A DNA stretch of 64,000 nt from Amycolatopsis lexingtonensis (lineage in GTDB: Bacteria > Actinomycetota > Actinomycetes > Mycobacteriales > Pseudonocardiaceae): positions 188,501 to 252,500 of the forward strand of contig NZ_JADBEG010000001.1 in NCBI RefSeq assembly GCF_014873755.1. The letters are read 5' to 3'. This document shows positions 1-64,000 of this stretch, piece by piece; within the stretch, counting starts at the first letter, position 1; each line of letters begins with the position of its first letter. The translations under genes and the position numbers were made by a program. The notes beneath the pieces are model-generated. The model saw only the letters and a program-made list of their open reading frames with translations, made no database searches and was not told the origin of the DNA.

Positions 1-2
1 GG

Positions 3-611
3 CTCCTGGCGAGCACCTACGTCGACGGCTACTTCGGCACCACCACGATCACGGCGTACTCGCAGTACCAGAAGTCATTGGGCTACACCGGGATCGACGC
101 CTCCGGCCTGCCGGGCAAGACGTCGCTGGAGACGCTGGGCGAAGGCCGGTACACGGTCACCAACCCGGTTTCGGCGGGCAGCCACGTCACCTACCACGGC
201 GTCACGCTCAACACCCGCACCAAGGCGATGCTCGTGGCCGCCGAAGGCCTCTTCGGTTCGTCGGTCAGCCTGACACAGGGCTCGTACAACCCGGGTGGCG
301 TCGACGCTTCGGCCGGGACGCACGACGGCGGCGGCGCGATGGACATCTCGGTGTCCAACCTGTCGTCCACGAGCCGGACGAACCTGCTGAAGGCGCTGCG
401 CAAGGTCGGGTTCGCGGCCTGGCTGCGCACCCCGGACCAGGGCTTCGCCTACCACATCCACGCCATGGCGATCTCCGACCCGGACCTGTCGTCGGGTGCC
501 CAGCACCAGACCGGCGACTACTACCTGGGCATGAACGGCCTCGCCGGCCGCGGCGCCGACGACGGCCCGGCGGTCACCAAGGTCACGTGGGAGGAATACC
601 AGCGCGGCTGA
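3..611 (+). CDS. M15-like cell-wall peptidase domain protein (5' end outside window)
   Basis: The reading frame is open from the first bases of the window, so the N-terminus lies upstream; about 202 residues are visible. The segment GTHDGGGAMDIS resembles the zinc-binding SxHxxGxAxD signature of M15/VanY-type D,D-peptidases, and YHIHAMAI near the C-terminus could supply the remaining histidine ligand. Neither motif is canonical, so this may be a related metal-binding fold rather than an active carboxypeptidase. Proteins of this kind are usually secreted and act on peptidoglycan, often with an N-terminal peptidoglycan-binding domain; any signal peptide would be in the missing part. The next gene starts 77 bp downstream on the same strand. 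Confidence 0.6.
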   Translation, partial: LLASTYVDGYFGTTTITAYSQYQKSLGYTGIDASGLPGKTSLETLGEGRYTVTNPVSAGSHVTYHGVTLNTRTKAMLVAAEGLFGSSVSLTQGSYNPGGVDASAGTHDGGGAMDISVSNLSSTSRTNLLKALRKVGFAAWLRTPDQGFAYHIHAMAISDPDLSSGAQHQTGDYYLGMNGLAGRGADDGPAVTKVTWEEYQRG

Positions 612-688
612 CGCCGGGCGCCCGGTCGTGGTGGCACGGCCGGGCGCACTGGTGGTTTGATCGGAAGGACCGACACAGGGGGTTTCCG

Positions 689-1507
689 ATGGCAGGCAAG
701 GCGTTCCGGTTCGGCGTGGTCGCGGCGGCTCAGGAAGGCGGCGCGAAGTGGCGCGAGACCGCCCTGCGTGCCGAAGCGCTCGGCTATTCGACGCTGCTCT
801 CGCCCGACAACCTGAACCTGCCGACCCCGACCGCGGCGCTCGCGGCCGCCGCGGCGGTGACGACCGACCTGCGTGTCGGGTCCTTCGTGCTGGCCAGCCC
901 GCTGCGCACCGCGCGGGCGGCGGCTTGGGAAGCGCACAGCCTGACTGCCATCACCGAAGGCCGGTTCGAACTCGGCCTCGGCACCGGGCTCCCGTCGATG
1001 CGGCAGCAGGCGGAGGAACTGGGCCTGCCCTACGGCTCGGGCCAGGAGCGGCTCGACTCGATCTCCGAGACCGTCGACCACGTGCGGCGGCTCGACGGCG
1101 ACGCGCACACGCCGGTGATGATCGCCGCGGGCGGGCCGAAAGCGCGGGTGCTCGCCGCGAAGAAGGCCGACATCGTCACGCTCGCCGGCGGTCCGCTGAC
1201 CACCCGCGAAGAAATGGCCGGCCAGATCACGGAAATCCGCGCGGCGGCCGGTGAGCGCGACCTCGAGATCGCGATGAACATCTGGGTGGTCGGCGAAGAA
1301 GTGCCGCCGTGGATCCGCGGGTTCATCGGGGTCGACGCCGAAACGCTGATCGCGCACGACTCGCTCGCCATGCTCCGCGGCAGCGCCGACGCGATGGTCG
1401 AAGAGCTCGAACGGCGCCGCGAAGAACTCGGCGTCTCCTACTTCAGCGTCAACGGGGCGTTCACCGAGCAGTTCGCGCCGCTGGTTGCGCGGCTGGCGGG
1501 GAAGTGA
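689..1507 (+). CDS. LLM-class F420-dependent oxidoreductase
   Basis: A 272-residue TIM-barrel protein of the luciferase-like monooxygenase class. N-terminal FRFGVVAAA, then LSPDNLNLPTP, the conserved EGRFELGLGTG block and the phosphate-binding style stretch VMIAAGGPKARVLAAKKAD are typical of actinobacterial F420-dependent members (TIGR03621-like). The substrate cannot be read from sequence. The ATG at MAGKAFRF follows an AGGGGG ribosome site; a longer frame upstream only overlaps the preceding gene. The 3' end overlaps the convergent dehydratase gene by 47 bp, so the two transcripts must be antisense at their ends. Confidence 0.85.
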   Translation: MAGKAFRFGVVAAAQEGGAKWRETALRAEALGYSTLLSPDNLNLPTPTAALAAAAAVTTDLRVGSFVLASPLRTARAAAWEAHSLTAITEGRFELGLGTGLPSMRQQAEELGLPYGSGQERLDSISETVDHVRRLDGDAHTPVMIAAGGPKARVLAAKKADIVTLAGGPLTTREEMAGQITEIRAAAGERDLEIAMNIWVVGEEVPPWIRGFIGVDAETLIAHDSLAMLRGSADAMVEELERRREELGVSYFSVNGAFTEQFAPLVARLAGK

Positions 1508-2405
1508 GCGTCGCGGGGTCGGTGTTGGCCCCGCAGAGCAGGACGGCGACCCGCTCGCCCGGCGCCGGCCGGTAGGCCCCGGTGCGCAGGGCGGCGAACG
1601 CCGTCGCCCCGCCGGGTTCGACGGCGAGCCGGTAGCGGTCCCACAGCGCCGCGCGGGCGTCGAGGATCGCGGCGTCGTCGACCAGCACCGAGCCCACGTC
1701 CGAGCGGGTGGCGACCGCGAACGCGATGTCGCCCAGCCGCGAAGCGCCGAGGGAGTCGGCGGCGACGCCGGACACCTCGACCGCGACCGGTTCGCCCGCG
1801 GCCAGCGCCGCGTTCAGCGTCGGGGCCGTCCGCGGTTCGACGCCGACCACCCGCGCCCGGCCCTCGACCGCGGCGGCGATGCCCGCCAGCAGCCCGCCGC
1901 CGCCGACCGCGACCAGGATCGTGTCCAGCCCGTCGACGTCTTCCAGCAGTTCCAGGCCGATCGTCCCCTGCCCGGCGCAGATCTCCGGCTGGTCGTAGGC
2001 GTGGCAGAAGAGCCCGCCGGAGTCCGCCGCGTGCTTCACGGCGGCGTCGTAAGCGTCGGCGTACTTGTCGCCGACCAGCTCGACGGCCGCGCCCAGCTCA
2101 CGCAGCTTCGCGACCTTCACCGCGGGCGCGTTCCTGGGGACGTAGACCCGGGCGGCCACCCCGAATTCGCGGGCGGCGTGGGCGACGGCGAGCCCGGCGT
2201 TGCCGCCCGAGGCGGCCACCACCCCGGCCGCCGAGAGCTCGCCCGCCGCGATGATCCGGTTGAAGGCGCCCCGCGCCTTGAACGACCCGGTGTGCTGCAG
2301 CTGCTCCAGCTTGAACCACACGCCGTCGTCGGCGAGGACCGGCGTCCGGCGGACCCGGCCCCGGATCCGCGTGGCCGCCACTTCGACATCCGCAGTGCTG
2401 ATCAT
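1461..2405 (-). CDS. PLP-dependent threonine/serine dehydratase
   Basis: A 314-residue fold-type II pyridoxal-phosphate enzyme. GSFKARGA near residue 42 contains the Schiff-base lysine, SGGNAG near residue 67 is the substrate-binding loop, and the phosphate-gripping glycine loop appears as VAVGGGGLLAG. Length and the absence of a C-terminal ACT domain place it with small catabolic or biodegradative serine/threonine dehydratases that deaminate Ser or Thr to 2-oxo acids. It is divergent from a LysR regulator that starts 86 bp away and probably controls it. A racemase or other beta-eliminating activity of the same fold cannot be excluded. Confidence 0.85.
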   Translation of the reverse strand: MISTADVEVAATRIRGRVRRTPVLADDGVWFKLEQLQHTGSFKARGAFNRIIAAGELSAAGVVAASGGNAGLAVAHAAREFGVAARVYVPRNAPAVKVAKLRELGAAVELVGDKYADAYDAAVKHAADSGGLFCHAYDQPEICAGQGTIGLELLEDVDGLDTILVAVGGGGLLAGIAAAVEGRARVVGVEPRTAPTLNAALAAGEPVAVEVSGVAADSLGASRLGDIAFAVATRSDVGSVLVDDAAILDARAALWDRYRLAVEPGGATAFAALRTGAYRPAPGERVAVLLCGANTDPATLTSPPAAQPAARTAR

Positions 2406-2460
2406 GGGTCCAGCATGCGCGCCGGCCCGCCGTAAGCACCAGCGACGTCTCCTATGCTGG

Positions 2461-2477
2461 CATCAGCGGAGCTGATG
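2461..2477. promoter_or_regulatory. Dyad between dehydratase and LysR genes
   Basis: CATCAGC-GGA-GCTGATG is a perfect 7-bp inverted repeat lying just upstream of the LysR start, in the divergent promoter region. It is a candidate LysR or autoregulatory site. Only the symmetry is observed; binding is inferred. Confidence 0.35.
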
Positions 2478-2490
2478 GCTGGAGGTCGCG

Positions 2491-3375
2491 GTGCTCGACG
2501 CCCATCGCCTGGCCGTGCTGGCCGAGGTCGCGCGGGCCGGCTCGATCGCCAGAGCGGCCCAGCGGCTCTCCTTCACGCCGTCGGCCGTCTCGCAGCAGCT
2601 GGCCAAGCTCGAGCGCGACGTCGGGGCCCGCCTGCTGCACCGGCACGCCCGCGGCGTCACCCTGACGCCGGTCGGGGAGGCGCTGCTCGGGCACGCGGAG
2701 ACGATCGTCGGCGAGCTGCGCACCGCCGAGCGGACCGTCCGCGCCCTGCTCGACGAGCAGCCCGCGCAGCTCGCCGTGGGCACGTTCGCGAGCGCGGGCA
2801 GCACGCTCGTGCCCGCCGCGCTCGCGGACTTCCGCCGCGACCACCCGGCGGTGGCGCTGCGGCTGCTGGACCTGGAGCCGCCCGACGGGTACGGCCTGGT
2901 CAGCTCGCGCGACCTCGACCTGCTGATCACCCACCGCTATCCCGGGGCGCCGCTGCCCGATCCCCGCGGGCTCACGCGGACGCTGCTGCGTTCCGAGCGG
3001 TTCCGCCTGATCCTCCCGGCCGGCCACCCGAAGGCGAAGGCCAGCCGGCTCACCCTGCGCGCGCTGGCCGGCGAGGACTGGATTTCCGGCAGCCCCGGCG
3101 TGCCCAACCGCGTCTGCCTGGACCAGCTGGCCGACGCCGCCGGGGTCGTGCTGCGGGTGGCCTACGAAACCCGGGACTACCAGGTCGTCCTGGCACTGGT
3201 GGAGGCCGGGCTCGGGATCGCGTTCGTGCCGGAGGGCGTGCTCGGCAGGCTGGGCCCGGCGCGGATCGAGGTGCGCGACGCCGCCGACGCGCGGCCGACC
3301 CGCGAGATCTTCCTGGTGCACCACCGGCGTCCCGGCCCGCTGGTGACCGAGATGGTGGCGCTGCTCGGCCGTTAG
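2491..3375 (+). CDS. LysR-family transcriptional regulator
   Basis: A 294-residue LysR-type regulator. The N-terminal winged helix contains SIARAAQRLSFTPSAVSQQL followed by KLERDVGARLLHRH, and the remainder is the periplasmic-binding-like effector domain (STLVPAALADFRRDHPAV, then GEDWISGSPGVPN, then ALVEAGLGIAFVPEGVL). The GTG start gives the normal HTH position. It is transcribed divergently from the serine/threonine dehydratase, the classic arrangement for a LysR protein and its target, so control of that gene in response to an amino-acid-like ligand is the simplest inference. Confidence 0.88.
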   Translation: MLDAHRLAVLAEVARAGSIARAAQRLSFTPSAVSQQLAKLERDVGARLLHRHARGVTLTPVGEALLGHAETIVGELRTAERTVRALLDEQPAQLAVGTFASAGSTLVPAALADFRRDHPAVALRLLDLEPPDGYGLVSSRDLDLLITHRYPGAPLPDPRGLTRTLLRSERFRLILPAGHPKAKASRLTLRALAGEDWISGSPGVPNRVCLDQLADAAGVVLRVAYETRDYQVVLALVEAGLGIAFVPEGVLGRLGPARIEVRDAADARPTREIFLVHHRRPGPLVTEMVALLGR

Positions 3376-3397
3376 GGGGCGGCGCGCGGTTCCGGAT

Positions 3398-3450
3398 GCC
3401 CCCAATGTGGCGTTGGGTGCGTTGGACGCACCGAACGCCACATTGGGGGC
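3398..3450. repeat. Palindromic element, family A (AATGTGGCGTT type)
   Basis: Two 25-base arms (3398-3422 and 3426-3450) pair at 24 of 25 positions around the 3-base loop TGG. The arm contains CCCCCAATGTGGCGTT and GGTGCGT. Near-identical units recur at 21.04-21.12 kb, so this is a dispersed repeat family rather than a one-off terminator. Confidence 0.85.
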
Positions 3451-3473
3451 GTACCCGCTGGTCACCCTCGCCT

Positions 3474-3519
3474 GACTTTGCCGGGCCCTAACGCCGGATG
3501 CCAGGGCCCCGGCAAAGTC
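3474..3519. repeat. Palindromic element, family D (GACTTTGCCGGGCCC type)
   Basis: GACTTTGCCGGGCCCT at 3474-3489 is matched by AGGGCCCCGGCAAAGTC at 3503-3519, an inverted repeat with a single bulged base and a 13-base loop. Further arms of the same unit occur near 3588 and 3831 in the same intergenic stretch. Confidence 0.7.
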
Positions 3520-3632
3520 GGGTCAGCACGGCGGATCCGGCGGTCTTGCACGTCATGAAAGGGTCGTTCACCTCGCCTCACGTCAGGGTCCCGGCAAAGT
3601 CCCGTCGGTGCACTCCGCAGCGTTGCCCCAGC

Positions 3633-3685
3633 GTCTTGAATGAGTCATTCAGGTCTTCAGAAGACCTGAATGACTCATTCAAGAC
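3633..3685. repeat. Palindromic element, family B (TTGAATGAGTCATTCA type)
   Basis: A perfect 25-bp inverted repeat (3633-3657 with 3661-3685) around a 3-base loop CAG. The arm itself contains the internal palindrome TGAATGAGTCATTCA. The same unit occurs at 37.2 kb over the stop codon of another gene. Confidence 0.85.
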
Positions 3686-3737
3686 GTGGATCGAGCGGGT
3701 CACGGCGGCAGGGTGGCCGCGGGCGGCTCGGCGTCGC

Positions 3738-3800
3738 GGGATGTCATGAACGGGTCGTTCATGTCGTCTGGCGAGGTGAACGACCCGTTCATGACATCCC
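3738..3800. repeat. Palindromic element, family C (ATGAACGGGTCGTTCAT type)
   Basis: A perfect 24-bp inverted repeat (3738-3761 with 3777-3800) with a 15-base loop; the arm core is GTCATGAACGGGTCGTTCA. Partial copies occur at about 3552 and 3858 in the same region. Confidence 0.8.
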
Positions 3801-3912
3801 CACGACGCCCGGCAGACCGCTCGACCGCGACTTTGCCGGGCCCCTGCGCCGGATGCGATGAACGGGGTCGTTCATGACGTCCGGACCGGGATCACGGCGA
3901 AACTCTCGGTCG

Positions 3913-4830
3913 TTAGGGGCGGCCGGTGGGCTCGAAGCGCGCCGATGCCGCCCGCAGCGCGTCCAGACAAGCCCGCACCGCGCCGCGGTCCTCCTCGCCC
4001 GCGCGGCAGATCGCGAAGATCGTCCGGTTCAGCGCCGGGCGCGTGGTCAGGATGCGGACACCGTCGGGAAGCCGGTCGCGGGCGAGGCGGGGCACCAGCG
4101 CCGCGCCGATGTTGCCCGCCACCAGGGCCAGCTGCGTCGGGTAGCTGCCGACCGTGCAGCTGATCCGGGGCTCCAGGTGCTGGGCGCGCAGCACCTGCGT
4201 CAGCCACTCGTGGCAGCCGGACCCGGCGCTCCAGGCGATCCACGGCACGTCGTCCAGCTCGGCCAGGTCGACGGCCTTGCGGTGGGCCAGCCGGTGCCCG
4301 GCGGGCAGCGCGAGGTCGGCGACGTCGGCGAACAGCGGGATGGCGGTCGCCGACGGCGGGATCTCCGTCGGGCGGTCCGCCCAGCTCTCCACCACGGCGA
4401 CGTCGAGGTCGCCGGACACCACGCGCGGGATCGTCTGCTCGGCCTCGCCTTCGTGCAGCGTCACCACCAGCCCCGGGTGCTGGGTGGAGAGCGTGGTCAG
4501 CGCGGGCGGCAGCAACGCGTGCACGGTCGTCGGGATCGCGCCGATCCGCAGCGGCCCGAAGACGTCCTCGCGCAGCAGCTCCAGGTCCGCCTTCGCCTCG
4601 GCGACCTGCGCGAGGATCCGTTCGGCGTGCCCGGCCAGCACCTGGCCCGCCTTCGTCAGCCGCACACCGCGGCCGTGGGGTTCCAGCAGGGTCTGGCCCG
4701 CCTCCCGTTCCAGCTTCGCCAGCTGCTGCGACACCCCCGACGGCGTGACGTGCAACGTCGCGGCCGCCGCGGCGACCGAGCCCTGAAGTGCGACAGCGTG
4801 CAGCGCGCGCATCCGCTCGAGTCCGAACAC
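3913..4830 (-). CDS. LysR-family transcriptional regulator
   Basis: A LysR regulator of 305 residues if translated from the GTG that gives VFGLERMRALHAV. The winged helix reads AAAAATLHVTPSGVSQQLAKL and the effector domain follows (FGPLRIGAIPTTVHALLPPAL, then SGDLDVAVVESWADRP). The frame is open further upstream, but that would run through the divergent EamA gene and lacks family similarity. Start codons of the two divergent genes are only about 73 bp apart, so this regulator probably controls the adjacent EamA exporter as well as itself. Confidence 0.87.
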   Translation of the reverse strand: MFGLERMRALHAVALQGSVAAAAATLHVTPSGVSQQLAKLEREAGQTLLEPHGRGVRLTKAGQVLAGHAERILAQVAEAKADLELLREDVFGPLRIGAIPTTVHALLPPALTTLSTQHPGLVVTLHEGEAEQTIPRVVSGDLDVAVVESWADRPTEIPPSATAIPLFADVADLALPAGHRLAHRKAVDLAELDDVPWIAWSAGSGCHEWLTQVLRAQHLEPRISCTVGSYPTQLALVAGNIGAALVPRLARDRLPDGVRILTTRPALNRTIFAICRAGEEDRGAVRACLDALRAASARFEPTGRP

Positions 4831-4903
4831 GGTAGTGATGCTACCGAATTCCGCGAAGGAACATTCGCTTGTCCTTGACAGTCGTGACCCGCACGCTGGA
4901 GGG

Positions 4904-5833
4904 GTGACCACGACCGCGTCCCGCCCCACGACCACCGCACCGGCGTTCACCAGCCGGTTCGACCCGCGGCTGCTGGCCGCGCTCGGCAGCTTCTGCATCT
5001 CGCTGTCGTCGGTCTTCATCAAGGTCTCGCACACCAGCGGCAGCACGAGCGCGTTCTGGCGCTGCCTGCTGGCCCTGCCCGTGCTGGTGCTGCTCGCCGC
5101 CCGCGAACGGCGGAAGGCGGGCACGGTGAACCGCCGCGTGCTCCTGCCGCTGCTGGCCGGCACCGGGCTCGGCCTCGACTTCGTGCTGTGGGGCGAGGCC
5201 ATCCCGCGGGTCGGCGCCGGCATCGCCACCGTGCTGCTGGCCGTCCAGGTGATCATCGTGCCGCTGCTGGCGCTCGTCTTCCTGCGTGAACGGCCGTCGA
5301 AGCGCTTCCTCGTCGTGGCGCCGGTCCTGCTGGCCGGCGTGGTGCTGGCCGGTGGCTTCGCCGGTTCCGGCTCGTTCGGCCCGGACCCGGTGACCGGCGC
5401 GGTCTTCGCGTTGCTGGCCGGCGCGGGCTACGCGGTCTACCTGTTCCTGATCCGGCTCAGCGGCGCCAAGGGCACCCAAGCGAACTCACTCGCGCTGGCG
5501 ACGGTTTCGGCGGGCCTGGTGGCCTTCGTGGCCGGCGTCCCGACCGGCACGCTCGACCTGACCCCGCCCCCGGCGGCGTTCGGCTGGCTGGTCGCGCTCG
5601 CCGTCGTCGGCCAGCTGATCGGGTGGATCCTGATCTCCGCCGCGCTGCCCCGGATGTCGGCCACCACCGGCGCGACGCTGATGCTGCTGCAGCCGGTCGG
5701 CGCGGTGCTGCTGGGCATCGTCCTGCTGGGTGAGGCGCCGAGCGTGCTGCAGCTGATCGGCTGCGCGGGCGTGGTCGCGGCGGTGTGCATCGCCGGTAGC
5801 GGACGATCTGCGCGCGAACGGCGTCCCGGCTAA
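4904..5833 (+). CDS. EamA/DMT-superfamily transporter
   Basis: A 309-residue integral membrane protein with about ten hydrophobic helices in two homologous EamA halves (first half from LLAALGSFCISLSSVFIKVS, second from TGAVFALLAGAGYAVYLFL). Proteins of this superfamily usually export amino acids, purines or other metabolites across the cytoplasmic membrane. I chose the GTG before TTTASRP because CTGGAGGGG lies just upstream; the longer frame would overlap the LysR start region. It is divergent from a LysR regulator, a pairing typical of metabolite efflux systems. Confidence 0.85.
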   Translation: MTTTASRPTTTAPAFTSRFDPRLLAALGSFCISLSSVFIKVSHTSGSTSAFWRCLLALPVLVLLAARERRKAGTVNRRVLLPLLAGTGLGLDFVLWGEAIPRVGAGIATVLLAVQVIIVPLLALVFLRERPSKRFLVVAPVLLAGVVLAGGFAGSGSFGPDPVTGAVFALLAGAGYAVYLFLIRLSGAKGTQANSLALATVSAGLVAFVAGVPTGTLDLTPPPAAFGWLVALAVVGQLIGWILISAALPRMSATTGATLMLLQPVGAVLLGIVLLGEAPSVLQLIGCAGVVAAVCIAGSGRSARERRPG

Positions 5834-5843
5834 CGTCGCGGGC

Positions 5844-6740
5844 ATGCGGATACTGGTGGCCGGTGCGTCCGGTTTCGTGGGCGGCAAGCTCTGCCCGGCG
5901 CTGGAAGCGGCCGGGCACGAGGTGCTCGCGATGACCCGCCACCCCGCGAAGTACCAAGGGGCCGGGAAAGCCGTGCGCGGCGACGTCGCCGACGTCGGTT
6001 CCCTGCGGGACGCGCTCAAGGACGTCGAAGCCGCCTACTACCTGGTGCATTCACTCGACAGCGCGGACTTCAAGCGCCGCGACGCCGACGCCGCCCGCGC
6101 CTTCGCCCGTGCCGCGGGCGACGCGGGGGTCCGCCGGATCGTCTACCTCGGCGGGCTCGGGGACGACGACGACACGCTCTCGGAACACCTGGCCAGCCGC
6201 CGCGAGGTCGAACGGCTGCTGGGGGAGACCGGCGTGCCGGTCACCGTGCTGCGCGCCGGGATCGTGATCGGCCACGGCGGGACGTCGTGGGAGCTGACCC
6301 GCCAGCTGGTCGAGCACCTGCCGGCGATGGTCACCCCGCGCTGGGTGAGCACGCGCACCCAGCCGATCGCGATCGCCGACGTCGTGCGCTACCTGGCCGG
6401 CGTCCTCGAGCACCCGGAGGCCGAAGGGAAGACCTTCGAAATCGGCGGCCCGGAAGTGCTGGCCTACCGGGACATGCTGCAGCGCGTCGCGGCGATCGAA
6501 GGCAGGCCGCTGCTGATCCTGCCGGTGCCGCTACTGTCTCCGCGCCTGTCGTCGTACTGGCTGTCGCTGGTCACCGACATCGACGTGCCGACCGGGCGGG
6601 CGCTGATCGACTCGATGACCAACGAGGTCGTCGTCCGCGACGACGCGATCCGCCGGATCGTCGAGTTCGAGCCGCTGGGCTACGACGAGGCCGTGCTGCA
6701 AGCGCTGGGCGAACGCGCGAAGAGCAGGCGGACCGCGTGA
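5844..6740 (+). CDS. NAD(P)-binding NmrA/atypical SDR protein
   Basis: A 298-residue Rossmann-fold protein. The N-terminal dinucleotide motif is VAGASGFVGGKL, followed by a divided catalytic region typical of atypical short-chain dehydrogenases (YYLVHSLDSADF, then RRIVYLGGLGDDD) and a C-terminal half with GGPEVLAYRDML. Members act as reductases or as redox-sensing proteins; actinobacterial relatives are often annotated as nucleoside-diphosphate-sugar epimerases. It begins 10 bp after the EamA gene and its stop overlaps the next start (GTGA), so it is co-transcribed with the CPBP protein downstream. Confidence 0.8.
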   Translation: MRILVAGASGFVGGKLCPALEAAGHEVLAMTRHPAKYQGAGKAVRGDVADVGSLRDALKDVEAAYYLVHSLDSADFKRRDADAARAFARAAGDAGVRRIVYLGGLGDDDDTLSEHLASRREVERLLGETGVPVTVLRAGIVIGHGGTSWELTRQLVEHLPAMVTPRWVSTRTQPIAIADVVRYLAGVLEHPEAEGKTFEIGGPEVLAYRDMLQRVAAIEGRPLLILPVPLLSPRLSSYWLSLVTDIDVPTGRALIDSMTNEVVVRDDAIRRIVEFEPLGYDEAVLQALGERAKSRRTA

Positions 6741-7315
6741 GACGGGGGTTCCTGGCCGCCGTCACGGCCGCCGGGTCCGGGCTGCTCGGCGCGTCACTGG
6801 CCAGCCGCCCCGGTTCGCGCCGGTTCCACACGCTGACGGCGTCGGTCGCGGCGACCTGGTTCGCCGGGGCGGGCCGGGTGCCGCGCGGCCGCCCGGACGT
6901 CGTCCAGCCGCTGGTGGTGGGTGCCGGCGCGTTCGGCGTCTTCTACGGCTGCGCGCTGGTGGCCCGGCACATCCCGCCGCTGCGCCGCGCGATCACCGGC
7001 GTGCTCGACCACGCCCACCGCGGTTCGACGCCGTCGGTGGCGGTGACGGCGCTGGTCACCGGCGTGGCCGAGGAAGCCTTCTTCCGCGGTGCGCTCTACG
7101 ACGCGTTCGGGGCGCGTGGCGCCACCGCGGCGTACGTCCTGTCGACCACGGCGACGCGGAACCCCGCGCTGGTGCTGGCCTCCGCCGTGATGGGGGCGCT
7201 TTTCGCCGCGCAGCGCCACCGCGCGGGTGGCGTGCAGGCCCCGATGCTGACCCACGTGGCCTGGTCGGCGCTGATGCTCGCGGCGATGCCGCGGCTGTTC
7301 CCGCCGGAGGACTAG
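6737..7315 (+). CDS. CPBP-family intramembrane protease-like protein
   Basis: A 192-residue membrane protein. AEEAFFRGALYDAF matches motif 1 of the CAAX protease/bacteriocin-processing (Abi) family, in which the paired glutamates and arginine are catalytic; LTHVAWSALML supplies the later histidine motif. Hydrophobic helices surround both. Family members cleave membrane substrates or act in bacteriocin self-protection. The GTG start overlaps the previous stop codon, indicating translational coupling with the NmrA-like gene. The protein is short for the family, so some helices may be missing. Confidence 0.75.
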   Translation: MRRGFLAAVTAAGSGLLGASLASRPGSRRFHTLTASVAATWFAGAGRVPRGRPDVVQPLVVGAGAFGVFYGCALVARHIPPLRRAITGVLDHAHRGSTPSVAVTALVTGVAEEAFFRGALYDAFGARGATAAYVLSTTATRNPALVLASAVMGALFAAQRHRAGGVQAPMLTHVAWSALMLAAMPRLFPPED

Positions 7316-7323
7316 ACCACCGT

Positions 7324-7339
7324 TGTCCGGAACCGGACA
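7324..7339. promoter_or_regulatory. Dyad upstream of GH76 gene
   Basis: TGTCCGG-AA-CCGGACA is a perfect 7-bp inverted repeat about 60 bp before the GH76 start. A second, weaker dyad, GTTCTT with AAGAAC, spans 7365-7384. Either could be a sugar-responsive operator for the secreted hydrolase; this is inference from symmetry and position. Confidence 0.35.
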
Positions 7340-7402
7340 GAATCCTTCGCCGATCGGCCCCGGTGTTCTTATCCTGAAAAGAACTCCGGTGCGTGGAGAG
7401 GG

Positions 7403-9190
7403 ATGTCGATGCGGACATTGCTCGTGCTGCTGCTCGTGTTCGGTTCCCTGTCCCCGATACCCGCGACCGCGGCGATGACGGCCGCCGCCGTGTGCGTCAC
7501 CTCGTGCGACACCCTCGACCCGTCCCGGGCCGCGCGGGAGAGTTTTCCCTTGCCGGACAAGGTGCTCAACGGGCGCGTGCTGCGGCTGCACGCGTCCGAC
7601 CCGGACGGCATGGCCTGGGCGAGCATCGACAACGGCGTCGCCGGCGACGCCGTCTGGCTCGACCGCTCGTGGGACGGTGGCGCCACCTGGGAAGGCTTGC
7701 TGGGCAAGGCGAGCATCCCCGGTTCGTGGACCGGCACCCGCACCCTGATGTACAACCTCACCGATCCGGCGCACCACCGCCGCGGCCTGGTCCGCGCGTG
7801 CGGCGACGCGCAAGGCGTCGGCTGCACGGCCTGGATCTACCCGGACGTCTGCGACAGCGCGTGCGACCGGAGCGCCCCGGCGTCCGGGGACAGCCAGCCG
7901 GTCGCGCCGGCGACGCTCTTCGGCCGCACGATCCGGCTCCACTTCGACGGCCGCGGGATGGCGTGGGCCGGGATCGAAGCTGGCGGCGCGGGGGACGAGA
8001 TCTGGCTCGACCGCTCCTGGGACGCCGGCGCGAGCTGGCCGGACGGCTCGTCGCTGGGCCGCACGAGCACCCCCGCGGGCGCGGCCGGCACGCACACCAC
8101 GGCGTTCGCTACCCGCGATCCCCGCGGCCGGCTCTACGGCGGCGCGGTGCGGGCGTGCGGCCGGGAAGCCACGCACGCACAGGGCAGCTGCACGGCCTGG
8201 GCGCGCCCGGCGACGACCCGCGCGGCCGGCGCGCTCGACGCGCTGATGTGGTCCTACGAGCCCTACACCGCGTGGTGGCCGTCGAGCTGGTGGAACTCCG
8301 CGGTCGCGGTGACGGCGGTGGCCGACGCGGGCGGGTTCGACACCGCGCTGGCCCGCACCTTCGACGTCAACCGGGTCGCTTTCCCTGCCGGGGCAAGGAG
8401 TTCGGACCCGATCGACGGGCACTTCGTCAGCCGGGCGATCGACGACAGCGCGTGGTGGGGCCTGGCCTGGATCGCCGCCTACGACCGCACCCACGACCCG
8501 CGGTACCTCACCGAGGCGACGACGATCGCGGACTACGTCCACGGGTTCTGGGACACCGGCACCTGCGGCGGCGGGGTGTGGTGGGACCGCGAGCGGACGT
8601 ACAAGAACGCCGTCACCGCGGGGTTGTACCTGCGGCTGACCGCGTCCCTGCACCTGCGGATCGCCGGGGACACGGTGTGGGGCCAGCGGGCGAGGACGGC
8701 GGGGGACTGGTACCTCGGCAGCGGGCTGGTCAACGCGTCCGGCCTGGTGAACGACGGCTTGACGGCGTCGTGCGCGAACAACGGCCAGACGGTCTGGACG
8801 TACAACCAGGGCCTCGGGATCGGCGGGCTGCTGGAGCTGTGGCGCGGCACCGGCGTCCAGTCCTATTTGGACGCGGCGAAGCGGCTCGCGGACGCGGCGA
8901 TGACGCGGCTGACGTCCGGCGGCGTGCTCGTCGAGTCCTGCGAGACGGGTTCCTGCGACGACAACCAGAAGCAGTTCAAGGGCGTCTTCATGCGCTACTT
9001 CGGCGACCTCGCCGCGGCGACGGGCTCGGCGGCCTACCGGGCGTTCGCGCGGAAGCAGGCCGACGCGCTGTGGGCGGGCGACCGGGACCCGCTGAACCGG
9101 ATCGGGCTGCGCTGGACCGGGGCCACGCCGAACGCGGCCGACTGGCGCACGCAGGCGGCCGGGCTGGAAGCGGTGCTGGCGGCCGGGTAG
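7403..9190 (+). CDS. Secreted GH76-family glycoside hydrolase
   Basis: A 595-residue secreted protein with signal peptide MSMRTLLVLLLVFGSLSPIPATA. Residues about 25-270 form two similar modules (each with DRSWDGGATWE- or DRSWDAGASWP-like segments and paired cysteines) that may bind carbohydrate. The catalytic (alpha/alpha)6 domain starts near LDALMWSYEPYTAWWPSSWW; DDSAWWGLAWIAAYD carries the family's two adjacent aspartates, and WTYNQGLGIGGLLE is also conserved. GH76 enzymes are endo-alpha-1,6-mannanases acting on yeast or mycobacterial-type mannan. The second ATG, six bases in, is better spaced from GGAGAGGG and may be the true start. Confidence 0.88.
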   Translation: MSMRTLLVLLLVFGSLSPIPATAAMTAAAVCVTSCDTLDPSRAARESFPLPDKVLNGRVLRLHASDPDGMAWASIDNGVAGDAVWLDRSWDGGATWEGLLGKASIPGSWTGTRTLMYNLTDPAHHRRGLVRACGDAQGVGCTAWIYPDVCDSACDRSAPASGDSQPVAPATLFGRTIRLHFDGRGMAWAGIEAGGAGDEIWLDRSWDAGASWPDGSSLGRTSTPAGAAGTHTTAFATRDPRGRLYGGAVRACGREATHAQGSCTAWARPATTRAAGALDALMWSYEPYTAWWPSSWWNSAVAVTAVADAGGFDTALARTFDVNRVAFPAGARSSDPIDGHFVSRAIDDSAWWGLAWIAAYDRTHDPRYLTEATTIADYVHGFWDTGTCGGGVWWDRERTYKNAVTAGLYLRLTASLHLRIAGDTVWGQRARTAGDWYLGSGLVNASGLVNDGLTASCANNGQTVWTYNQGLGIGGLLELWRGTGVQSYLDAAKRLADAAMTRLTSGGVLVESCETGSCDDNQKQFKGVFMRYFGDLAAATGSAAYRAFARKQADALWAGDRDPLNRIGLRWTGATPNAADWRTQAAGLEAVLAAG

Positions 9191-9204
9191 CCCGGCACGC
9201 CAGA

Positions 9205-9816
9205 ATGAGCGGCGTGCGGAACCTCCTGCTCGCGGCCGTCGCCGTGCTCGCCACCGGGTGCTCGCCCGAGGTCGCCGGGCACGCCGCGCCCACCGGCTTC
9301 GTCGTCAAGGACGGGACGGTGCTGCGGTTCCGGCCGGTGCTGGCCGAGGCGCCACCGGGACCGGCGGCCGGTCCGGCCGCCGGGCGGCAGAGCACCGATC
9401 CCGCCGCCCAGCAGGCCGCCGTGCAGGGGTTCGACTGCGCCCAGGGCAAGCCGGATCCGCTGGACGGCCGGGACGATCCGGCGCTGCCGCTGGTCAGCTG
9501 CGACCGCGTGCAGGGCACCAAGTACCTCCTCGGCCCCGGCTTCCTCAGCGGTGCGGACGTGAGCCGGGTGGACGCCGCGCTCGACCCGGCGACGGGCAGC
9601 TCGGTCATCAACCTCAGCTTCACCGCCAAGGGCGCGCAGACCTGGGCCGACTGGACCGCCCAGAACGTCGGCAAGCAGGTCGCGATGGTGCTCAAGAGCC
9701 GCGTCCTGACCGCGCCGACCGTCCAGTCGGCCATCGCCGGCGGGGAAACGCAGATCAGCGGGAAGTTCACCCTGCCGGAGGCCCGGCAGCTGGCGAAGGA
9801 CATCGCCGGCGGCTGA
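9205..9816 (+). CDS. Lipoprotein with SecD-like periplasmic head domain
   Basis: A 203-residue predicted lipoprotein. LLLAAVAVLATGC is a signal peptide ending in a lipobox, with the lipidated cysteine near residue 18. The mature part resembles the SecDF P1 head subdomain of the protein-export accessory factor SecD, particularly AMVLKSRVLTAPTVQSAI followed by TQISGKFTLPEARQLAKDI. No SecD membrane domain is present, so it cannot act as a full SecD; it would be tethered to the outer face of the membrane. Function is unknown. It begins 14 bp after the GH76 gene and may be co-transcribed. Confidence 0.75.
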   Translation: MSGVRNLLLAAVAVLATGCSPEVAGHAAPTGFVVKDGTVLRFRPVLAEAPPGPAAGPAAGRQSTDPAAQQAAVQGFDCAQGKPDPLDGRDDPALPLVSCDRVQGTKYLLGPGFLSGADVSRVDAALDPATGSSVINLSFTAKGAQTWADWTAQNVGKQVAMVLKSRVLTAPTVQSAIAGGETQISGKFTLPEARQLAKDIAGG

Positions 9817-9819
9817 GCC

Positions 9820-10293
9820 TCAGCAGGTCGCGATGTTTTCGGTGCAGGCCTGCGTCTCGGACTTGTTCGTCGCCTGGTGGAGCAGTTCGTAGAGCTGCTC
9901 GCGCTGGTCGTCGCTCAGCGCGTGGAACACCTCGTCCTCGACCGCGGCGAGCGCGAACTCGGCACGGACGAGCAGCTTCGCGCCGACGTCGGTGAGCTCG
10001 ACGACGTGCCGGCGCCGGTCGACGGGGGAGCGGCGCCGCTCGATCAGGTTCTCGGCTTCGAGGTCGTTGAGCAGCCCGACGACGTTCGTGCTGTCCATTT
10101 CCAGGATCTTCGCCAGGTCCTGCTGCGAGCTGCCGCCCAGGTCGCGCAGGACGGTCAGGGCGATCAGGTGACGCGGCCGCAGGCCGAGGGGCTTGAGCAC
10201 GGAATCGCTGCGGGTCTGCAGCCGCCGAGTCAGCTGGCCGAGCAGCGCCCCGCAGCGGTGGGGCGGCTGGTTCACGACCGGCAGCGACGTCAT
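9820..10293 (-). CDS. MarR-family transcriptional regulator
   Basis: A winged-helix MarR protein of 157 residues from the ATG at MTSLPVVN; an upstream TTG would add eight residues. HTH and wing appear as SSQQDLAKILEMDSTNVVGLL and RRRSPVDRRRHVVELT, the DxRxxxxxLT pattern of the family. It is divergent from a flavin-dependent azoreductase-like gene only about 80 bp away and probably represses it in response to quinones, dyes or other electrophiles. The convergent lipoprotein gene ends 3 bp from its stop. Confidence 0.88.
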   Translation of the reverse strand: MTSLPVVNQPPHRCGALLGQLTRRLQTRSDSVLKPLGLRPRHLIALTVLRDLGGSSQQDLAKILEMDSTNVVGLLNDLEAENLIERRRSPVDRRRHVVELTDVGAKLLVRAEFALAAVEDEVFHALSDDQREQLYELLHQATNKSETQACTENIATC

Positions 10294-10375
10294 GCGCCCA
10301 GTATATGGCCGGTTCAACGGTCGGTGTGCTATTAATGGTTTGTCTTACACCAACGATCTATGGGCGGCTAACGAC

Positions 10376-11017
10376 ATGGCGCATCTCCTCCACATCGACT
10401 CGAGCATCCAGGGCGAGCGCTCGGTGAGCCGCCGGCTCAGCGCGCGGGCCGCGGCGGCGTGGCGCGCGGCGCACCCGGACGGCACCGTCACCTACCGCGA
10501 CCTGGGCGCGCACCCGTTGCCCCACATCGATTCCGCGAGCGGCATGGCCGGCATGGTGCCGCCGGAGCAGCGCACGCCCGAGCAGGCGGCCGCGTGGGCG
10601 CGGACCACCGAGCTGGTCGGCGAGATCAAGGCGGCCGACACGGTCCTGCTGGGCCTGCCGCTGTACAACTTCGGCGCGCCGAGCAGCGTCAAGGCCTGGG
10701 TCGACCACCTGATCGCCCCGGGACTCTCGGTCGACCACGAAACGCAGACCGGCCTCCTCGGCGGCCGCGAGTTCATCGTGCTGGCGTCCCGGGGCGGCGG
10801 GTACGGCGAGGGCACGCCCCGCGAAGGCTGGGACCACGCCGAGCGGTGGCTCCCGCACGGCGTCTCGCTGACCGGCCTGGAGCCGCGCTTCATCACCGCG
10901 GAGCTGACGCTGGCCCACGTCAACCCGGCGATGGCGGAGCTCATCCCGCTGGCCGACGCGAGCCTGGCGACGGCGGAGCGCGCGATCGACGAGCTCTGGC
11001 TCCCGGCCCGCGTCTGA
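10376..11017 (+). CDS. FMN-dependent NADH-azoreductase / quinone reductase
   Basis: A 213-residue flavodoxin-fold oxidoreductase. HIDSSIQGERSVSRRL is the FMN phosphate-binding segment, LPLYNFGAPSSVKAWVDHL is the hallmark AzoR-type loop, and SRGGGYGEGTP contacts the isoalloxazine. These enzymes reduce quinones and azo compounds with NAD(P)H and protect against electrophiles. The ATG before AHLLHIDSS fits the fold's first beta-strand; the longer frame runs back into the MarR promoter. Divergence from MarR suggests a quinone-responsive pair. Confidence 0.87.
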   Translation: MAHLLHIDSSIQGERSVSRRLSARAAAAWRAAHPDGTVTYRDLGAHPLPHIDSASGMAGMVPPEQRTPEQAAAWARTTELVGEIKAADTVLLGLPLYNFGAPSSVKAWVDHLIAPGLSVDHETQTGLLGGREFIVLASRGGGYGEGTPREGWDHAERWLPHGVSLTGLEPRFITAELTLAHVNPAMAELIPLADASLATAERAIDELWLPARV

Positions 11018-11141
11018 CCGCCCCCGCTCACCTGGGGACCCGGCGGCGGCGACGCCGGAGGCGGGCGGTACCGTGCCGCCGCGGGCGGGTTGGCATGTTG
11101 CGGCACCCGCGGAGGCCGCACCTGGGTGAGGAAGGTCAGGT

Positions 11142-11648
11142 TTGAGCGCGCACACCTCCCAGATGGACGACATCCGGCTCGTCGCGCAGCCCAGCGCGCT
11201 GCCGGTCACCGAGCTGTTCGTCCGCCTGATTCTCACCGACTGGTCCCTCCGGCCCATGCTGGAGCAGACCACCGCGGCCGCCAGACGGCTGGTCGAGGCC
11301 GTGATCGAAGCCGGCAACCCGAAGGCGCCGCCCTTCGTGACGCTGCGGCTGCGGCTGAGCGCCGAGGTGCTGCTCGTCGAGGTCGACGACGACGTCCCCG
11401 GCCTGCCGGAACCGAAGGCGGGCCCGGGCGAACGCGTCGGCGTCGAACACGGTGTCGGCGGCGCCCGCACGACCTGGTGCGAGCTGGCCCTCCCCGGCGG
11501 GATGAACGCGCGGCAGGTGCGCCTGCCGCGGCGGCAGGACCGCCGGACCCTGGTCGACGAGCCCGTCTCCGGCGACCCGGTGGCCGCGGACCCGCAGGTC
11601 CTCGAGCGCCTGCTGACCCGGCTGAGCGGCTGGTCCGCCGACAGCTGA
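11142..11648 (+). CDS. HATPase-like regulatory protein (degenerate)
   Basis: A 168-residue protein resembling the RsbW-like histidine-kinase-type ATPases of actinomycetes: LFVRLILTDWSLRPMLEQTT corresponds to the helix of the ATPase fold and LRLRLSAEVLLVEVDDDVPGLPEP to the D-box region. The usual N box (ExxxNAxxH) is not recognisable, so ATP binding is doubtful. The TTG start follows GGTCAGG; an ATG at MDDIRLV is an alternative. A response regulator follows 79 bp downstream. Role as an anti-sigma-like switch is inference. Confidence 0.55.
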   Translation: MSAHTSQMDDIRLVAQPSALPVTELFVRLILTDWSLRPMLEQTTAAARRLVEAVIEAGNPKAPPFVTLRLRLSAEVLLVEVDDDVPGLPEPKAGPGERVGVEHGVGGARTTWCELALPGGMNARQVRLPRRQDRRTLVDEPVSGDPVAADPQVLERLLTRLSGWSADS

Positions 11649-11727
11649 CCGGCATCGCCTGAACACTTCGGGCCGCCCATCCGTGCATCAAGGCAGGGGA
11701 GGGCGTGAACCGGAGGAGGCTGCCGCC

Positions 11728-12354
11728 GTGCGCATCGTGATCGCGGAGGACGACGCCCTGCTGCGGGAGGGGCTCGTGCTGCTCCTGCGCAGCGAGGGTT
11801 TCGAGGTGGTCGAGGCCGTCGACCACCCGGGCGACCTGGTGGCGTCGGTCGTGGCGGCGGCGCCGGACCTCGCCGTCGTCGACGTCCGCCTGCCGCCGAC
11901 GTTCACCGACGAAGGGCTTCGCGCCGCCCTCGAAGCGCGCCGCCGCGTACCGGGGCTCGCGATCCTCGCGTTGTCCGCCTTCGTCGAGGACGGCTACGCG
12001 GGCGACCTCCTGGCCGCCGGCGGTGGCGGGGCCGGGTACCTGCTCAAGGAGCGCGTCGGCCGGCCCGACGAGTTCCTCGACGCACTCCGGCGCGTCGCGG
12101 CCGGCGGCACCGTGCTGGACCGGGACGTCGTAGCGGTCCAGCTGGCCCGGCACCGTCCCGGCGATCCGGTGGCCGCGCTGACCGACCGCGAACGCGAGGT
12201 CGTCGCGCTGCTGGCCGAAGGACACTCGGTGCCCACGATCGGGCGCCTGCTGGGCATCGGCACCACCGCCGCTCGGCAGCACGCCGGGGACGTCAGCGCG
12301 AAGCTGCGCGTCCCCGGTCAGGCCACCGCGATGCTCAGCTATTTACGAGCGTGA
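11728..12354 (+). CDS. NarL/LuxR-type response regulator
   Basis: A 208-residue response regulator. The receiver domain has the acidic pair in VIAEDDALLREG, the phosphoacceptor aspartate in LAVVDVRLPP and the conserved lysine in YLLKERV. The C-terminal LuxR HTH is LTDREREVVALLAEGHSVPTI. The GTG start follows CGGAGGAGG. No intact kinase lies beside it, so its partner is elsewhere or the degenerate HATPase-like neighbour. Its end overlaps the convergent oxidoreductase gene by 20 bp. Confidence 0.87.
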   Translation: MRIVIAEDDALLREGLVLLLRSEGFEVVEAVDHPGDLVASVVAAAPDLAVVDVRLPPTFTDEGLRAALEARRRVPGLAILALSAFVEDGYAGDLLAAGGGGAGYLLKERVGRPDEFLDALRRVAAGGTVLDRDVVAVQLARHRPGDPVAALTDREREVVALLAEGHSVPTIGRLLGIGTTAARQHAGDVSAKLRVPGQATAMLSYLRA

Positions 12355-15300
12355 GCAGTTCCGCCTGCTTCTCCCGGTACCGGGCCACGTTGGCCAGCTT
12401 GACGTCTTCGTAGCCCCGCACCAGATCGGGCAGCTCCGCCAGCGCGAGCACCCGGGAACGGTCCACATCGGACGCGCGGAACGCGGTCAGGATCGTGGCG
12501 CGGTAGTCCTCGACCAGCTCGCGCTCCACCCGCCGCACCTGGGCGCGGCCGAACGGGTCGAGCCGGGTGCCGCGCAGCTTGCGCAGCGCGTGCAGCAGCC
12601 GGAACGCCGGGCGGAACCACGGGCCCAGGCTGATCTTGCGCTTCATGCCGAGCGCGCGCAGCACCGGCGGGTGCAGCCGGTAGGCGTACTTGGTGCCGTC
12701 GCCGAACTGCTCGGCCAGGCCGTCGGTGAACGCCGGGTCGAGCGACAGCCGGGCGACCTCGTACTCGTCCTTGTACGCCATCAGCTTGTACAGGTGCTTC
12801 GCGACGGCCTCGGTGATCTCCGTCGGCCCGTCCTCCAGCACCCGCACCCGCTCGACGAACTCGGCGTACGCGCGGGCGTACCGCTCGTCCTGGTAGGCGA
12901 CCAGGTCCGGGATCCGGACGTCCAGCAGCCGCGCCAGCTCCGAGCCGGGCTCGGCGTGCACCAGCTTGCGCGCGGACGGCTGCGCGACCGGGCGCGCCGG
13001 CGCCGGGGCCGTCGTGAGCGCCTCGGGCTCGGCCACGAGCTGACGGCCGCGGCGGAACGCCTGCAGGTTCGCCTTCACCGCGGTGCCGTTCAGCTCGATC
13101 GCGCGCTCGATCACCGCCGCGGGCAGCGGGATCGCGCCGGTCTGGTAGGCGGCGCCCAGCTGGAGCACGTTGGCGAACTGGTCGTCGTCGAAGAGCTCCT
13201 CGGCGAGGCCGCGGGCGTCGAGCGAAACCGTCCGCGCGGCCGCGGCTTCCAGCGGCGCGAGGACACTGCCGGGGGAGGGGAAGGAGACCGTCGTGTCGAC
13301 GACCATCCGCCCGGTCGGGACCTCGGTGGTCGACACGACCGCGGTGGTCCGCTCGGCGTCGGCCACGGCGAGGTTCACCGCGTCCGCGCCGACGAGCGCG
13401 TCGCACGCCAGGTAGAGGTCGCACTCGCCGGCGGCGAGCTTCGGGGCCTGCTCGACCGGTTCCGCCGTCACCTTGAGGTCGGAGACGACGGCGCCGCCCT
13501 TCTGCGCGAGCCCGGTCTGGTCGAGCGTGCGGACGTGCCGCCCGTCGATTACCGCGGCCGTCGCGAGGATCTGCGTCACGGTGACCACGCCGGTGCCGCC
13601 GATGCCGGTGATCCGCACGGTGAAGTCCGTTGTGGACACCGGGGGCGCGGGCACGGCGTCGGCGGCCAGCTCGGTCAGCTTGCGCCGCTGCTTCTTCCCG
13701 GTCGGCACGACGGTGACGAACGACGGGCAGTCCCCGGCCAGGCAGGAGTAGTCGACGTTGCACGAGGACTGGTGGATCGTGGTCTTGCGGCCGAACTCCG
13801 TCGCCACCGGCTGCACGGACAGGCAGTTCGACTTCGTCCCGCAGTCGCCGCAGCCTTCGCAGACGCGCTCGTTGATGACCACGCGGGTCGTCGGGGTCGT
13901 CTGCTTGCCACGGCGGCGCTTCCGGCGCTTCTCGGCCGCGCACTCCTGCTCGTGGATCAGCACGGTGACGCCCTTGACGGCGGCGAGTTCTTCTTGCGTA
14001 GTCAGGAGTTCCGCGCGGTCGCGCACCTCGACACCGGCGGGGAGCTTGCGGCGCCGCAGCTTCGCCGGCGCGTCGCTGGTGATCACGACCCGCTTCGCGC
14101 CCTCGACGAGCAGCAGCTCGGCGACCTTCTCGACGGGCAGCCCGCCGACCGCGTCCTGGCCGCCGGTCATCGCCACGGCGGAGTTGTAGAGCAGCTTGTA
14201 GGTGATGTTGACGCCGGCCGCGACCGCCGCGCGCACCGCGAGGCTGCCGGAGTGGGTGAAGGTGCCGTCGCCGATGTTCTGCACGAAGTGCTCGGCCTCG
14301 ACGAACGGCGCCATGCCGATCCACTGCGTGCCCTCGCCGCCCATCTGCGTCACGCCGAGGACGGTGCCGACCTGGTCGGGCTCCATGAACAGCGCCATGG
14401 TGTGGCAGCCGATGCCGCCGCCGACGAGCGTGCCCTCCGGGACCTTCGTCGACGAGTTGTGCGGGCAGCCCGAGCAGAAGTACGGCGTCCGCGCGAGCAG
14501 CGGCACCGAGATGCGCTCGCGACGGCGGCGGGTTTTGAAGGCGTCGACCGAAGGAATGCCCCCGGGCAGCCGCCGGGCCAGCCCGGCGGCGATGCCGTCC
14601 GGGTCCAGCTCGCCGAGCTCGGTGAACAGGGTCCGGCCGTCGCGGTCCTTCTTGCCGGTGACCGCGGGGGCGCCGGGAACGCCGTAGAGGACCTCCTTGA
14701 GGGCGGTCTCGACGAACGAGCGCTTCTCCTCGACGACGACGATTTCCTCGAGCCCGTCGGCGAATTCGCGGACGATCGCGGGTTCGAGCGGGTGGATCGC
14801 GCCGAGCTTGAGCACGCGGATGCCGTACTTCGCCAGTGCGTCCGCGTCGAGGCCGAGCGCGCGCAGCGCCTGCTGGAGGTCCAGGTAGGACTTGCCGGCG
14901 GAGACGATGCCGATCCGGTCGGCGGAGCCGCGCGCGGTGATGCGGTTGACGCCGCTCGCGCGCAGGTACTCGGTGACCAGCGGCAGCCGGACGGTGAAGA
15001 GGCTGCGCTCCAGCTCGGCGAGGCTGGTGCCGAGCAGCCGGGACGTCGGCGTGTGCCGGTAGGCCCGCTCGATCTCCGGAGCCGTCCACTGCGGACTGAC
15101 GGTGGCCGTGCCGGACGCGTCGGCGACGTTCGCGACGACCTTCAGCGACGTCCACACGCCGGCCGCGCGGGACAGCTCCACCGCGTGCATGCCGAGGTCG
15201 AGGACGTCCTGGGAGTCGATGGGGTAGAAGATCGGGATCGCCAGGTCGGCGAGGGCGAGCTCGGACGCGCAGGGGACGGTCGAGGACTTCGCGTTCGGGT

Positions 15301-15727
15301 CGTCGCCGACGAGTGCCACGGCGCCGCCGCGCGGGTCGGTCCCGGCCAGGTTGGCGTGGCGGAGGGCGTCGGAGGCCCGGTCCAGGCCGGGGGCCTTGCC
15401 GTACCAGAAGCCGGTGACGCCACGCTGCCCACCGGCGCCGGCGACGAGCTGGCTGCCCATCACCGAGGTCGCGGCCAGCTCCTCGTTGAGCCCGGGCCGG
15501 TGCACGACGTCGTGCTTCTCCAGCAGCGTCGAGCGGCGGCCGAGCTCGAGGTCGTACCCGGCCAGCGGGGAGCCCTCGTACCCCGAGACGAAGACGGCGG
15601 GGTCGCCGCCCTGGGCGCGGTCGTGCCGGACGCGGTCGAACAGCAGCCGGACCAGGGCCTGCACCCCGGTCAGGTGCACGGTTCCCGCCTCCCGCAGATA
15701 GCGGTCCTCAAGCGTGAACGTCTCCAC
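12335..15727 (-). CDS. Indolepyruvate ferredoxin oxidoreductase (fused subunits)
   Basis: An 1130-residue fused 2-oxoacid:ferredoxin oxidoreductase. The N-terminal half carries the pyrimidine and thiamine-pyrophosphate domains (FCSGCPHNSSTKVPEGTLVGG region), followed by a cysteine-rich ferredoxin-like segment (CEGCGDCGTKSNC, then CNVDYSCLAGDCPSF), a gamma-type POR domain (GIGGTGVVTVTQILATAA) and a C-terminal DUF6537-like extension. It decarboxylates aryl- or branched-chain 2-oxo acids from amino-acid catabolism to acyl-CoA, reducing ferredoxin. The divergent AsnC regulator about 150 bp away is the likely controller. Confidence 0.92.
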   Translation of the reverse strand: METFTLEDRYLREAGTVHLTGVQALVRLLFDRVRHDRAQGGDPAVFVSGYEGSPLAGYDLELGRRSTLLEKHDVVHRPGLNEELAATSVMGSQLVAGAGGQRGVTGFWYGKAPGLDRASDALRHANLAGTDPRGGAVALVGDDPNAKSSTVPCASELALADLAIPIFYPIDSQDVLDLGMHAVELSRAAGVWTSLKVVANVADASGTATVSPQWTAPEIERAYRHTPTSRLLGTSLAELERSLFTVRLPLVTEYLRASGVNRITARGSADRIGIVSAGKSYLDLQQALRALGLDADALAKYGIRVLKLGAIHPLEPAIVREFADGLEEIVVVEEKRSFVETALKEVLYGVPGAPAVTGKKDRDGRTLFTELGELDPDGIAAGLARRLPGGIPSVDAFKTRRRRERISVPLLARTPYFCSGCPHNSSTKVPEGTLVGGGIGCHTMALFMEPDQVGTVLGVTQMGGEGTQWIGMAPFVEAEHFVQNIGDGTFTHSGSLAVRAAVAAGVNITYKLLYNSAVAMTGGQDAVGGLPVEKVAELLLVEGAKRVVITSDAPAKLRRRKLPAGVEVRDRAELLTTQEELAAVKGVTVLIHEQECAAEKRRKRRRGKQTTPTTRVVINERVCEGCGDCGTKSNCLSVQPVATEFGRKTTIHQSSCNVDYSCLAGDCPSFVTVVPTGKKQRRKLTELAADAVPAPPVSTTDFTVRITGIGGTGVVTVTQILATAAVIDGRHVRTLDQTGLAQKGGAVVSDLKVTAEPVEQAPKLAAGECDLYLACDALVGADAVNLAVADAERTTAVVSTTEVPTGRMVVDTTVSFPSPGSVLAPLEAAAARTVSLDARGLAEELFDDDQFANVLQLGAAYQTGAIPLPAAVIERAIELNGTAVKANLQAFRRGRQLVAEPEALTTAPAPARPVAQPSARKLVHAEPGSELARLLDVRIPDLVAYQDERYARAYAEFVERVRVLEDGPTEITEAVAKHLYKLMAYKDEYEVARLSLDPAFTDGLAEQFGDGTKYAYRLHPPVLRALGMKRKISLGPWFRPAFRLLHALRKLRGTRLDPFGRAQVRRVERELVEDYRATILTAFRASDVDRSRVLALAELPDLVRGYEDVKLANVARYREKQAELLTLVNS

Positions 15728-15878
15728 GGCGCGGCTCCTCTCGATGTGCTTCCGGGCACAGTGCGACGCCGGCCACAGCGACGCAACAGGCGTTGGCGTT
15801 TCGCGACTCTATACGCAAACTTCGAGGCCTCCACGCGCCGGCTGGCTCGGATTTTTGCGCGGAGTTACGCTCCTGCGC

Positions 15879-16325
15879 ATGCCCGAAGAGCTGCTCGACG
15901 CGACCGACCACGAGATCCTCGGCCTGCTGCGCGAAGACGCCCGCCGCACGCTGTCCGACATCGCCGGCCGCGTCACCCTCTCCACGGCCGCGGTCAAGCG
16001 CCGCATCGACCGGCTGCGCGAGACCGGCGTTATCACGGGCTTCACGGTCCAGGTCGACCACGCGAAGCTGGGCTGGGGCATCGAGGCGTTCACCGAACTG
16101 CGCTTCGTCGGCAACACGAAGGTCGCGGAGATCCTGCGCACGACGACCCGCATGCCCGAGGCCCAGGCGGTGTTCACGATCGCGGGCGACCCGGACGCGC
16201 TGGTGTGGCTGCGGGTGCGCGACATGGCCCACCTGCAGAAAACGATCGACGAGATCCGGCGGCACCACCAGGTGACCGGGACGAAGACGCTGATCGCGCT
16301 GGAATCGTGGTCGCGGGGGAACTGA
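15879..16325 (+). CDS. Lrp/AsnC-family transcriptional regulator
   Basis: A 148-residue feast/famine regulator. The HTH reads ARRTLSDIAGRVTLSTAAVKRRIDRL and the C-terminal RAM domain includes FTIAGDPDALVWLRVRD. Family members sense amino acids and often control the adjacent amino-acid catabolic gene, here the divergent indolepyruvate oxidoreductase. The ATG at MPEELLDATDHE is the natural family start. One base separates its stop from the GTG of the GNAT-like gene, indicating an operon. Confidence 0.9.
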   Translation: MPEELLDATDHEILGLLREDARRTLSDIAGRVTLSTAAVKRRIDRLRETGVITGFTVQVDHAKLGWGIEAFTELRFVGNTKVAEILRTTTRMPEAQAVFTIAGDPDALVWLRVRDMAHLQKTIDEIRRHHQVTGTKTLIALESWSRGN

Positions 16326-16326
16326 C

Positions 16327-17058
16327 GTGCTCGTGACACTGGCGCGGCGGCCGGACCTCGCCGAGGCCGTCTACGCCATCCCGTACCCGCCGGGCTCGCC
16401 GTCGTTCATGGCGGGCAGCCTCGCGAGCCTGCTGGTGCGCGGCCGGCGGGTGGCGCGCCGCTGGCCGCACCTCGTCGTGGCGCTGCTGGACGGCGACCGG
16501 CCGATCGCGCGCGGCGTCATGGTGCCGTTCCGCGGCCGCGGCCCGCTGCCCGCCCGCGGCTGGGACGAGGTCGCGGTGTGGGCCGCGGAGGACGCGCTCG
16601 ACGACGTCGTGCCGGACACCGCGTGCGCGCTGGAGATCGCCGTCCACCCGGAGCACCAGGGCCGCGGCCACGCCGGCACGGTGCTCGTCGCGATGCGTGA
16701 AGCCGTCGCGGCGGCCGGACTGGGGTCGCTGGTGATCCCGGTCCGGCCGCCGGACAAGGCGGCGGTGCCGTCCAAGCCGATGCGCGAGTACGCGGCCGAG
16801 ACCCGTGCGGACGGCCTGCCCGCCGACCGCTGGCTGCGCACCCACGTCCGGGCCGGCGGCCGTATCGAGGGCGTCGCGCCCTGTTCGGCGACGGTCCAGG
16901 CGCCGCTCGAGGACTGGCGGCGCTGGACCGGGCTGCCGTTCGACCGAGACGGCGTCGTGCCGGTCTCGGGCGCGCTCGCCCCGGTGTTCGTCTCAGTGGC
17001 CCAGGACATCGCGGTCTACGTCGAGCCGAACGTCTGGGTGTCGCACCCGGTCGGTTAG
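16327..17058 (+). CDS. GNAT-fold acetyltransferase-like protein
   Basis: A 243-residue protein with a GNAT acetyl-CoA-binding motif: ALEIAVHPEHQGRGHAGTVLV contains the Q/RxxGxG/A signature. Length is greater than a minimal GNAT, and the C-terminal third (DWRRWTGLPFDRDGVVPV, then AQDIAVYVEPNVWV) resembles an extra cupin-like or beta-rich segment found in some actinobacterial homologues. The acceptor substrate is unknown. It is coupled to the AsnC gene; its stop overlaps the convergent secreted-protein gene by four bases. Confidence 0.72.
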   Translation: MLVTLARRPDLAEAVYAIPYPPGSPSFMAGSLASLLVRGRRVARRWPHLVVALLDGDRPIARGVMVPFRGRGPLPARGWDEVAVWAAEDALDDVVPDTACALEIAVHPEHQGRGHAGTVLVAMREAVAAAGLGSLVIPVRPPDKAAVPSKPMREYAAETRADGLPADRWLRTHVRAGGRIEGVAPCSATVQAPLEDWRRWTGLPFDRDGVVPVSGALAPVFVSVAQDIAVYVEPNVWVSHPVG

Positions 17059-18044
17059 CCCCGCAGCAGCACGCCGGACGTGCGCTCCCGCTCGAAGAAG
17101 AACTCCGGCCACTCCAGCCCGTCCGGCGGCGCCTGGATCGCGGCCGCCCGCCGCCGCAGTTCGTTCAGGTAGCCCGTGTCCAGGATCGCCCGCGCCGACA
17201 GCGGTTCACGCAGCAAGGTGTCCGCCGGTCCTTCGTACAGATACGCGTCCACGCCCGGATATCCCCGGGTGCCCGGCGGGTAGTCCCGGTTCACCGGGAA
17301 GTACGTCGTCTCGAGCCCGCCCAGCCAGGAACCCCGCAGCGGCACCAGCGCGGGCCACGATCCCAGCCGCTGTTCGAGCCGGGCGTTGTCCGCGGTGAAC
17401 CCGCGGTGATCCGCGACGACGTACGCCGCGCCGGGGTGCGCGCGCTCCAGCCGGGCGACCGCGCCGCTGCCGCCGTCGTGCGTCAGGTGCCCGAGGCCGA
17501 ACAGCATCAGGGCCTTCCGGTTCTTCTGCAGCACCTGCGTTTCCACCACCGAAGCGATCGTCGCGTCGCGGTCGAGGAACGGCTCCAGGTCCGCGGGAGC
17601 CTGGACGCGGCTCCAGTCCACCGGCGGGTCGCACGCCAGCACGCGGATCTTCCGCGCGGCGGGCAGCGTCGTGTTGACCTGCCGCACCAGCGCGAAAAGC
17701 TGCTCGTAGAACGTCGAGAACCCACAGCTCGGCTGGGTCGTGTCGCGCCAGACCCGGCTCACGTCGGGGATGTCGCCGCCCGCGATGTAGTCGTCCAGCA
17801 ACGGCTGCAGCCGCGAGTTGCCGCATTCCACGGCGATGTCGTTCACGCGGCCGGGGAAGCGCGGGTCGCGGACGAGGTCGAACAGAAACGTCCCGACGTC
17901 CGGGCTGGACTTCGCGACGATCGCGTGGTCGTCGAACGCGGCGAGGAAGGCGCCCGCGGCGTCGGCGGGCGGCCGGGACTGGCCCGCGTCCGCCGGCGCG
18001 GCGAACAGGGTGACGGCCGCCAGGACGGCCAGGAAGAGTCGCAT
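17055..18044 (-). CDS. Secreted protein of unknown function
   Basis: A 329-residue exported protein with signal peptide MRLFLAVLAAVTLFAAPADA. The mature part has a possible EreA/ChaN-like architecture: an early FDDHAIVAKSSPDVGTF block, an acidic segment NDIAVECGNSRLQPLLDDYI, then LMLFGLGHLTHDGGSG near the middle. These echoes are weak and I do not assign an enzyme activity. I chose ATG (MRLFL) over a TTG three bases upstream because GGAGCC is well spaced. A 20-bp operator identical in design to that of the GntR-ABC operon lies 27 bp upstream, so it is probably part of the same regulon. Confidence 0.65.
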   Translation of the reverse strand: MRLFLAVLAAVTLFAAPADAGQSRPPADAAGAFLAAFDDHAIVAKSSPDVGTFLFDLVRDPRFPGRVNDIAVECGNSRLQPLLDDYIAGGDIPDVSRVWRDTTQPSCGFSTFYEQLFALVRQVNTTLPAARKIRVLACDPPVDWSRVQAPADLEPFLDRDATIASVVETQVLQKNRKALMLFGLGHLTHDGGSGAVARLERAHPGAAYVVADHRGFTADNARLEQRLGSWPALVPLRGSWLGGLETTYFPVNRDYPPGTRGYPGVDAYLYEGPADTLLREPLSARAILDTGYLNELRRRAAAIQAPPDGLEWPEFFFERERTSGVLLRG

Positions 18045-18070
18045 CAAGGCTCCATGACTAGTTCCCCCAC

Positions 18071-18090
18071 TGTCCTACGACTGTAGGACA
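18071..18090. promoter_or_regulatory. GntR-type operator, copy 1
   Basis: TGTCCTACGACTGTAGGACA is a perfect 8-bp inverted repeat with a 4-base spacer, immediately upstream of the secreted-protein gene. It matches the site at 20611-20630 upstream of the GntR gene in 15 of 16 arm positions. A TTGACA box on the minus strand (18123-18128) lies upstream of it. Confidence 0.75.
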
Positions 18091-18135
18091 ACTCGGCCAG
18101 CATTCAGTCAGGGCCGGGCCGTTGTCAAGGCCGGG

Positions 18136-19755
18136 TCAGTGCCGGAACGCCTCCGCGAGCCACCACGAACCGCCGTCGTCGGCGATCTTCGCGTCGATCA
18201 CCAGCGGCGCGGTCCGCGGTCCGGCCAGCCAGTCACGCACCGCGGACAGGTCCCCGGCCGACCGGACCGTGACCCCCGTGCAGCCGAAGCCGCGACCGAT
18301 GGCGGCGAGGTCGGAGTCGGGGAAGCGGACCGTCGTCATGTCGGCGTCGCCGAAGTGGTGGATCTCCGCGCCGTAGGCCGCGTCGTGGTAGACGACGACC
18401 ACCAGCGGCAGCCCCAGCCGGACCGCCGTGTCCAGTTCGGACAGTGCCATGTGGAACCCGCCGTCACCGGTGCCCAAAACCGGCAGCCGGTCCGGGCGGG
18501 CGAGCGCCGCGCCGATCGCGGTGCCCAGGCCCAGCCCGATGCTCTGGAACGCCTGTGTGAAGCAGAATCCCTGCTCGTCGGGCACCGAGAGGTAGGCGCT
18601 CGGGTAGCCCATGAAGTTGCCCGAGTCGATCGAGACGATCCGCTCCGCCGGCAGCAGCTCGTCGAGGAGCTTGCTCAGCGTCCGGGGGTCGATGCGCCCG
18701 TCGCCGGACAGGTCCTCGTGCTCGACGTCGTTCCAGCGCCCGGCCGCGATCCGAGCGGCGACCTCTTCGGTGCGATAGCCCTGGCGCTCCTTCGCCGCGG
18801 CCAGCACCTCCACCGCGGTGGCCGCGACGTCACCGACGACGCCGAGGTCGACCGGCCGGTGCGCGCCGAGGGCCGCCTGCTCGACGTCGACCTGGACGAG
18901 CTTCGCGTGCGGGCTGAGCAGCTTGCCGTGCCGGGTCGTCCACATGTTCAGCGCGCAGCCCCAGCCGACGACGAGGTCGGCGCCCAGGATCAGCTCGGCG
19001 GTGGTCGGCGACGCGAACCCGCCCGAGATGCCCAGCGCGAACTCGTCACCGTGGAAGAGCCCGTGCGCGACGGCGGACGTCGCCAGCAGCGCGCCGCACC
19101 GCGAAGCCAGTTCCCGCAACGGTTCCCGGCTGCCGCGGGCGCCGCGGCCGGCGATGAAGACCGGCCGTTCGGCGGCCGCGAGGAGGTCCGCGAACGCGGC
19201 CACCGAAGCGGCGTCCGGCCGCACCGCCGCGGGCCCCGGGATTTCCGGCAACGACGGCGAAGGAGGCGCGGGCTCGGCCTGGACGTCGAGCGGGAGGTTC
19301 AGCACGACCGTCCGGCGCTGCTGCCGCGCGGTCCGGAACGCCCGCACGGTGTCGGCGACCGCGCTCGCGGCCGAGTGCACGCGCTCCGGCACCGCGCCGA
19401 CCGCCGCGGCCAGGCCGTCCTGATCCACGCGGAAGTTCGACAGCACCGACGCCCCCGCGGAGTCGGCGGTCAGCACGAGCATCGGCGTCCGGCTCTTGGC
19501 GGCTTCGGTGATCCCGGTGACGGCGTTGGTCAGCCCGCAGCCCTGGTGCAGCGACAGCACCGAGACCTTCCCGCTCATCCGCGCGTAGGCGTCGGCCATG
19601 CTCGCCGCACCACCCTCGTGGCGGGCGGCGACGAACCGGACGCCGCCCGCGCGCAGCGCGTTGGTCACCTCGAAGTTGCCGCTGCCCACCACGCCGAACG
19701 CGGTGCCGGCGCCGAGTTCCGCGAGGGTCCGGCCGACGAGTTCGGCGACGTTCAC
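18136..19755 (-). CDS. Thiamine-pyrophosphate-dependent enzyme (acetolactate synthase-like)
   Basis: A 539-residue TPP enzyme of the acetolactate synthase/benzoylformate decarboxylase superfamily. The catalytic glutamate is in AARHEGGAASMADAYAR, the central domain contains VFIAGRGARG, and the TPP-binding GDG...N region appears as VLGTGDGGFHMALSELDTAV followed by DAAYGAEIHHF. The reaction cannot be specified: acetolactate synthase activity is unlikely because it is alone and paired with a cyclase. The GTG start overlaps the cyclase stop by four bases, so the two proteins are made together and may act in the same degradative pathway. Confidence 0.85.
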   Translation of the reverse strand: MNVAELVGRTLAELGAGTAFGVVGSGNFEVTNALRAGGVRFVAARHEGGAASMADAYARMSGKVSVLSLHQGCGLTNAVTGITEAAKSRTPMLVLTADSAGASVLSNFRVDQDGLAAAVGAVPERVHSAASAVADTVRAFRTARQQRRTVVLNLPLDVQAEPAPPSPSLPEIPGPAAVRPDAASVAAFADLLAAAERPVFIAGRGARGSREPLRELASRCGALLATSAVAHGLFHGDEFALGISGGFASPTTAELILGADLVVGWGCALNMWTTRHGKLLSPHAKLVQVDVEQAALGAHRPVDLGVVGDVAATAVEVLAAAKERQGYRTEEVAARIAAGRWNDVEHEDLSGDGRIDPRTLSKLLDELLPAERIVSIDSGNFMGYPSAYLSVPDEQGFCFTQAFQSIGLGLGTAIGAALARPDRLPVLGTGDGGFHMALSELDTAVRLGLPLVVVVYHDAAYGAEIHHFGDADMTTVRFPDSDLAAIGRGFGCTGVTVRSAGDLSAVRDWLAGPRTAPLVIDAKIADDGGSWWLAEAFRH

Positions 19756-20525
19756 CGCTCCACCAGCGCCAGCACGCGGGCCGGGCTCCCGGAGCCGCCG
19801 ACGATCGGCAGCGGCGAGACCACCAGCAGCGTCCCGGTCGGCGGCAGCGTGGCCAGGTTCTGCAGCTGCGTCAGGCCGTGCTTCCCCGCGCCCAGCAGGA
19901 GTTCGTGGCACGGGAACATCGGCTCGAGCCCGGGCGCCTGTCCCGCGTCGGTCCCGACGGTCTCGACGCCGAGCCCGGTGATCGGCGTTTCCTCGGCGAG
20001 CCACCGCGCGCACTCGGGCGAGACGCCGGGGGAGTGCGACCCGGCCTCGTCGGCGTTGAGGAAGCGGTCCTGGTCGTCGCTGCGGGTGTCCCAGCCGGTG
20101 CGGTAGAGCAGCCAGCCGCCGTCGGGCAGCGGCCCGTGCTCGGCCGTCCACGCGCGGACGTCGTCGATCGAGAGCAGGAAGTCCGGGTCCTGCGCCGCCT
20201 GAGCCGAGAAGTCGAGGACGACCGCGGGCGCGACCAGCGTTTTCAGCGGGACCTGGGAGACGTCGTGACCGTCCTTTCCGGACACCCAGTGCACCGGGAC
20301 GTCGAGGTGCGTGCCGGTGTGCTCGCCGGTGTGGATGTCGTTCCAGTACCAGCGCGGCCCGCGCTCGTCGTAGCGGCTGATCTCTTCGAGGCGGAAGGGG
20401 ATGGTGTTGGCGAACGGCTCCGGCAACTGCAGGATCGGCGTGCTCGAGCTCAGGGGCGCGGTGAGGTCGACGATTTCGACCGCCCCCGAGGTGATCGCCT
20501 TGCTCAGCCCGTCCAACAACGACAT
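19752..20525 (-). CDS. Cyclase / kynurenine formamidase-like metal hydrolase
   Basis: A 257-residue member of the cyclase (KynB-like) superfamily. HTGTHLDVPVHW is the diagnostic HxGTHxDxPxH metal-binding motif. Known members hydrolyse N-formylkynurenine or isatin-type amides. It is the first gene of a two-gene operon with a TPP-dependent enzyme; the pairing suggests degradation of an aromatic or cyclic amide followed by 2-oxo-acid chemistry, but no substrate is evident. ATG start with GGAGG a few bases upstream. Confidence 0.85.
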   Translation of the reverse strand: MSLLDGLSKAITSGAVEIVDLTAPLSSSTPILQLPEPFANTIPFRLEEISRYDERGPRWYWNDIHTGEHTGTHLDVPVHWVSGKDGHDVSQVPLKTLVAPAVVLDFSAQAAQDPDFLLSIDDVRAWTAEHGPLPDGGWLLYRTGWDTRSDDQDRFLNADEAGSHSPGVSPECARWLAEETPITGLGVETVGTDAGQAPGLEPMFPCHELLLGAGKHGLTQLQNLATLPPTGTLLVVSPLPIVGGSGSPARVLALVER

Positions 20526-20610
20526 GCCTGCCTCCCGGTGCCGGTGTGCCTCTCGATCGAGACCCTATGCCCGCGCGGGCCGCCTTGACAGCGCCGCGCT
20601 TCCCGGTGTT

Positions 20611-20630
20611 GTCTTACTGCCGTAGGACAG
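20611..20630. promoter_or_regulatory. GntR-type operator, copy 2 (autoregulatory)
   Basis: TGTCTTACTGCCGTAGGACA is an 8-bp inverted repeat with one arm mismatch, directly abutting the AGGAGG ribosome site of the GntR gene. TTGACA at 20586-20591 is a plausible -35 box, so a repressor bound here would cover the -10 region. Confidence 0.75.
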
Positions 20631-20641
20631 TAGGAGGTCCG

Positions 20642-21031
20642 GTGATCGAGTTCGTCCTGGACGGCCGTTCCCGGGTCGCCACGTACATGCAGCTCGTCGT
20701 GCAGGTGAAGCAGGCACTGCGGGTCGGCCTGCTGCGCCCCGGCGACCAGCTGCCGAAGGTCCGCGACGTGGCGCAGGAGCTGGCGATCAACCCGAACACG
20801 GTGCTCAAGGCCTACCGCGAGCTGGTCCTGGAGGGCCTCGCCGACGGACGGCCGGGGGTGGGCACGTTCGTCACGGGCGACCTGGCCGGGCCGTCCCTGG
20901 GGGCGCAGGCGCACCTGCGGGACGAGCTGGTCGCTTGGCTGGAGCGCGCCGAAGCGGCGGGGATGACGCCGGACGACATCGCGGCGCTGATCGAGACGAC
21001 GATGCGCGGGACAGCGCTGCCGCGCGGGTAG
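20642..21031 (+). CDS. GntR-family (YtrA-type) transcriptional regulator
   Basis: A 129-residue YtrA-subfamily GntR protein: the winged helix PGDQLPKVRDVAQELAINPN and TVLKAYRELVLEGLADGRPG, followed by only a short dimerisation tail (GMTPDDIAALIETTMRG) as expected for this subfamily. YtrA-type regulators usually repress an adjacent ABC transporter operon, which is what follows here. GTG start seven bases after AGGAGG. The matching operator at 18071 suggests it also controls the secreted protein gene 2.5 kb away. Confidence 0.88.
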   Translation: MIEFVLDGRSRVATYMQLVVQVKQALRVGLLRPGDQLPKVRDVAQELAINPNTVLKAYRELVLEGLADGRPGVGTFVTGDLAGPSLGAQAHLRDELVAWLERAEAAGMTPDDIAALIETTMRGTALPRG

Positions 21032-21036
21032 CAAGC

Positions 21037-21119
21037 GCCCCAATGTGGCGTTGGTTGCGTCCAGCGCACCCAATGTGGCGTTCGGTGCGTCAGACGCACC
21101 GAACGCCACATTGGGGCGC
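21037..21119. repeat. Palindromic element, family A, with duplicated arm
   Basis: A perfect 20-bp inverted repeat (21071-21090 with 21094-21113, loop CAG) containing CAATGTGGCGTTCGGTGCGT. A second copy of the left arm lies just upstream (about 21037-21060, CAATGTGGCGTTGGTTGCGT), so the unit looks internally duplicated. Same family as 3398-3450. It sits between the GntR gene and the ABC ATPase gene and could attenuate transcription into the transporter. Confidence 0.8.
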
Positions 21120-21167
21120 ATAGCTGGCCGTCGACGACACTGGGACGCGCGACACTAGGGGAGCCGG

Positions 21168-22022
21168 ATGGAACTTGCGATCGAGACCCGCGCACTGGGC
21201 AAGCGGTACCGGCGCACCTGGGCCCTCCGGGACTGCGACCTGACCGTCCCCGCCGGGCGGATCGTCGCCCTCGTCGGGCCGAACGGCGCGGGTAAGACCA
21301 CCCTCCTCCACCTGGCCGCCGGGCTGCTGCGGCCGGATTCGGGCGACGTCCGCGTGTTCGGCCACCCACCCGCCGCCGCGCTGCCCGACATCGGGTTCGT
21401 CGCCCAGGACACCCCGCTCTACCGGGACTTCACCGCCGCCGAGCTGATCACCATGGGCGGCAAGCTGAACCGCCGCTGGGACGCCGCCGCGGCGTGGGAA
21501 CGGCTCGCCAGTGTGCCGCCGGACCGGCCCGCGGGCAAGCTCTCGGGCGGGCAGCGCGCGCAGGTCGCGCTGGCGCTCGCGCTGGCCAAGCGGCCACGGC
21601 TGCTCCTGCTCGACGAGCCCATCGCGAGCCTGGATCCGCTGGCCCGCCGCGAGTTCCTCCGGACGCTCATGGGCGCGGTGGCCGAGGACGGGACCACCGT
21701 GCTGCTCTCGTCGCACCTGCTGACCGACCTCGAACGCACCTGCGATCACCTGATCGTGCTGCAGGACGCCCGCGTCCGGCTGGCCGGGCCGGTCGACGAA
21801 CTGCTCGACGCGCACCGCACGGTCGTCGGCCCGCGGGCCGGCAGCGACGAGATCGCGGGCGTCGCGCAGATCATCCGCGCCCACCACTCCGCCCGCCAGG
21901 CGACGCTGCTGGTGCGCCGCGCGGGGCCGATCGATCCACTGTGGACAGAGCACGAAGTGGGCCTGGAAGACCTGGTGCTCGGGCACCTCGGCGCGGCGGA
22001 GGTGCCCGCGTGTTCTGGCTGA
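21168..22022 (+). CDS. ABC transporter ATP-binding protein
   Basis: A 284-residue ABC ATPase. Walker A is GPNGAGKTT, the signature is LSGGQ, Walker B is LLLLDEP, and the H-loop is LLSSHLL. The C-terminal tail after residue 220 is typical of exporters of the CcmA/YtrB class. It lies in an operon with a YtrA-type regulator and a membrane subunit, the usual arrangement for export of cell-envelope-active compounds in Gram-positive bacteria. The permease start overlaps its end by 13 bp. Confidence 0.92.
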   Translation: MELAIETRALGKRYRRTWALRDCDLTVPAGRIVALVGPNGAGKTTLLHLAAGLLRPDSGDVRVFGHPPAAALPDIGFVAQDTPLYRDFTAAELITMGGKLNRRWDAAAAWERLASVPPDRPAGKLSGGQRAQVALALALAKRPRLLLLDEPIASLDPLARREFLRTLMGAVAEDGTTVLLSSHLLTDLERTCDHLIVLQDARVRLAGPVDELLDAHRTVVGPRAGSDEIAGVAQIIRAHHSARQATLLVRRAGPIDPLWTEHEVGLEDLVLGHLGAAEVPACSG

Positions 22023-22969
22023 CCTGGCGCCGCCACCGCAGGCCCGCGCTGTTCACGCTCGCCGTGCTCGGCCTGCTCGCCGCGGTCGTGGTGCCGACGG
22101 GACTGGCGATGCGCGCGAAGTTCGACGGCTACGGCCTCGGGTCGTGCCGCGCGGCGCTCGGCACCGCGTCGATGATCACGCAGACCGAAGCGGTGGCGCA
22201 GTGCGAGAGCCTGAGTCACCAGTTCCAGCGGGAGTTCGGGAACCTGCAGTTCGTCGCCGTCCTGTTCGTGGTCCTGCCGGCGCTGATCGGCGTGTTCTTC
22301 GGCGCACCATTGGTGGCCCGCGAGGTCGAGCAGGGCACGCACCGCCTGGTGTGGACCCAGGGCGTGAGCCGGCTGCGGTGGGCGCTCACGACGTTCGGCC
22401 TGACCGGCGCGATCACGGCGGTATTGGCGGCCGGGTACGCGCTGGGCGTGTCGTGGTGGTTCGAGCCGCTGGTCACCGCGAGCACCGGACGGCTCGCGTT
22501 CCTCGCGTTCGACGTCCAGGGGATCGTGCCGGTCGCGTACACGCTCTTCGCGCTCGCGCTCGGGATCTTCGCGGGGACGTACTGGCGGCGCGTGGTGCCG
22601 GCGATGGCGCTCGCGCTGGCCGGGTACGCGGTGGTCCGCGTCGCGGTCGAGGTCCTCGCGCGGCCGCGCTACCTGCCGGCGCAGGTGCGGACGTTCTCGC
22701 CGGCAGGCACGCAGACGCCGAACCCGGCGTCGGGCGACTGGATCCTGGCCCAGAGCGTCCGCGACGAGGTGGGGCGGGTCGTGCTCCCGAAGGCCCAGCT
22801 CGGCCCGTGCCCGGCCGGGCAGTGCGCCGCACCGGACACGGCCAACTGGCTGGAATTCCAGCCGGGGGACCGGTTCTGGGCGTTCCAGGGCATCGAAGCC
22901 GGCATCTTCGCGGTGCTGACGGCGGCGCTGGTCTACTTCGCGATCCGCCGCGTCCGCACCATCGCCTGA
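22010..22969 (+). CDS. ABC transporter permease
   Basis: A 319-residue ABC-2-like membrane subunit with about six hydrophobic helices (ALFTLAVLGLLAAVVVPTGL, VAVLFVVLPALIGVFFGAPL, TLFALALGIFAGTYW and others). A long extracytoplasmic segment separates the first two helices and another precedes the last. AREVEQGTHRLVWTQGVSRLRW is the cytoplasmic coupling-type segment found in actinobacterial relatives. The GTG start overlaps the ATPase gene. Substrate unknown. Confidence 0.88.
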   Translation: MFWLTWRRHRRPALFTLAVLGLLAAVVVPTGLAMRAKFDGYGLGSCRAALGTASMITQTEAVAQCESLSHQFQREFGNLQFVAVLFVVLPALIGVFFGAPLVAREVEQGTHRLVWTQGVSRLRWALTTFGLTGAITAVLAAGYALGVSWWFEPLVTASTGRLAFLAFDVQGIVPVAYTLFALALGIFAGTYWRRVVPAMALALAGYAVVRVAVEVLARPRYLPAQVRTFSPAGTQTPNPASGDWILAQSVRDEVGRVVLPKAQLGPCPAGQCAAPDTANWLEFQPGDRFWAFQGIEAGIFAVLTAALVYFAIRRVRTIA

Positions 22970-22996
22970 TCCGCCGGCACCGACGAACGGCGGATT

Positions 22997-23042
22997 TACA
23001 ACGTTGTATCAACGGGGTAAGAACTACTTTTACAACGTTGTA
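22997..23042. promoter_or_regulatory. Paired 12-bp palindromic operators before GH127 gene
   Basis: TACAACGTTGTA occurs twice as a perfect 12-bp palindrome (22997-23008 and 23031-23042), 34 bp centre to centre. The central CG and symmetry are characteristic of LacI-family operators of sugar-utilisation genes. The second copy is 21 bp before the GTG start. No LacI gene is nearby. Confidence 0.75.
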
Positions 23043-23063
23043 ACGACGAGCGGAGGCCGTCCC

Positions 23064-25919
23064 GTGTCGCTGAGCCGCAGGCAGTTCGTCACCGGAGCCG
23101 TCGCCGCCACCCTGCTGACCGGCGCGAACGCGCCGAACGCCGTCGCCGGGGCGCTGCGCTGCCGGAAGGTCGCCCCGGCGAAGGGTGGTCTGTACACGCC
23201 GAACGCCGCACCCCTGCGGCCCGCCGCCTTCCTCAAGCTCCCGCCCGGCGCCGTCACCGCCCGCGGCTGGCTCGCCGGGCAGCTGCGGCTCCAGCTCGAC
23301 GGCCTCTGCGGGCACTATGCCGAGACGTCGCACTTCCTCGACTTCGCGACCAGCGGCTGGGTCCACCCGGAGCGCGGCGGCTGGGAGGAAGTGCCCTACT
23401 GGCTGCGCGGTTACGTCGACCTCGCCGCGGTCACCGGGGACGCCACCGCGAAAGCCACCGCCGCCCGGTGGATCGGCGCCATCCTCGCCACCCAGCAGCC
23501 CGACGGCTTCTTCGGCCCGGCCGCCCTGCGCACCGCGCTGAACAACGGCCCGGACTTCTGGCCGTACCTGCCGCTGCTGCAGGCGCTGCGGTCCTGGCAG
23601 GAGTACACCGGCGACGCGCGGATCGTCCCGTTCCTGACCCGCTTCTTCCGCTACATGAACGCCCAGGGCAAGAGCGCGTTCGACTCCAGCTGGGTGTCCG
23701 TGCGCTGGGGCGACGGCCTCGACAGCGTGTTTTGGCTGTTCAACCGCACCGGCGACACCTTCCTGCTCGACCTCGCCGACAAGATCCACGGCTACGGCGC
23801 GAGCTGGGTGAACCACCTCCCGAGCCTGCACAACGTCAACATCGCCCAGGGCTTCCGCGAACCGGCCCAGTACGCGCTGCGGTCCGGCGACGCGAGCCTG
23901 ACCCAGGCCACCTACGCGGACTACGACACGGTGATGGCCACCTACGGCCAGTTCCCCGGCGGTGGCTTCGCCGGCGACGAGAACGCCCGGCCCGGCTTCG
24001 GCGACCCGCGGCAGGGCTTCGAAACCTGCGGGATCGTCGAGTTCATGGCCAGCCACCAGCTGCTCACCCGGCTGACCGGCGACCCGGTGTGGGCCGACCG
24101 CTGCGAGGACCTGGCCTTCAACTCGCTGCCCGCCGCGCTCGACCCGGACGGGCGCGCGGTGCACTACATCACCAGCGCGAACAGCGTCGACCTCGACAAC
24201 GTGCCCAAGAGCGAAGGCCAGTTCCAGAACGGCTTCGCGATGCAGGCCTACCTGCCGGGGGTCGACCAGTACCGCTGCTGCCCGCACAACTACGGCATGG
24301 GCTGGCCGTACTTCACCGAAGAACTCTGGCTCGCCACCCCGGACAACGGGCTCGCCGCGGCGATGTACTCCGCCAGCAGCGTTACGGCGAAGGTCGGCGA
24401 CGGCACCGCCGTGACCATCACCGAAGACACCACCTACCCGTTCTCCGAGCAGGTCACCTTCACGGTCCGGACGCCGAAGCGGCTGGCGTTCCCGCTCTAC
24501 TTCCGGATCCCGGCCTGGTGTGCGGCACCGCGGCTCACCGTCGCGGGCGCGCCGGTCGCCGCGGCGGCCGGGCCGGCGTTCGTCAAGGTCGACCGGACCT
24601 GGGCGAACGGCGACGTCGTCACGCTGACGCTCCCGCAGCGCACGACCCTGCGGACCTGGCAGGCGAACCACGGGTCGGTGTCGGTCGACCACGGGCCGCT
24701 GACGTACTCGCTGAAGATCGGCGAAAGCTACGAGCGGCTCGGCGGGACCACCCAGTTCCCGGAGTACGCGGTGCACGCGACGACGCCGTGGAACTACGGT
24801 CTGGCCCCGGACGCGGCGCTGACCTTCGCCGCGGCCGGCGGCGCGCTCCCGGCCAACCCGTTCACGCCGGACGCGGCGCCGGTCAAGATCACCGCGTCCG
24901 CGCGGAAGATCGCCGAGTGGACCGCGGACGACCAGGACGTCGTCACGCCGCTGCAGGCGTCACCGGCCCGCAGCGAGGCCCCGGTGGAGACGGTCACGCT
25001 GATCCCGATGGGCGCGGCACGGCTGCGGATCACGGCGTTCCCGACCGCTTCGCCGGACGGCCACCCGTGGCTGCCCGGCGGCGGGGGAGCGGGCTTCCGG
25101 ATCGTCAACCGCAACTCCGGCAAGGTGCTCGGCGTCGATCAGATGTCCACAGCGGACAGTGCGCGGGTCGTCCAGTTCGCCGACAACGGCACCGACGACC
25201 ACGTCTGGCACCTGGTCGCGAACGGCGACGGCTGGTACCGGATCCGCAACCACCACTCGGGCAAGGTGCTCGGCGTGGACCAGATGTCCACAGCGGACAG
25301 TGCGATCGTCGTGCAGTTCACCGACAACGGCACGCTCGACCACCTGTGGCAGCCGATCGACAACGGCGACGGCTGGTGGCGGCTGAAGAACCGCAACTCG
25401 GGCAAGGTGCTCGGCGTCGATCAGCTGTCCACGGCGGACAGCGCGCAGGTGGTGCAGTTCGCCGACACGGGGACCGCGGACCACCTCTGGCGGCTGGTAC
25501 CGGACGGACAGGTGCGGATCGAGAACCGCAACTCCGCCAAGGTGCTCGGGGTCGACCGGATGTCCACGGCGGACAGCGCGCGGGTGGTGCAGTTCGCCGA
25601 CAACGGCACGGCGGACCACCTGTGGACGTTCGAACCCACGGCGGCCGGCTGGTTCCTGATCCGCAACGTCAACTCGGGCAAGGTGCTGGGTGTGGATCAG
25701 ATGTCCACAGCGGACAGTGCGATCGTCGTGCAGTTCACCGACAACGGCACGCCCGACCACGAGTGGCGCCTGCGCGACGACGGCAGCGGCTGGTTCCGGA
25801 TCGTCAACCGCAACTCCGGCAAGGTGCTCGGCGTCGACGTGATGTCGACGGCGGACAGCGCGCAGGTGGTGCAGTTCGGCGACACCGGGACCGCCGACCA
25901 CCTGTGGCGGCTGCGTTAG
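23064..25919 (+). CDS. Tat-exported GH127-like hydrolase with ricin-type lectin repeats
   Basis: A 951-residue secreted enzyme. SLSRRQFVTGAVAATLLTG is a twin-arginine signal peptide. Residues about 50-640 match the DUF1680/GH127 family (beta-L-arabinofuranosidases): LAGQLRLQLDGLCGHYAETS, then ETCGIVEFMASHQLL with the catalytic-site-type ETC, and RCCPHNYGMGWPYF with paired cysteines. Six near-identical 43- to 48-residue ricin-like repeats follow and end the protein. The GTG start places RR near residue 5; upstream frame is operator sequence. Likely target is arabinose-containing plant polymer. The stop overlaps the convergent methyltransferase stop. Confidence 0.88.
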   Translation: MSLSRRQFVTGAVAATLLTGANAPNAVAGALRCRKVAPAKGGLYTPNAAPLRPAAFLKLPPGAVTARGWLAGQLRLQLDGLCGHYAETSHFLDFATSGWVHPERGGWEEVPYWLRGYVDLAAVTGDATAKATAARWIGAILATQQPDGFFGPAALRTALNNGPDFWPYLPLLQALRSWQEYTGDARIVPFLTRFFRYMNAQGKSAFDSSWVSVRWGDGLDSVFWLFNRTGDTFLLDLADKIHGYGASWVNHLPSLHNVNIAQGFREPAQYALRSGDASLTQATYADYDTVMATYGQFPGGGFAGDENARPGFGDPRQGFETCGIVEFMASHQLLTRLTGDPVWADRCEDLAFNSLPAALDPDGRAVHYITSANSVDLDNVPKSEGQFQNGFAMQAYLPGVDQYRCCPHNYGMGWPYFTEELWLATPDNGLAAAMYSASSVTAKVGDGTAVTITEDTTYPFSEQVTFTVRTPKRLAFPLYFRIPAWCAAPRLTVAGAPVAAAAGPAFVKVDRTWANGDVVTLTLPQRTTLRTWQANHGSVSVDHGPLTYSLKIGESYERLGGTTQFPEYAVHATTPWNYGLAPDAALTFAAAGGALPANPFTPDAAPVKITASARKIAEWTADDQDVVTPLQASPARSEAPVETVTLIPMGAARLRITAFPTASPDGHPWLPGGGGAGFRIVNRNSGKVLGVDQMSTADSARVVQFADNGTDDHVWHLVANGDGWYRIRNHHSGKVLGVDQMSTADSAIVVQFTDNGTLDHLWQPIDNGDGWWRLKNRNSGKVLGVDQLSTADSAQVVQFADTGTADHLWRLVPDGQVRIENRNSAKVLGVDRMSTADSARVVQFADNGTADHLWTFEPTAAGWFLIRNVNSGKVLGVDQMSTADSAIVVQFTDNGTPDHEWRLRDDGSGWFRIVNRNSGKVLGVDVMSTADSAQVVQFGDTGTADHLWRLR
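25093..25916 (+). repeat. Six tandem coding repeats (ricin-type lectin)
   Basis: Six repeats of about 130-145 bp, each encoding a variant of NSGKVLGVDQMSTADSA, VVQF(A/T)D(N/T)GT and DH(L/V/E)W. Repeats are nearly identical also at DNA level (GATGTCCACAGCGGACAGTG recurs), which suggests recent expansion or homogenisation. Six units would form two beta-trefoils; the core QxW motif is degenerate. Confidence 0.85.
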
Positions 25920-26761
25920 CGCTTGACGCCGACGATCCCCGCCACGCACTTCGCCGAACCCGACAGCGGGGTGAGGCGGGGCCCGTCCGGCCACCACTCG
26001 TCGCACACGGCCAGGCCCGGCTCCGACGTGGCGTTGGGCTGGACCAGCTCCAGGCCGGGCAGCATCGCTTCGATCTCGGCGCGGGTGCGGAACCGGCCGG
26101 CGCCGAGCGGGCCCTGGACGAGGATCTGCTCGATGCGCTTGGCGATCTCGGTCAGCTCCGGCACCTCGGGGTCGAAGAAGTGCGAGAGGACCACGTAGGA
26201 GCCCGGGGCGAGCGCGTCGATGTACTCGCGCATGACGTCGACGGCGCCGTCGCCCTCGAAGTGGTGCATCGTGCCGACGTGCAGCAGCGCGACCGGCTCG
26301 GAGAAGTCGATGTGCCGCCGCACGTCCTCGTTTTCGAGCACGGCTTCCGGCTTGAAGATGTCCGCTTCGACCATGTGCGTGAAGTCGTTCTCGACGAGCA
26401 GCGCGCGGCCGTGCGCGAGGACCACCGGGTCGTTGTCGACGTAGACGACCGTGTGGTCCTTGTCGATGCGCTGGACGATCTGGTGGGTGTTCTCCGCCGT
26501 CGGCAGGCCGGACCCGCAGTCGAGGTACTGCCGGATGCCGGTCTGCGCGGCCAGCATCCGCAGCGCGCGGTTGTGGAAACCGCGGTTGCCGCGGGCGATG
26601 TCGACGGCTTCCGGGACCGCGGTGCGGATCTTCTCCATCACCACGCGGTCGACCTCGTAGTAGTTGTTGCCGCCGAGGAACCCGTCGTAGATCCGCGCGA
26701 TGCTCGGCCGGTCGGGGTCGACTCCCACCGGCTTCTGGCTCGGGGACAGGGTCTCGGACAT
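25916..26761 (-). CDS. SAM-dependent methyltransferase, DUF574 family
   Basis: A 281-residue protein of the actinobacteria-specific S-adenosyl-methyltransferase family: DPDRPSIARIYDGFLGGNNYYEVD is the family N-terminus, QYLDCGSGLPT replaces the usual SAM motif I, and VYVDNDPVVLAHGRALL is motif II. The ATG before SETLSPSQ gives the normal length. Substrates of the family are unknown; many copies exist in each actinomycete genome. The stop overlaps that of the convergent GH127 gene by four bases. Confidence 0.9.
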   Translation of the reverse strand: MSETLSPSQKPVGVDPDRPSIARIYDGFLGGNNYYEVDRVVMEKIRTAVPEAVDIARGNRGFHNRALRMLAAQTGIRQYLDCGSGLPTAENTHQIVQRIDKDHTVVYVDNDPVVLAHGRALLVENDFTHMVEADIFKPEAVLENEDVRRHIDFSEPVALLHVGTMHHFEGDGAVDVMREYIDALAPGSYVVLSHFFDPEVPELTEIAKRIEQILVQGPLGAGRFRTRAEIEAMLPGLELVQPNATSEPGLAVCDEWWPDGPRLTPLSGSAKCVAGIVGVKR

Positions 26762-26838
26762 GGCGACCTCGCAGGACTTCGGCGGGTGGCGGTGCGCCAC
26801 CCAGCGTAGTAGGTCGCGTCCAGGGGGTGAAGACGAGG

Positions 26839-27072
26839 TCAGCCGCTCGGGCGGAGCCGCTGGTCCGGGATGTCGTCGCGGGCGCGCTCGGTGCGTTCCC
26901 GGCGCAGCCGCGCGAGGTGCTGCTCGATCCGGCGGTCGAGGTCGCGCGCGGCCTCGGACAGTTCCGTCAGGTCGCGACGGGACCACGGGTGGCCGATCGC
27001 CCCCGTGTCCACTTCGTCCCCTGCCCTGTCCACTTCCGGTACCTCCCGCGTCGGTTCGTTCCGCCCGCTCAC
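26839..27072 (-). CDS. Small charged hypothetical protein
   Basis: A 77-residue, highly charged protein starting at GTG. The C-terminal half, LSEAARDLDRRIEQHLARLRRERTERARDD, looks helical and possibly coiled-coil. No recognised domain. It lies directly upstream of the DUF574 methyltransferase on the same strand, 77 bp away, so co-transcription is possible. Base composition and amino-acid use fit a real gene better than the overlapping frames on the other strand, but the call is tentative. Confidence 0.5.
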   Translation of the reverse strand: MSGRNEPTREVPEVDRAGDEVDTGAIGHPWSRRDLTELSEAARDLDRRIEQHLARLRRERTERARDDIPDQRLRPSG

Positions 27073-27231
27073 CGGCGTTACTGCCCCAAGTGAGGCAGGT
27101 CAAAACACGGGCCGCAGTGACGTCGGGCACGCCGTGCCGCCGTCCGGTGGACCGCGGGCCGATTTTCTGGTGCCAATTCTGACCAGGTGGTAGAAATTGG
27201 GCAGAGCCCACCGTGACTTCAGGAGCTGGGG

Positions 27232-27966
27232 ATGAGCGACCTTTCCGTGCAGCTTTATTCGGTCCGCGACGCCTTCGCGGCCGATCCCGCCGACACCCTG
27301 CGGCGGCTCGCCGCGATCGGCTTCACGCAGGTGGAGCCGTACGGAGTCGTCGAAAACGCCGAAGCCCTGCGAGCCGGGCTACCCGCCAACGGCCTGACCG
27401 CGCCGACCGCGCACGCGCGCCTGCTGGGCGCCGACCAGGCCGCCGTCTTCGCCGCGGCCGCCGAGCTGGGCATCGGCCTGGTCATCGACCCGCTGGTCAA
27501 GCCCGAGCAGTGGCAGGACCCGGCCGACATCGCGGCGACGGCGGACGCGCTCAACGCCGCGGCCAAGCTCGCGGCCGAGCACGGCGTGCGCGTGGGCTAC
27601 CACAACCACTGGTGGGAGCTGGAATCCCGGATCGGCGGCCGCAGCGCGTTCGAGGTCTTCGCCGACCAGCTCGACCCGGCCGTCGCGCTGGAGGTCGACA
27701 CCTACTGGGCCACCGCCGGCGGCGAGGACGCCCCCGCCCTGCTGCGGCGGCTCGGCGACCGGGTCCGCGCGATCCACGTCAAGGACGGCGGCCTCGCCAC
27801 CGACGCCACCGGCCAGGTCCCGGCCGGGCAGGGCCGGATACCGATCGCCGACGTGCTGGCCGCGGCGCCGGACGCGCTGCGCGTGATCGAGTTCGACGCC
27901 TACGACGGCGACCTGTTCGAAGCCGTCGCCGCCAGCCACGCCTTCCTGACCGGCGCTGGCCGGTGA
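27232..27966 (+). CDS. Sugar phosphate isomerase/epimerase (AP endonuclease-2 fold)
   Basis: A 244-residue xylose-isomerase-like TIM barrel. SVQLYSVRDAF, GFTQVEPYGVV, VGYHNHWWELE and LEVDTYWATAGG carry the metal-ligand His/Glu/Asp residues, and IHVKDG is the late conserved strand. Such enzymes work in inositol or unusual sugar catabolism. The ATG follows AGGAGCTGGGG. Its end overlaps the following dehydrogenase start by four bases, indicating a two-gene pathway unit. Confidence 0.88.
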   Translation: MSDLSVQLYSVRDAFAADPADTLRRLAAIGFTQVEPYGVVENAEALRAGLPANGLTAPTAHARLLGADQAAVFAAAAELGIGLVIDPLVKPEQWQDPADIAATADALNAAAKLAAEHGVRVGYHNHWWELESRIGGRSAFEVFADQLDPAVALEVDTYWATAGGEDAPALLRRLGDRVRAIHVKDGGLATDATGQVPAGQGRIPIADVLAAAPDALRVIEFDAYDGDLFEAVAASHAFLTGAGR

Positions 27967-29063
27967 CCGGCGGCCCAGTCGGCGTCGGGTTCGTCGGCGC
28001 CGGCGTCATCAGCGGTACCTACCTCGAAAACCTCACCGGTTTCCCGGACGTCCGCGTGCTGCGGATCGCCGACCTCGACACCGGGCGCGCGGCCGCCCGC
28101 GCGGCCGAGTACGGCGTGCCGCGGTCGGGCACGGTGGCCGAGCTGCTCGCCGACCCGGACGTCGAGCTGGTGGTCAACCTGACCGTGCCGGTCGCGCACG
28201 TCGAGGTCGGGCTCGCCGCCCTCGAAGCGGGCAAGCACGTCTGGGCGGAGAAGCCCCTCGCCCTGGACCGCGAGACCGGCCGCAAGCTCCTCGATCGGGC
28301 ACGGGAGAAGAACCTGCGCGTCGCCAGCGCGCCCGACACCGTCCTCGGCGCCGCGCTGCAGACCGCGCGCCGGGCCGTCGACGCGGGCCGGATCGGCCGT
28401 CCCCTGACCGCGCTGGCGCTGTTCCAGGTGCCGGGCCCGGAACTGTGGCACCCGGCGCCGGAGTTCTACTACCAGCCGGGTGGCGGGCCGCTGCTCGACA
28501 TGGGCCCGTACTACCTGACGGCGCTGGTTCACCTGCTGGGCCCGGTCCGGCGCGTCACCGGGGCCGGCGGGCGGGCGCGCGACACCCGGGTCGTCGGGTC
28601 CGGGCCGCGGGCGGGGACGGAGTTCCCGGTGCTGGTGCCGACCACGGTCACCGCGCTCGTCGAGTTCGAGCGCGGGTCCGCCCAGCTGGTGCTGAGCTTC
28701 GACTCGGCGCTCAAGCGGGCCGGGGTGGTCGAGCTGACCGGCACGCTCGGCACGGCCGTGCTGCCCGACCCCAACCGCTTCGACGAGCCGACCCGGCTGC
28801 ACCTGCTCGGGCACGAGGAACCGGAAGAGCTGGCGGCGGCCGGGCACCCGGCGTCCCGCGGCACCGGCGCGCTGGAGCTGGCGCGGGCGATCCGGGCCGG
28901 GGTGCCCGAACGCGCGTCCGGCGAGCTGGCCTACCACGTGCTCGACACGATGCTGGCCATCGACGAGTCCATGACCCGCGGGCAGAGCGTGGAAGTCGGA
29001 AGCAGCGTCGAGGTCCCGCCGCTGCTGCCGCCGGGCTGGGACCCGTACGCGAAGACCCTCTAG
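27963..29063 (+). CDS. Gfo/Idh/MocA-family oxidoreductase
   Basis: A 366-residue NAD(P)-dependent sugar dehydrogenase. The dinucleotide motif is GFVGAGVISGTYLENL; AEKPLALD contains the conserved EKP lysine, and GGGPLLDMGPYYLTAL is the family's catalytic-domain signature (GGxxxDxGxH/Y). Partnered with a sugar isomerase it probably oxidises a cyclitol or glycoside-derived sugar. GTG start coupled to the isomerase stop. Its own stop overlaps the convergent TetR gene by four bases. Confidence 0.9.
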   Translation: MTGGPVGVGFVGAGVISGTYLENLTGFPDVRVLRIADLDTGRAAARAAEYGVPRSGTVAELLADPDVELVVNLTVPVAHVEVGLAALEAGKHVWAEKPLALDRETGRKLLDRAREKNLRVASAPDTVLGAALQTARRAVDAGRIGRPLTALALFQVPGPELWHPAPEFYYQPGGGPLLDMGPYYLTALVHLLGPVRRVTGAGGRARDTRVVGSGPRAGTEFPVLVPTTVTALVEFERGSAQLVLSFDSALKRAGVVELTGTLGTAVLPDPNRFDEPTRLHLLGHEEPEELAAAGHPASRGTGALELARAIRAGVPERASGELAYHVLDTMLAIDESMTRGQSVEVGSSVEVPPLLPPGWDPYAKTL

Positions 29064-29647
29064 AACGGGACGGTGAGCAGGTTCCGCAGGTAGAAGCGCA
29101 GCGAGCCGACCAGGTCGACGTCGCCGGGCACGGTCAGCCACTGCACCTGGAGGCCGTCCATCAGCGCGATGAACGTCAGCGCGGCCAGTCCGGGGTCGAC
29201 GCCCGCCCGCAGCTGGCCGCGGGCCGCCAGCACCTCGAACGACTCTTGCACGCCTTCGCGGGCGGCCCGGTAGTGGCGCTGGAAGTAGCCGTGCGCGGGG
29301 TGGTCCGGCGCGACCGCTTCGGCGGCCAGCCGCGAGTAGAGGTCGACGATCCCGGGGTGGCGGACGTTGTGCTCGGCGAGGGCGACGAAGTGGCGCAGGA
29401 CTTCCAGCCCGGGCGGGACCTGCAGCTGCTCGCGCTCGGAGTCGTCGGCGTCCCGGCGTTCGAGCACGGCGGCGAGCAGGGCTTCCTTGGTGGGGAAGTG
29501 GTAGAGGAGGCCGGCGTGGGAAATGCCGACGCGCTTGGCGATCTCGCGCAGCGAGGAGCCGTGGTAGCCGAGTTCGCCGTACGCCGCGGCGGCCGCCGTG
29601 ATGATGTCCTCGCGGCGGATCCGGCCCTTCAGGTAGCCCCCGGTCAC
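29060..29647 (-). CDS. TetR-family transcriptional regulator
   Basis: A 195-residue TetR regulator. The HTH is ITAAAAAYGELGYHGSSLREI followed by AKRVGISHAGLLYHFPTKEALL. The C-terminal ligand-binding domain includes GLAALTFIALMDGLQVQWL, like the BetI/C_6 type. Being convergent with the sugar dehydrogenase, it may act on its own promoter or on distant targets; the divergent DeoR gene starts about 120 bp upstream. Confidence 0.88.
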   Translation of the reverse strand: MTGGYLKGRIRREDIITAAAAAYGELGYHGSSLREIAKRVGISHAGLLYHFPTKEALLAAVLERRDADDSEREQLQVPPGLEVLRHFVALAEHNVRHPGIVDLYSRLAAEAVAPDHPAHGYFQRHYRAAREGVQESFEVLAARGQLRAGVDPGLAALTFIALMDGLQVQWLTVPGDVDLVGSLRFYLRNLLTVPF

Positions 29648-29770
29648 GGGGTCGCGGTGGTCTCGGCGGCGTGCACGGCACCATCATGCCGCAGCGGTGT
29701 TTCGCACAACCGGCGTGCGCGTCCGAACAAATCGATGGTGCGAACGAATGGGACTTGCGAGCATCGCGAG

Positions 29771-30553
29771 GTGAAGAGCGCGGAACGGCACCGGGTGATC
29801 GTGGAGCGGCTGCGCGACGCCGACCAAGTGGGCGTCGCCGAGCTGGCCGCGGCCACCGGCGCGTCGGAGATGACCGTGCGCCGCGACCTGGACAACCTGG
29901 CTTCGCATGGGGTGCTGCGCCGGGTGCACGGTGGCGCGGTCCCGGCGTCCCCGTCCGGCGTCGAGCCCCCGTTCGCGGCCCGGGCCACGGCCGCCGTCGC
30001 GGCGAAGCGGGCCATCGCGGCCGCGGCCGCGGAGCTGATCCGCGACGGCGAGACGATCGTCCTCGACAGCGGCACGACAGCGCTGGAAGTCGCGCGCCTG
30101 CTGCGTGACCGGCCGGTGACGGTGCTGCCGCTGTCCCTGCACGCGGCCCGCGAGCTGGCCGACGCACCCGGCGTCCGCCTGCTGCTGCCCGGCGGCGAAC
30201 CGCGGCCGGGGGAGCAGGCCCTGGTCGGCCCGCTGACGCTGGCTTCGCTGCGCGCGTTGCGGTTCGACGTGGCGGTGCTGAGCCCCTGCGCGTTCGGCAT
30301 CGAGGACGGGCTGACGGCGTTCGACCTCGCCGACGCGGAGGTCAAGCGGCAGGCACTGGCGGTGTCGGCGCGGGCGATCGTGCTCGCCGACGGCGCCAAG
30401 TGGGGCCGCGCCGCGCTCGCCCACGTCTGCCCCGCCGAGCGCCCGGACGTCGTGATCACCGACCCGGGCGCCCCCGAAGACCAGCGCGCGGCGCTGACCG
30501 AACGCGGCGTGCTGGTGCACGTCGCCGTCCCCACGACCACGGAGGGCCGATGA
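29771..30553 (+). CDS. DeoR-family transcriptional regulator
   Basis: A 260-residue DeoR regulator. The N-terminal HTH is VGVAELAAATGASEMTVRRD followed by LDNLASHGVLRRVHGGAV, the family signature. The C-terminal DeoRC sugar-phosphate domain has DGETIVLDSGTTALEVA and ILADGAKWG-like segments (VLADGAKWGRAAL). GTG start. It is translationally coupled (ATGA) to an MFS transporter, so a sugar or small carbohydrate transported by that protein is the likely signal. Confidence 0.9.
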   Translation: MKSAERHRVIVERLRDADQVGVAELAAATGASEMTVRRDLDNLASHGVLRRVHGGAVPASPSGVEPPFAARATAAVAAKRAIAAAAAELIRDGETIVLDSGTTALEVARLLRDRPVTVLPLSLHAARELADAPGVRLLLPGGEPRPGEQALVGPLTLASLRALRFDVAVLSPCAFGIEDGLTAFDLADAEVKRQALAVSARAIVLADGAKWGRAALAHVCPAERPDVVITDPGAPEDQRAALTERGVLVHVAVPTTTEGR

Positions 30554-31743
30554 CGACCGCCCCGCCCCGCCCACGCGCCGCCCGGTTCGCGACGTTCATG
30601 TTCTTCGGCCTCAACGGGTTCGGGATGGGCATGTGGGTGGTGCACATCCCGAACGTCGAGCGCGCGACCGGCATCTCGCACACCACCCTGGGCGCGCTGC
30701 TGCTCGTGCTCGGCGGCGCCGCCTTCGCCGGCATGCAGGTGTCCGGCCCGCTCGTCGACCGGCTCGGCCACCGGCGGCTCGTGCCCGCCGCGGGGGTGTT
30801 CCTCGGCCTCGCGCTCTGCACGCCCGGGTTCGCGGGCTCCTGGTGGACGCTCGGGCTCGCCCTCGCGCTGTTCGGCTTCGGCAACGGCGCCATCGACGTC
30901 GGCATGAACGCGCACGCGGTCGTCGTCGAGCGCGCCTACCCGCGGCCGATCATGGCGGCGTTCCACGCGATGTGGTCGATCGGCGGCGCGATCGCCGCGG
31001 TCATCGGCGCCGCGACGCTCGGCGCGGGCGTGCCCACCGGCGTCACGCTCACCGCCACCGGCGTGCTGTGCGTCGTGCTTTCCGTGGTGTCCGCGCGGTT
31101 CCTGATGGAGCCGTCCGACGCGCCGGCCGCCGTCGCGGAATCCGAAGCGGAGCCGGTCGCGCGCCGCCGGCCCCCGGGTCGCGTGGTCTGGCTGCTCGGC
31201 CTGCTGGCGCTCGCGCTGATGCTGTCCGAGGGCGTCGCGAACGACTGGGCCGCACTGCACATGGAAAAGGTGCTCGGCACCTCGGCGTCCACGGCGGCGT
31301 TCGCGTACGGCGCCTTCGCGGTGGCCATGACGACCGGCCGGTTCCTCACCGACCGCGTCGCGGCCTGGGCGGGACCGGCGGCGATCGTCCGCTACGGCGC
31401 CACGCTCGCCGCGGTCGGCCTGACGATCGCCGCTGCGGCCCCGTGGGTTCCGGTGTCCCTGGTCGGCTGGGCGCTGTTCGGCCTCGGTCTGTCGGGCGGC
31501 GTCCCGCAGCTGTTCACGGCGGCGGGCAACCTGGACACCCGTGCGTCGGGCGCGCTGATGGCCCGGGTGGTCGGCCTCGGCTACGTCGGCCTGCTGGCCG
31601 GCCCGGCGGTGATCGGCGGCCTGACCCACTGGCTGCCGCTGAACGTGACGTTCGCGCTGCCGGTGATCCTCTGCGTGCTGGCGGCGCTGTTCGCCGGGGT
31701 GCTCAGCCCGGAACCGGAGCCCGCGGAGCAGCCCGTCGGCTAG
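30550..31743 (+). CDS. MFS transporter
   Basis: A 397-residue major facilitator with about twelve hydrophobic helices. FMFFGLNGFGMGMWVVHIPN opens helix 1; VDRLGHRRLVPAAGVFLGLA is the motif A loop after helix 2; GFGNGAIDVGMNAHAVVVER is reminiscent of the YbjJ/Fuc-type sugar-efflux subgroup. Start codon overlaps the DeoR stop. The partner regulator suggests sugar or sugar-acid transport. Its stop overlaps the convergent CDF gene by four bases. Confidence 0.88.
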   Translation: MTTAPPRPRAARFATFMFFGLNGFGMGMWVVHIPNVERATGISHTTLGALLLVLGGAAFAGMQVSGPLVDRLGHRRLVPAAGVFLGLALCTPGFAGSWWTLGLALALFGFGNGAIDVGMNAHAVVVERAYPRPIMAAFHAMWSIGGAIAAVIGAATLGAGVPTGVTLTATGVLCVVLSVVSARFLMEPSDAPAAVAESEAEPVARRRPPGRVVWLLGLLALALMLSEGVANDWAALHMEKVLGTSASTAAFAYGAFAVAMTTGRFLTDRVAAWAGPAAIVRYGATLAAVGLTIAAAAPWVPVSLVGWALFGLGLSGGVPQLFTAAGNLDTRASGALMARVVGLGYVGLLAGPAVIGGLTHWLPLNVTFALPVILCVLAALFAGVLSPEPEPAEQPVG

Positions 31744-32720
31744 TGGTGGTGGGCGACGGCGTCGTGCGCCCGCTCGGCCCCCGCGCTCGGCTCGGTGTGG
31801 ATCACCACCGCGGCCAGCCGCGGGATCGTGTGCACCAGCCGGTGTTCCACCCGGTGCGCCAGCGCGTGGGCGGCTTCGACGGTCAGGTCCGCCGCCACCG
31901 TCACCGCCAGCTCGGCCCGCAGCTGGTGCCCGATCCACCGCATCCGCAGGTCCCGGGTACCGAGCACGCCCTCGACGTCGCGGGCGGTGCGCTCGGCCAG
32001 CTCGACCGACGCGGGGTCGACCGCGTCCAGGAGCCGCCGGAACACCTCCTTCGCCGCGTCGCGCAGGACGAACAGGATCGCGACGGTGATGCCGAGCCCG
32101 ACGATCGGGTCCGCGATCGGGAACCCGAGCGCCACCCCGGCCGCGCCCGCGACGACCGCGAGCGACGTGAAGCCGTCCGTGCGCGCGTGCAACCCGTCGG
32201 CGACCAGCGCGGCCGACCCGATCTCGCGGCCGACCTTGATCCGGTAGCGCGCCACGATCTCGTTGCCCGCGAACCCGATCACCCCGGCCGCGGCGACCAC
32301 CCAGGGGTGCCCGACCGGCTCGGGCTGGAGCAGCCGCACGACGGATTCGTACCCGGCGATCGCCGCCGAAGCCGCGACGACCAGCACGACGACCACTCCG
32401 GCGAGGTCCTCGGCCCGCCCGAGGCCGTAGGTGTAGCGCCGGGTCGCGGCCCGGCGCCCGAGCAGGAACGCGATGCCGAGCGGCACGGCGGTCAGCGCGT
32501 CGGCGAAGTTGTGGATGGTGTCGCCCAGCAGCGCCACCGACCCGGTGACCAGCACGAGCCCGAGCTGCGCGACGGCGGTGACGAACAGCGCGGCGAAGGA
32601 CCACACGAGCGTCCGCACCCCGCGCCGGCTCGTCTCGAGGGCGTGGTCGACGCGATCGCTGCTGTCGTGGCTGTGCGGGCGCCACCGCGAGTGGCGGTGG
32701 CCGTGGCCATGTCCGGTCAT
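31740..32720 (-). CDS. Cation diffusion facilitator (metal efflux)
   Basis: A 326-residue CDF transporter. The N-terminus is histidine-rich (GHGHGHRHSRWRPHSHD). HNFADALTAVPL and ADGLHARTDGF provide the paired HxxxD transport-site ligands of transmembrane helices 2 and 5, and the C-terminal cytoplasmic domain carries further histidines. CDF proteins export Zn, Co or Ni in exchange for protons. It is divergent from an ArsR regulator with a shared 22-bp operator between the two genes, so metal-inducible expression is expected. Confidence 0.9.
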   Translation of the reverse strand: MTGHGHGHRHSRWRPHSHDSSDRVDHALETSRRGVRTLVWSFAALFVTAVAQLGLVLVTGSVALLGDTIHNFADALTAVPLGIAFLLGRRAATRRYTYGLGRAEDLAGVVVVLVVAASAAIAGYESVVRLLQPEPVGHPWVVAAAGVIGFAGNEIVARYRIKVGREIGSAALVADGLHARTDGFTSLAVVAGAAGVALGFPIADPIVGLGITVAILFVLRDAAKEVFRRLLDAVDPASVELAERTARDVEGVLGTRDLRMRWIGHQLRAELAVTVAADLTVEAAHALAHRVEHRLVHTIPRLAAVVIHTEPSAGAERAHDAVAHHH

Positions 32721-32730
32721 GGTGGCAGTC

Positions 32731-32752
32731 TATCTGCGCAGGCACGCAGATA
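32731..32752. promoter_or_regulatory. ArsR-type operator in the CDF/ArsR promoter region
   Basis: TATCTGCG-CAGGCA-CGCAGATA is a perfect 8-bp inverted repeat with a 6-base spacer, located 10 bp before the CDF start and 22 bp before the ArsR start. Its size and position are those of metal-sensing ArsR/SmtB operators. Confidence 0.75.
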
Positions 32753-32774
32753 CGCAAGTAGTAGGGTTACCGCC

Positions 32775-33131
32775 ATGCACGCGTCGCTGCCGGAGTTCGA
32801 CATGCCCACCGAAGAGCAGGTCCACCTGGCCGCGGAGTCGTTCCGCCTGCTCGCCGACCCGACCCGCATCAAGGTCCTGTGGGCGCTGCTGCAGGGCGAG
32901 TCCTCGGTGGCCTGCCTGGCCGAACTGGCGGGCGCGGCCCCGACGGCGGTGAGCCAGCACCTGGCGAAGCTGAGGCTGGCGGGCCTGGTGAAGGGCCGCC
33001 GCGAGGGCACGTTCGTCTACTACTCGGCGGCGGACAACCACGTCCGCGGGCTTCTCGCGCAGGCGCTGCACCACGCGGACCACGTGGACCGAGACATCAC
33101 GACCGGCGACCACGCCCACCACCCGGCCTAG
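32775..33131 (+). CDS. ArsR/SmtB-family metal-sensing repressor
   Basis: A 118-residue ArsR repressor. FRLLADPTRIKVLWALLQG and SVACLAELAGAAPTAVSQHLAKLRLAG form the winged helix. There is no arsenic-type CxCxxC; instead the C-terminal helix ALHHADHVDRD and the tail DHAHH offer an alpha5-type D/H site like those of Zn- or Ni/Co-sensing members. With the divergent CDF exporter this makes a self-contained metal-resistance unit. The stop overlaps the convergent MerR stop by four bases. Confidence 0.9.
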   Translation: MHASLPEFDMPTEEQVHLAAESFRLLADPTRIKVLWALLQGESSVACLAELAGAAPTAVSQHLAKLRLAGLVKGRREGTFVYYSAADNHVRGLLAQALHHADHVDRDITTGDHAHHPA

Positions 33132-33922
33132 CCGATCGGCTCCTGCAGCTCCGTCACCCAGCCCGCGGGGTCCTCCGGGCAGTCCAGGTACAGCTCCCGC
33201 TGCGCCCCCGCCGAAGCGAAACCGTGCTCGGCGGTCCACCGGACCACCGCCTGCCAGCTCGGCAGCACGCCGTCGATCGCGCCGCGGTGCACGAGCGTCG
33301 CCGCGCGCGTGGCCGGCAGGTCCGCCACCGTCAAGCCGTTGAGGTCGCCTGTGCCGATCGACGCCGGAATGGCCGCGTGCACCACGACCTCGTCCTCCGC
33401 GCGCTGCTCGTAGTAGCACGTCAACCGACCGGCCGGGGTCACGTCCGCGGTGGCCAGCCGGCGGCCGAGTTCCGCGCACAGCGGGCGGACCACCGGGCCG
33501 ATCGACTCCGGCGCGAACCCCGCCGCGGTCCCGGTCAGCTCGACCACCCGCATCGCCGGCAGCTGCTTGACCACGACGTCGGGCGCGTCGATCGTCCGCA
33601 ACCGCGCTTCGACCCGCGCGAGCCGCGCCGCCCCTTCCGCCAGCGAGGCTTCCAGCTCCGCCCGGCGCAGCTTGAGCATGCCGCGGACCTGGTCGGCCGT
33701 GACCTCGTCGGCCAGCAGCGTCGCCACCTGCTCGAGCGTGAAGCCGAGGTCCTTCAGCGCGACGATCCGGTTCAGCCGCGCCAGCTGGCCGGCGGTGTAG
33801 CTGCGGTACCCGGTCGCGGGGTCGACGCGGGCCGGGCGCAGCAGCCCGAGCGCGTCGTAGTGGCGCAGCATCCGCACCGAAACCCGGCCGTGGCGGGCGA
33901 AGTCGCCGATCGAGAACACCAC
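33128..33922 (-). CDS. MerR-family transcriptional regulator
   Basis: A 264-residue MerR protein: the N-terminal HTH is FSIGDFARHGRVSVRMLRHY followed by DALGLLRPARVDPATGYRSY, then a long dimerisation helix and a C-terminal GyrI/BmrR-like effector domain (VVKQLPAMRVVELTG onward, with LYLDCPED near the end), which binds small hydrophobic ligands. It starts 4 bp after the amidase gene; the promoter upstream of that gene has the 19-bp spacer and central dyad MerR proteins require, so it most likely regulates its own operon. Confidence 0.9.
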   Translation of the reverse strand: MVFSIGDFARHGRVSVRMLRHYDALGLLRPARVDPATGYRSYTAGQLARLNRIVALKDLGFTLEQVATLLADEVTADQVRGMLKLRRAELEASLAEGAARLARVEARLRTIDAPDVVVKQLPAMRVVELTGTAAGFAPESIGPVVRPLCAELGRRLATADVTPAGRLTCYYEQRAEDEVVVHAAIPASIGTGDLNGLTVADLPATRAATLVHRGAIDGVLPSWQAVVRWTAEHGFASAGAQRELYLDCPEDPAGWVTELQEPIG

Positions 33923-33926
33923 CCGA

Positions 33927-35177
33927 TCATTCCCCAGGCGGGGTGAAGCCGCCGACGACCGCCGCGGCGAGGTCCGCGAACGTGATCGCGGTGTCGTCCT
34001 CGTGCGCGGGGCCGACGACCTGCAGGCCCACCGGCAGCTCGCCGCCGGCCGGCGCGCTCACCGCCGGCAGCCCGGGCAGCGACGCCTGCGCGATCCAGAA
34101 CGGCTGGTCGGCGTAGCGGTCGCCGAGGTCCCGGAACGCCGTCGTGAAAACCGCCGGGCAGAGGAAGACGTCGACGTCCCGGAAGTACCGGTCCCACGCC
34201 GCCGTGAACGCCAGCCGCCGCCGCTCCTGCTCGCCGGCGCCGTCGAGGCCGCCGTTCGCGAAGAACAGCTCGACCTGGAAGCCGAACGCTTCGGCCTGGC
34301 CGACGGGATCCACGCTCTCCGGCCAGCCTTCGCGGATCTCGACGCCCGCGCGGGCGAGCGCGTCGACGGCGTCCGACAGGGCCTTGCCGACGTCGGCGGT
34401 CACCGGGCAGGCCGGGTCGTCGAGGACCACGCCGGCGCGGAAGTCCGCGAGCCGGGTCCGGCGGGACGGTTCGAGCTTTCGGGACGCCGTCACGCCCAGC
34501 GCGAGCCGGAGGTCCGCGGCCGACCTTGCGAGCGGCCCGACGGCGGATGGGAACTCCCGAGTCGGCGCCGGCGCGCCCGGTGGCTGGAACCCTTGCAGGG
34601 AAACGGTTCCCGGGGTCGGCTTGAGGCCGTAGACGCCGCAGTACGCCGCCGGGATCCGGATCGAGCCCGCCAGGTCCGAGCCGTAGTCCAAAAAGGACAA
34701 TCCGGCGGCGAGGGCGGCCGCGGCGCCGCCACTGGAACCGCCGGGCGTCCGGGTGCGGTCCCTCGGGTTGAGCGTCCGCCCGTAGAGCGGGTTGGCGGTC
34801 TGCCCGAAGTCGGCGAGCAGGTGGTGCGCGTTCGTCTTCCCGACGACGATCGCGCCCGCGGCCCGCAGCCGTTCGACGACCACGGCGTCCCGGTCCGCGC
34901 GGTGCCCGGCGAACGCGGGCTCGCCCCACGTCGTCGGCAGCCCGGCCACGTCGAAGGCCTCCTTGACGGTGATCGGCACGCCGTGCAGCGGCCCGGTGGC
35001 GGCACCCCGATCGGCCGCCGCGGCCGCTTCCAGCGCGGCTTCGCGATCGGTGACGACGACGGCGTTGAGGTCGTCGGCGTCGATCCGCGCGAGCAGCCCC
35101 TCGGTGAGTTCGCGGGACGAAAGCGCGCCGCGGCGGATGCCGGCGGCCACCTCGGTGGCGGTGCGGAAGAACGTCAT
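33927..35177 (-). CDS. Amidase-signature family hydrolase
   Basis: A 416-residue amidase. The Ser-cisSer-Lys triad is visible: lysine in PITVKEAFD, cis-serine in TPGGSSGGAAAALAAG and nucleophilic serine in GSDLAGSIRIPAAYCG. It hydrolyses an amide (indoleacetamide-, nicotinamide- or drug-like substrates are known); the substrate here is unknown. It is the first gene of an operon with a MerR regulator of the BmrR type. ATG preceded by GGAGG within the promoter region. Confidence 0.88.
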   Translation of the reverse strand: MTFFRTATEVAAGIRRGALSSRELTEGLLARIDADDLNAVVVTDREAALEAAAAADRGAATGPLHGVPITVKEAFDVAGLPTTWGEPAFAGHRADRDAVVVERLRAAGAIVVGKTNAHHLLADFGQTANPLYGRTLNPRDRTRTPGGSSGGAAAALAAGLSFLDYGSDLAGSIRIPAAYCGVYGLKPTPGTVSLQGFQPPGAPAPTREFPSAVGPLARSAADLRLALGVTASRKLEPSRRTRLADFRAGVVLDDPACPVTADVGKALSDAVDALARAGVEIREGWPESVDPVGQAEAFGFQVELFFANGGLDGAGEQERRRLAFTAAWDRYFRDVDVFLCPAVFTTAFRDLGDRYADQPFWIAQASLPGLPAVSAPAGGELPVGLQVVGPAHEDDTAITFADLAAAVVGGFTPPGE

Positions 35178-35183
35178 GCCTCC

Positions 35184-35214
35184 GGAGTACGACCTGACAC
35201 GGTGTCAGGGTCAA
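35184..35214 (-). promoter_or_regulatory. MerR-type promoter with 19-bp spacer
   Basis: On the minus strand TTGACC (35209-35214) and TACTCC (35184-35189) are separated by exactly 19 bp containing the dyad CTGACACCGTGTCAG. The over-long spacer with a central inverted repeat is the hallmark of MerR-activated promoters. The amidase start lies only 6 bp beyond the -10 box, so the transcript may be nearly leaderless. Confidence 0.75.
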
Positions 35215-35223
35215 CCACTGTAT

Positions 35224-35246
35224 GAGTATCAGATCATATGATACTC
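35224..35246. promoter_or_regulatory. Inverted repeat upstream of deazaflavin reductase
   Basis: GAGTATC and GATACTC (9-base spacer) frame the 10-bp palindrome ATCATATGAT (35233-35242), an unusually AT-rich dyad 26 bp before the start of the next gene. It is a candidate TetR- or MarR-type operator. Confidence 0.5.
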
Positions 35247-35271
35247 GTATGAAATCGTGTACGGTCGGAGC

Positions 35272-35718
35272 ATGACAACAGCGCAGAGCTACCGCCGGAT
35301 GGTCAACGCCGGCAACAAGATCGTGGTCGGGCTGCAGCGGCTCGGCGTCGCCTTCGGCCCGATGCAGCTGCTCACCGTGCCCGGGCGGCGCACCGGCGTC
35401 CCGCGCACGTTCCCCATCGCGGTGCTCCCCATCGACGGGCACCGCTACATCGTCCAGGCGTACCCGAAGGCGGCCTGGGTGGCGAACGTCCGGGCCGCGG
35501 CGGCGGTCACGCTCACCCGGGGCCGCCGGACGTCCACCGTGCGGCTGGCCGAGCTGCCCGTCGAGGAGCGGCGGCCGATCCTGCGGAAACTGGTCGAAAC
35601 GAGCCCGCCGAGCGTGGGCAAGCGGTTCGTGACGACCGGGCTCGCCGACGCGTCGACGCCGGAAGGGGTCGCGGCGGCGGCGGACCGCATCGCCGTCTTC
35701 CGCGTAGAGGCGGCCTAA
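35272..35718 (+). CDS. Nitroreductase/deazaflavin (F420)-dependent oxidoreductase
   Basis: A 148-residue split-barrel protein of the DDN family found in mycobacteria and relatives: MQLLTVPGRRTGVPRTFPI is the family's diagnostic core and YIVQAYPKAAWVANVRAA follows. Members use F420H2 to reduce nitroimidazoles, quinones or unsaturated lactones. ATG start a few bases after GGAG. The AT-rich dyad upstream suggests inducible expression; the stop overlaps that of the convergent ANTAR gene by four bases. Confidence 0.85.
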   Translation: MTTAQSYRRMVNAGNKIVVGLQRLGVAFGPMQLLTVPGRRTGVPRTFPIAVLPIDGHRYIVQAYPKAAWVANVRAAAAVTLTRGRRTSTVRLAELPVEERRPILRKLVETSPPSVGKRFVTTGLADASTPEGVAAAADRIAVFRVEAA

Positions 35719-36494
35719 CCGCGTTCCAGGACGCGCAGTAGCCGTTCGGCGGCCTCACGGGCGGCCGCGCCCGGGCGGATCGTGCGCTCGCCGTCCGGCT
35801 GCGGCGCCGGTGCCCCGGCGAGCAGTTCCACCAGTGCGACGGCGAGTTCGCGCACCTTGACGTTCGACTCCTGGCTCGCCCGGCGCAGGGTGGTCCAGGC
35901 TTCTTCGGGTTCGCAGCGCCGCAGGGCGATGACGATCCCCTTGGCCTCCTCCAGCGCGGCGCGCGACTGGAGGAGGTCCAGCATCTGGTTCATCCGGTCC
36001 GGGTGGGCGGCTTCGGTGACGACGAAGGCCACGGCGGCGAGCCGCTGGTGGCGCCGCAGGACGTCCAGCGTCTGCTCGGTGGCCGGGCGGTCGAGCGCCA
36101 CGGACAGCACCAAGGTGCCTTCGGCGTCCCAGGCCACGGGCAGCGCCGCTACCCCGCGCACGCGCGGCCAGTCCGCGGCCGAGCCGGGGTGGTGCTCGAG
36201 CAGCCCGCTCAGCGTGAGCGACGGCCAGCGCTCGTCGGCGCAGACGTCGGCGGTCACGACCGGCCGGCCGGTGCGCCCGGCGGTCGCGACCGGGCCGCCG
36301 AACCCGTTCAGCTGCGCGGGCACGAAGACGGCCGCCAGCCCGTGGGTGGCGGCCACCCGCGGGAGTTCGTGGTCGTGGTGCACCGACACCGCGGCGCCGA
36401 GCGTGCCGGGCACGTCGGCGGCGATCCGTTCCAGCAGCTCTTCGAGCAGAGCGGTCGCCCGGACCTGCTCGCCCGTCGTCGTTCGGGGACGCAA
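35715..36494 (-). CDS. GAF-ANTAR domain RNA-binding regulator
   Basis: A 259-residue protein with an N-terminal GAF-like sensor (about residues 15-160; ADWPRVRGVAALPVAWDAEG is typical) and an ANTAR domain (about 165-220; LQSRAALEEAKGIVIALRRCEPEEAWTTLR), which binds paired hairpins in nascent RNA to cause antitermination. Actinobacteria carry many such orphan proteins, usually in stress or nitrogen-related control. The ligand and RNA target are unknown. The tail after ANTAR is about 40 residues of no clear motif. Confidence 0.85.
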   Translation of the reverse strand: MRPRTTTGEQVRATALLEELLERIAADVPGTLGAAVSVHHDHELPRVAATHGLAAVFVPAQLNGFGGPVATAGRTGRPVVTADVCADERWPSLTLSGLLEHHPGSAADWPRVRGVAALPVAWDAEGTLVLSVALDRPATEQTLDVLRRHQRLAAVAFVVTEAAHPDRMNQMLDLLQSRAALEEAKGIVIALRRCEPEEAWTTLRRASQESNVKVRELAVALVELLAGAPAPQPDGERTIRPGAAAREAAERLLRVLERG

Positions 36495-36542
36495 CGCTAC
36501 CCTCCGTGAAGGGGTCGAACCTTGCCTTCCTCTGTTCTAGCA

Positions 36543-36561
36543 TGTCGTCTTAATGACGACA
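36543..36561. promoter_or_regulatory. Dyad upstream of the 36.6-kb gene
   Basis: TGTCGTC-TTAAT-GACGACA is a perfect 7-bp inverted repeat 28 bp before the next gene. Possible operator in the divergent promoter region with the GAF-ANTAR gene. Confidence 0.4.
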
Positions 36562-36589
36562 AGAAGAGCGTCGTCGAAAGGATGACGAG

Positions 36590-37207
36590 ATGGACGCGCC
36601 CGATCCCGCAGACGCGGTACGCCGGATCCACGACGTGGTCGCGGCCGCCCGCGCCGGCACCGCGAGCCAGGACCGGCTGCTGGAGGCGTTGACGGGGCTG
36701 CGCCTGCTGCGGGAGGAACTGGCCGGCTGGGAACCGGAGCTGATCACGGCGGCCAGGGGAGCGGGCGCGAGCTGGGTGGCGCTGGCGCCGGCACTGGGCG
36801 TCGCGAGCCGACAAGCCGCGGAACGGCGCTACCTGCGGCTGCAGCCGTCGGACACGGGTGAGCGGACGGGCGAGGCCCGGGTCGGCGCGGAACGCGACCG
36901 CCGCGCGGGCGACCGCGCGGTGGCCGACTGGGCCCGCCGCAACTCGGCCGACCTGCGCCGCCTGGCGGGCCAGGTCAGCGCCCTCGGCGGCCTGGGCCCG
37001 GCGGCTCAGGAAAGCGCGGACCGCGTCGGCGCCGCCCTCGGCGACGACGACCCGGCGACGCTGCTCCCGCCCCTGGCCGCGGCCCAGGCTCACTTGGCCG
37101 ACGAGCACGCCGGGCTGGCGGAGCGGGTGGGGGAGATCACGGAGCACACCGACCGGCTACGCCGCGACGCCGCTGGCAACCGCCGGTCCCGCGGAGGTCT
37201 TGAATGA
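36590..37207 (+). CDS. Conserved hypothetical (possible Hsp18-type regulator)
   Basis: A 205-residue, almost entirely helical protein. A conserved N-terminal block (LLEALTGLRLLREELAGWEP) precedes an HTH-like segment, GASWVALAPALGVASRQAAE followed by RRYLRLQP, known from actinobacterial proteins loosely annotated as Hsp18 transcriptional regulators; I recall this annotation from memory and cannot confirm it. Direct DNA binding is therefore plausible. The last codons and the stop (RGGLE*) lie inside a family B palindromic element, suggesting the C-terminus was rewritten by insertion of that repeat. Confidence 0.6.
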   Translation: MDAPDPADAVRRIHDVVAAARAGTASQDRLLEALTGLRLLREELAGWEPELITAARGAGASWVALAPALGVASRQAAERRYLRLQPSDTGERTGEARVGAERDRRAGDRAVADWARRNSADLRRLAGQVSALGGLGPAAQESADRVGAALGDDDPATLLPPLAAAQAHLADEHAGLAERVGEITEHTDRLRRDAAGNRRSRGGLE

Positions 37208-37249
37208 GTCATTCAGGACCTCCGAAGACCTGAATGACTCATTCAAGAC
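37197..37249. repeat. Palindromic element, family B, over a stop codon
   Basis: A perfect 21-bp inverted repeat (37197-37217 with 37229-37249; loop 11 bases) with the same arm core, CTTGAATGAGTCATTCAGG, as the element at 3633-3685. It overlaps the last 11 bases of the preceding gene and supplies its TGA. Confidence 0.85.
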
Positions 37250-37405
37250 GTCGGCGAAGCCGCTGCCGAGCGAGCCGCCGCACCTCCCCGGGGCCGAGGC
37301 GCACGCCCGTCCGGCGCTTCGCCGGGTTTGTCCGACCACCCGCCCGGCGAACGACGGCTGGCTCGGCGGTGTCTGAGACCGCGCCCGAGCGGGTACCAGC
37401 GACGC

Positions 37406-37576
37406 ATGGACGACACTCCCGACCGCACGGAAACCCGCGCCGAGCTGCTGCCCGAAGAACAGGCCGTCGAGAGCGAGGACCCCGAGGGCCAGGCCCGCGA
37501 GGTCCTGCGCGACTCCGACCGCCGGACCGAGCACCCCGAACCCACCATGCGCCGCCGCCCGGAAGAAACGGCTTAG
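37406..37576 (+). CDS. Small acidic actinobacterial protein
   Basis: A 56-residue, strongly charged protein (ETRAELLPEEQAVESEDPEG, then REVLRDSDRRTEHPEPTMRR). Small proteins with the pattern LLPEEQ...SxDP...EIL.SE.RT..P are common in actinomycetes; the resemblance supports a real gene. Function unknown. Its stop overlaps the convergent MFS gene stop by four bases. Confidence 0.65.
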   Translation: MDDTPDRTETRAELLPEEQAVESEDPEGQAREVLRDSDRRTEHPEPTMRRRPEETA

Positions 37577-38784
37577 ACCGGGACCGGCTCCGCGGCTCGT
37601 GACTCCCCGCGCAGCGCCAGCACCGCACCCAAGCCGAGCGCGGCCACCACGGCGAAGAAGTAGAACCCCCACGGGTACGCCACGCCCGCGGTGACCAGCG
37701 CACCGGTCACGAACGGGCCTAGGATCGACCCGAGCCGCCCGATCGCCGACGTCAGGCCCAGCGCCGTGCCGCGCAGCCGCGCCGGGAACACCTGGGCGAC
37801 GTACCCGTAGATCAGCACCTGCGCGGAGAACACGAACACGCCGGTCAGCAGCACGACCGTGTTCAGCAGGAACGCGTTCGCGATGCGCAGGCTCAGCGCC
37901 GCCAGCAGCACCGCGCCGGCGCCGAACCAGATGCGGGCGATCGGGCGGATGCCGAAGCGGTCGGCGATCGTGCCCGCCAGCACCAGCCCGAGCACCGCGC
38001 CGATGTTCAGCACCAGCAGCAGCGTGATCGACGTCGAGATCGGGTAGCCCGCGGTCCGCATCAGCTGCGGCAGCCACGTGTTGAGCCCGTAGACCAGCAG
38101 CAGTCCCATGAACGAGCCCGTCCACACCGCGATGCTGACCCGCCGGAAGCGCGCGCCCAGCAGGTCGCGCAGCCCGACGCGCTCGGCCGCGGGGTCCTCC
38201 CGCGAAGCCAGGTAGGCCGCGGATTCCGGCAGCTTCACCCACATCAGCGGCACCACCAGCAGGCCGACGGCCCCGCCGCCGTAGAACAGCCAGTGCCAGT
38301 CGCCGGCCACCACCAGCGCGAGGACCGACGTCAGCACCGCGCCGACGTGGTAGCCGGTCATCGTGAACGTGCTCGCGCTGGCACGCCGCCGGGCGGGCAG
38401 GTTCTCCGACATCACCGTGAGCGCCACCGGCATGCACGCGCCGAGGCCGAGACCGGCGATGAACCGGAAGATCCCGAACATCGCCACGTTCGGGGCCAGC
38501 GGCGTCAGCAGCGTGAACAACGAGAACAGCAGCACCGAGCCGATGAGCATGCCGCGGCGGCCGAAGCGGTCGGTGAGCGGGCCGAGGCAGGCCGCGCCGA
38601 CGGCCACGCCGATCAGCGACACCGTCGCGACCAGCGTCGCACCGGCCGCGGTGAAGCCGAGGTAGCCGCTCTTGAGCAGCGTCGGGATGGTGGCGCCGAG
38701 CGCGACCAGGTCGTAGCCCTCGAGCAGGACGGTCAGCCAGCAGAGGACCGCCGTCCACACGGGACGGACGGGAGACGTCGTCAT
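37573..38784 (-). CDS. MFS transporter, aromatic acid:H+ symporter type
   Basis: A 403-residue twelve-helix transporter. LLEGYDLVALGATIPTLLKS (helix 1) and GPLTDRFGRRGMLIGSVLLF (motif A) are hallmarks of the AAHS family (BenK/PcaK-like) that imports benzoate-type acids. It is the last gene of an operon with benzaldehyde dehydrogenase and benzoylformate decarboxylase, so uptake of mandelate, benzoylformate or benzoate is the likely role. ATG start, 11 bp after the dehydrogenase stop. Confidence 0.87.
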   Translation of the reverse strand: MTTSPVRPVWTAVLCWLTVLLEGYDLVALGATIPTLLKSGYLGFTAAGATLVATVSLIGVAVGAACLGPLTDRFGRRGMLIGSVLLFSLFTLLTPLAPNVAMFGIFRFIAGLGLGACMPVALTVMSENLPARRRASASTFTMTGYHVGAVLTSVLALVVAGDWHWLFYGGGAVGLLVVPLMWVKLPESAAYLASREDPAAERVGLRDLLGARFRRVSIAVWTGSFMGLLLVYGLNTWLPQLMRTAGYPISTSITLLLVLNIGAVLGLVLAGTIADRFGIRPIARIWFGAGAVLLAALSLRIANAFLLNTVVLLTGVFVFSAQVLIYGYVAQVFPARLRGTALGLTSAIGRLGSILGPFVTGALVTAGVAYPWGFYFFAVVAALGLGAVLALRGESRAAEPVPV

Positions 38785-38795
38785 TGCCGTTCTCC

Positions 38796-40223
38796 TTAGA
38801 AGGGGTAACCCGCGATGTCCGCGCGGACGGTCAGCCACTGGGTTTCGGTAAAGGCCTCGATGTTGGCCTTCGCGCCGCCGAAGCGGGAGCCATTGCCGGA
38901 GTCGCCGACGCCGCCGAACGGGGCGGTGGGCTCGTCGCCGACGGTTTGCTCGTTGATGTGCACCTTGCCCGAGCGGACTTCCTCGGCCAGCTTCATCGCG
39001 GTGCCGACGTCGCCGAGGATGCCGACCGACAGGCCGTACTCGGAATCGTTGACCAGCCGCGCCGCCTCGTCGAGGTCGCGGTAGGCGCGCACCGGCGCGA
39101 CCGGGCCGAAGATCTCTTCGCGCCACGCCGGGGTGTCGTCGTCGAGTCCGAAGAGGACGGTCGGCGGGTAGTACGGCGCGTCCGGCTTGCCGCCGGCCAG
39201 GACGCGGGCGCCCGCCGCGACACTCCGGTCGACGACGTCGGCGACGTGCGCGAGCTGCCGGTCGTCGATGATCGGGCCGAGCGCCACCTCGCCGGTGGCC
39301 GGGTTCCCGACCGGCAGCCGCCGCGCCTTCTCCGCCAGCGCTTCGACGTATTCGTCCACTTGGGACTCGTGGACCAGGTGCCGTCCGGTGGTCATGCAGA
39401 TCTGGCCCTGGTGCAGGAACGAGCCGAACGCGCCGGCGGAGGCGGCCTTGGCGACGTCGGCGCCCGGCAGCACGACGAGCGCGTTGTTCCCGCCCAGCTC
39501 CAGGTGCACGCGCTTGAGCGAGCGGGCGGCGGCCTCGCCGACCTTCCGCCCGGCCGCGGTGGACCCGGTGAACGACACGACCGACACCTCGGGCGCGTCG
39601 ACCACCGCGGCGCCGACGGCGGCGTCCCCGGGCAGCAGGTGCAGCAAGCCTTCCGGGAGGCCGGCCGCCTCGAAGACGCGCACGATGCTGACCCCGCCGG
39701 ACACCGCGGTCCGCAGGTCCGGCTTGAGCAGCACGGCGTTGCCGAGCGCCAACGCGGGCGCGACCGAGCGGATCGCCAGGATCAGCGGGAAGTTGAACGG
39801 CGAGATCACCGAGACGACACCGCACGGCTGGCGCCGCGCCAGCGACCAGCGGGGCTCGCCGGTGCTCAGCACCTCGCCGAGCGGATGCGTGGGCAGGGCC
39901 GCGGCCTCGAAGCAGATCCCGGCCGCCATCTCCGTTTCGATCCCGGCTTTGGGGCGCGTTGAACCGGCCTCGCGGACGATCCAGTCCTGCACCTCGGCGG
40001 CGTGCGCCTCCCACAGCTCGCCGGCCCGGCGCAGCACCGCGGCGCGCTCGGCAGGCTTGCGCCGCGCCCAGTCGCGTTGCGCCTTCGCCGCAGCCGCCGC
40101 CGCTTCGGCGACGTCCTCCGGTGTCGCGATGCCCACGCCGCCCAGGGTTTCCCCGGTGGCCGGTTCGACGACCGCGTGGGTCCCGCCGCTGCCGCGCACG
40201 AACTCGTTGTCCAGCAAGGTCAT
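38796..40223 (-). CDS. Benzaldehyde dehydrogenase (NAD(P)+)
   Basis: A 475-residue aldehyde dehydrogenase. VISPFNFPLILAIRSVAPAL is the cofactor-binding entry, SFTGSTAAGRKVGEAAARSL is the Rossmann loop, HLELGGNN has the general-base glutamate and GQICMTTGR the catalytic cysteine. Sequence resembles the benzaldehyde/vanillin dehydrogenase subgroup. Placed between benzoylformate decarboxylase (2-bp gap) and an aromatic-acid transporter, it should oxidise benzaldehyde to benzoate. Note that ATG is used with GTG two codons upstream as alternative. Confidence 0.87.
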   Translation of the reverse strand: MTLLDNEFVRGSGGTHAVVEPATGETLGGVGIATPEDVAEAAAAAAKAQRDWARRKPAERAAVLRRAGELWEAHAAEVQDWIVREAGSTRPKAGIETEMAAGICFEAAALPTHPLGEVLSTGEPRWSLARRQPCGVVSVISPFNFPLILAIRSVAPALALGNAVLLKPDLRTAVSGGVSIVRVFEAAGLPEGLLHLLPGDAAVGAAVVDAPEVSVVSFTGSTAAGRKVGEAAARSLKRVHLELGGNNALVVLPGADVAKAASAGAFGSFLHQGQICMTTGRHLVHESQVDEYVEALAEKARRLPVGNPATGEVALGPIIDDRQLAHVADVVDRSVAAGARVLAGGKPDAPYYPPTVLFGLDDDTPAWREEIFGPVAPVRAYRDLDEAARLVNDSEYGLSVGILGDVGTAMKLAEEVRSGKVHINEQTVGDEPTAPFGGVGDSGNGSRFGGAKANIEAFTETQWLTVRADIAGYPF

Positions 40224-40225
40224 GA

Positions 40226-41800
40226 TCACTCCGGTGTGGTCGGTTCGGTGTCGACCTGGATCAGCCGCGGGCCGTCCGGGGTCGACTTGAGCTGGTCGAG
40301 CAGGTCGCCGGCATCGGTGACGGTGGTGGCCGGGACGCCGTAGCCGGCGGCGATGGCGGTGAAGTCCAGCCCCGGGATCTCCGTGCCCGGCACGTCCGGC
40401 GTGCCGAGCAGCTCGCCGAACCACCGCAGGGCGCCGTAGACGCCGTTGCGCAGGATCACGAACGTGACCGGGACGCGGTAGTGCGCGGCGCTCCACAACG
40501 CCGTGATGCCGTAGTTCGCCGAGCCGTCGCCGATGACGCCGACGACCGGGCGGTCCGGGCTGCCCATGGCGACGCCGACCGCGGCGGGCAGGCCGAACCC
40601 GAGCCCGCCGGCGGCCGGGAAGAAGTACGAACCCTCGCGGCGCAGGTCCATTTGCCGCCACCACGCCGAGTTCGTCGACGTCGATTCGACGACGTACCGG
40701 GTGTCGTCGGTCTGGGTCTCGCGCAGCGCGGCGAAAACCTGTTCCGGGTGCAGCGCTTTCGCGCCGGTCTTGGGCTCCGGGTTCGCGGCGAACTCGCCGG
40801 CCGGGGGCCGGGCGGGCAGCTTCGCGAGCAGCGCCTCGATGACCGGGGCCGGGTCGGCCACGAGCGCTTCGCCCATCGGGGCGCGGGCCGCGGCGCCGAA
40901 GTCGTCGGTCACCTGGATCAGGCGCGTGCCCTCCGGCAGGTACTCGCCGGGGACGTGCTGGTGGTAGCGGAACACCGGCGCGCCGAGCACCAGCACGAGG
41001 TCGTGCCCGGTGAACGCGGCCGAGATCGGCGCGATGCCGGCGGGCAGCACGCCGCGGAACAGCGGGTGCCGGTTCGGGAAGGGCAGCCGGTGCGGCGACG
41101 GTGCCACCCAGGTCGGCAGGCCGAGGTGCTCGGCCAATGCGACGGCGCGGTCGAACAGGCCGGTCGCGTCGACGTCGCCGCCCAGCACCAGCGCGGGGTT
41201 CTGCGCCCCGGCCAGTGCCGCGGCGAGCTCATCGAGCTGGGCCGGGCTGGGCGCGAGTCCCCTTTGGACGTTCCGGTTCAGCGTCGCGGCGGCGTTGGCG
41301 GGCAGTTCGGCGGCCCAGTCGTCGTAGGGGACCGACAGGTAGGTCGGGCGCCGGTGCAGCTCGGCCTCGAACACCGCCTGCGCGAGCGACCGCGGGACGT
41401 CTTCCGCGCAGCTCGGCTCGCCGGCCCAGCCGACCAGCGGCCGCATCAGCTGCGTGGCGTCGACGTTGGCGAGCATCGCCTCGAGCCCGATGGCCGACCG
41501 CACCTGCTGGCCGGCGGTCAGCACCAGGGGCGAGCGCGAGTAGACGGCGTTGGTCAGCGCGCCCATCGCGTTGCCCGACCCGGCGGCGGCGTGCAGGTTG
41601 ACCAGCACCGGGCGGCCGGTCGCCTGGGCGTAGCCGTCGGCCATCCCGACGACGGCGCCTTCGTGCAGGCCGAGCACGTACCGGAAGTGCGACGGCAGCT
41701 CGGCCAGGAACGGCAGCTCGTTGGAGCCGGGGTTGCCGAAGATCGTGGTCAGGCCACGGCGGTCCAGGAACTCGTGGGCGAGCCGGCGGGCGGTGGGCAT
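40226..41800 (-). CDS. mdlC: Benzoylformate decarboxylase
   Basis: A 524-residue TPP-dependent decarboxylase close in length to characterised benzoylformate decarboxylase (528). FGNPGSNELPFLAELPSHFR with LGLHEGAVVGMADGYAQATG includes the catalytic glutamate; LNRNVQRGL follows the N-terminal domain; GVIGDGSANYGITALWSAAH is the TPP GDGSxxY site. It converts benzoylformate to benzaldehyde, which the next enzyme oxidises. ATG at MPTARRLAHE follows GAGGAGGA; a longer frame upstream would run through the promoter. Divergent LysR likely activates the operon. Confidence 0.88.
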   Translation of the reverse strand: MPTARRLAHEFLDRRGLTTIFGNPGSNELPFLAELPSHFRYVLGLHEGAVVGMADGYAQATGRPVLVNLHAAAGSGNAMGALTNAVYSRSPLVLTAGQQVRSAIGLEAMLANVDATQLMRPLVGWAGEPSCAEDVPRSLAQAVFEAELHRRPTYLSVPYDDWAAELPANAAATLNRNVQRGLAPSPAQLDELAAALAGAQNPALVLGGDVDATGLFDRAVALAEHLGLPTWVAPSPHRLPFPNRHPLFRGVLPAGIAPISAAFTGHDLVLVLGAPVFRYHQHVPGEYLPEGTRLIQVTDDFGAAARAPMGEALVADPAPVIEALLAKLPARPPAGEFAANPEPKTGAKALHPEQVFAALRETQTDDTRYVVESTSTNSAWWRQMDLRREGSYFFPAAGGLGFGLPAAVGVAMGSPDRPVVGVIGDGSANYGITALWSAAHYRVPVTFVILRNGVYGALRWFGELLGTPDVPGTEIPGLDFTAIAAGYGVPATTVTDAGDLLDQLKSTPDGPRLIQVDTEPTTPE

Positions 41801-41888
41801 GGCGCGGGTCCTCCTCGGGCGGGTTGGACCAGACCCTAGGGAGGCCACCGGGTTGTGCTCCAATAAATGTTGCCGTGGTCGTTCATAG

Positions 41889-42791
41889 ATGGGATCGATG
41901 ATGCGGGACTTCGACCTGAACCTGGTCCGGACGTTCGTGCTGCTCTATGAGACCCGCAGCGTGACCGCCACGGCCGAGTCCCTGCACGTCACGCAGCCGA
42001 CGATCAGCTACAGCCTGCAGAAGCTGCGGCGCCGGTTCTCCGACGAGCTGTTCCGCCGCAGCGGCAGCGGCCTGGTGCCCACGACGACCGCCCGGGCGCT
42101 GTACGAGCCGCTGCACAGCGCGCTGTCCGGGATCGAAACGGCGGTCAGCGGCGCCTGGTCGTTCGACCCGGCTTCGGCGCGGGCCGCGTTCACGCTCTGC
42201 CTGTCGGACCTGGGGGAGATCTCGCTGCTGCCGCGGCTGATGGCCGCGCTGCCGTCGCGCGCTCCCGGCGTGACGCTGACGGTCCGTCCCCTCGACGTCG
42301 ACCGCGCCGCGGACCAGCTCGGCCGCGGCGAGATCGACGCGTTCATCGCGTCCCCGCTGATCAGCTCGCAGCGCGTGGCCCGGATCCCGCTGTTCTCCGA
42401 GGGCTACCTGGGGATGGTCGCGTTCGACCACCCGCGTCTGCAGTCGCGGGTCGACTTCGCGTCGCTCGCCGCCGAGCGCCACGTGACGGTGTTCGGCCCG
42501 ACCGGCCACGACGGCCCCCGCCGGGCCCTGGAGGCGCACGGCCTGCTCGACCGGGTGGTGCTGGAGGTGACCCGGTTCGCCGCCTTGCCGTACCTCGTCC
42601 AGGACGGCGAGCTGGTGGCGATGGTCCCGCGCCTGGTGGCGGAGATGTTCGCGGCCGAGCACCGGGTCCGCCTGTTCGACCTGCCGATGGACGTCGAGCC
42701 GGCGCAGGTTTCGGTGTACACGCGGCACACGCACGCGCGCAGCCCGGCCCAGCACTGGCTTGTGACATTCATGCGCGAAGTGCTCAGCTGA
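41889..42791 (+). CDS. LysR-family transcriptional regulator
   Basis: A LysR regulator of 300 residues (297 or 296 from the inner ATGs at MMRDFDLNL). HTH: RSVTATAESLHVTQPTISYSL followed by KLRRRFSDELFRRS; the effector domain follows with RAAFTLCLSDLGEISLLPRL, resembling the NahR/NodD-like aromatic-responsive group. It is divergent from the benzoylformate decarboxylase operon, 88 bp between starts, and is the likely aromatic-acid-responsive activator of that operon. Confidence 0.88.
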   Translation: MGSMMRDFDLNLVRTFVLLYETRSVTATAESLHVTQPTISYSLQKLRRRFSDELFRRSGSGLVPTTTARALYEPLHSALSGIETAVSGAWSFDPASARAAFTLCLSDLGEISLLPRLMAALPSRAPGVTLTVRPLDVDRAADQLGRGEIDAFIASPLISSQRVARIPLFSEGYLGMVAFDHPRLQSRVDFASLAAERHVTVFGPTGHDGPRRALEAHGLLDRVVLEVTRFAALPYLVQDGELVAMVPRLVAEMFAAEHRVRLFDLPMDVEPAQVSVYTRHTHARSPAQHWLVTFMREVLS

Positions 42792-42924
42792 TTTAACACG
42801 CATTTTTCTTGGCGCCCATTTCCCGCCGAAAGATCTGGGCCGAACGTGTACTGCTTGGTGCGGAACCGATCCAGCGCTGCCTAGGGTCGATCACGGTCCT
42901 GGAACCGAACTAGGGAGGAATCCG

Positions 42925-43002
42925 GTGAAGCTCGTCCGGCTGGTCAAGAAAGCGCTTCCCAAGAAGAGCCTGAAGTCGTACGCCTGGTACGGCTGGATCT
43001 GA
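42925..43002 (+). CDS. Atropopeptide-type RiPP precursor peptide
   Basis: A 25-codon gene with its own strong ribosome site (AGGGAGGA, 6 bases before GTG). The peptide has a basic leader (MKLVRLVKKALPKKS) ending in LKSYAWYGWI. The C-terminal AWYGWI matches the AWYxWx pattern of tryptorubin A (AWYIWY), and a lysine-rich leader with KSL-xY before the core fits what I recall of atropopeptide precursors. A single P450 gene follows 55 bp later, the family's minimal architecture. W21, Y22 and W24 are the probable crosslink partners; Ile replaces the terminal aromatic. GGAACC repeats at 42862 and 42901 are a weak hint of an ECF-sigma promoter. Confidence 0.85.
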   Translation: MKLVRLVKKALPKKSLKSYAWYGWI

Positions 43003-43008
43003 TCACCC

Positions 43009-43035
43009 GGCCGGTCCCGGTCACCGGGACCGGCC
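43009..43035 (+). terminator. Attenuator hairpin between RiPP precursor and P450
   Basis: GGCCGGTCCCGG (43009-43020) pairs perfectly with CCGGGACCGGCC (43024-43035) around TCA, starting 7 bases after the precursor stop. There is no U-tract, so it is better viewed as an mRNA-stabilising or partial-attenuation structure that lets precursor be made in excess over enzyme, as is common in RiPP operons. Confidence 0.7.
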
Positions 43036-43057
43036 CCTTCCCGAGGAGTCCCGGAAC

Positions 43058-44110
43058 GTGGTCATCGCCCGCGCGTCCCGCACGGTCGTCTTCGCCCCTC
43101 GTCTCGAGCAACTGCTCGCCACGCACATCGGTGACGGCGTTTTCCGGCTCGAACCGGACACCATCGGGATCGCGGACCCGGAAACGATGGACGGCGTGCT
43201 CCGGGCTCGTCCGGCCAACGCCGAGGAACGGCCCACCTTCAAACCGGTGCTGGGCCGCGGCGTCACCCGCACCGAGTCCGCCTCGCTGATGCAGGCGCTG
43301 GGCGCCGACGTCCGTGCGGCGTTGAAGCGTCCCGCCGACCGGCCCGATCTCACCGGCACCTGGCCGGACGTCCCGCACGACTACCTGCGCCGGTTCGTCT
43401 TCGGACCCGAACTGCGCCGCTTCCGCGTGCTCGTGGACCGCCGCCTGGAGCTGACGCCGAAGCTGACGTGGTCGGCGGTCACCGCGGGCGCCGCGCTGGT
43501 CCGCCCGCCGGCGCCCGGCACCCCGCTTTCCACGCTCGCGCGCCAGGTCGTGGCCGCCGAGAGCCTGGCCGAGCGGCGCTTCCGGATGTACCTCTACCGC
43601 CGGGTCGCCGGGCCGATCTGCTTCACGGTGGCGGCCCTGGTCACCAGCGCGGTGTGGCTCGGCGCGCCGTTCGACGACGACGTCCCGAACGAGTACGTCA
43701 TCCACGAGGCGCTGCGGCTGCTCCCGCCGTCGTGGAACATCCTGCGCGTCCGCTCGCCGGAGTTCGCCGCCGTCGACCCGCGGATCGGGGCCGGGGACGA
43801 CGTCCTGCTGCTGCCGCTGCTGAGCCACCGGTCCCCGGAGCTCTGGGAGGCTCCGGCCGAGTTCCGGCCCCGGCGCTGGGCCGGGCTCGACCCGGACACC
43901 CACCCGGGGTACCTGCCGTTCGGGCACGCGAACGAACGCTGCTGGGGCCGGCACCTGGTGCTGCCGCTGGCGAGCAGGCTGCTCGACGTCGTCCGCGCCG
44001 AAGGCCTGGTCCCGGACCCGCGCCGGACCCGGGCCCGCGTCGAGCTCGACGGCCTGCTGGAGCCGTCGGGCGTGCGGGTCGTCAGGCCGGGGAGCAGCGG
44101 GCGCCGTTGA
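43058..44110 (+). CDS. Cytochrome P450, atropopeptide crosslinking enzyme
   Basis: A 350-residue P450, shorter than the usual ~400. ExxR is E217-A-L-R220 in NEYVIHEALRLLPPSWN, the PERF-like segment is PAEFRPRRWAG, and the heme loop is FGHANERCWG with ligand Cys295. The I-helix region (ICFTVAALVTSAVWL) lacks the acid-threonine pair used for oxygen activation in monooxygenases, a feature compatible with oxidative aryl coupling. GTG start 10 bases after GAGGAG. Placed directly after the AWYGWI precursor, it should form the aryl crosslinks. No ferredoxin, protease or exporter gene accompanies it. It overlaps the convergent CBM2 gene by 29 bp. Confidence 0.85.
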   Translation: MVIARASRTVVFAPRLEQLLATHIGDGVFRLEPDTIGIADPETMDGVLRARPANAEERPTFKPVLGRGVTRTESASLMQALGADVRAALKRPADRPDLTGTWPDVPHDYLRRFVFGPELRRFRVLVDRRLELTPKLTWSAVTAGAALVRPPAPGTPLSTLARQVVAAESLAERRFRMYLYRRVAGPICFTVAALVTSAVWLGAPFDDDVPNEYVIHEALRLLPPSWNILRVRSPEFAAVDPRIGAGDDVLLLPLLSHRSPELWEAPAEFRPRRWAGLDPDTHPGYLPFGHANERCWGRHLVLPLASRLLDVVRAEGLVPDPRRTRARVELDGLLEPSGVRVVRPGSSGRR

Positions 44111-44858
44111 GGGCGAACGCGGCGGGCGCCGGGTTGCCCTGGCCGGAGGCGCCGTTGAAGCCGAAGCCGACGGTCGCGCCCGGGGCGAGGGTGGCGTTGT
44201 AGGACGCGGCGGTGATGGTGACCCGGTCACCGTTCTGGGCGAAGTCGCCGTCCCAGCTGTGGGTGACGTGCTGGCCGGCGGTGAACGTCCAGGTCAGCGT
44301 CCACGGCGAGCGCGTTTCGCCGCTCTTGTTGGTGACGGTGACGTTCGCGGTGAAGCCGTCGTTCCACTGGTCCGTGACGGAGTAGCGCACGGTGCACAGC
44401 ACGGGCGTGGCGGTCGGGGTCGGAGTCGTGGACGGCGGCGCCGTGGTGGCGGACGCGGTCTGCCGCAGCACGGTGGGGATCGGCGTCGGAGCCGGCTTCG
44501 GCACCGGTGTCGTTGAGCGCGGGGTGGTCGTCGCGGGAGCGAGCGAGTCCGCCACCGTCGCCGTCTGCCGTCCCGGTGCGCTTTCGGACGTCACCGCGAT
44601 GAGCACCAGGCTGCCGACCACCACGGCGGCGCCGCCGAGCGCGGAGATCCACCGGATCCGCCGCCCGGCCCGCTGCTGGTGCGCCGCGGCCTCGCGCGCC
44701 CGCTGCTCGAGGCGCTCGCGGTAGCCGTCACCGGTGTCTTCCTCGCGCGCGGCCGAGGTTCCGGGCGCCTCGCCGAGTGATCGCGGGGTCGCCCCGGTTT
44801 CCCGGAGCAGCTCGGCGACGGAGATCTCCTCGTCGCGTCGACGGCCGGTGCGCGCCAT
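44082..44858 (-). CDS. Membrane-anchored CBM2 carbohydrate-binding protein
   Basis: A 258-residue protein in four parts: a charged cytoplasmic N-terminus (ISVAELLRETGATPRSLGEA, a motif of actinobacterial anti-sigma-like or membrane proteins), one transmembrane helix at about 71-90 (ISALGGAAVVVGSLVLIAVT), a Thr/Pro-rich linker, and a C-terminal family 2 carbohydrate-binding module (YSVTDQWNDGFTANVTVTN, WTLTWTF, NGDRVTI, paired cysteines in LCTVRY and GARCSP). It would present a cellulose- or chitin-binding module outside the cell, possibly signalling across the membrane. ATG at MARTGRRR gives the natural start. Confidence 0.82.
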   Translation of the reverse strand: MARTGRRRDEEISVAELLRETGATPRSLGEAPGTSAAREEDTGDGYRERLEQRAREAAAHQQRAGRRIRWISALGGAAVVVGSLVLIAVTSESAPGRQTATVADSLAPATTTPRSTTPVPKPAPTPIPTVLRQTASATTAPPSTTPTPTATPVLCTVRYSVTDQWNDGFTANVTVTNKSGETRSPWTLTWTFTAGQHVTHSWDGDFAQNGDRVTITAASYNATLAPGATVGFGFNGASGQGNPAPAAFALNGARCSPA

Positions 44859-45015
44859 ACCCGGAACCTCCCGTTCTGCGGCCCGACCGGCGAATCCTAG
44901 GAAGCCGGAGCGGCCTTGTAAACCACGTGCACGCCGCGTGCACGAGACGGTGACACGGCGGGAGTTCCCTGGGGTCGTGGCCGGATCAGCCGGCCGGGAT
45001 CCCAGGAGGTTTCCG

Positions 45016-45960
45016 ATGTCCGAGAAGAAGATCATCGCTGTCGTCGGCGCGACCGGGCAGCAGGGTGGCGGGCTGGCCCGCGCCATCCTCGACGACCCGG
45101 AGCAGCGGTTCGCGCTGCGTGCCCTCACCCGCAACCCGGACTCCGACGCCGCCCGCGCGCTCGCCGCGCGCGGAGCCGAGGTCGTCGCCGCCGACCTCGA
45201 CGACGAAGCGAGCCTGACCAAGGCGTTCGAAGGCGCGTACGGCGCCTACCTCGTCACCGCGTTCTGGGAGTACAACTCCGTGGAGCGCGAACAGCGGCAG
45301 GCCCGCGCGATGGCCGGCGCCGCGAAGGCGGCCGGGCTGCGGCACGTGATCTGGTCGACCCTGCCCGACACCCGCCTCCACCTGCGCGACGAGGACCGCA
45401 CGCCGACGCTGCACGGGCGCTACAAGGTGCCGCACTTCGACGGCAAGGCCGAGGCCGAGGCGTTCTTCGTCGAAGCGGGCGTGCCCACGACGTTCCTCTC
45501 GACGACGTTCTACTTCGAGGCCTTCGTGGACTTCTTCCGCCCGGTCCGCGACCCCGACGGCGTCCTTGCGCTGCACCTGCCGATGGCTAGCGGGCGGCTG
45601 CCGGGCATCGCGGCCGAGGACATCGGGCGCACCGCGTTCGGCGTCTTCGCCCGCGGGCCGGAACTCGCGGGGGAGACGATCAGCATCTCCGGCGAGAACC
45701 TGACCGGCGAGGAGTACGCGGCGGCGTTCGCGAAGCAGCTCGGCACCGACGTCGCCTACCGGCCGATGGCCGTCGAAGACCTGCGCGCTTCGGGCGCGCC
45801 CGGCGCCGACGACCTCGCGAACATGTTCTTCTACTACGCCGAGCACGAAAACGTGTTCGCCGGCGCGCGCGACCCGGAGGCGGTGCGGCGGCTGAACCCG
45901 CGGCTGCAGGACTTCGCCGGCTGGCTCGCCGACCACCGCGACGCTTTCGGAGAGCTGTGA
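45016..45960 (+). CDS. NmrA-family NAD(P)-binding protein
   Basis: A 314-residue Rossmann protein with VVGATGQQGGGLARAILDDP as dinucleotide motif, then ALTRNPDSDAARALAARGAE and HVIWSTLPDT, all typical of the NmrA/HSCARG group. Such proteins bind NADP(H) as redox sensors or act as isoflavone-reductase-like enzymes. The ATG follows AGGAGG. Its stop overlaps the next gene's start, so it is coupled to an LLM flavin oxidoreductase; the pair may act in one redox step. Confidence 0.88.
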   Translation: MSEKKIIAVVGATGQQGGGLARAILDDPEQRFALRALTRNPDSDAARALAARGAEVVAADLDDEASLTKAFEGAYGAYLVTAFWEYNSVEREQRQARAMAGAAKAAGLRHVIWSTLPDTRLHLRDEDRTPTLHGRYKVPHFDGKAEAEAFFVEAGVPTTFLSTTFYFEAFVDFFRPVRDPDGVLALHLPMASGRLPGIAAEDIGRTAFGVFARGPELAGETISISGENLTGEEYAAAFAKQLGTDVAYRPMAVEDLRASGAPGADDLANMFFYYAEHENVFAGARDPEAVRRLNPRLQDFAGWLADHRDAFGEL

Positions 45961-46976
45961 TGGAGTTCGGGATCTTCGGGGTCGGGGACATCGCCCCCGA
46001 CCCCCGGACCGGCCGGGCGCCCACCGAGCACGAGCGGATCAAGCGGATGGTCGAGCTGGCCGTCCGCGCCGAGGAGGCCGGCCTCGACGTCTACGCGACG
46101 GGGGAGCACCACAACCCGCCGTTCGTGCCGTCGTCGCCGACCACGCTGCTCGGCTTCATCGCGGCGCGCACCAGCCGGATCACGCTGTCGACGTCGACGA
46201 CGCTGATCACCACGAACGACCCGGTCAAGATCGCCGAGGACTACGCGATGCTGCAGCACCTCGCCGACGGGCGCCTCGACCTGATGCTCGGCCGCGGCAA
46301 CACCGGCCCGGTCTACCCGTGGTTCGGCAAGGACATCCGCGACGGCATCGCACTGGCCGTGGAGAACTACGCGCTGCTGCGGCGGCTCTGGCGGGAGGAG
46401 GTCGTGGACTGGTCCGGGCGGTTCCGGACGCCGTTGCAGGGCTTCACGTCGACGCCCCGGCCGCTCGACGGACGGCCGCCGTTCGTCTGGCACGGGTCGA
46501 TCCGCAGCCCCCAGATCGCCGAGCAGGCGGCGTACTACGGCGACGGTTTCTTCCACAACAACATCTTTTGGCCGGTCGACCACACCCGCCGCATGGTCGA
46601 GTTCTATCGGGAGCGCTTCGAGCACCACGGCCACGGCTCAGCTGACCAGGCGATCGTCGGCCTCGGCGGCCAGGTGTTCATGCGCCGCCGCTCCCAGGAC
46701 GCGATCGAGGAGTTCCGCCCGTACTTCGACCACTCGCCGATCTACGGCCACGGCCCGTCGCTCGAGGAGACGATGGTCCAGACACCCTTGGCCGTGGGCA
46801 GCCCGCAGCAGGTCATCGACCGGACCATGCGGTTCCGCGAGGACTTCGGCGACTACCGGCGGCAGCTGTTCAACATCGACGGCATGGGCCTGCCCCACGA
46901 GGTGGCGCTGGAGCAGATCGACCTGCTGGGCGCGGAGGTGGTCCCGGCCCTGCGGTCGCCGTCGCGGGCCGCGTGA
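45957..46976 (+). CDS. LLM-class flavin-dependent oxidoreductase
   Basis: A 339-residue luciferase-like monooxygenase. EEAGLDVYATGEHHNPPF and TLITTNDPVKIAEDYAMLQ with LADGRLDLMLGRGNTGPVY are conserved blocks of the alkanal-monooxygenase subgroup (FMN type). AVGSPQQVIDRTMRF is the late conserved motif. GTG (or the next codon, ATG) as start, coupled to the NmrA-like gene. Substrate unknown; involvement with the RiPP locus 1 kb upstream is possible but unsupported. Confidence 0.87.
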   Translation: MMEFGIFGVGDIAPDPRTGRAPTEHERIKRMVELAVRAEEAGLDVYATGEHHNPPFVPSSPTTLLGFIAARTSRITLSTSTTLITTNDPVKIAEDYAMLQHLADGRLDLMLGRGNTGPVYPWFGKDIRDGIALAVENYALLRRLWREEVVDWSGRFRTPLQGFTSTPRPLDGRPPFVWHGSIRSPQIAEQAAYYGDGFFHNNIFWPVDHTRRMVEFYRERFEHHGHGSADQAIVGLGGQVFMRRRSQDAIEEFRPYFDHSPIYGHGPSLEETMVQTPLAVGSPQQVIDRTMRFREDFGDYRRQLFNIDGMGLPHEVALEQIDLLGAEVVPALRSPSRAA

Positions 46977-47012
46977 CGGGAATACCGGTCCGTCGCCAGG
47001 GGTTCACCCGGC

Positions 47013-48722
47013 GTGATGCGGTACGAGCTGCTGGGCCCGGTCCGAGCGTGGCGCGACGACGTCGAGGTGGAGCTGGGCCCGCCCCAGCAGCGAGCGGCGC
47101 TGGCGGTGCTGCTCCTGCAAGGCGGCACCCCGCTGTCCCCGTCCCAGCTGGTCTCGGCCCTCTGGAGCGGCGCCGAGCCAAGGGCCGCGATCGGCATGGT
47201 CCGCTCGTACGTCTCCCGCCTGCGCCACGCGGGAGTCCCGATCGTGTCGTCGGCGGGCGGCTACGCGCTGACCGCCCCGGCCCTGGACCTGACGGAGTTC
47301 CAGCGCCTGCTCGCCGCGGCCCGCGCCGGCGCCCCCGCGGCTCCGACCTTGCGCCAGGCCCTCGCACTCTGGCACGGAACCCCGCTGTCCGGCCTGAACG
47401 GCGACTACGCGGAGGCGGAGCGCGTACGCCTGGCGGAGCTCCGCCTGACGGCCCGCGAAGACCTGGCGGCGGCCGACATCGCCGAGGGCAGGCACGCGGA
47501 GGCGGCGGTGGACCTGGCCGACCTGATCGCCGAGCAGCCGTTGCGCGAGCGTCCCCGCGAGCTGCAGATGCTGGCGCTGTACCGCTCGGGCCGTCAGGCG
47601 GAGGCGCTGGCGGTGTTCACCCGCACGCAGCAGCTCCTGGAGTCCGAACTGGGCTTGTATCCGGGGCCGGAGCTGAAGGAGATGCAGCGCCGGATCCTGG
47701 CGGCGGACCCGTCGCTGGCTTTGGTATCGACGGGCCCTTCCCAGCTACCCCCGCCACTCCCGGAGTTCACCGGCCGCACCGGCGAGCTGGCGACGCTGGT
47801 CGCGAGCCTGAAGCCGTCGTCGTCCTCGGTCCCGGTCCTCGGCATCGAAGGCCTGGCGGCGATCGGCAAGACAACACTGGCGGTCCACGCGGCGCACGAG
47901 GTAGCCGAGTCCTTCCCGGACGGCCGCCTGTTCGTGGACCTGTCGGCGTCCGAGGACCCGCTGGCGGAGCTGCTGCGCGGCATCGGAGTCTTCTCGCTGC
48001 CACCGTCCCCCAGCGAACGCGCGGCTCTATGGCGAGCCCGGACGACCGGCCTGAAGGTGCTGGTCGTCCTGGACGACGCCCGCACGGAGGAGGAGATCCG
48101 CCCCCTCACCCCAGGCCCAGCCGGCCCGGCCCTGATCATCACGGCCCGCCGACGCCTGTACGGCCTGCCCCACACCCACTGGACCAAACTGGGCGGCTTG
48201 ACCCCGGCCGATTCCCTGGCGCTGCTCGAGCGCCTGATCGGCCACGAGCGCGTCGCCCACGACCTCCCGGCGTCACAAACGCTGGCCGCCCGAACGGCGG
48301 GCTTCCCCCAGGTGATCCAGGCGGTGGCAGCGAGACTGGCCGCCCGCCCGGCGTGGACGATGGCGGAGGCCCTGACCCGCCTGGGCCGCCCGGCCCCAGG
48401 AGCCCCGGTGACGCCCCCGGAGTGCTGGGCGATCGAGAAGCCGTACGAGTCGGCCCTGTCCCAACTGACCCCGGCCCAATCCCGGGCGTTCAGCTTGCTG
48501 GCGTCTCCGACCCCGCTCTCGGTCGCCACGGCTGCCTCGGTCTTGGAACTGCCTTTGGCTGACGCCGCGGTATTGCTGGAGTCCCTGGTGGACGCCCACT
48601 TGCTGGAGCCGTTCGGCACGGACCGCTACCGGTACGAGGAACCCCTGCTGACGTTCGCCCTGGCCCGATGGGCTGAATCGATGCAGGCGGCTGAAACTTG
48701 CCGATCTTGCCAGAGGGGGTGA
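47013..48722 (+). CDS. SARP/AfsR-family regulator
   Basis: A 569-residue regulator. Residues 1-90 form the OmpR-like DNA-binding domain (MRYELLGPVRAWRDDVEVEL, then PLSPSQLVSALWSG), 95-240 the bacterial transcriptional-activation domain (DLTEFQRLLAAARAGAPAAP onward to ELGLYPGPELKEMQRRIL), and about 270-569 an NB-ARC ATPase with P-loop GLAAIGKTT and VLVVLDDARTE. The TPR domain of full AfsR is absent. SARPs activate secondary-metabolite clusters; this one lies 3 kb from the atropopeptide locus but others could be its target. GTG start. Confidence 0.88.
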   Translation: MMRYELLGPVRAWRDDVEVELGPPQQRAALAVLLLQGGTPLSPSQLVSALWSGAEPRAAIGMVRSYVSRLRHAGVPIVSSAGGYALTAPALDLTEFQRLLAAARAGAPAAPTLRQALALWHGTPLSGLNGDYAEAERVRLAELRLTAREDLAAADIAEGRHAEAAVDLADLIAEQPLRERPRELQMLALYRSGRQAEALAVFTRTQQLLESELGLYPGPELKEMQRRILAADPSLALVSTGPSQLPPPLPEFTGRTGELATLVASLKPSSSSVPVLGIEGLAAIGKTTLAVHAAHEVAESFPDGRLFVDLSASEDPLAELLRGIGVFSLPPSPSERAALWRARTTGLKVLVVLDDARTEEEIRPLTPGPAGPALIITARRRLYGLPHTHWTKLGGLTPADSLALLERLIGHERVAHDLPASQTLAARTAGFPQVIQAVAARLAARPAWTMAEALTRLGRPAPGAPVTPPECWAIEKPYESALSQLTPAQSRAFSLLASPTPLSVATAASVLELPLADAAVLLESLVDAHLLEPFGTDRYRYEEPLLTFALARWAESMQAAETCRSCQRG

Positions 48723-48766
48723 GGTGGTGGATGTGCACCCCCCTGAACGAGGGGGCGGGGTGGCCG

Positions 48767-48772
48767 TATACT
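48767..48772 (+). promoter_or_regulatory. -10 box of tRNA-Leu
   Basis: TATACT lies 14 bases before the mature tRNA 5' end; CTGAAC at 48743-48748, 18 bases upstream, is a plausible -35. A C/G-rich inverted stretch (CCCCCC...GGGGG) overlapping this region probably terminates the upstream SARP transcript. Confidence 0.55.
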
Positions 48773-48785
48773 CTTTCTTCAGCAG

Positions 48786-48869
48786 GTCCGAGTGGCGGAA
48801 TGGCAGACGCGCTAGCTTGAGGTGCTAGTGCCCTTAACGGGCGTGGGGGTTCAAGTCCCCCCTCGGACA
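48786..48869 (+). tRNA. tRNA-Leu(GAG)
   Basis: The acceptor GTCCGAG pairs with CTCGGAC; D-arm GCGGAATGGCAGACGC; anticodon arm CTAGC-TTGAGGT-GCTAG places GAG in the loop; long variable arm TGCCCTTAACGGGCGT typical of leucine; T-arm GGGGG-TTCAAGT-CCCCC; discriminator A, CCA not encoded. It marks the left edge of the genomic island and is the probable integration target. Confidence 0.93.
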
Positions 48870-48908
48870 CAAAAATACGGGATATCTCCCGCACCGCAGA
48901 GTAACAGG

Positions 48909-48930
48909 CCCGCCACGGCGGGTCTTTCTG
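48909..48930 (+). terminator. Terminator after tRNA-Leu
   Basis: CCCGCC-AC-GGCGGG followed by TCTTTCT, 40 bases after the tRNA end. A short stem with T-rich tail, acceptable as a rho-independent terminator. Confidence 0.6.
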
Positions 48931-49009
48931 GCGTTCAGCCCCAGCCGGTCTCGGCTACGCTGATCTTGACCGTGCCCTCCCCGCACGACCGCTGCCGGGG
49001 AGGTGTGTC

Positions 49010-49480
49010 ATGACCGGCCTCGTGCAGCCGCTCGCCCTCCCAGCCCGCACCCGAGCAGCTGAGCCGAGCCCGGGACCGGCCAGAGCGCTCATCCCACTGC
49101 CGGTCCCCGCGCTGCCGGATCTGGCAGCCACGGGGCAGCGGCGGTTCTCCACCGCGCTGCTGGACACCTCCGGCCGGATCCAGGACCGAAGCATCGTGAC
49201 CGCCCTGGACTGGAAACCGGGGGACCGGCTGCTGATCACCCAGATCCGCTCGTCCGCGGTGATCTGCCGGCGCGGCGACGGGATCTTCCGGATGACCACC
49301 AAACCCTATGTCGTGCTGCCCGCCCCGGTCCGCCACGGCTGCGGCGTGCTCGCCGGCAGCCGGGTCCTGCTTGTGGCCGACCTGGCCCAGGACGTCCTGG
49401 TCGTGCACCCCGAACACGTGGTCCACGCGATGCTGCGCGACTTCCACGCCTCCCTCGCCGCTGGGGAGGCGGACCGATGA
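49010..49480 (+). CDS. AbrB/MazE-like protein, integrase-linked
   Basis: A 156-residue protein. The C-terminal half, PYVVLPAPVRHGCGVLAGSR and VLLVADLAQDVLVVHPEHVV, has the beta-rich swapped-hairpin pattern of AbrB/SpoVT DNA-binding domains; the N-terminal half may hold a second degenerate copy (FSTALLDTSGRIQDRSIVTA). ATG after GGGGAGG. Its stop overlaps the integrase start (ATGA), so it probably regulates or assists recombination. A divergent paralogue lies on the other side of the integrase. Confidence 0.65.
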   Translation: MTGLVQPLALPARTRAAEPSPGPARALIPLPVPALPDLAATGQRRFSTALLDTSGRIQDRSIVTALDWKPGDRLLITQIRSSAVICRRGDGIFRMTTKPYVVLPAPVRHGCGVLAGSRVLLVADLAQDVLVVHPEHVVHAMLRDFHASLAAGEADR

Positions 49481-50523
49481 CCGAGACCACGACTACGAAC
49501 CCCGCTGACCTCGAGGCCGCGCGGCTGCTGCTTGAGCGCCTGGGTGTCAACCCCGCCGACCTGCTCACCGAACCGGCCGAGGACAGCGACCACGAGCCCG
49601 TCCCGACGATCAACGAATGGATCCCCGTCGTCGCCGGCCTCGTCTCGGCCAGCACCGCCGCCTCCTACGGCTCCTACTGGAACAAGGCCGAAGCCGCGTG
49701 GGACGGGCGCCGGATGGACACCATCACCGCCAGCGAGATCAAGACCCAGGCCGAGATCGTGCGCCGCACCGCCCGGGTCCGCCGCAACTCCCGCGGCGGC
49801 CGCAACGCCGCCGAGAACTTCATTGCCGCCATCCGCTGCCTCTACAAGCACCTGGTCAACGACAAACGCATGGATGACCGTGACAACCCGGCCACGCGCG
49901 TCACCAAACCACGGCGCAACCCCTCCACCCGCCGCGGCCTGGCCGCCGCCCGGCTGGCCGAGCTCTCCGACGTCGTCGCCAGCACCGGCAACGACCCGGA
50001 GCTCGACGCCCTGATCTGCCGGTTGCACGTCGAGACAGCCTGCCGCCGCGGCGGCGCACTGAGCCTGCGGCCGCGAGACCTCGACCAGCAGCAGTGCCTC
50101 ATCCTCCTGCGCGAGAAAGGGGAGACCGAACGCTGGCAGCCTGTCTCACCCACCCTGATGCGGCACCTGGTCGCCCACAGCGACGAACGCGGCGACGGCG
50201 ACCGCAACGGGCAGCTGCTGCGCTATGCCAGTGGCAAGCCGATCACCGGCCGCCGCTACGACTACATCTTCAATCGCGTCCAGAACGCACTCGACTGGGC
50301 CAGGGCCATGGGCGTGTCCGTGCACTGGCTTCGCCACACCACCCTGAAGTGGGTCGAACGCCGCTTCGGCATCGGTGTCGCCCGCGCCTACGCCGGTCAC
50401 GCCGAAAGTGGTAGTGACTCGAGCACCACGACCTACATCAAGGCCGACATCACCGAAGTCGCTGCCGCCCTGTCGGCCCTGACCGGCGAGCCACACCCAC
50501 TCGCACTCGATACCGCAACTTGA
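49477..50523 (+). CDS. Tyrosine recombinase / integrase
   Basis: A 348-residue phage-type integrase. An N-terminal SAM-like core-binding domain (TAASYGSYWNKAEAAWDGRR) precedes the catalytic domain, in which Arg190/191 (ETACRRGGAL), His283-Arg286 (HWLRHTTL), His308 (YAGHAE) and Tyr320 (SSTTTYIKA) provide the R-H-R-H-Y set, so it appears active. It probably integrated the island at tRNA-Leu, 600 bp away. A 16-bp hairpin terminates the transcript. No excisionase or conjugation gene was seen. Confidence 0.9.
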   Translation: MTETTTTNPADLEAARLLLERLGVNPADLLTEPAEDSDHEPVPTINEWIPVVAGLVSASTAASYGSYWNKAEAAWDGRRMDTITASEIKTQAEIVRRTARVRRNSRGGRNAAENFIAAIRCLYKHLVNDKRMDDRDNPATRVTKPRRNPSTRRGLAAARLAELSDVVASTGNDPELDALICRLHVETACRRGGALSLRPRDLDQQQCLILLREKGETERWQPVSPTLMRHLVAHSDERGDGDRNGQLLRYASGKPITGRRYDYIFNRVQNALDWARAMGVSVHWLRHTTLKWVERRFGIGVARAYAGHAESGSDSSTTTYIKADITEVAAALSALTGEPHPLALDTAT

Positions 50524-50529
50524 GCAGAA

Positions 50530-50573
50530 CTGCGGGGTGTTCACGCCGTCGTCCTGACGTGAACACCCCGCAG
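50530..50573. terminator. Bidirectional terminator after integrase
   Basis: CTGCGGGGTGTTCACG (50530-50545) pairs perfectly with CGTGAACACCCCGCAG (50558-50573), loop 12 bases, between the ends of two convergent genes. Confidence 0.8.
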
Positions 50574-50590
50574 CTTGGGGGCCTCGGAGG

Positions 50591-51145
50591 TCAGGGGAGT
50601 GAGCTCGGTTCCGGCTGCAGCGTGGCGTGGTAGGCAACCACCATGTCGTAGAGCCGCCGCTGCGAGTAAATGACCAGGAGTTGATGCTCGACCAGTGCAG
50701 CGAGGAGCACCTGTTCCCCCGCGCGTACTCGGCACTGAGACCGGATCCGCGCAGGCAAAACCAAGTTCAACTTCGTCGGCACACGCCGCTCGGCGCCAGG
50801 ATCCGCACTCACCACGATCAAACCAGAGCGCACGTCGTAGCGAACTGGCGTGCCTGCAGGCCATCCCAACTGAAAGACTGCAGGTTTCGACGCCACGGCG
50901 CCCGAGGCATCCACCCGCGTCAAGGCGAACCCTACGGTCGAGGAGTCCATCAACGGCTCAAGTCGAGGAACGGGGAGCGGTCTGACCTGTGAACCCGGTC
51001 GCCGCAGCGGGGGTATCGCAAGTGTCTCGACGATTCGCTCGGCGGGCTTGACTACGTCACAGGTCGTTGTGAGGGCGATCTCCGAGAGTGGTAATGCGCT
51101 TTTAGAAGGCGCAGGAAGGCCGGTGGCTTCCGATGATGTTGACAT
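50591..51145 (-). CDS. Second AbrB/MazE-like protein
   Basis: A 184-residue paralogue of the AbrB-like protein on the other side of the integrase: KLNLVLPARIRSQCRVRAGE and QVLLAALVEHQLLVIYSQRR align with LPAPVRHGCGVLAGSRVLLV and LAQDVLVVHPEHVV of that protein, and both end in a helix YHATL/FHASL. A long N-terminal extension is unique to this one. Start chosen at the ATG after GGAGGG; a GTG 15 bases upstream is possible. It lies downstream of the CBASS operon on the same strand, 245 bp beyond it, with its own promoter region. Confidence 0.6.
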   Translation of the reverse strand: MSTSSEATGLPAPSKSALPLSEIALTTTCDVVKPAERIVETLAIPPLRRPGSQVRPLPVPRLEPLMDSSTVGFALTRVDASGAVASKPAVFQLGWPAGTPVRYDVRSGLIVVSADPGAERRVPTKLNLVLPARIRSQCRVRAGEQVLLAALVEHQLLVIYSQRRLYDMVVAYHATLQPEPSSLP

Positions 51146-51389
51146 GAACCCTCCACGCACTTACGGGGGAGGGGCTTTGGTGTGTTTCGGACCTGCACCT
51201 TGTCCAATTGTGCAGGATGAATAGATGACCGGCAACATAGGCCGTCTCGGCTCGGAGCAGACTGGAGGTGTCGAGTGTTCGAGCTGTGGAGTGCCCTAGA
51301 TTGCAGGCGCTCACCGAAGCTGCCGTGCTCCTCGCCGTCGCGCTGCCCTGCCTCACGCAGAGCTGCTTAAGTGACCTTGTGTAGAGGCC

Positions 51390-53135
51390 TCACCACGCGG
51401 CCAGGTATACGTGGCTTGGAGCCGTGCCAGCTGTGTGCGGAAGCCTGATGAGGTGAATGCCGGACTCGGTAGTTCCGATGTGACGAGCGAGCAGGTTGAG
51501 GAGTGTCGCCGCTGTCGCGGCCAGGTCCGTGGCCGATCCGTGAAATGTGGGCACCGAGCATCCTCGCGTCGGAACCAATTCTTCGCCCGGAGCCGGGTCG
51601 CGCCAGAAGACCTCGTATTCCTGAAGATCATTCCGCTTTGCGACTTGCGCGCCGGCCGCGGTGTCGAGGTCGGTGAAGGTACGCGGTGAGCCAGGGGCGC
51701 GAACGATCATCAGCCCTCGTGTCGCGGAGGCGTTGTCGGTGGCGACCTGACAAATGAGCGGCTGACTCGTGTCCGTGACGCACCGGATCAGACTGTCGAG
51801 GAACGTCGCCACCGTGTTGGATACCGTCGCGTCGATGAGCACGTCGCAATCGGGGTGGGTGTGATCCATGCCGTAAGGGACGAGGCTGCTGTGCGGGGTC
51901 ACGATGAGCTCGTCCGAGATGAGGCGAAGGCGGTCGGCGAGCTTTTGGGCTTTGTTGCCGCCAACGTCGTTCTCAACGTAGTTCTGGCGGACCAGTAGTC
52001 CGCCGGTGATGTCTCCGTTGTCGCGCAGGGTGATTCTCTTTGCGCCGGCGCGTGCGACGAACTCGGCGATCCAGCTGCCCAGGCCGCCGCAGCCCCAGAT
52101 CTCGACGCTCAGATCCTGGAACGCGGCCATGGGGCGCGTGGAGTCCCTGCGGGTGACTACTTCCGGCCGTTCGTCGGAGATCATGCACCACTCCATTCGG
52201 TCGTCGCTGGGTATGCGGCTGATCAGGTCGGTGACGAGTGGTCCGTGCTTCCTGACTTCGCTTCTGAACTGATCGGCCAGGTGGGTTGGCACGCGACCTC
52301 CAATGAGGTGGTACCGACCGCCGTCGTCTCGCCGCTCGGGAGCGGCGATGATCAGGTACTGCGGAGTGCCCGGCTTGTTCCTGGCGGCGGTGTGGGCCAG
52401 CGCGGTGGCGACGGTGTCGGCATAAACGTGTGCGGTGCAGGCAATCGCATCGAGGACTTCCGACACGGTATGTCCGGCTCCGTACACGAGGTGGTTGTCC
52501 AACACAACGACCAGCGCCAGGTGATCGGCGCCGTGGAGGAGCTTCCAACCCGCTAGGTCCAGTCTGTCCTGCGTCCGCGCGGATAGGCCCGCGTGAAGCA
52601 TCCTGCGGCCGATCGGATTGAAGCTCTGGCGCGCCACAATCATAGGAGTACCGGGCGTATGGTGCAGCACGCCACCGACCGGGTGGTACATGGCATCGTT
52701 GGCGTCGAACGCACCACCGGCGGCGTTGACGAACCAGTCCCACAGCCGATTGAGAAAGCCGCGTACCCCGATGTCCGGATGCCACTCACGGGTGGGGTCG
52801 AGGTAGACGCACAACCGTCGGCCCTCGAGCACGTGTGCGTGGCCAACGAACCGATCATGATCGACCCATACGTCTGGAGGAATGATGGGAAATCCCGGGC
52901 CGAACCTCATGATCAGCTCTTCGTGGTCGCGCGAGACCGGCATACCACCCGGCCGGGTCGTCAACTCGTTGACGGCCAAGCGGATGCGGACCCCCAGTGC
53001 GCCGTCCCCGGCGGGCGGATAGGTCTCTGCGATCTTGAGTAGGGACCGGTGCTCAGCCGCGACCTGGCGCAACTCTCGGAGGGCATCCTGCTGGCCCCGG
53101 GTGTAGGTAGTCCGATCTCCTTTCCGGCGACTCAT
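51390..53135 (-). CDS. cap2: CBASS Cap2: E2-E1 ubiquitin-like transfer fusion
   Basis: A 581-residue protein with an N-terminal E2-like domain (about 20-150; active-site-type Cys109 in EGRRLCVYLDPTREWHP) and a C-terminal ThiF/E1 adenylation domain (ATP-binding GCGGLG at 348-353, DATVSNTV, catalytic Cys526 in TRGCSVPTFHGS). This domain order and both cysteines define Cap2 of type II CBASS, which conjugates the C-terminal glycine of the CD-NTase to cellular targets and primes it. It starts 7 bp after the CD-NTase, whose last residue is Gly. No Cap3 (JAB) deconjugase gene is found. Confidence 0.9.
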   Translation of the reverse strand: MSRRKGDRTTYTRGQQDALRELRQVAAEHRSLLKIAETYPPAGDGALGVRIRLAVNELTTRPGGMPVSRDHEELIMRFGPGFPIIPPDVWVDHDRFVGHAHVLEGRRLCVYLDPTREWHPDIGVRGFLNRLWDWFVNAAGGAFDANDAMYHPVGGVLHHTPGTPMIVARQSFNPIGRRMLHAGLSARTQDRLDLAGWKLLHGADHLALVVVLDNHLVYGAGHTVSEVLDAIACTAHVYADTVATALAHTAARNKPGTPQYLIIAAPERRDDGGRYHLIGGRVPTHLADQFRSEVRKHGPLVTDLISRIPSDDRMEWCMISDERPEVVTRRDSTRPMAAFQDLSVEIWGCGGLGSWIAEFVARAGAKRITLRDNGDITGGLLVRQNYVENDVGGNKAQKLADRLRLISDELIVTPHSSLVPYGMDHTHPDCDVLIDATVSNTVATFLDSLIRCVTDTSQPLICQVATDNASATRGLMIVRAPGSPRTFTDLDTAAGAQVAKRNDLQEYEVFWRDPAPGEELVPTRGCSVPTFHGSATDLAATAATLLNLLARHIGTTESGIHLIRLPHTAGTAPSHVYLAAW

Positions 53136-53142
53136 GGCGCGG

Positions 53143-54315
53143 TCAGCCGGCGCGGCCCGAGCGTGTGCGTACGGCAGGAACCTCGCCGAACCGGCCGGTC
53201 GACTTGCCTGATGCGGCAGTCGTCACTGCCAGTCCGGCGGATGCGGTGCGCGCTGCCGCAATGACGTTCGGATTCTTGTTCTCGAGTCCCATGCGCTGCG
53301 CGGACTTCAGCAACAGTCCTTCATCGAAGGCGCCGCCGAGGCTGCCGATAACGCTGGCTGTGTCGCGTCGGGTTGATCGCGTGGCTTCGGTAAGAGTTTG
53401 GCGCAGGCTGCCCAGCCACGAGTGGAACTTCTCCCGTCGCTCGTTGGGCTCGTTCCACTTGTCGGCAAAGTTCTCGAGCCTGTGCGCTGGGTTAGGAACC
53501 CACCACTTGCCGTCGCGATTCTCGATGTGCGCCGGCATGTCATTCACCGCGTTGATGGCCGCCGTGAAGAGATCCTCTTCTCCTTGGTAGGCCCACGCGG
53601 CCAACGTGGTGATCAGAACCGAGGGCGGGCGGTCACCGATGTCCTTGGCGAAGTAGCGGTAGCAGTGCCACTTGAACACCTGCACCATCCGCTGCAGCGT
53701 GGACCTTTCCGTCCACATCGGTACCATCGCGACACCTGCGGCGCGGGCCTTGACCTGCAGTTTCCGGTGCAGCTCCTCCGAGCGTCCCTGGAACCAGTCG
53801 GAGTAGCCTTTGGGGTTGCTGTACTGCCAGAAGTGGCTGTTCGTGTCAGTGAGCCTGATACTGGTCGGCGGCCGCTCGTCGTCCGGAATTGCCGGGAGCA
53901 CGTCTAGGTGAAAGCCCAGGTCGGGGTAGGTCAACGTCCATGCGCGGCGGCCTGCAACGCACAATGCCGGGCCGTCCCCATTGCCTTCTTCCGTCTTAAA
54001 GCCGTCGTAGGCTTGGAGCAGTTCCCCGACCTCGGTCTTCAGCTCATCTTTCGTGGTGTCGTCCTTCGAGACGTCCTTGTGACACACCAGGTCGATGTCG
54101 TACTCGGTGTTCGACGTGGGCGGCTTGATAACGGTCCCGATCCGGAAGGAACCTTGCGGATACACGGACCACTCCGCGCCGCCGCTGAGCACCAGGAAGT
54201 TGCCGACGTCCTCGTACCGCTCGACCGCAACGGAATGGAGTTTCGGCGGGATGTCGAGGATGTCAGCGGCGCCGGTGAAGAGTAGGGAGATCGTCTCCTC
54301 GACGGGAGGCGGCAT
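53143..54315 (-). CDS. CBASS CD-NTase (cyclic oligonucleotide synthase)
   Basis: A 390-residue nucleotidyltransferase. The pol-beta core shows GSFRIGTVIKPP and the catalytic EYDIDLV, with a third acidic residue in FHLDVLPAIP; a helical OAS-like C-terminal domain follows. It synthesises a cyclic di- or trinucleotide upon phage infection. The C-terminus RSGRAG ends in glycine, the residue Cap2 uses for conjugation. Start at MPPPVEE follows GGAG; a longer frame overlaps the effector gene without homology. Placed between a SAVED effector and Cap2. Confidence 0.9.
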   Translation of the reverse strand: MPPPVEETISLLFTGAADILDIPPKLHSVAVERYEDVGNFLVLSGGAEWSVYPQGSFRIGTVIKPPTSNTEYDIDLVCHKDVSKDDTTKDELKTEVGELLQAYDGFKTEEGNGDGPALCVAGRRAWTLTYPDLGFHLDVLPAIPDDERPPTSIRLTDTNSHFWQYSNPKGYSDWFQGRSEELHRKLQVKARAAGVAMVPMWTERSTLQRMVQVFKWHCYRYFAKDIGDRPPSVLITTLAAWAYQGEEDLFTAAINAVNDMPAHIENRDGKWWVPNPAHRLENFADKWNEPNERREKFHSWLGSLRQTLTEATRSTRRDTASVIGSLGGAFDEGLLLKSAQRMGLENKNPNVIAAARTASAGLAVTTAASGKSTGRFGEVPAVRTRSGRAG

Positions 54316-54373
54316 GGCGATTGCTCCGTTCGGACAAAGGGATGAAGTGGGGACGCTCAGGACCCCGAAAGGT

Positions 54374-55609
54374 TCAGCTGGGACCGCGGCCGTCAGCTGA
54401 TCGGGTGGTGATCGTGTACTGATATGTGCCGTCTCCGAGCCGGTCGAAGATCCGCAGCGGGGGATGAGCCGCATGCATCAGGTGTCTGCCGATGGACACC
54501 GCCGCCGTCGCGGGTACGGCCGGGAAGATCGAAATCTCGGACGCGCCAGGATGATCAGCCTCGATTGTGGACAACAGGTGGCGCCAGCACTGGGAAAAGT
54601 CGTCCAGGCATCGTTGGGTCTTGATTAGCTCCACGACGGGAAGCTCGACCGGCCGGAGCTCGTACACTGTGTACGCCTCGTCGATTTCCGCCGGGAGACG
54701 GTCGAAGTCGATCGACCCCGACACCGAGAACACGACGGCGACCTTCGCCATGACGGTGCCAGTGCATTTGGCCGTGTAGGTGAACTCCACCGGGTCCGCC
54801 GTGTCGTCCCAGCCCCAGGACTCCACACCGTCGCGGCGCTTCGGGTACAGCTCGGTCTTCACAGTCTCGTCGAGCATCGTGCCCAGGACCACTAGGATCG
54901 GGATCCGCGCGACGGCGAACACGGACACGCTGTCCACGGCCTCGCGGTGAACGTGGTTGCGCAGGGAAGCGAGCTGATGCTCCAGCTGCGCACGCGCCAT
55001 GATCCAGAACTCGGGCGCGCTCTCCACCTCGCCAGGTAGTCGGCGGAGGTCGACCTCGAACTCGTCCGCGCCATTGAGCAGCGTCCAGTCTGGAAACTTA
55101 TCCCTGGCCAGGAGCGCCTTGTTGATGCTCTGCCTGCTGACTTCGACGGCTTTGCCGTGCAAGGTGCTGACGACACGCAGCACCGTCGTCCGGTTGCTCT
55201 CACGGAGCCCGGTCAGGCTCTTGATTTGACGCTCGTGCGTGCGCTTGAGCCTGCGCAAGGTCTCGGTGTCGTAGATGTCCCACAGGCTCAGAGTGTCGAC
55301 GACGTGGTGCTGGTCATAGCAGAGCAACATCAGGTTTTCGGGGGTGTTCCGCTGGTTCGGAGGTAGGTCGGCGTCACCGCGTGGAGAACCCGACGCGGTC
55401 GACCAGCCGACAATATGCGCTAGCTGGCCGACGGACACGTCCTGTCCGGTCCACTCCTCGGCCAGCAGGTAGCGGTTGCAGATTGTGCACCGACCGCCCG
55501 CGGCCGTCCACACATAGCGAGCAATGGCCTCGCTCACGGTGCGGGTCTCGCCGTGGGGGCCTACAACGCGCGTCGACGAGGAGCGCTTCCGGGGCCGGGC
55601 GGTCATCAT
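54374..55609 (-). CDS. cap5: CBASS effector Cap5: HNH nuclease-SAVED protein
   Basis: A 411-residue effector. Residues 40-105 form an HNH endonuclease (GGRCTICNRYLL, QLAHIVGW, NTPENLMLLCYDQHHVVD). The C-terminal half (about 200-411) is a SAVED domain, recognisable from FAVARIPILVVLGTMLDE and ISIFPAVPATAAVSIGRHLM, which binds the cyclic nucleotide made by the adjacent CD-NTase and activates DNA degradation. It is the first gene of the operon. ATG pair at MMTARPRK follows GGAGG; a TTG upstream is less likely. Confidence 0.9.
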   Translation of the reverse strand: MMTARPRKRSSSTRVVGPHGETRTVSEAIARYVWTAAGGRCTICNRYLLAEEWTGQDVSVGQLAHIVGWSTASGSPRGDADLPPNQRNTPENLMLLCYDQHHVVDTLSLWDIYDTETLRRLKRTHERQIKSLTGLRESNRTTVLRVVSTLHGKAVEVSRQSINKALLARDKFPDWTLLNGADEFEVDLRRLPGEVESAPEFWIMARAQLEHQLASLRNHVHREAVDSVSVFAVARIPILVVLGTMLDETVKTELYPKRRDGVESWGWDDTADPVEFTYTAKCTGTVMAKVAVVFSVSGSIDFDRLPAEIDEAYTVYELRPVELPVVELIKTQRCLDDFSQCWRHLLSTIEADHPGASEISIFPAVPATAAVSIGRHLMHAAHPPLRIFDRLGDGTYQYTITTRSADGRGPS

Positions 55610-55913
55610 GTCGGCCTCCAAGCGCTACTTGCCTTTACTGTCGGCACAAGTCTGCACGACACCACCGACAATTTCGGACGCGACCGGCCGGCTGCCCGAT
55701 GGAACGAGGTCGGTATAGGTAACTGTGTAGGGCGGATGGCGTTGCGGGCGTGCGGCGATACGATGGCGGAGGTGTCGCTGACAGCCGAGTGAACAGCGGC
55801 CCGGCCTCGGCGAGGATCAGCACGTAGACGGTGATGACAGGCGCGATCCCCGCCCTCGCGGTACCGGCGGAGGCCGTGGAATCGTCCCTGGATCAGGGCG
55901 TGCCCGCGCGGAG

Positions 55914-56060
55914 GTGCCCACGCAGGGCGGCTACAGCCAGTACACGATGAACTGCGACATCGCGGTCGTCGACACCAGTGCGAACGGTCTCTGTGCCCAG
56001 GTGAAGGTCCTCGCCAACATCCGGACCCACCATCCCTCGTGTCCGGTTACCCTGCGATAG
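55914..56060 (+). pseudogene. Possible gene fragment, 3' end of a small cysteine-containing protein
   Basis: A 48-codon frame on the plus strand reads YSQYTMNCDIAVVDTSANGL and KVLANIRTHHPSCPVTL before its stop. It looks like the C-terminus of a real protein rather than random sequence, but no family is recognised and no upstream coding region is evident. Confidence 0.3.
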
Positions 56061-56083
56061 CTGGAAATAGTTGGTCAACTGTG

Positions 56084-56112
56084 TGTCCCCAGGCAGGATT
56101 CGAACCTGCAAC
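56084..56112 (-). pseudogene. tRNA 3'-end fragment
   Basis: On the minus strand GCAGG-TTCGAAT-CCTGC followed by CTGGGGACA is a complete T-arm plus 3' acceptor strand. No matching 5' half is present: the adjacent bases do not fold into an anticodon arm with a 7-base loop. It therefore looks like an att remnant left by an element that once used a tRNA gene. Confidence 0.6.
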
Positions 56113-56141
56113 ACCGACCTGAGGAGGGTGGTCGGCGGCAG

Positions 56142-56174
56142 CGACTATGGCCTCTACCTGCAACTATGTCCTCA
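56142..56174. repeat. att-like direct repeat, left copy
   Basis: Matches 29 of 33 bases of the sequence at 61319-61351 in the same orientation (shared core GGCCTCTACC and GCAACTAT). Looser similarity extends over roughly 85-140 bp, including the tRNA fragment just upstream. Confidence 0.7.
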
Positions 56175-56439
56175 TGAGTGTCGCTGCGCGCACCTGTAGC
56201 CCCGCTAGTTGACCCTGTTTCGCGTCACGTCTGACGTCACAGAAAAATCGGTCGAGGGCCCGTGCGTGTCGTGCTCGTCGCGCACGCGACGGGCACGAGT
56301 AAACGGCTACTTACTGGGACTTGGGGGTGTCGTCGTTCCCAACGTGTATCGGTTGCGGCTCGCCCAGGTTGCTGAGGTCGGCGGCGAGGTTGTTGGCGGA
56401 GAGGAGGGTGGGCCGGCCCGGTGAGTGCCACACACAGAA

Positions 56440-56467
56440 GCCGTCCGGCGATCACTCGCCGGACGGC
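56440..56467 (-). terminator. Terminator of the vWA-nuclease gene
   Basis: GCCGTCCGGCGA and TCGCCGGACGGC form a perfect 12-bp stem with a 4-base loop, 6 bases beyond the stop codon of the gene transcribed toward it. No T-tract. Confidence 0.7.
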
Positions 56468-56473
56468 CCGGGT

Positions 56474-58789
56474 TCAGGTGGGTCTCGGCCGGGTCTGTGC
56501 CACGATCGAGGCCAACGGCAGCAGGGCGAACTCGGGGACTCTGGCCCAGCCCGGATCAGTCCGCGTCAGCCAGTCGTCGGCGACGAGTACGCGGCAGCCG
56601 AGGTCGAGCAGGGCCTGCGTCTCCTGCTGTGCGTCGATACGGTATGGGCAATCTCGAGCGGCGTGCGCCGGAGCGTCCGTCAGCACAAGGACCGATTGCG
56701 GGCCGATGTCGGTGACGAGCTCCCGACAACGCCGCATCGCGTCTTCGAGAGCTTCTTCGATGTCCCAGCCGTTCCCCAGCGGCAGGTCCTCCGCAGCGTT
56801 GAGAGCATCGGCGAGGGCGGGAAACGGTCCGAGCGAACAGAGGAGGAAGGGTTCGTTACCGGCGTGGTCGGCGTAGGCGATGACACGAAATTCGTCGTAG
56901 GCAGCGTCGAGCACGCCGTCGAGCAGTGATTCCTGCGCCCGAAGGAGCCGGCCTGCCATGCTCTTCGTCCGATCCACGACAAGGACGAGGCCGGGGGGCG
57001 GTGCGTGCATGGTGCGGCCCGGCGGGGTGATCACTTCCCGGATGGTGTTCGAGAAAGCCTCGGGAACGTTGCCCGGCCGGAACTGCTCGGCGAGGCGGAC
57101 TCGCGCCCACGCGTTGCCGTATTCGGAGTCGGGATCACTTTCCTGGCGGTAGTCGCAGTGGTTGACGACCCAGGTCACCTCCGGTCGCAGGCCCGTCGCA
57201 TAGCGGTCGGCGACGCCCAGGGCGGTCGAAGAGCGGGTCTCACCAGGGTGGCTGCCGTGCGGCATCTTGATGCGGTCCTTGGCCTCGACGACGACCAGTT
57301 CCCGGCGGTGCGGCCGCGGGGTCGACACGGTGACGTCCGGTGTCAGCTCGCCGTCCGCAGTGCGGCACCGGGGCTCGTGCCACACGTCCAAGGTCAGGCG
57401 CGGCTCCCTTCGGTGCTTTAGGCGGCAGGCCGGTTCGTCCGCGGCTCCTTGCGACAGCACCCACACCCCGTCTGGTCCGGGAGCACCGACCAGGTGCGGC
57501 ACCCAGCCACCTTGTTCGCAAACGTCGATGGTGGTGCAGAGCACCCATACCTCGTAGAGCAGGTCCCTCTGGCGCCAAAGCGGGAGATTGAGGAATTCTT
57601 CGAAGGACTCCAGGAATTCAGTTACGTCAGCGGTTCCGGTCGGGCGGAAGACCTCCGAAGCCAGCCAGTCGGCTGCTTCGCGGGCCGCGTCGGCCAGCGT
57701 GGCAAGCCAGGCGGTGAGAGCAGCCGGATCGGCGAACTCAGGCTCGAGCTGTTGACGAGAGCGGGGTCTCGACCGGCCGCGGTGCCATTGCGCGACGAAG
57801 CCGGCCAGGGCACCCACCGCCGTCCCATGACGATTTGTTGCCTCCAGGGCAACCGGCTGCAAGTCATAATCGAGGCCCAGGTCGAGGCGGCTTTCGACGT
57901 CCGTGACCGAGGCCGGCTCCGCTTCGGTGGTGATCACCCGCGAGGTCCGGTAGCGCTCGACCTCCAATTCGACCCGTCGGGCAACGTCGTCCGGCCGATC
58001 GGTGAGGAACAGTTCGTTGGTAAGGTTGGGGGTGTCCGTCGGCAGGAGATCGATGTGGGCAAGGTGGATTCGGACGACCCACCGGGCGACCGAGACCAGC
58101 CGTTCCCCGGCCGCGGTGGCGGCTGCCAGGGCATCGGCAGCGCTTTCCCAGCCCGCTGGGGCGAGGGCAGGTTCAAGGTGGGCGTCGTCACCGGCCATGC
58201 GAGAGGCGACCTCGGGCCGGATCCAGGCAAGTGCTAGCAGACCATCCAGGAGCCGGATTCCGCTACTCGAACTGATCGGCCAGCTTCCGTAGAAGGCACC
58301 GTTGTCGACCACGGTGAACGATCGCAGCGCATCGTGGTCGATGCGGCCGATTTCGAAAGTCGTGAGGCGTTGCTCAAGTTTTCGTATCCGCTCGATGAAC
58401 TCCGGGCTGATGACCAGTTGTTGCTCGTCCACGTCGGCTCGCTGGAGCCGGAAGGTTTCATTCGTCCCGCTGGTCGTCGCGGAATAGCGAGTCAGGTAAC
58501 GGTAGATCTCGTCGATCATGGCGACGAAGCGGCCACCGCAGCGCATGACTTCGTTGAGCAGAGCGCCCGCTGTAGGTGCGGCGTCGGCCAACTGTTCCGC
58601 GGCCGCCTTCCGGAGAAAAGCGGCCCGGTTGGGCGTTTGCCGTGGGACCCTGCGGTCCAGGGCGGCGAACGTCATCCCGAACGCCGAGAACAGGTCGTCA
58701 ATAACGTCCCGTTCGTTCTTGCCGGTGCCTAATTCCAGAGCCTCGACGACTAAAATGGCCAATTCTTCGCGAATCTGTTCGTCGCTCAT
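56474..58789 (-). CDS. PD-(D/E)xK-like nuclease and vWA domain protein
   Basis: A 771-residue cytoplasmic protein of unrecognised family. The N-terminal 450 residues are helix-rich without known motifs. A central stretch, TPDVTVSTPRPHRRELVVVE followed by AKDRIKMPHG, has the PD...ExK layout of restriction-type nucleases. The C-terminal about 180 residues are a von Willebrand A domain: LVLVVDRTKSMAGRL is a MIDAS-type DxTxS motif and SVLVLTDAPAH carries the later aspartate. ATG at MSDEQIREE. Divergent, about 60 bp apart, from an SRPBCC-hydrolase fusion; both lie inside att-like repeats, so a paired defence function is plausible but unproven. Confidence 0.75.
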   Translation of the reverse strand: MSDEQIREELAILVVEALELGTGKNERDVIDDLFSAFGMTFAALDRRVPRQTPNRAAFLRKAAAEQLADAAPTAGALLNEVMRCGGRFVAMIDEIYRYLTRYSATTSGTNETFRLQRADVDEQQLVISPEFIERIRKLEQRLTTFEIGRIDHDALRSFTVVDNGAFYGSWPISSSSGIRLLDGLLALAWIRPEVASRMAGDDAHLEPALAPAGWESAADALAAATAAGERLVSVARWVVRIHLAHIDLLPTDTPNLTNELFLTDRPDDVARRVELEVERYRTSRVITTEAEPASVTDVESRLDLGLDYDLQPVALEATNRHGTAVGALAGFVAQWHRGRSRPRSRQQLEPEFADPAALTAWLATLADAAREAADWLASEVFRPTGTADVTEFLESFEEFLNLPLWRQRDLLYEVWVLCTTIDVCEQGGWVPHLVGAPGPDGVWVLSQGAADEPACRLKHRREPRLTLDVWHEPRCRTADGELTPDVTVSTPRPHRRELVVVEAKDRIKMPHGSHPGETRSSTALGVADRYATGLRPEVTWVVNHCDYRQESDPDSEYGNAWARVRLAEQFRPGNVPEAFSNTIREVITPPGRTMHAPPPGLVLVVDRTKSMAGRLLRAQESLLDGVLDAAYDEFRVIAYADHAGNEPFLLCSLGPFPALADALNAAEDLPLGNGWDIEEALEDAMRRCRELVTDIGPQSVLVLTDAPAHAARDCPYRIDAQQETQALLDLGCRVLVADDWLTRTDPGWARVPEFALLPLASIVAQTRPRPT

Positions 58790-58847
58790 GGAGCGATGAT
58801 AGCCTTGTTTTTGTCCTCGGTACCGGTGAGTGCAGCTGGAGGGCCGC

Positions 58848-60581
58848 ATGGTGGCGGATGAAGGGGCGTACGTCGCGCGCCGCGGACTCGACGTCCCAGC
58901 GGAGGCGGCGTGGCAGGTGCTGAGCACCCGAGTTGGAATGCGACGCTGGCTCGCTGATCCGTCCCATCCAGGCATGGAAGTCGGTGCGCCTTTTCCCCGC
59001 AAAGGGAGTGTGTCGGGGCGAATCGAGGGTGTCGGGCCGGGTGCCGTCTTCCAGGTATGTTTCCCCGGAGGTGAACGGGCCTCTCTGGCAATCCGAGCCG
59101 ACCGCAAAGGCAGCGAACTCGTCGTGACCGCTCAGGGTGGCGACGGCGCCGCGGCCGAGGGGTGGTCCGCCGTCCTGACCGGAGCCGAATACCTGATCGA
59201 CGAGGTGCGCAAGCGTCGCCGTGCGAGACAGGCCGTTGTGGTCGTCCACGGGATCGGGAGCCAGCGACCGATGGCGACCCTCAGGCGGTTCACGGACGCG
59301 CTAGTCAGCCCCGGTGAGATGTGGAGCAAACCGGACCGGGTTTCCCGGTCGTACGAACTGCGGCGACATCAGTTGCGGCGCACGCACCATCGACCTCGCA
59401 CGGACATCTTCGAGCTCTACTGGGCGGACAAGGTTCCCGGGACGAAGCTTAGGCACATTACCGCGTGGCTCCGTTCGTTGATGCTGCGCCGGCCGGCCGA
59501 CATCAGCCGTCGGCTGCGCCCGGTTTTCTACCTCTCCTACGGTGTGCTCCTCACGTTGGTGATCGCCGCTGTGCTGCTGGTCATCGCTGTGGGTGTCGAC
59601 GGGGTGAGCCGGCTTTTTTCCGATGTGGCGGGTCTCGCGAAGATCGGCTGGGTCGGCCTTCTGTTGTCGGTCGGCGGCGCCGCGGTGAACGCGGTGATCA
59701 TCTCGACTCTCGGTGACGCGGCCCGGTATTTCGACGACGCACCTGACAACATCGCCGTCCGTCAGTCCATCCGCGACAGTGGGATGTCGTTGCTGCGCAG
59801 GCTGCACACGGAAGGGAGGTACGATCGGATCGTCATCGTGGGACATTCCTTGGGCAGTGTGATCGGCTATGACCTGATCTGCCGGTACTGGCTGGAGGTG
59901 CACCGGTCCCACGGTCGGCCGCTGGTTGTCCGGCAAGCTGCTCGGAAGGAGTTCACCGGTTGGCTCGGCAAACCGATCGCCACGCAGGGCGAGTCGGACG
60001 GCTACCGGAAGGCGCAACGTGATCTCTGGTGCGAGTACCGCCGGTTGGGTCAACCTTGGCTCATCACGGATCTAGTCACCGTGGGCAGTCCGTTGACCTA
60101 TGCGGATACGTTGATGGCCCGGTCGCCGTATGAGCTACGTACTCGAATCGCCCAGTTCGAACTGCCGGTGTGCCCGCCTCGGTGCGCTGGCGACGAGCTC
60201 ACCATGGACGAGAAGTACCTCGTGGACGGGCACGTGCGGTCGATCAAGGTGCTGACATCCGGAGCGCCATTCGCGGTGGTGCGCTGGACGAACCTGTACT
60301 TTCCGGCGCGATGGCTGGTCTTCGGGGATCCGATCGGTGGTCCGCTGGCGTCGGTTCTGGGCTGCGGGATCAAGGACGTCTCGGTGACGACGTCACCCTG
60401 GGTCCGCCGCCGGACACCGTTGGCGCACACGGCCTATTGGCGCCGACCGGCAGGCGACGAGAAGGCCGGGGCCACGCGAGCACTGCTCGAAGCGATCGGT
60501 CTGGATTCGGGCCGATGGCTCGATGAGCACGTGAACCGGATGCCGTGGGAGTACTCAGTCGCAGAGGAGACCGGTCCGTGA
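58848..60581 (+). CDS. SRPBCC-transmembrane-alpha/beta-hydrolase fusion
   Basis: A 577-residue protein. Residues 5-120 resemble an SRPBCC/AHSA1 ligand-binding domain (VPAEAAWQVLSTRVGMRRWL, GRIEGVGPGAVFQVCF, SAVLTGAEYLIDEV). Residues 125-577 form an alpha/beta hydrolase: oxyanion strand VVVVHGIGSQRP, nucleophile Ser334 in IVIVGHSLGSVIGYDL, and VDGHVRSIK near the end for the histidine. Two transmembrane helices (about 227-250 and 267-287) are inserted before the nucleophile, anchoring it in the membrane. A membrane lipase effector is conceivable. ATG follows CTGGAGGG. Confidence 0.75.
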   Translation: MVADEGAYVARRGLDVPAEAAWQVLSTRVGMRRWLADPSHPGMEVGAPFPRKGSVSGRIEGVGPGAVFQVCFPGGERASLAIRADRKGSELVVTAQGGDGAAAEGWSAVLTGAEYLIDEVRKRRRARQAVVVVHGIGSQRPMATLRRFTDALVSPGEMWSKPDRVSRSYELRRHQLRRTHHRPRTDIFELYWADKVPGTKLRHITAWLRSLMLRRPADISRRLRPVFYLSYGVLLTLVIAAVLLVIAVGVDGVSRLFSDVAGLAKIGWVGLLLSVGGAAVNAVIISTLGDAARYFDDAPDNIAVRQSIRDSGMSLLRRLHTEGRYDRIVIVGHSLGSVIGYDLICRYWLEVHRSHGRPLVVRQAARKEFTGWLGKPIATQGESDGYRKAQRDLWCEYRRLGQPWLITDLVTVGSPLTYADTLMARSPYELRTRIAQFELPVCPPRCAGDELTMDEKYLVDGHVRSIKVLTSGAPFAVVRWTNLYFPARWLVFGDPIGGPLASVLGCGIKDVSVTTSPWVRRRTPLAHTAYWRRPAGDEKAGATRALLEAIGLDSGRWLDEHVNRMPWEYSVAEETGP

Positions 60582-61079
60582 TGTCAGGCGTAGTGACAGT
60601 CGTGATCCGGAGAGCGGCAATCAGGCCGGGGCGTCTAGAGCAATTAGCGTGCAGGGCCGCGAACTCCGTGAGCCAGTGCGTGACCAGCAGTGCCGGCCGA
60701 CCTTTCGCCGTCTCCACGACGTCGGCCACCAACGCCGACGAAGGGAACGGGCATCGCGCCGTGCTGCGGTGCAAGAGGTGGCTGCGTACCTTGCTGACGA
60801 GGACGCGGATGACTAGAACTTCACCGACGCCGCCGTCCGTGGGACGTGGTGATGGCAGCGTGGAGCCTGGCCGCGCTGGCGGCATCAGCTGTCACGGCCC
60901 TGGGGGAGGCAACGGGTCGTACGCCATTCGAGGCGTTGCGCTCGATCGATGGCGGTAACGTCGACGAGGATTCACGCCGACTACAGCGATCACGAGCATG
61001 CCGACTGATCGCGCCGTTGTCCCTCAACTGCGACAGTGAGCATCCGTACGTCGCTTCGGCCATCCGCTTCTCGGCGTGA
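60582..61079. other. Ambiguous coding stretch after the hydrolase fusion
   Basis: A plus-strand ORF starts at the ATG overlapping the hydrolase stop (60581-60958, 125 codons) but its composition is not protein-like. A minus-strand frame over about 60620-60800 has better GC3 and reads ALVADVVETAKGRPALLVTH, suggesting a remnant on that strand. Further on, a plus-strand frame at 60852-61079 (75 codons, MAAWSLAALAASAVTALGEA then TGRTPFEALRSIDGG) might encode a small hydrophobic protein. I cannot decide between these. Confidence 0.35.
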
Positions 61080-61318
61080 GCGGACGTTCGCCGCGCTGCT
61101 TGCCTGGCTGGCCGTGGGGCCTGGAGGGGACGGCTTGGTGCCGCGTAATGACTCTTATGCGCTACTGCTGAAAGCGGTCCAGGTCAGACCGGACTGGTAG
61201 TGGGTACCATTGTGGTATTGAGGAGTCGGTGCTGGCGTAGTGCGGTCATCGTAGGCGCCCTCGACCCGGGCAGTTTCGAACTTGGGACACCTACTTTAGG
61301 AGAGTGGGTGACGGTGCC

Positions 61319-61351
61319 GACTAAGGCCTCTACCAGCAACTATAGCCTCAG
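61319..61351. repeat. att-like direct repeat, right copy
   Basis: Partner of 56142-56174 (29 of 33 bases identical). Upstream, CCCGGGCAGTTTCGAACTTG resembles a degraded version of the antisense tRNA fragment beside the left copy. About 5.2 kb separates the copies, enclosing the vWA-nuclease and SRPBCC-hydrolase genes. Confidence 0.7.
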
Positions 61352-61470
61352 GGTTGTGTCGCATGACGCCACAATTCACACGGCTGAACACGGTTTCGGG
61401 TCACGAAATGGGTCACGCGAGGGACGCCCTAAGTGTGTTGTAGAGCACAGAGTGCGAGGGCGTGTCGGTG

Positions 61471-61803
61471 TCAGTACGTGATCGGTTTGGGCGCCGGGAC
61501 CGTGGAGCTTCTCCCGGTCTGGTCCTGGGCCCCGGTGATGCGCGACGCGATGGTCGGATAAGGGCCGGTAGGCCGTTCCCCAGCCGATGCATCGGCCATG
61601 CTCAGCCACGGGAGGAGGTCTTGGTCGCCCTCGTGCTTGCCGACACCGTGCTTGTACGGCCGGTGCGTCGGCTCCGGGACGGAGACCTCGCGGTCGAGGC
61701 GGGCGATGAGGAATGCGCGCTTGCGGATCTGGGGTACGCCGTACTGCTCGGCGGAGGTCTTGCCGGTCGCGACGTGATAGCCCTCGCGCCGGAAGATCTC
61801 AGC
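61471..61803 (-). pseudogene. Truncated C5-cytosine DNA methyltransferase (dcm) remnant
   Basis: About 110 codons on the minus strand read IFRREGYHVATGKTSAEQYG then VPQIRKRAFLIARLDREVSV and PEPTH, the unmistakable region after motif VI of m5C methyltransferases (AxxYGVPQxRxRxFxIA). The catalytic PCQ loop, ENV motif and most of the target-recognition domain are missing, and upstream the frame dissolves into sequence of the neighbouring response-regulator region. It is a dead fragment, probably left by recombination at the island edge. Confidence 0.8.
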
Positions 61804-61900
61804 TCTGCGGCGGCTGGAAGTTGCGGGTGACGGTTGAAGGTCGGCCGGGGTCTGCCCGTCGCCGGCGCTTGAGACCGCGGCGGTCGCGCGAGCCGGCGGC

Positions 61901-62521
61901 TCAGATCCAGCCGCGGTCGCGCGCCAGCTTGGCCGCCAGGTGCCGGTTGCTGGTTCCGGTCTTGGCGATGGCCCTGGACAGGTAGTTGCGCACCGTGCCG
62001 GGCGACAGCGCCATCGACGAAGCCATCTCGGCCACGCTCGCAAAGCGCAGCGTTGCGGTGAGCACGTGCGCCTCCCGAGGGGTGAGCGGACTGCGCTCGT
62101 GAACCAGCGCGAGCACGGACAAATCGTGGTCGAGGGCAGGTTCCCCGCGCATGACGGAAACGATGGCGTCACGCAGTTGTTCGACCGTGACCGACTTTTG
62201 CAGGAACCCGGCCGCTCCGGCGTCGAGCGCCCGGCGCAGTTGCGCCGCATCACCCTGCGCGGTGAGCACTATCGCCTTGACGTCCGGATGGGTCCGCGTG
62301 ACGTGCCGGATCACCTCGATCCCGTCGGCGAAGGCCGGGGTGGGCGACAGCACCCGGTCCACGAGCAGCACGTCCGGGCGCAGCCTGGCGGTCTCGGTCA
62401 CCGCTTCGGCGCAGGTGGCCACCGACCCGACGATGTGGAGTTCGGGCTGCAGGCCGAGAAGCATGGTGAACGCATCCCGGACGAGCGCGTCGTCTTCCGC
62501 CAAGAGGATCCGGACGCTCAT
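61901..62521 (-). CDS. NarL/LuxR-type response regulator
   Basis: A 206-residue response regulator. Receiver: acidic pair in LLAEDDALVRDAF, phosphoacceptor aspartate in DVLLVDRVLSP, conserved lysine in GFLQKSVTV. HTH: LTPREAHVLTATLRFASVAE with MALSPGTVRNYLSRA. Its start overlaps the stop of the sensor kinase gene by four bases, so the two form a two-component system. The loop after the phosphoacceptor (SPTPAFADGIEV) is longer than usual. Confidence 0.92.
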   Translation of the reverse strand: MSVRILLAEDDALVRDAFTMLLGLQPELHIVGSVATCAEAVTETARLRPDVLLVDRVLSPTPAFADGIEVIRHVTRTHPDVKAIVLTAQGDAAQLRRALDAGAAGFLQKSVTVEQLRDAIVSVMRGEPALDHDLSVLALVHERSPLTPREAHVLTATLRFASVAEMASSMALSPGTVRNYLSRAIAKTGTSNRHLAAKLARDRGWI

Positions 62522-63624
62522 GCCGGCAGCCGCACAGTCAGTGTGGTGCCCGAACGGCGAGAGCCGAAGTCGAGGGAGCCACCCGCGGACTCGACCCTGC
62601 GGCGCAACCCCGTCAGTCCCGCGCCTTCGGAAGGGACGGAGCCGCCGGTACCGTTATCCTCGATGCGCACCTCATGGTGGCTCGCTGTGTTCGCGAACCG
62701 TATCTGGCAGAGGTGCGCACCGACGGAGTGCTTCACCACGTTGGTGAGCCCCTCACGGACCACCCACCGCAGCACCTCGACGCCGGCTGGCGGCTGGCCG
62801 AGCAGCACCATCTCGATCCCCCTGGCGTGCAGCAGCCCCGCTCCCGCACGCAGTTCGTCGTGGATGTCGGCGCGCTGGTCGCCGTTGATCACCTCACGAA
62901 CTCCGCGCAGGGCGTCGCGTGCGTCGGCGGACGCAGCAGCCAGTGCCGAGCGCACGTCCCCGTCCGCCTCGGCCGGCAGCCGGGCGGCAGCGACGTCGCA
63001 GTTCAGCGCGATGCGCACCAGGTCGTGGCTGAGGCTATCGTGCAGTTCGGCGGCCAACCGCAGCCGCTCTGCGTCGCCGGCGAGCCGTCGTACGTCGTCC
63101 TGGGCCGTATGCAGGTCGACGTAGACGCGGAGCACGCCGATCACTCCGGTCAGGACGACCGCGAACCCGGCGAGCATCAGCGCGAATTCACCCGTCCTGG
63201 GCAGGTCGTGCCCCTGCACCCGGGCAGCGACGAACACGCCGGCGAACACGGCGGCGGCGGCCGCCGGCCTGGCCGGACCACGCAACGAGAGCAGCAGTCC
63301 GGACAGCAGGAAGAACGGAGCGGTGTACAGCCACCTGTCGGTCAGCACCGGGGTCAGCGCGATCGATCCGATCACCACGCCGCCGAGGGCCACCGGGGCC
63401 GCGGCCCGCTGTGGCGGCGGGATGGAGACCCAGCAGACGCTCGCGGTGCACGCCGCGACCACCAGCGCCAGCGGCACTCCGACCAGAGTCCGCGGAGACG
63501 ACCAGCCCAAGGAGGTGATCGCCCCGATCACCGGGTCCGCCACGGTCGCGGTGGACAGCACGGCGGCCAGCCTTGCGGCGGCCAGCCACCGCAACGGCCG
63601 GTCTCCGTTCCCCGCGCTCCCCAC
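62518..63624 (-). CDS. HisKA_3-type sensor histidine kinase
   Basis: A 368-residue membrane kinase. About five hydrophobic helices occupy residues 10-175; no extracellular sensor domain is visible. The dimerisation/phosphoacceptor segment is LAAELHDSLSHDLVRIA, the ATPase N box REGLTNVVKHS and the G box VRIEDNGTGG. It is co-transcribed with the downstream NarL-type regulator. Such pairs commonly respond to membrane or cell-wall stress in actinomycetes; the signal here is unknown. Confidence 0.92.
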   Translation of the reverse strand: MGSAGNGDRPLRWLAAARLAAVLSTATVADPVIGAITSLGWSSPRTLVGVPLALVVAACTASVCWVSIPPPQRAAAPVALGGVVIGSIALTPVLTDRWLYTAPFFLLSGLLLSLRGPARPAAAAAVFAGVFVAARVQGHDLPRTGEFALMLAGFAVVLTGVIGVLRVYVDLHTAQDDVRRLAGDAERLRLAAELHDSLSHDLVRIALNCDVAAARLPAEADGDVRSALAAASADARDALRGVREVINGDQRADIHDELRAGAGLLHARGIEMVLLGQPPAGVEVLRWVVREGLTNVVKHSVGAHLCQIRFANTASHHEVRIEDNGTGGSVPSEGAGLTGLRRRVESAGGSLDFGSRRSGTTLTVRLPA

Positions 63625-63669
63625 ACCGGAAACGATACGCAGCGCAGGAGGAGGTAGTACAGGTCAGCA

Positions 63670-63691
63670 AGGTGACAAGGCGTGGTCACCT
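63670..63691. terminator. Hairpin downstream of the LLM gene
   Basis: AGGTGAC and GTCACCT (8-base loop) lie 18 bases past the stop of the minus-strand luciferase-family gene; a modest stem that could also be an operator for the kinase operon. Confidence 0.4.
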
Positions 63692-63709
63692 GCGTAGATG
63701 GGGTCTCGT

Positions 63710-64000
63710 TCAGGGCACCGGCACCCCCGCGACCGACGGGAGGACCTGTTCGCAGAACCGGACCACGCTGCCGCGTGCGGTGACCGGGTCCACCGCGCCG
63801 AAGTCCACCTGCCACAGGAAGCCGTCGACGTCGAGCACCTCGGCGATCGCGTGTACCCGGTCCACCACCTCCGCGGGGTCGCCGACAACGGCGCTGCCGG
63901 TAGTCCGGAACCGCTCCGGGGTCATCGCCCGGATGGCGCGTTCCATCCCGGTGTACCCCCGGTAGTCGGTGGAAACGGTCGTGCCCCACGCCGCCGCCGA
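63710..64000 (-). CDS. LLM-class oxidoreductase, C-terminal part (cut by window end)
   Basis: About 96 residues of a luciferase-family protein continue to the end of the window, so the N-terminus lies beyond it. GDPAEVVDRVHAIAEVLDVD followed by GFLWQVDFGAVDP is the typical late TIM-barrel segment of this class, and RFCEQVLPSV the C-terminal helix. The visible part is uninterrupted. It lies upstream of the two-component genes on the same strand. Confidence 0.75.
   Translation of the reverse strand, partial: SAAAWGTTVSTDYRGYTGMERAIRAMTPERFRTTGSAVVGDPAEVVDRVHAIAEVLDVDGFLWQVDFGAVDPVTARGSVVRFCEQVLPSVAGVPVP

Follow-up and report, generated by a model that had tools for sequence, protein, structure and literature searches.

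The window, a 64,000-nucleotide stretch of Amycolatopsis lexingtonensis DNA, carries a 25-codon precursor gene and a single cytochrome P450 gene (42925 to 44110, plus strand) that almost certainly form an atropopeptide (tryptorubin-family) cluster with the core AWYGWI. The pair is an intact, conserved member of this known RiPP family, whose two-gene pathways yield small, rigid, cross-linked peptides, and sits in a well-populated subclade for which no described product was found. Taken as a whole, we consider it probable that this is a two-gene bitryptide-type cluster in which the precursor docks on the P450, three bonds are formed, and an intergenic hairpin holds down expression of the enzyme. 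An earlier note, made from the letters of the sequence, had proposed a minimal atropopeptide-type RiPP cluster here; a curated precursor model, the P450 clade and the conserved loci bear this out.

The precursor gene (42925..43002, plus strand, GTG start) encodes the 25-residue peptide MKLVRLVKKALPKKSLKSYAWYGWI. Its ribosome-binding site, GGGAGGA (42913..42919, plus strand), ends 5 nt before the start. The KSLK leader motif, as named in PMC11450843, occupies residues 14-17 (42964..42975, plus strand), and the core residues 20-25 (42982..42999, plus strand), with the boundary set by analogy with characterised members. After a gap of 55 nt follows the P450 gene (43058..44110, plus strand, GTG start, 350 aa), assigned from its ORF, homologues, alignment and tree and preceded by the ribosome-binding site GAGGAG (43043..43048, plus strand). 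The layout is thus as the earlier note described it, including the strong ribosome site of the small gene. When 20 upstream regions were aligned in search of a common promoter, little conservation emerged besides that site, its GGA/AGG block being the best-conserved stretch. A sigma-70 promoter scan of 42700-44200 returned none, Rfam gave no match on 42780-44150 up to E 1, and no match to phage records was obtained. The P450 is present in single copy in its own genome, where the remaining hits cover part of the protein at 30-34% identity.

The ExxR motif (E217-R220; 43706..43717, plus strand) and the heme-ligand C295 (codon 43940..43942, plus strand), both located by alignment, are present in the window P450, and E217, R220 and C295 are invariant among 43 aligned P450s. 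Predicted structure and alignment place a long (I-type) helix at residues 170-202, including Y178 (43565..43663, plus strand). The I-helix stretch reads P186-I187-C188-F189-T190, with no acid ahead of the candidate threonine. The enzyme had been described as lacking the I-helix acid-threonine pair; the acid is indeed absent, but the threonine may be kept at its usual place, in the register that we infer, because P186, C188, F189 and T190 are also invariant in the 43 sequences.

In PMC11450843 three features define atropopeptides: a class-defining P450, the motif KSLK in the leader, and a Trp as second residue of the core. The P450 of the window shares 63% identity with SvaB from the characterised varsorubin cluster and nests in the same clade, by which we judge it class-defining. 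KSLK is present in the leader, at 14-17 as against 17-20 in the PMC11450843 set, a difference of leader length or of numbering. Trp stands at core position 2 (A-W-Y-G-W-I) and again at position 5, as in bitryptides (xWxxW, a definition cited in PMC11450843). The 25-mer, for which comparison with known precursors had been suggested, passes NCBIfam NF038372 'tryptorubin family RiPP precursor' (E 1.7e-11, 44.2 bits, cut-off 33). By the count given in PMC11450843 there are 683 putative clusters of this kind. Membership of a different P450-RiPP family, either biarylitide or the aminopyruvatide type, would draw on the top NCBIfam P450 model match, which is to the aminopyruvatide P450 ApyO (NF050147). 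That match is weak, reaching 64.8 bits over residues 212-309 only, far under the cut-off of 525; together with the precursor passing the tryptorubin model and the collinearity of precursor and P450 with the sva locus, this makes another family very improbable. Fold searches listed general P450s, with no biarylitide P450 among the matches listed, which has no bearing either way.

When one genome per species was scanned for homologues, relatives of the P450 were confirmed in 87 stretches, the best 80 of which yielded 79 loci. In each of these 79 the P450 is preceded by a precursor-like ORF whose second core residue is Trp (72 found by a strict pattern, seven by a looser one). Among them is the characterised sva cluster of Streptomyces varsoviensis (L024), with a precursor ending KSLKAYSWYQWL and a match at contig position 9555-10574, inside the 9365-10577 given in PMC11450843. 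Within the genus of the window, the family P450 occurs in 25 of 80 genomes (26 places, E up to 1e-40), and 25 of the 26 places have an intact precursor. Twenty of these carry AWYGWI, the other cores being AWYQWI, AWYNWI, AWYLWI, AWYIWW and TWIHWS; at L108 the precursor was the second of two candidate ORFs, chosen by hand. Such conservation, and the curated model passed by the precursor, leave hardly any room for the small ORF being a chance or decayed frame next to a P450 that serves another function, even though it is short and GTG-started and decay does occur in the genus. The example is the 26th place (L103, genome G018), where TGA replaces the Trp2 codon and the P450 frame is open; either the cluster is decaying here or the sequence contains an error. 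Relatives were found in 11 of 297 genomes of a family-wide sample (own genus included), 3 of 394 of a class-wide sample and 48 of 392 from the genus to which genome G473 belongs.

More distant relatives were also seen. A second P450, 38% identical, is present in an Amycolatopsis-type genome (L109, G070) with the precursor MKLVRRVKEMFESKSMRRYTWIHWS, in which the core is TWIHWS and KSMR replaces KSLK. Four loci in the genus of G473 (L168-L171) hold divergent P450 relatives, 37-38% identical, behind an upstream ORF that ends DEDLANHAWVLHVI (DEDLASHAWVLHVI in L171), without KSLK and with a WxxH core. The computed mass of AWVLHVI minus 2 H is 834.4752, and since this fits the name, their product is presumably gristide 834, as it is called in the available text of PMC12299652.

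A quick maximum-likelihood tree, without bootstrap, was built from 104 P450 rows (100 different; L067 was excluded for its short length, and some species are represented twice, once from each of two collections). The window P450 falls in a 46-row clade (SH-aLRT 99) comprising 42 rows with AWYGWI, one each with AWYGWV and AWYNWI, one broken core and the sva row with SWYQWL. Named members belong to Amycolatopsis, Streptomyces, Kitasatospora, Nocardia and Umezawaea. Core changes on the tree number 29, below all 200 shuffles (mean 57.5). AWYGWI is thus not a one-off but what the precursors of one P450 clade usually carry, widespread among related soil bacteria, and its presence in 42 of the 104 tree rows runs counter to the rarity that the earlier note implied. 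That note had also named two outcomes that would speak against its reading, grouping of the P450 with unrelated monooxygenases and lack of a conserved AWYxW peptide in related loci. The P450 groups with atropopeptide P450s, and AWYxW is conserved at the same position. The remark that such a gene is easily missed holds for annotation without the NCBI model; it does not hold where that model is used, since NCBI has a curated model for such precursors.

Neighbouring genes match in the same order in the four closest of 15 loci (at L006, the luciferase-side genes only partly); at the other 11, the P450 alone was matched (E 1e-15, 40% coverage). On this comparison we rejected as cluster members the LysR regulator (41889-42791), kept only in those four loci, as well as the TPP enzyme (40226-41863, minus strand), the CBM2 protein (44082-45221, minus strand) and the NmrA and luciferase-like genes. 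Because they are matched only in the closest relatives, all these neighbours, the LysR regulator included, are most likely bystanders. Further downstream lies a CBASS-like defence operon (51390-55621, minus strand) recognised by PADLOC models, with a SAVED-HNH-type endonuclease effector (54374-55621), a CD-NTase cyclase (53143-54474) and an E1-E2 protein (51390-53135; Pfam ThiF and Prok-E2_A), all on the minus strand. A phage-integrase-family recombinase (49477-50523, plus strand; PF00589, E 2e-8) is about 1 kb from these genes, with which it perhaps forms a mobile island.

Other RiPP systems are known to have inverted repeats behind the structural gene. The 55-nt gap of the window contains a terminator-like hairpin (43009..43035, plus strand), a perfect 12-bp stem (43009-43020 with 43024-43035) closed by a TCA loop, which leaves the P450 ribosome site uncovered. 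A stem longer than expected (p<=0.05) was found in 63 of 93 distinct precursor-P450 gaps, the corresponding figure for random windows drawn from those loci being 13 of 279 (100 dinucleotide shuffles for gaps, 40 for random windows); by this test the hairpin is absent from 30 of the 93. For AWYGW-type cores together with SWYQWL and AWYNWI, 36 of 39 gaps have it. In the remaining three (L013, L015 and L018) the gap is shortened by an upstream start candidate; long stems can be drawn in the full gaps, at energies not clearly under shuffled ones (z -0.2, 0.7 and -0.6, simple shuffles). Among gaps of 40-160 nt, the hairpin occurred in 62 of 84 precursor-P450 gaps versus 11 of 102 co-directional, 19 of 53 convergent and 1 of 33 divergent gaps (control genes predicted with a simple ORF rule; 40 shuffles). 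Of the 228 pair cells in 19 Amycolatopsis-type sequences, 99.1% pair; two of the 12 stem pairs change on both sides, three on one and seven never. The covariation score is higher than in all 500 shuffles, and the count of pairs changed on both sides higher than in 478 of 500; in the number of pair types the alignment has no advantage over shuffled ones.

A scan of 42700-44200 for T-tract terminators found none, and the hairpin itself has no T-tract. It is likely a partial terminator or an mRNA-stabilising element that would hold the P450 under the precursor. Placing a ribosome site before svaB brought a 100-fold gain in yield (PMC11450843), which fits a throttle of this kind. The main text of PMC11450843 and PMC12352619, as far as available, makes no mention of a hairpin, terminator or stem-loop. 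If borne out, the hairpin offers a handle on yield.

Residue 178 of the long helix varies with the core. In the first 104 P450s it is Tyr or Phe where core position 4 is G, N or Q and Gly where it is L, I, H, F or A, with L109 (Ala) as the outlier. A second set of 62 loci (L110-L171), 58 of them with a precursor by pattern, included 31 below 97% identity to the first set. Two of these 31 held-out sequences break the rule that residue 178 follows position 4 alone, having Gly178 with AWYGWY (L115, G329) and AWYGWD (L117, G090); Gly at position 4 is here uncoupled from an aliphatic position 6. Over 161 rows, Tyr/Phe178 accompanies G/N/Q at position 4 with I/L/V at position 6 in 54 of 54 cases and is otherwise found in 0 of 107 (41 of 41 versus 0 of 83 when dereplicated at 97%), a two-position rule that is post hoc because it followed the failure of the single-position one. 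V64 accompanies the Tyr/Phe178 class in 54 of 54 and occurs in one of the 107 others. With only two residue-178 changes on the tree, the sign test (p 0.5) is powerless. The second change is L105 (AWYQWI, Phe178), placed among Pseudonocardiaceae enzymes with Gly178, including two from Kutzneria. Several other columns also split the large clades, but at most of them L105 does not go with the large clade.

The residue 178 pattern did not appear in the parts of the atropopeptide texts that were searched. It is possible, but we hold it rather doubtful, that two undescribed rules act jointly, the hairpin throttling the enzyme and a P450 switch (V64 with Tyr/Phe178, or L64 with Gly178) deciding the accepted core. 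The two classes of this tentative switch would be G/N/Q at position 4 with an aliphatic position 6, and the rest. Swapping the pair should then convert a tryptorubin-type enzyme to AWYGWI-type cores. If borne out, the residue 64/178 pattern could serve to predict or change the core that an enzyme accepts.

Biosynthesis would begin with the basic leader and KSLK docking on the P450 and threading AWYGWI to the heme. The enzyme would then oxidatively join Trp2, Tyr3 and Trp5 through their aromatic side chains, and proteases encoded elsewhere would remove the leader, often with the N-terminal Ala. The hairpin most likely keeps P450 expression under that of the precursor. For varsorubin B1, made from SWYQWL, PMC11450843 describes three bonds: Trp to Trp through C-C, Trp to Tyr through C-N, and Trp to the backbone through C-N. 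All three spare the last residue, and together they cost 4 H. The earlier note had concluded that without a final aromatic the crosslink pattern must differ. This does not follow, because the varsorubin B1 bonds avoid the last residue and the last-residue Tyr of laurentirubin is bridged only by a second P450 (PMC11450843). Nor does its rule of minus 2 H per crosslink survive a loss of 4 H for three bonds. The main product of the window pair is, on our proposal, most likely varsorubin-B1-like, with Trp-Trp C-C, Trp-Tyr C-N and Trp-to-backbone C-N bonds and a net loss of 4 H.

We give appreciably less credence to an atropopeptide cluster whose P450 forms just one biaryl bond, C-N or C-C, between the two Trp residues and hence a monocyclic WYGW or WYGWI. 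Varsorubin B2a and scabrirubin have one bond each (PMC11450843), and ScaB gave one-bond, monocyclic products from 13 of 15 precursors tried (PMC11450843, PMC12352619). ScaB branches near the root of the P450 family tree; the window P450, however, shares a clade with SvaB, which makes three-bond varsorubin B1 as well as one-bond varsorubin B2a, and PMC11450843 states that the complex three-dimensional shape, with three bonds, a pyrroloindoline and the bridge-above configuration, is found in most characterised atropopeptides. Computed [M+H]+ values for AWYGWI are 795.3824 (linear), 793.3668 (-2 H) and 791.3511 (-4 H), and for WYGWI 724.3453, 722.3297 and 720.3140; a one-bond product would appear at 722.3297 (WYGWI) or 609.2456 (WYGW). 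The AWYGWI hexapeptide and the WYQWL pentapeptide of the varsorubin B core have the same elemental composition (Ala plus Gly equals Gln, and Ile equals Leu) and so are inseparable by intact mass. The values for the AWYGWI hexapeptide are therefore those of WYQWL as well, and MS/MS is needed to distinguish a hexapeptide product from varsorubin B.

The searchable main texts, supplementary files being outside the search, contained no report of an AWYGWI product. Among the papers listed for AWYGW, WYGWI and AWYGWI, only the first of these strings occurred, in an insect-peptide paper (PMC7547115); the core list in the supplement of PMC11450843 may well contain AWYGWI. As a major, conserved actinobacterial atropopeptide core, AWYGWI makes its product a sensible target for isolation.

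The closest characterised system is the sva cluster of Streptomyces varsoviensis (PMC11450843), which shares with the window its gene order, a 25-residue KSLK precursor, an xWYxW core with an aliphatic last residue and the intergenic hairpin, and differs in having SWYQWL and Phe178 in place of AWYGWI and Tyr178. The trp cluster for tryptorubin A, as described in PMC11450843, likewise combines a precursor with one P450, a KSLK leader and an AWYxW core. Its core, AWYIWY by the account of the earlier note, ends on an aromatic residue, and AWYIWY occurs in 15 tree rows with Gly178. The amyxirubins, or clavorubins (PMC11450843), belong to the same family as the window pair. A Streptomyces clavuligerus plasmid locus (L110), by its name presumably that of clavorubin, has the core AWYIWW and a P450 58.8% identical to that of the window. 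Scabrirubin and its enzyme ScaB (PMC11450843, PMC12352619) are of the same family and provide a WxxW macrocycle of the sort expected for the window, formed by a single C-N bond on the heptapeptide core TWFIWYS, whereas the core of the window is the hexapeptide AWYGWI.
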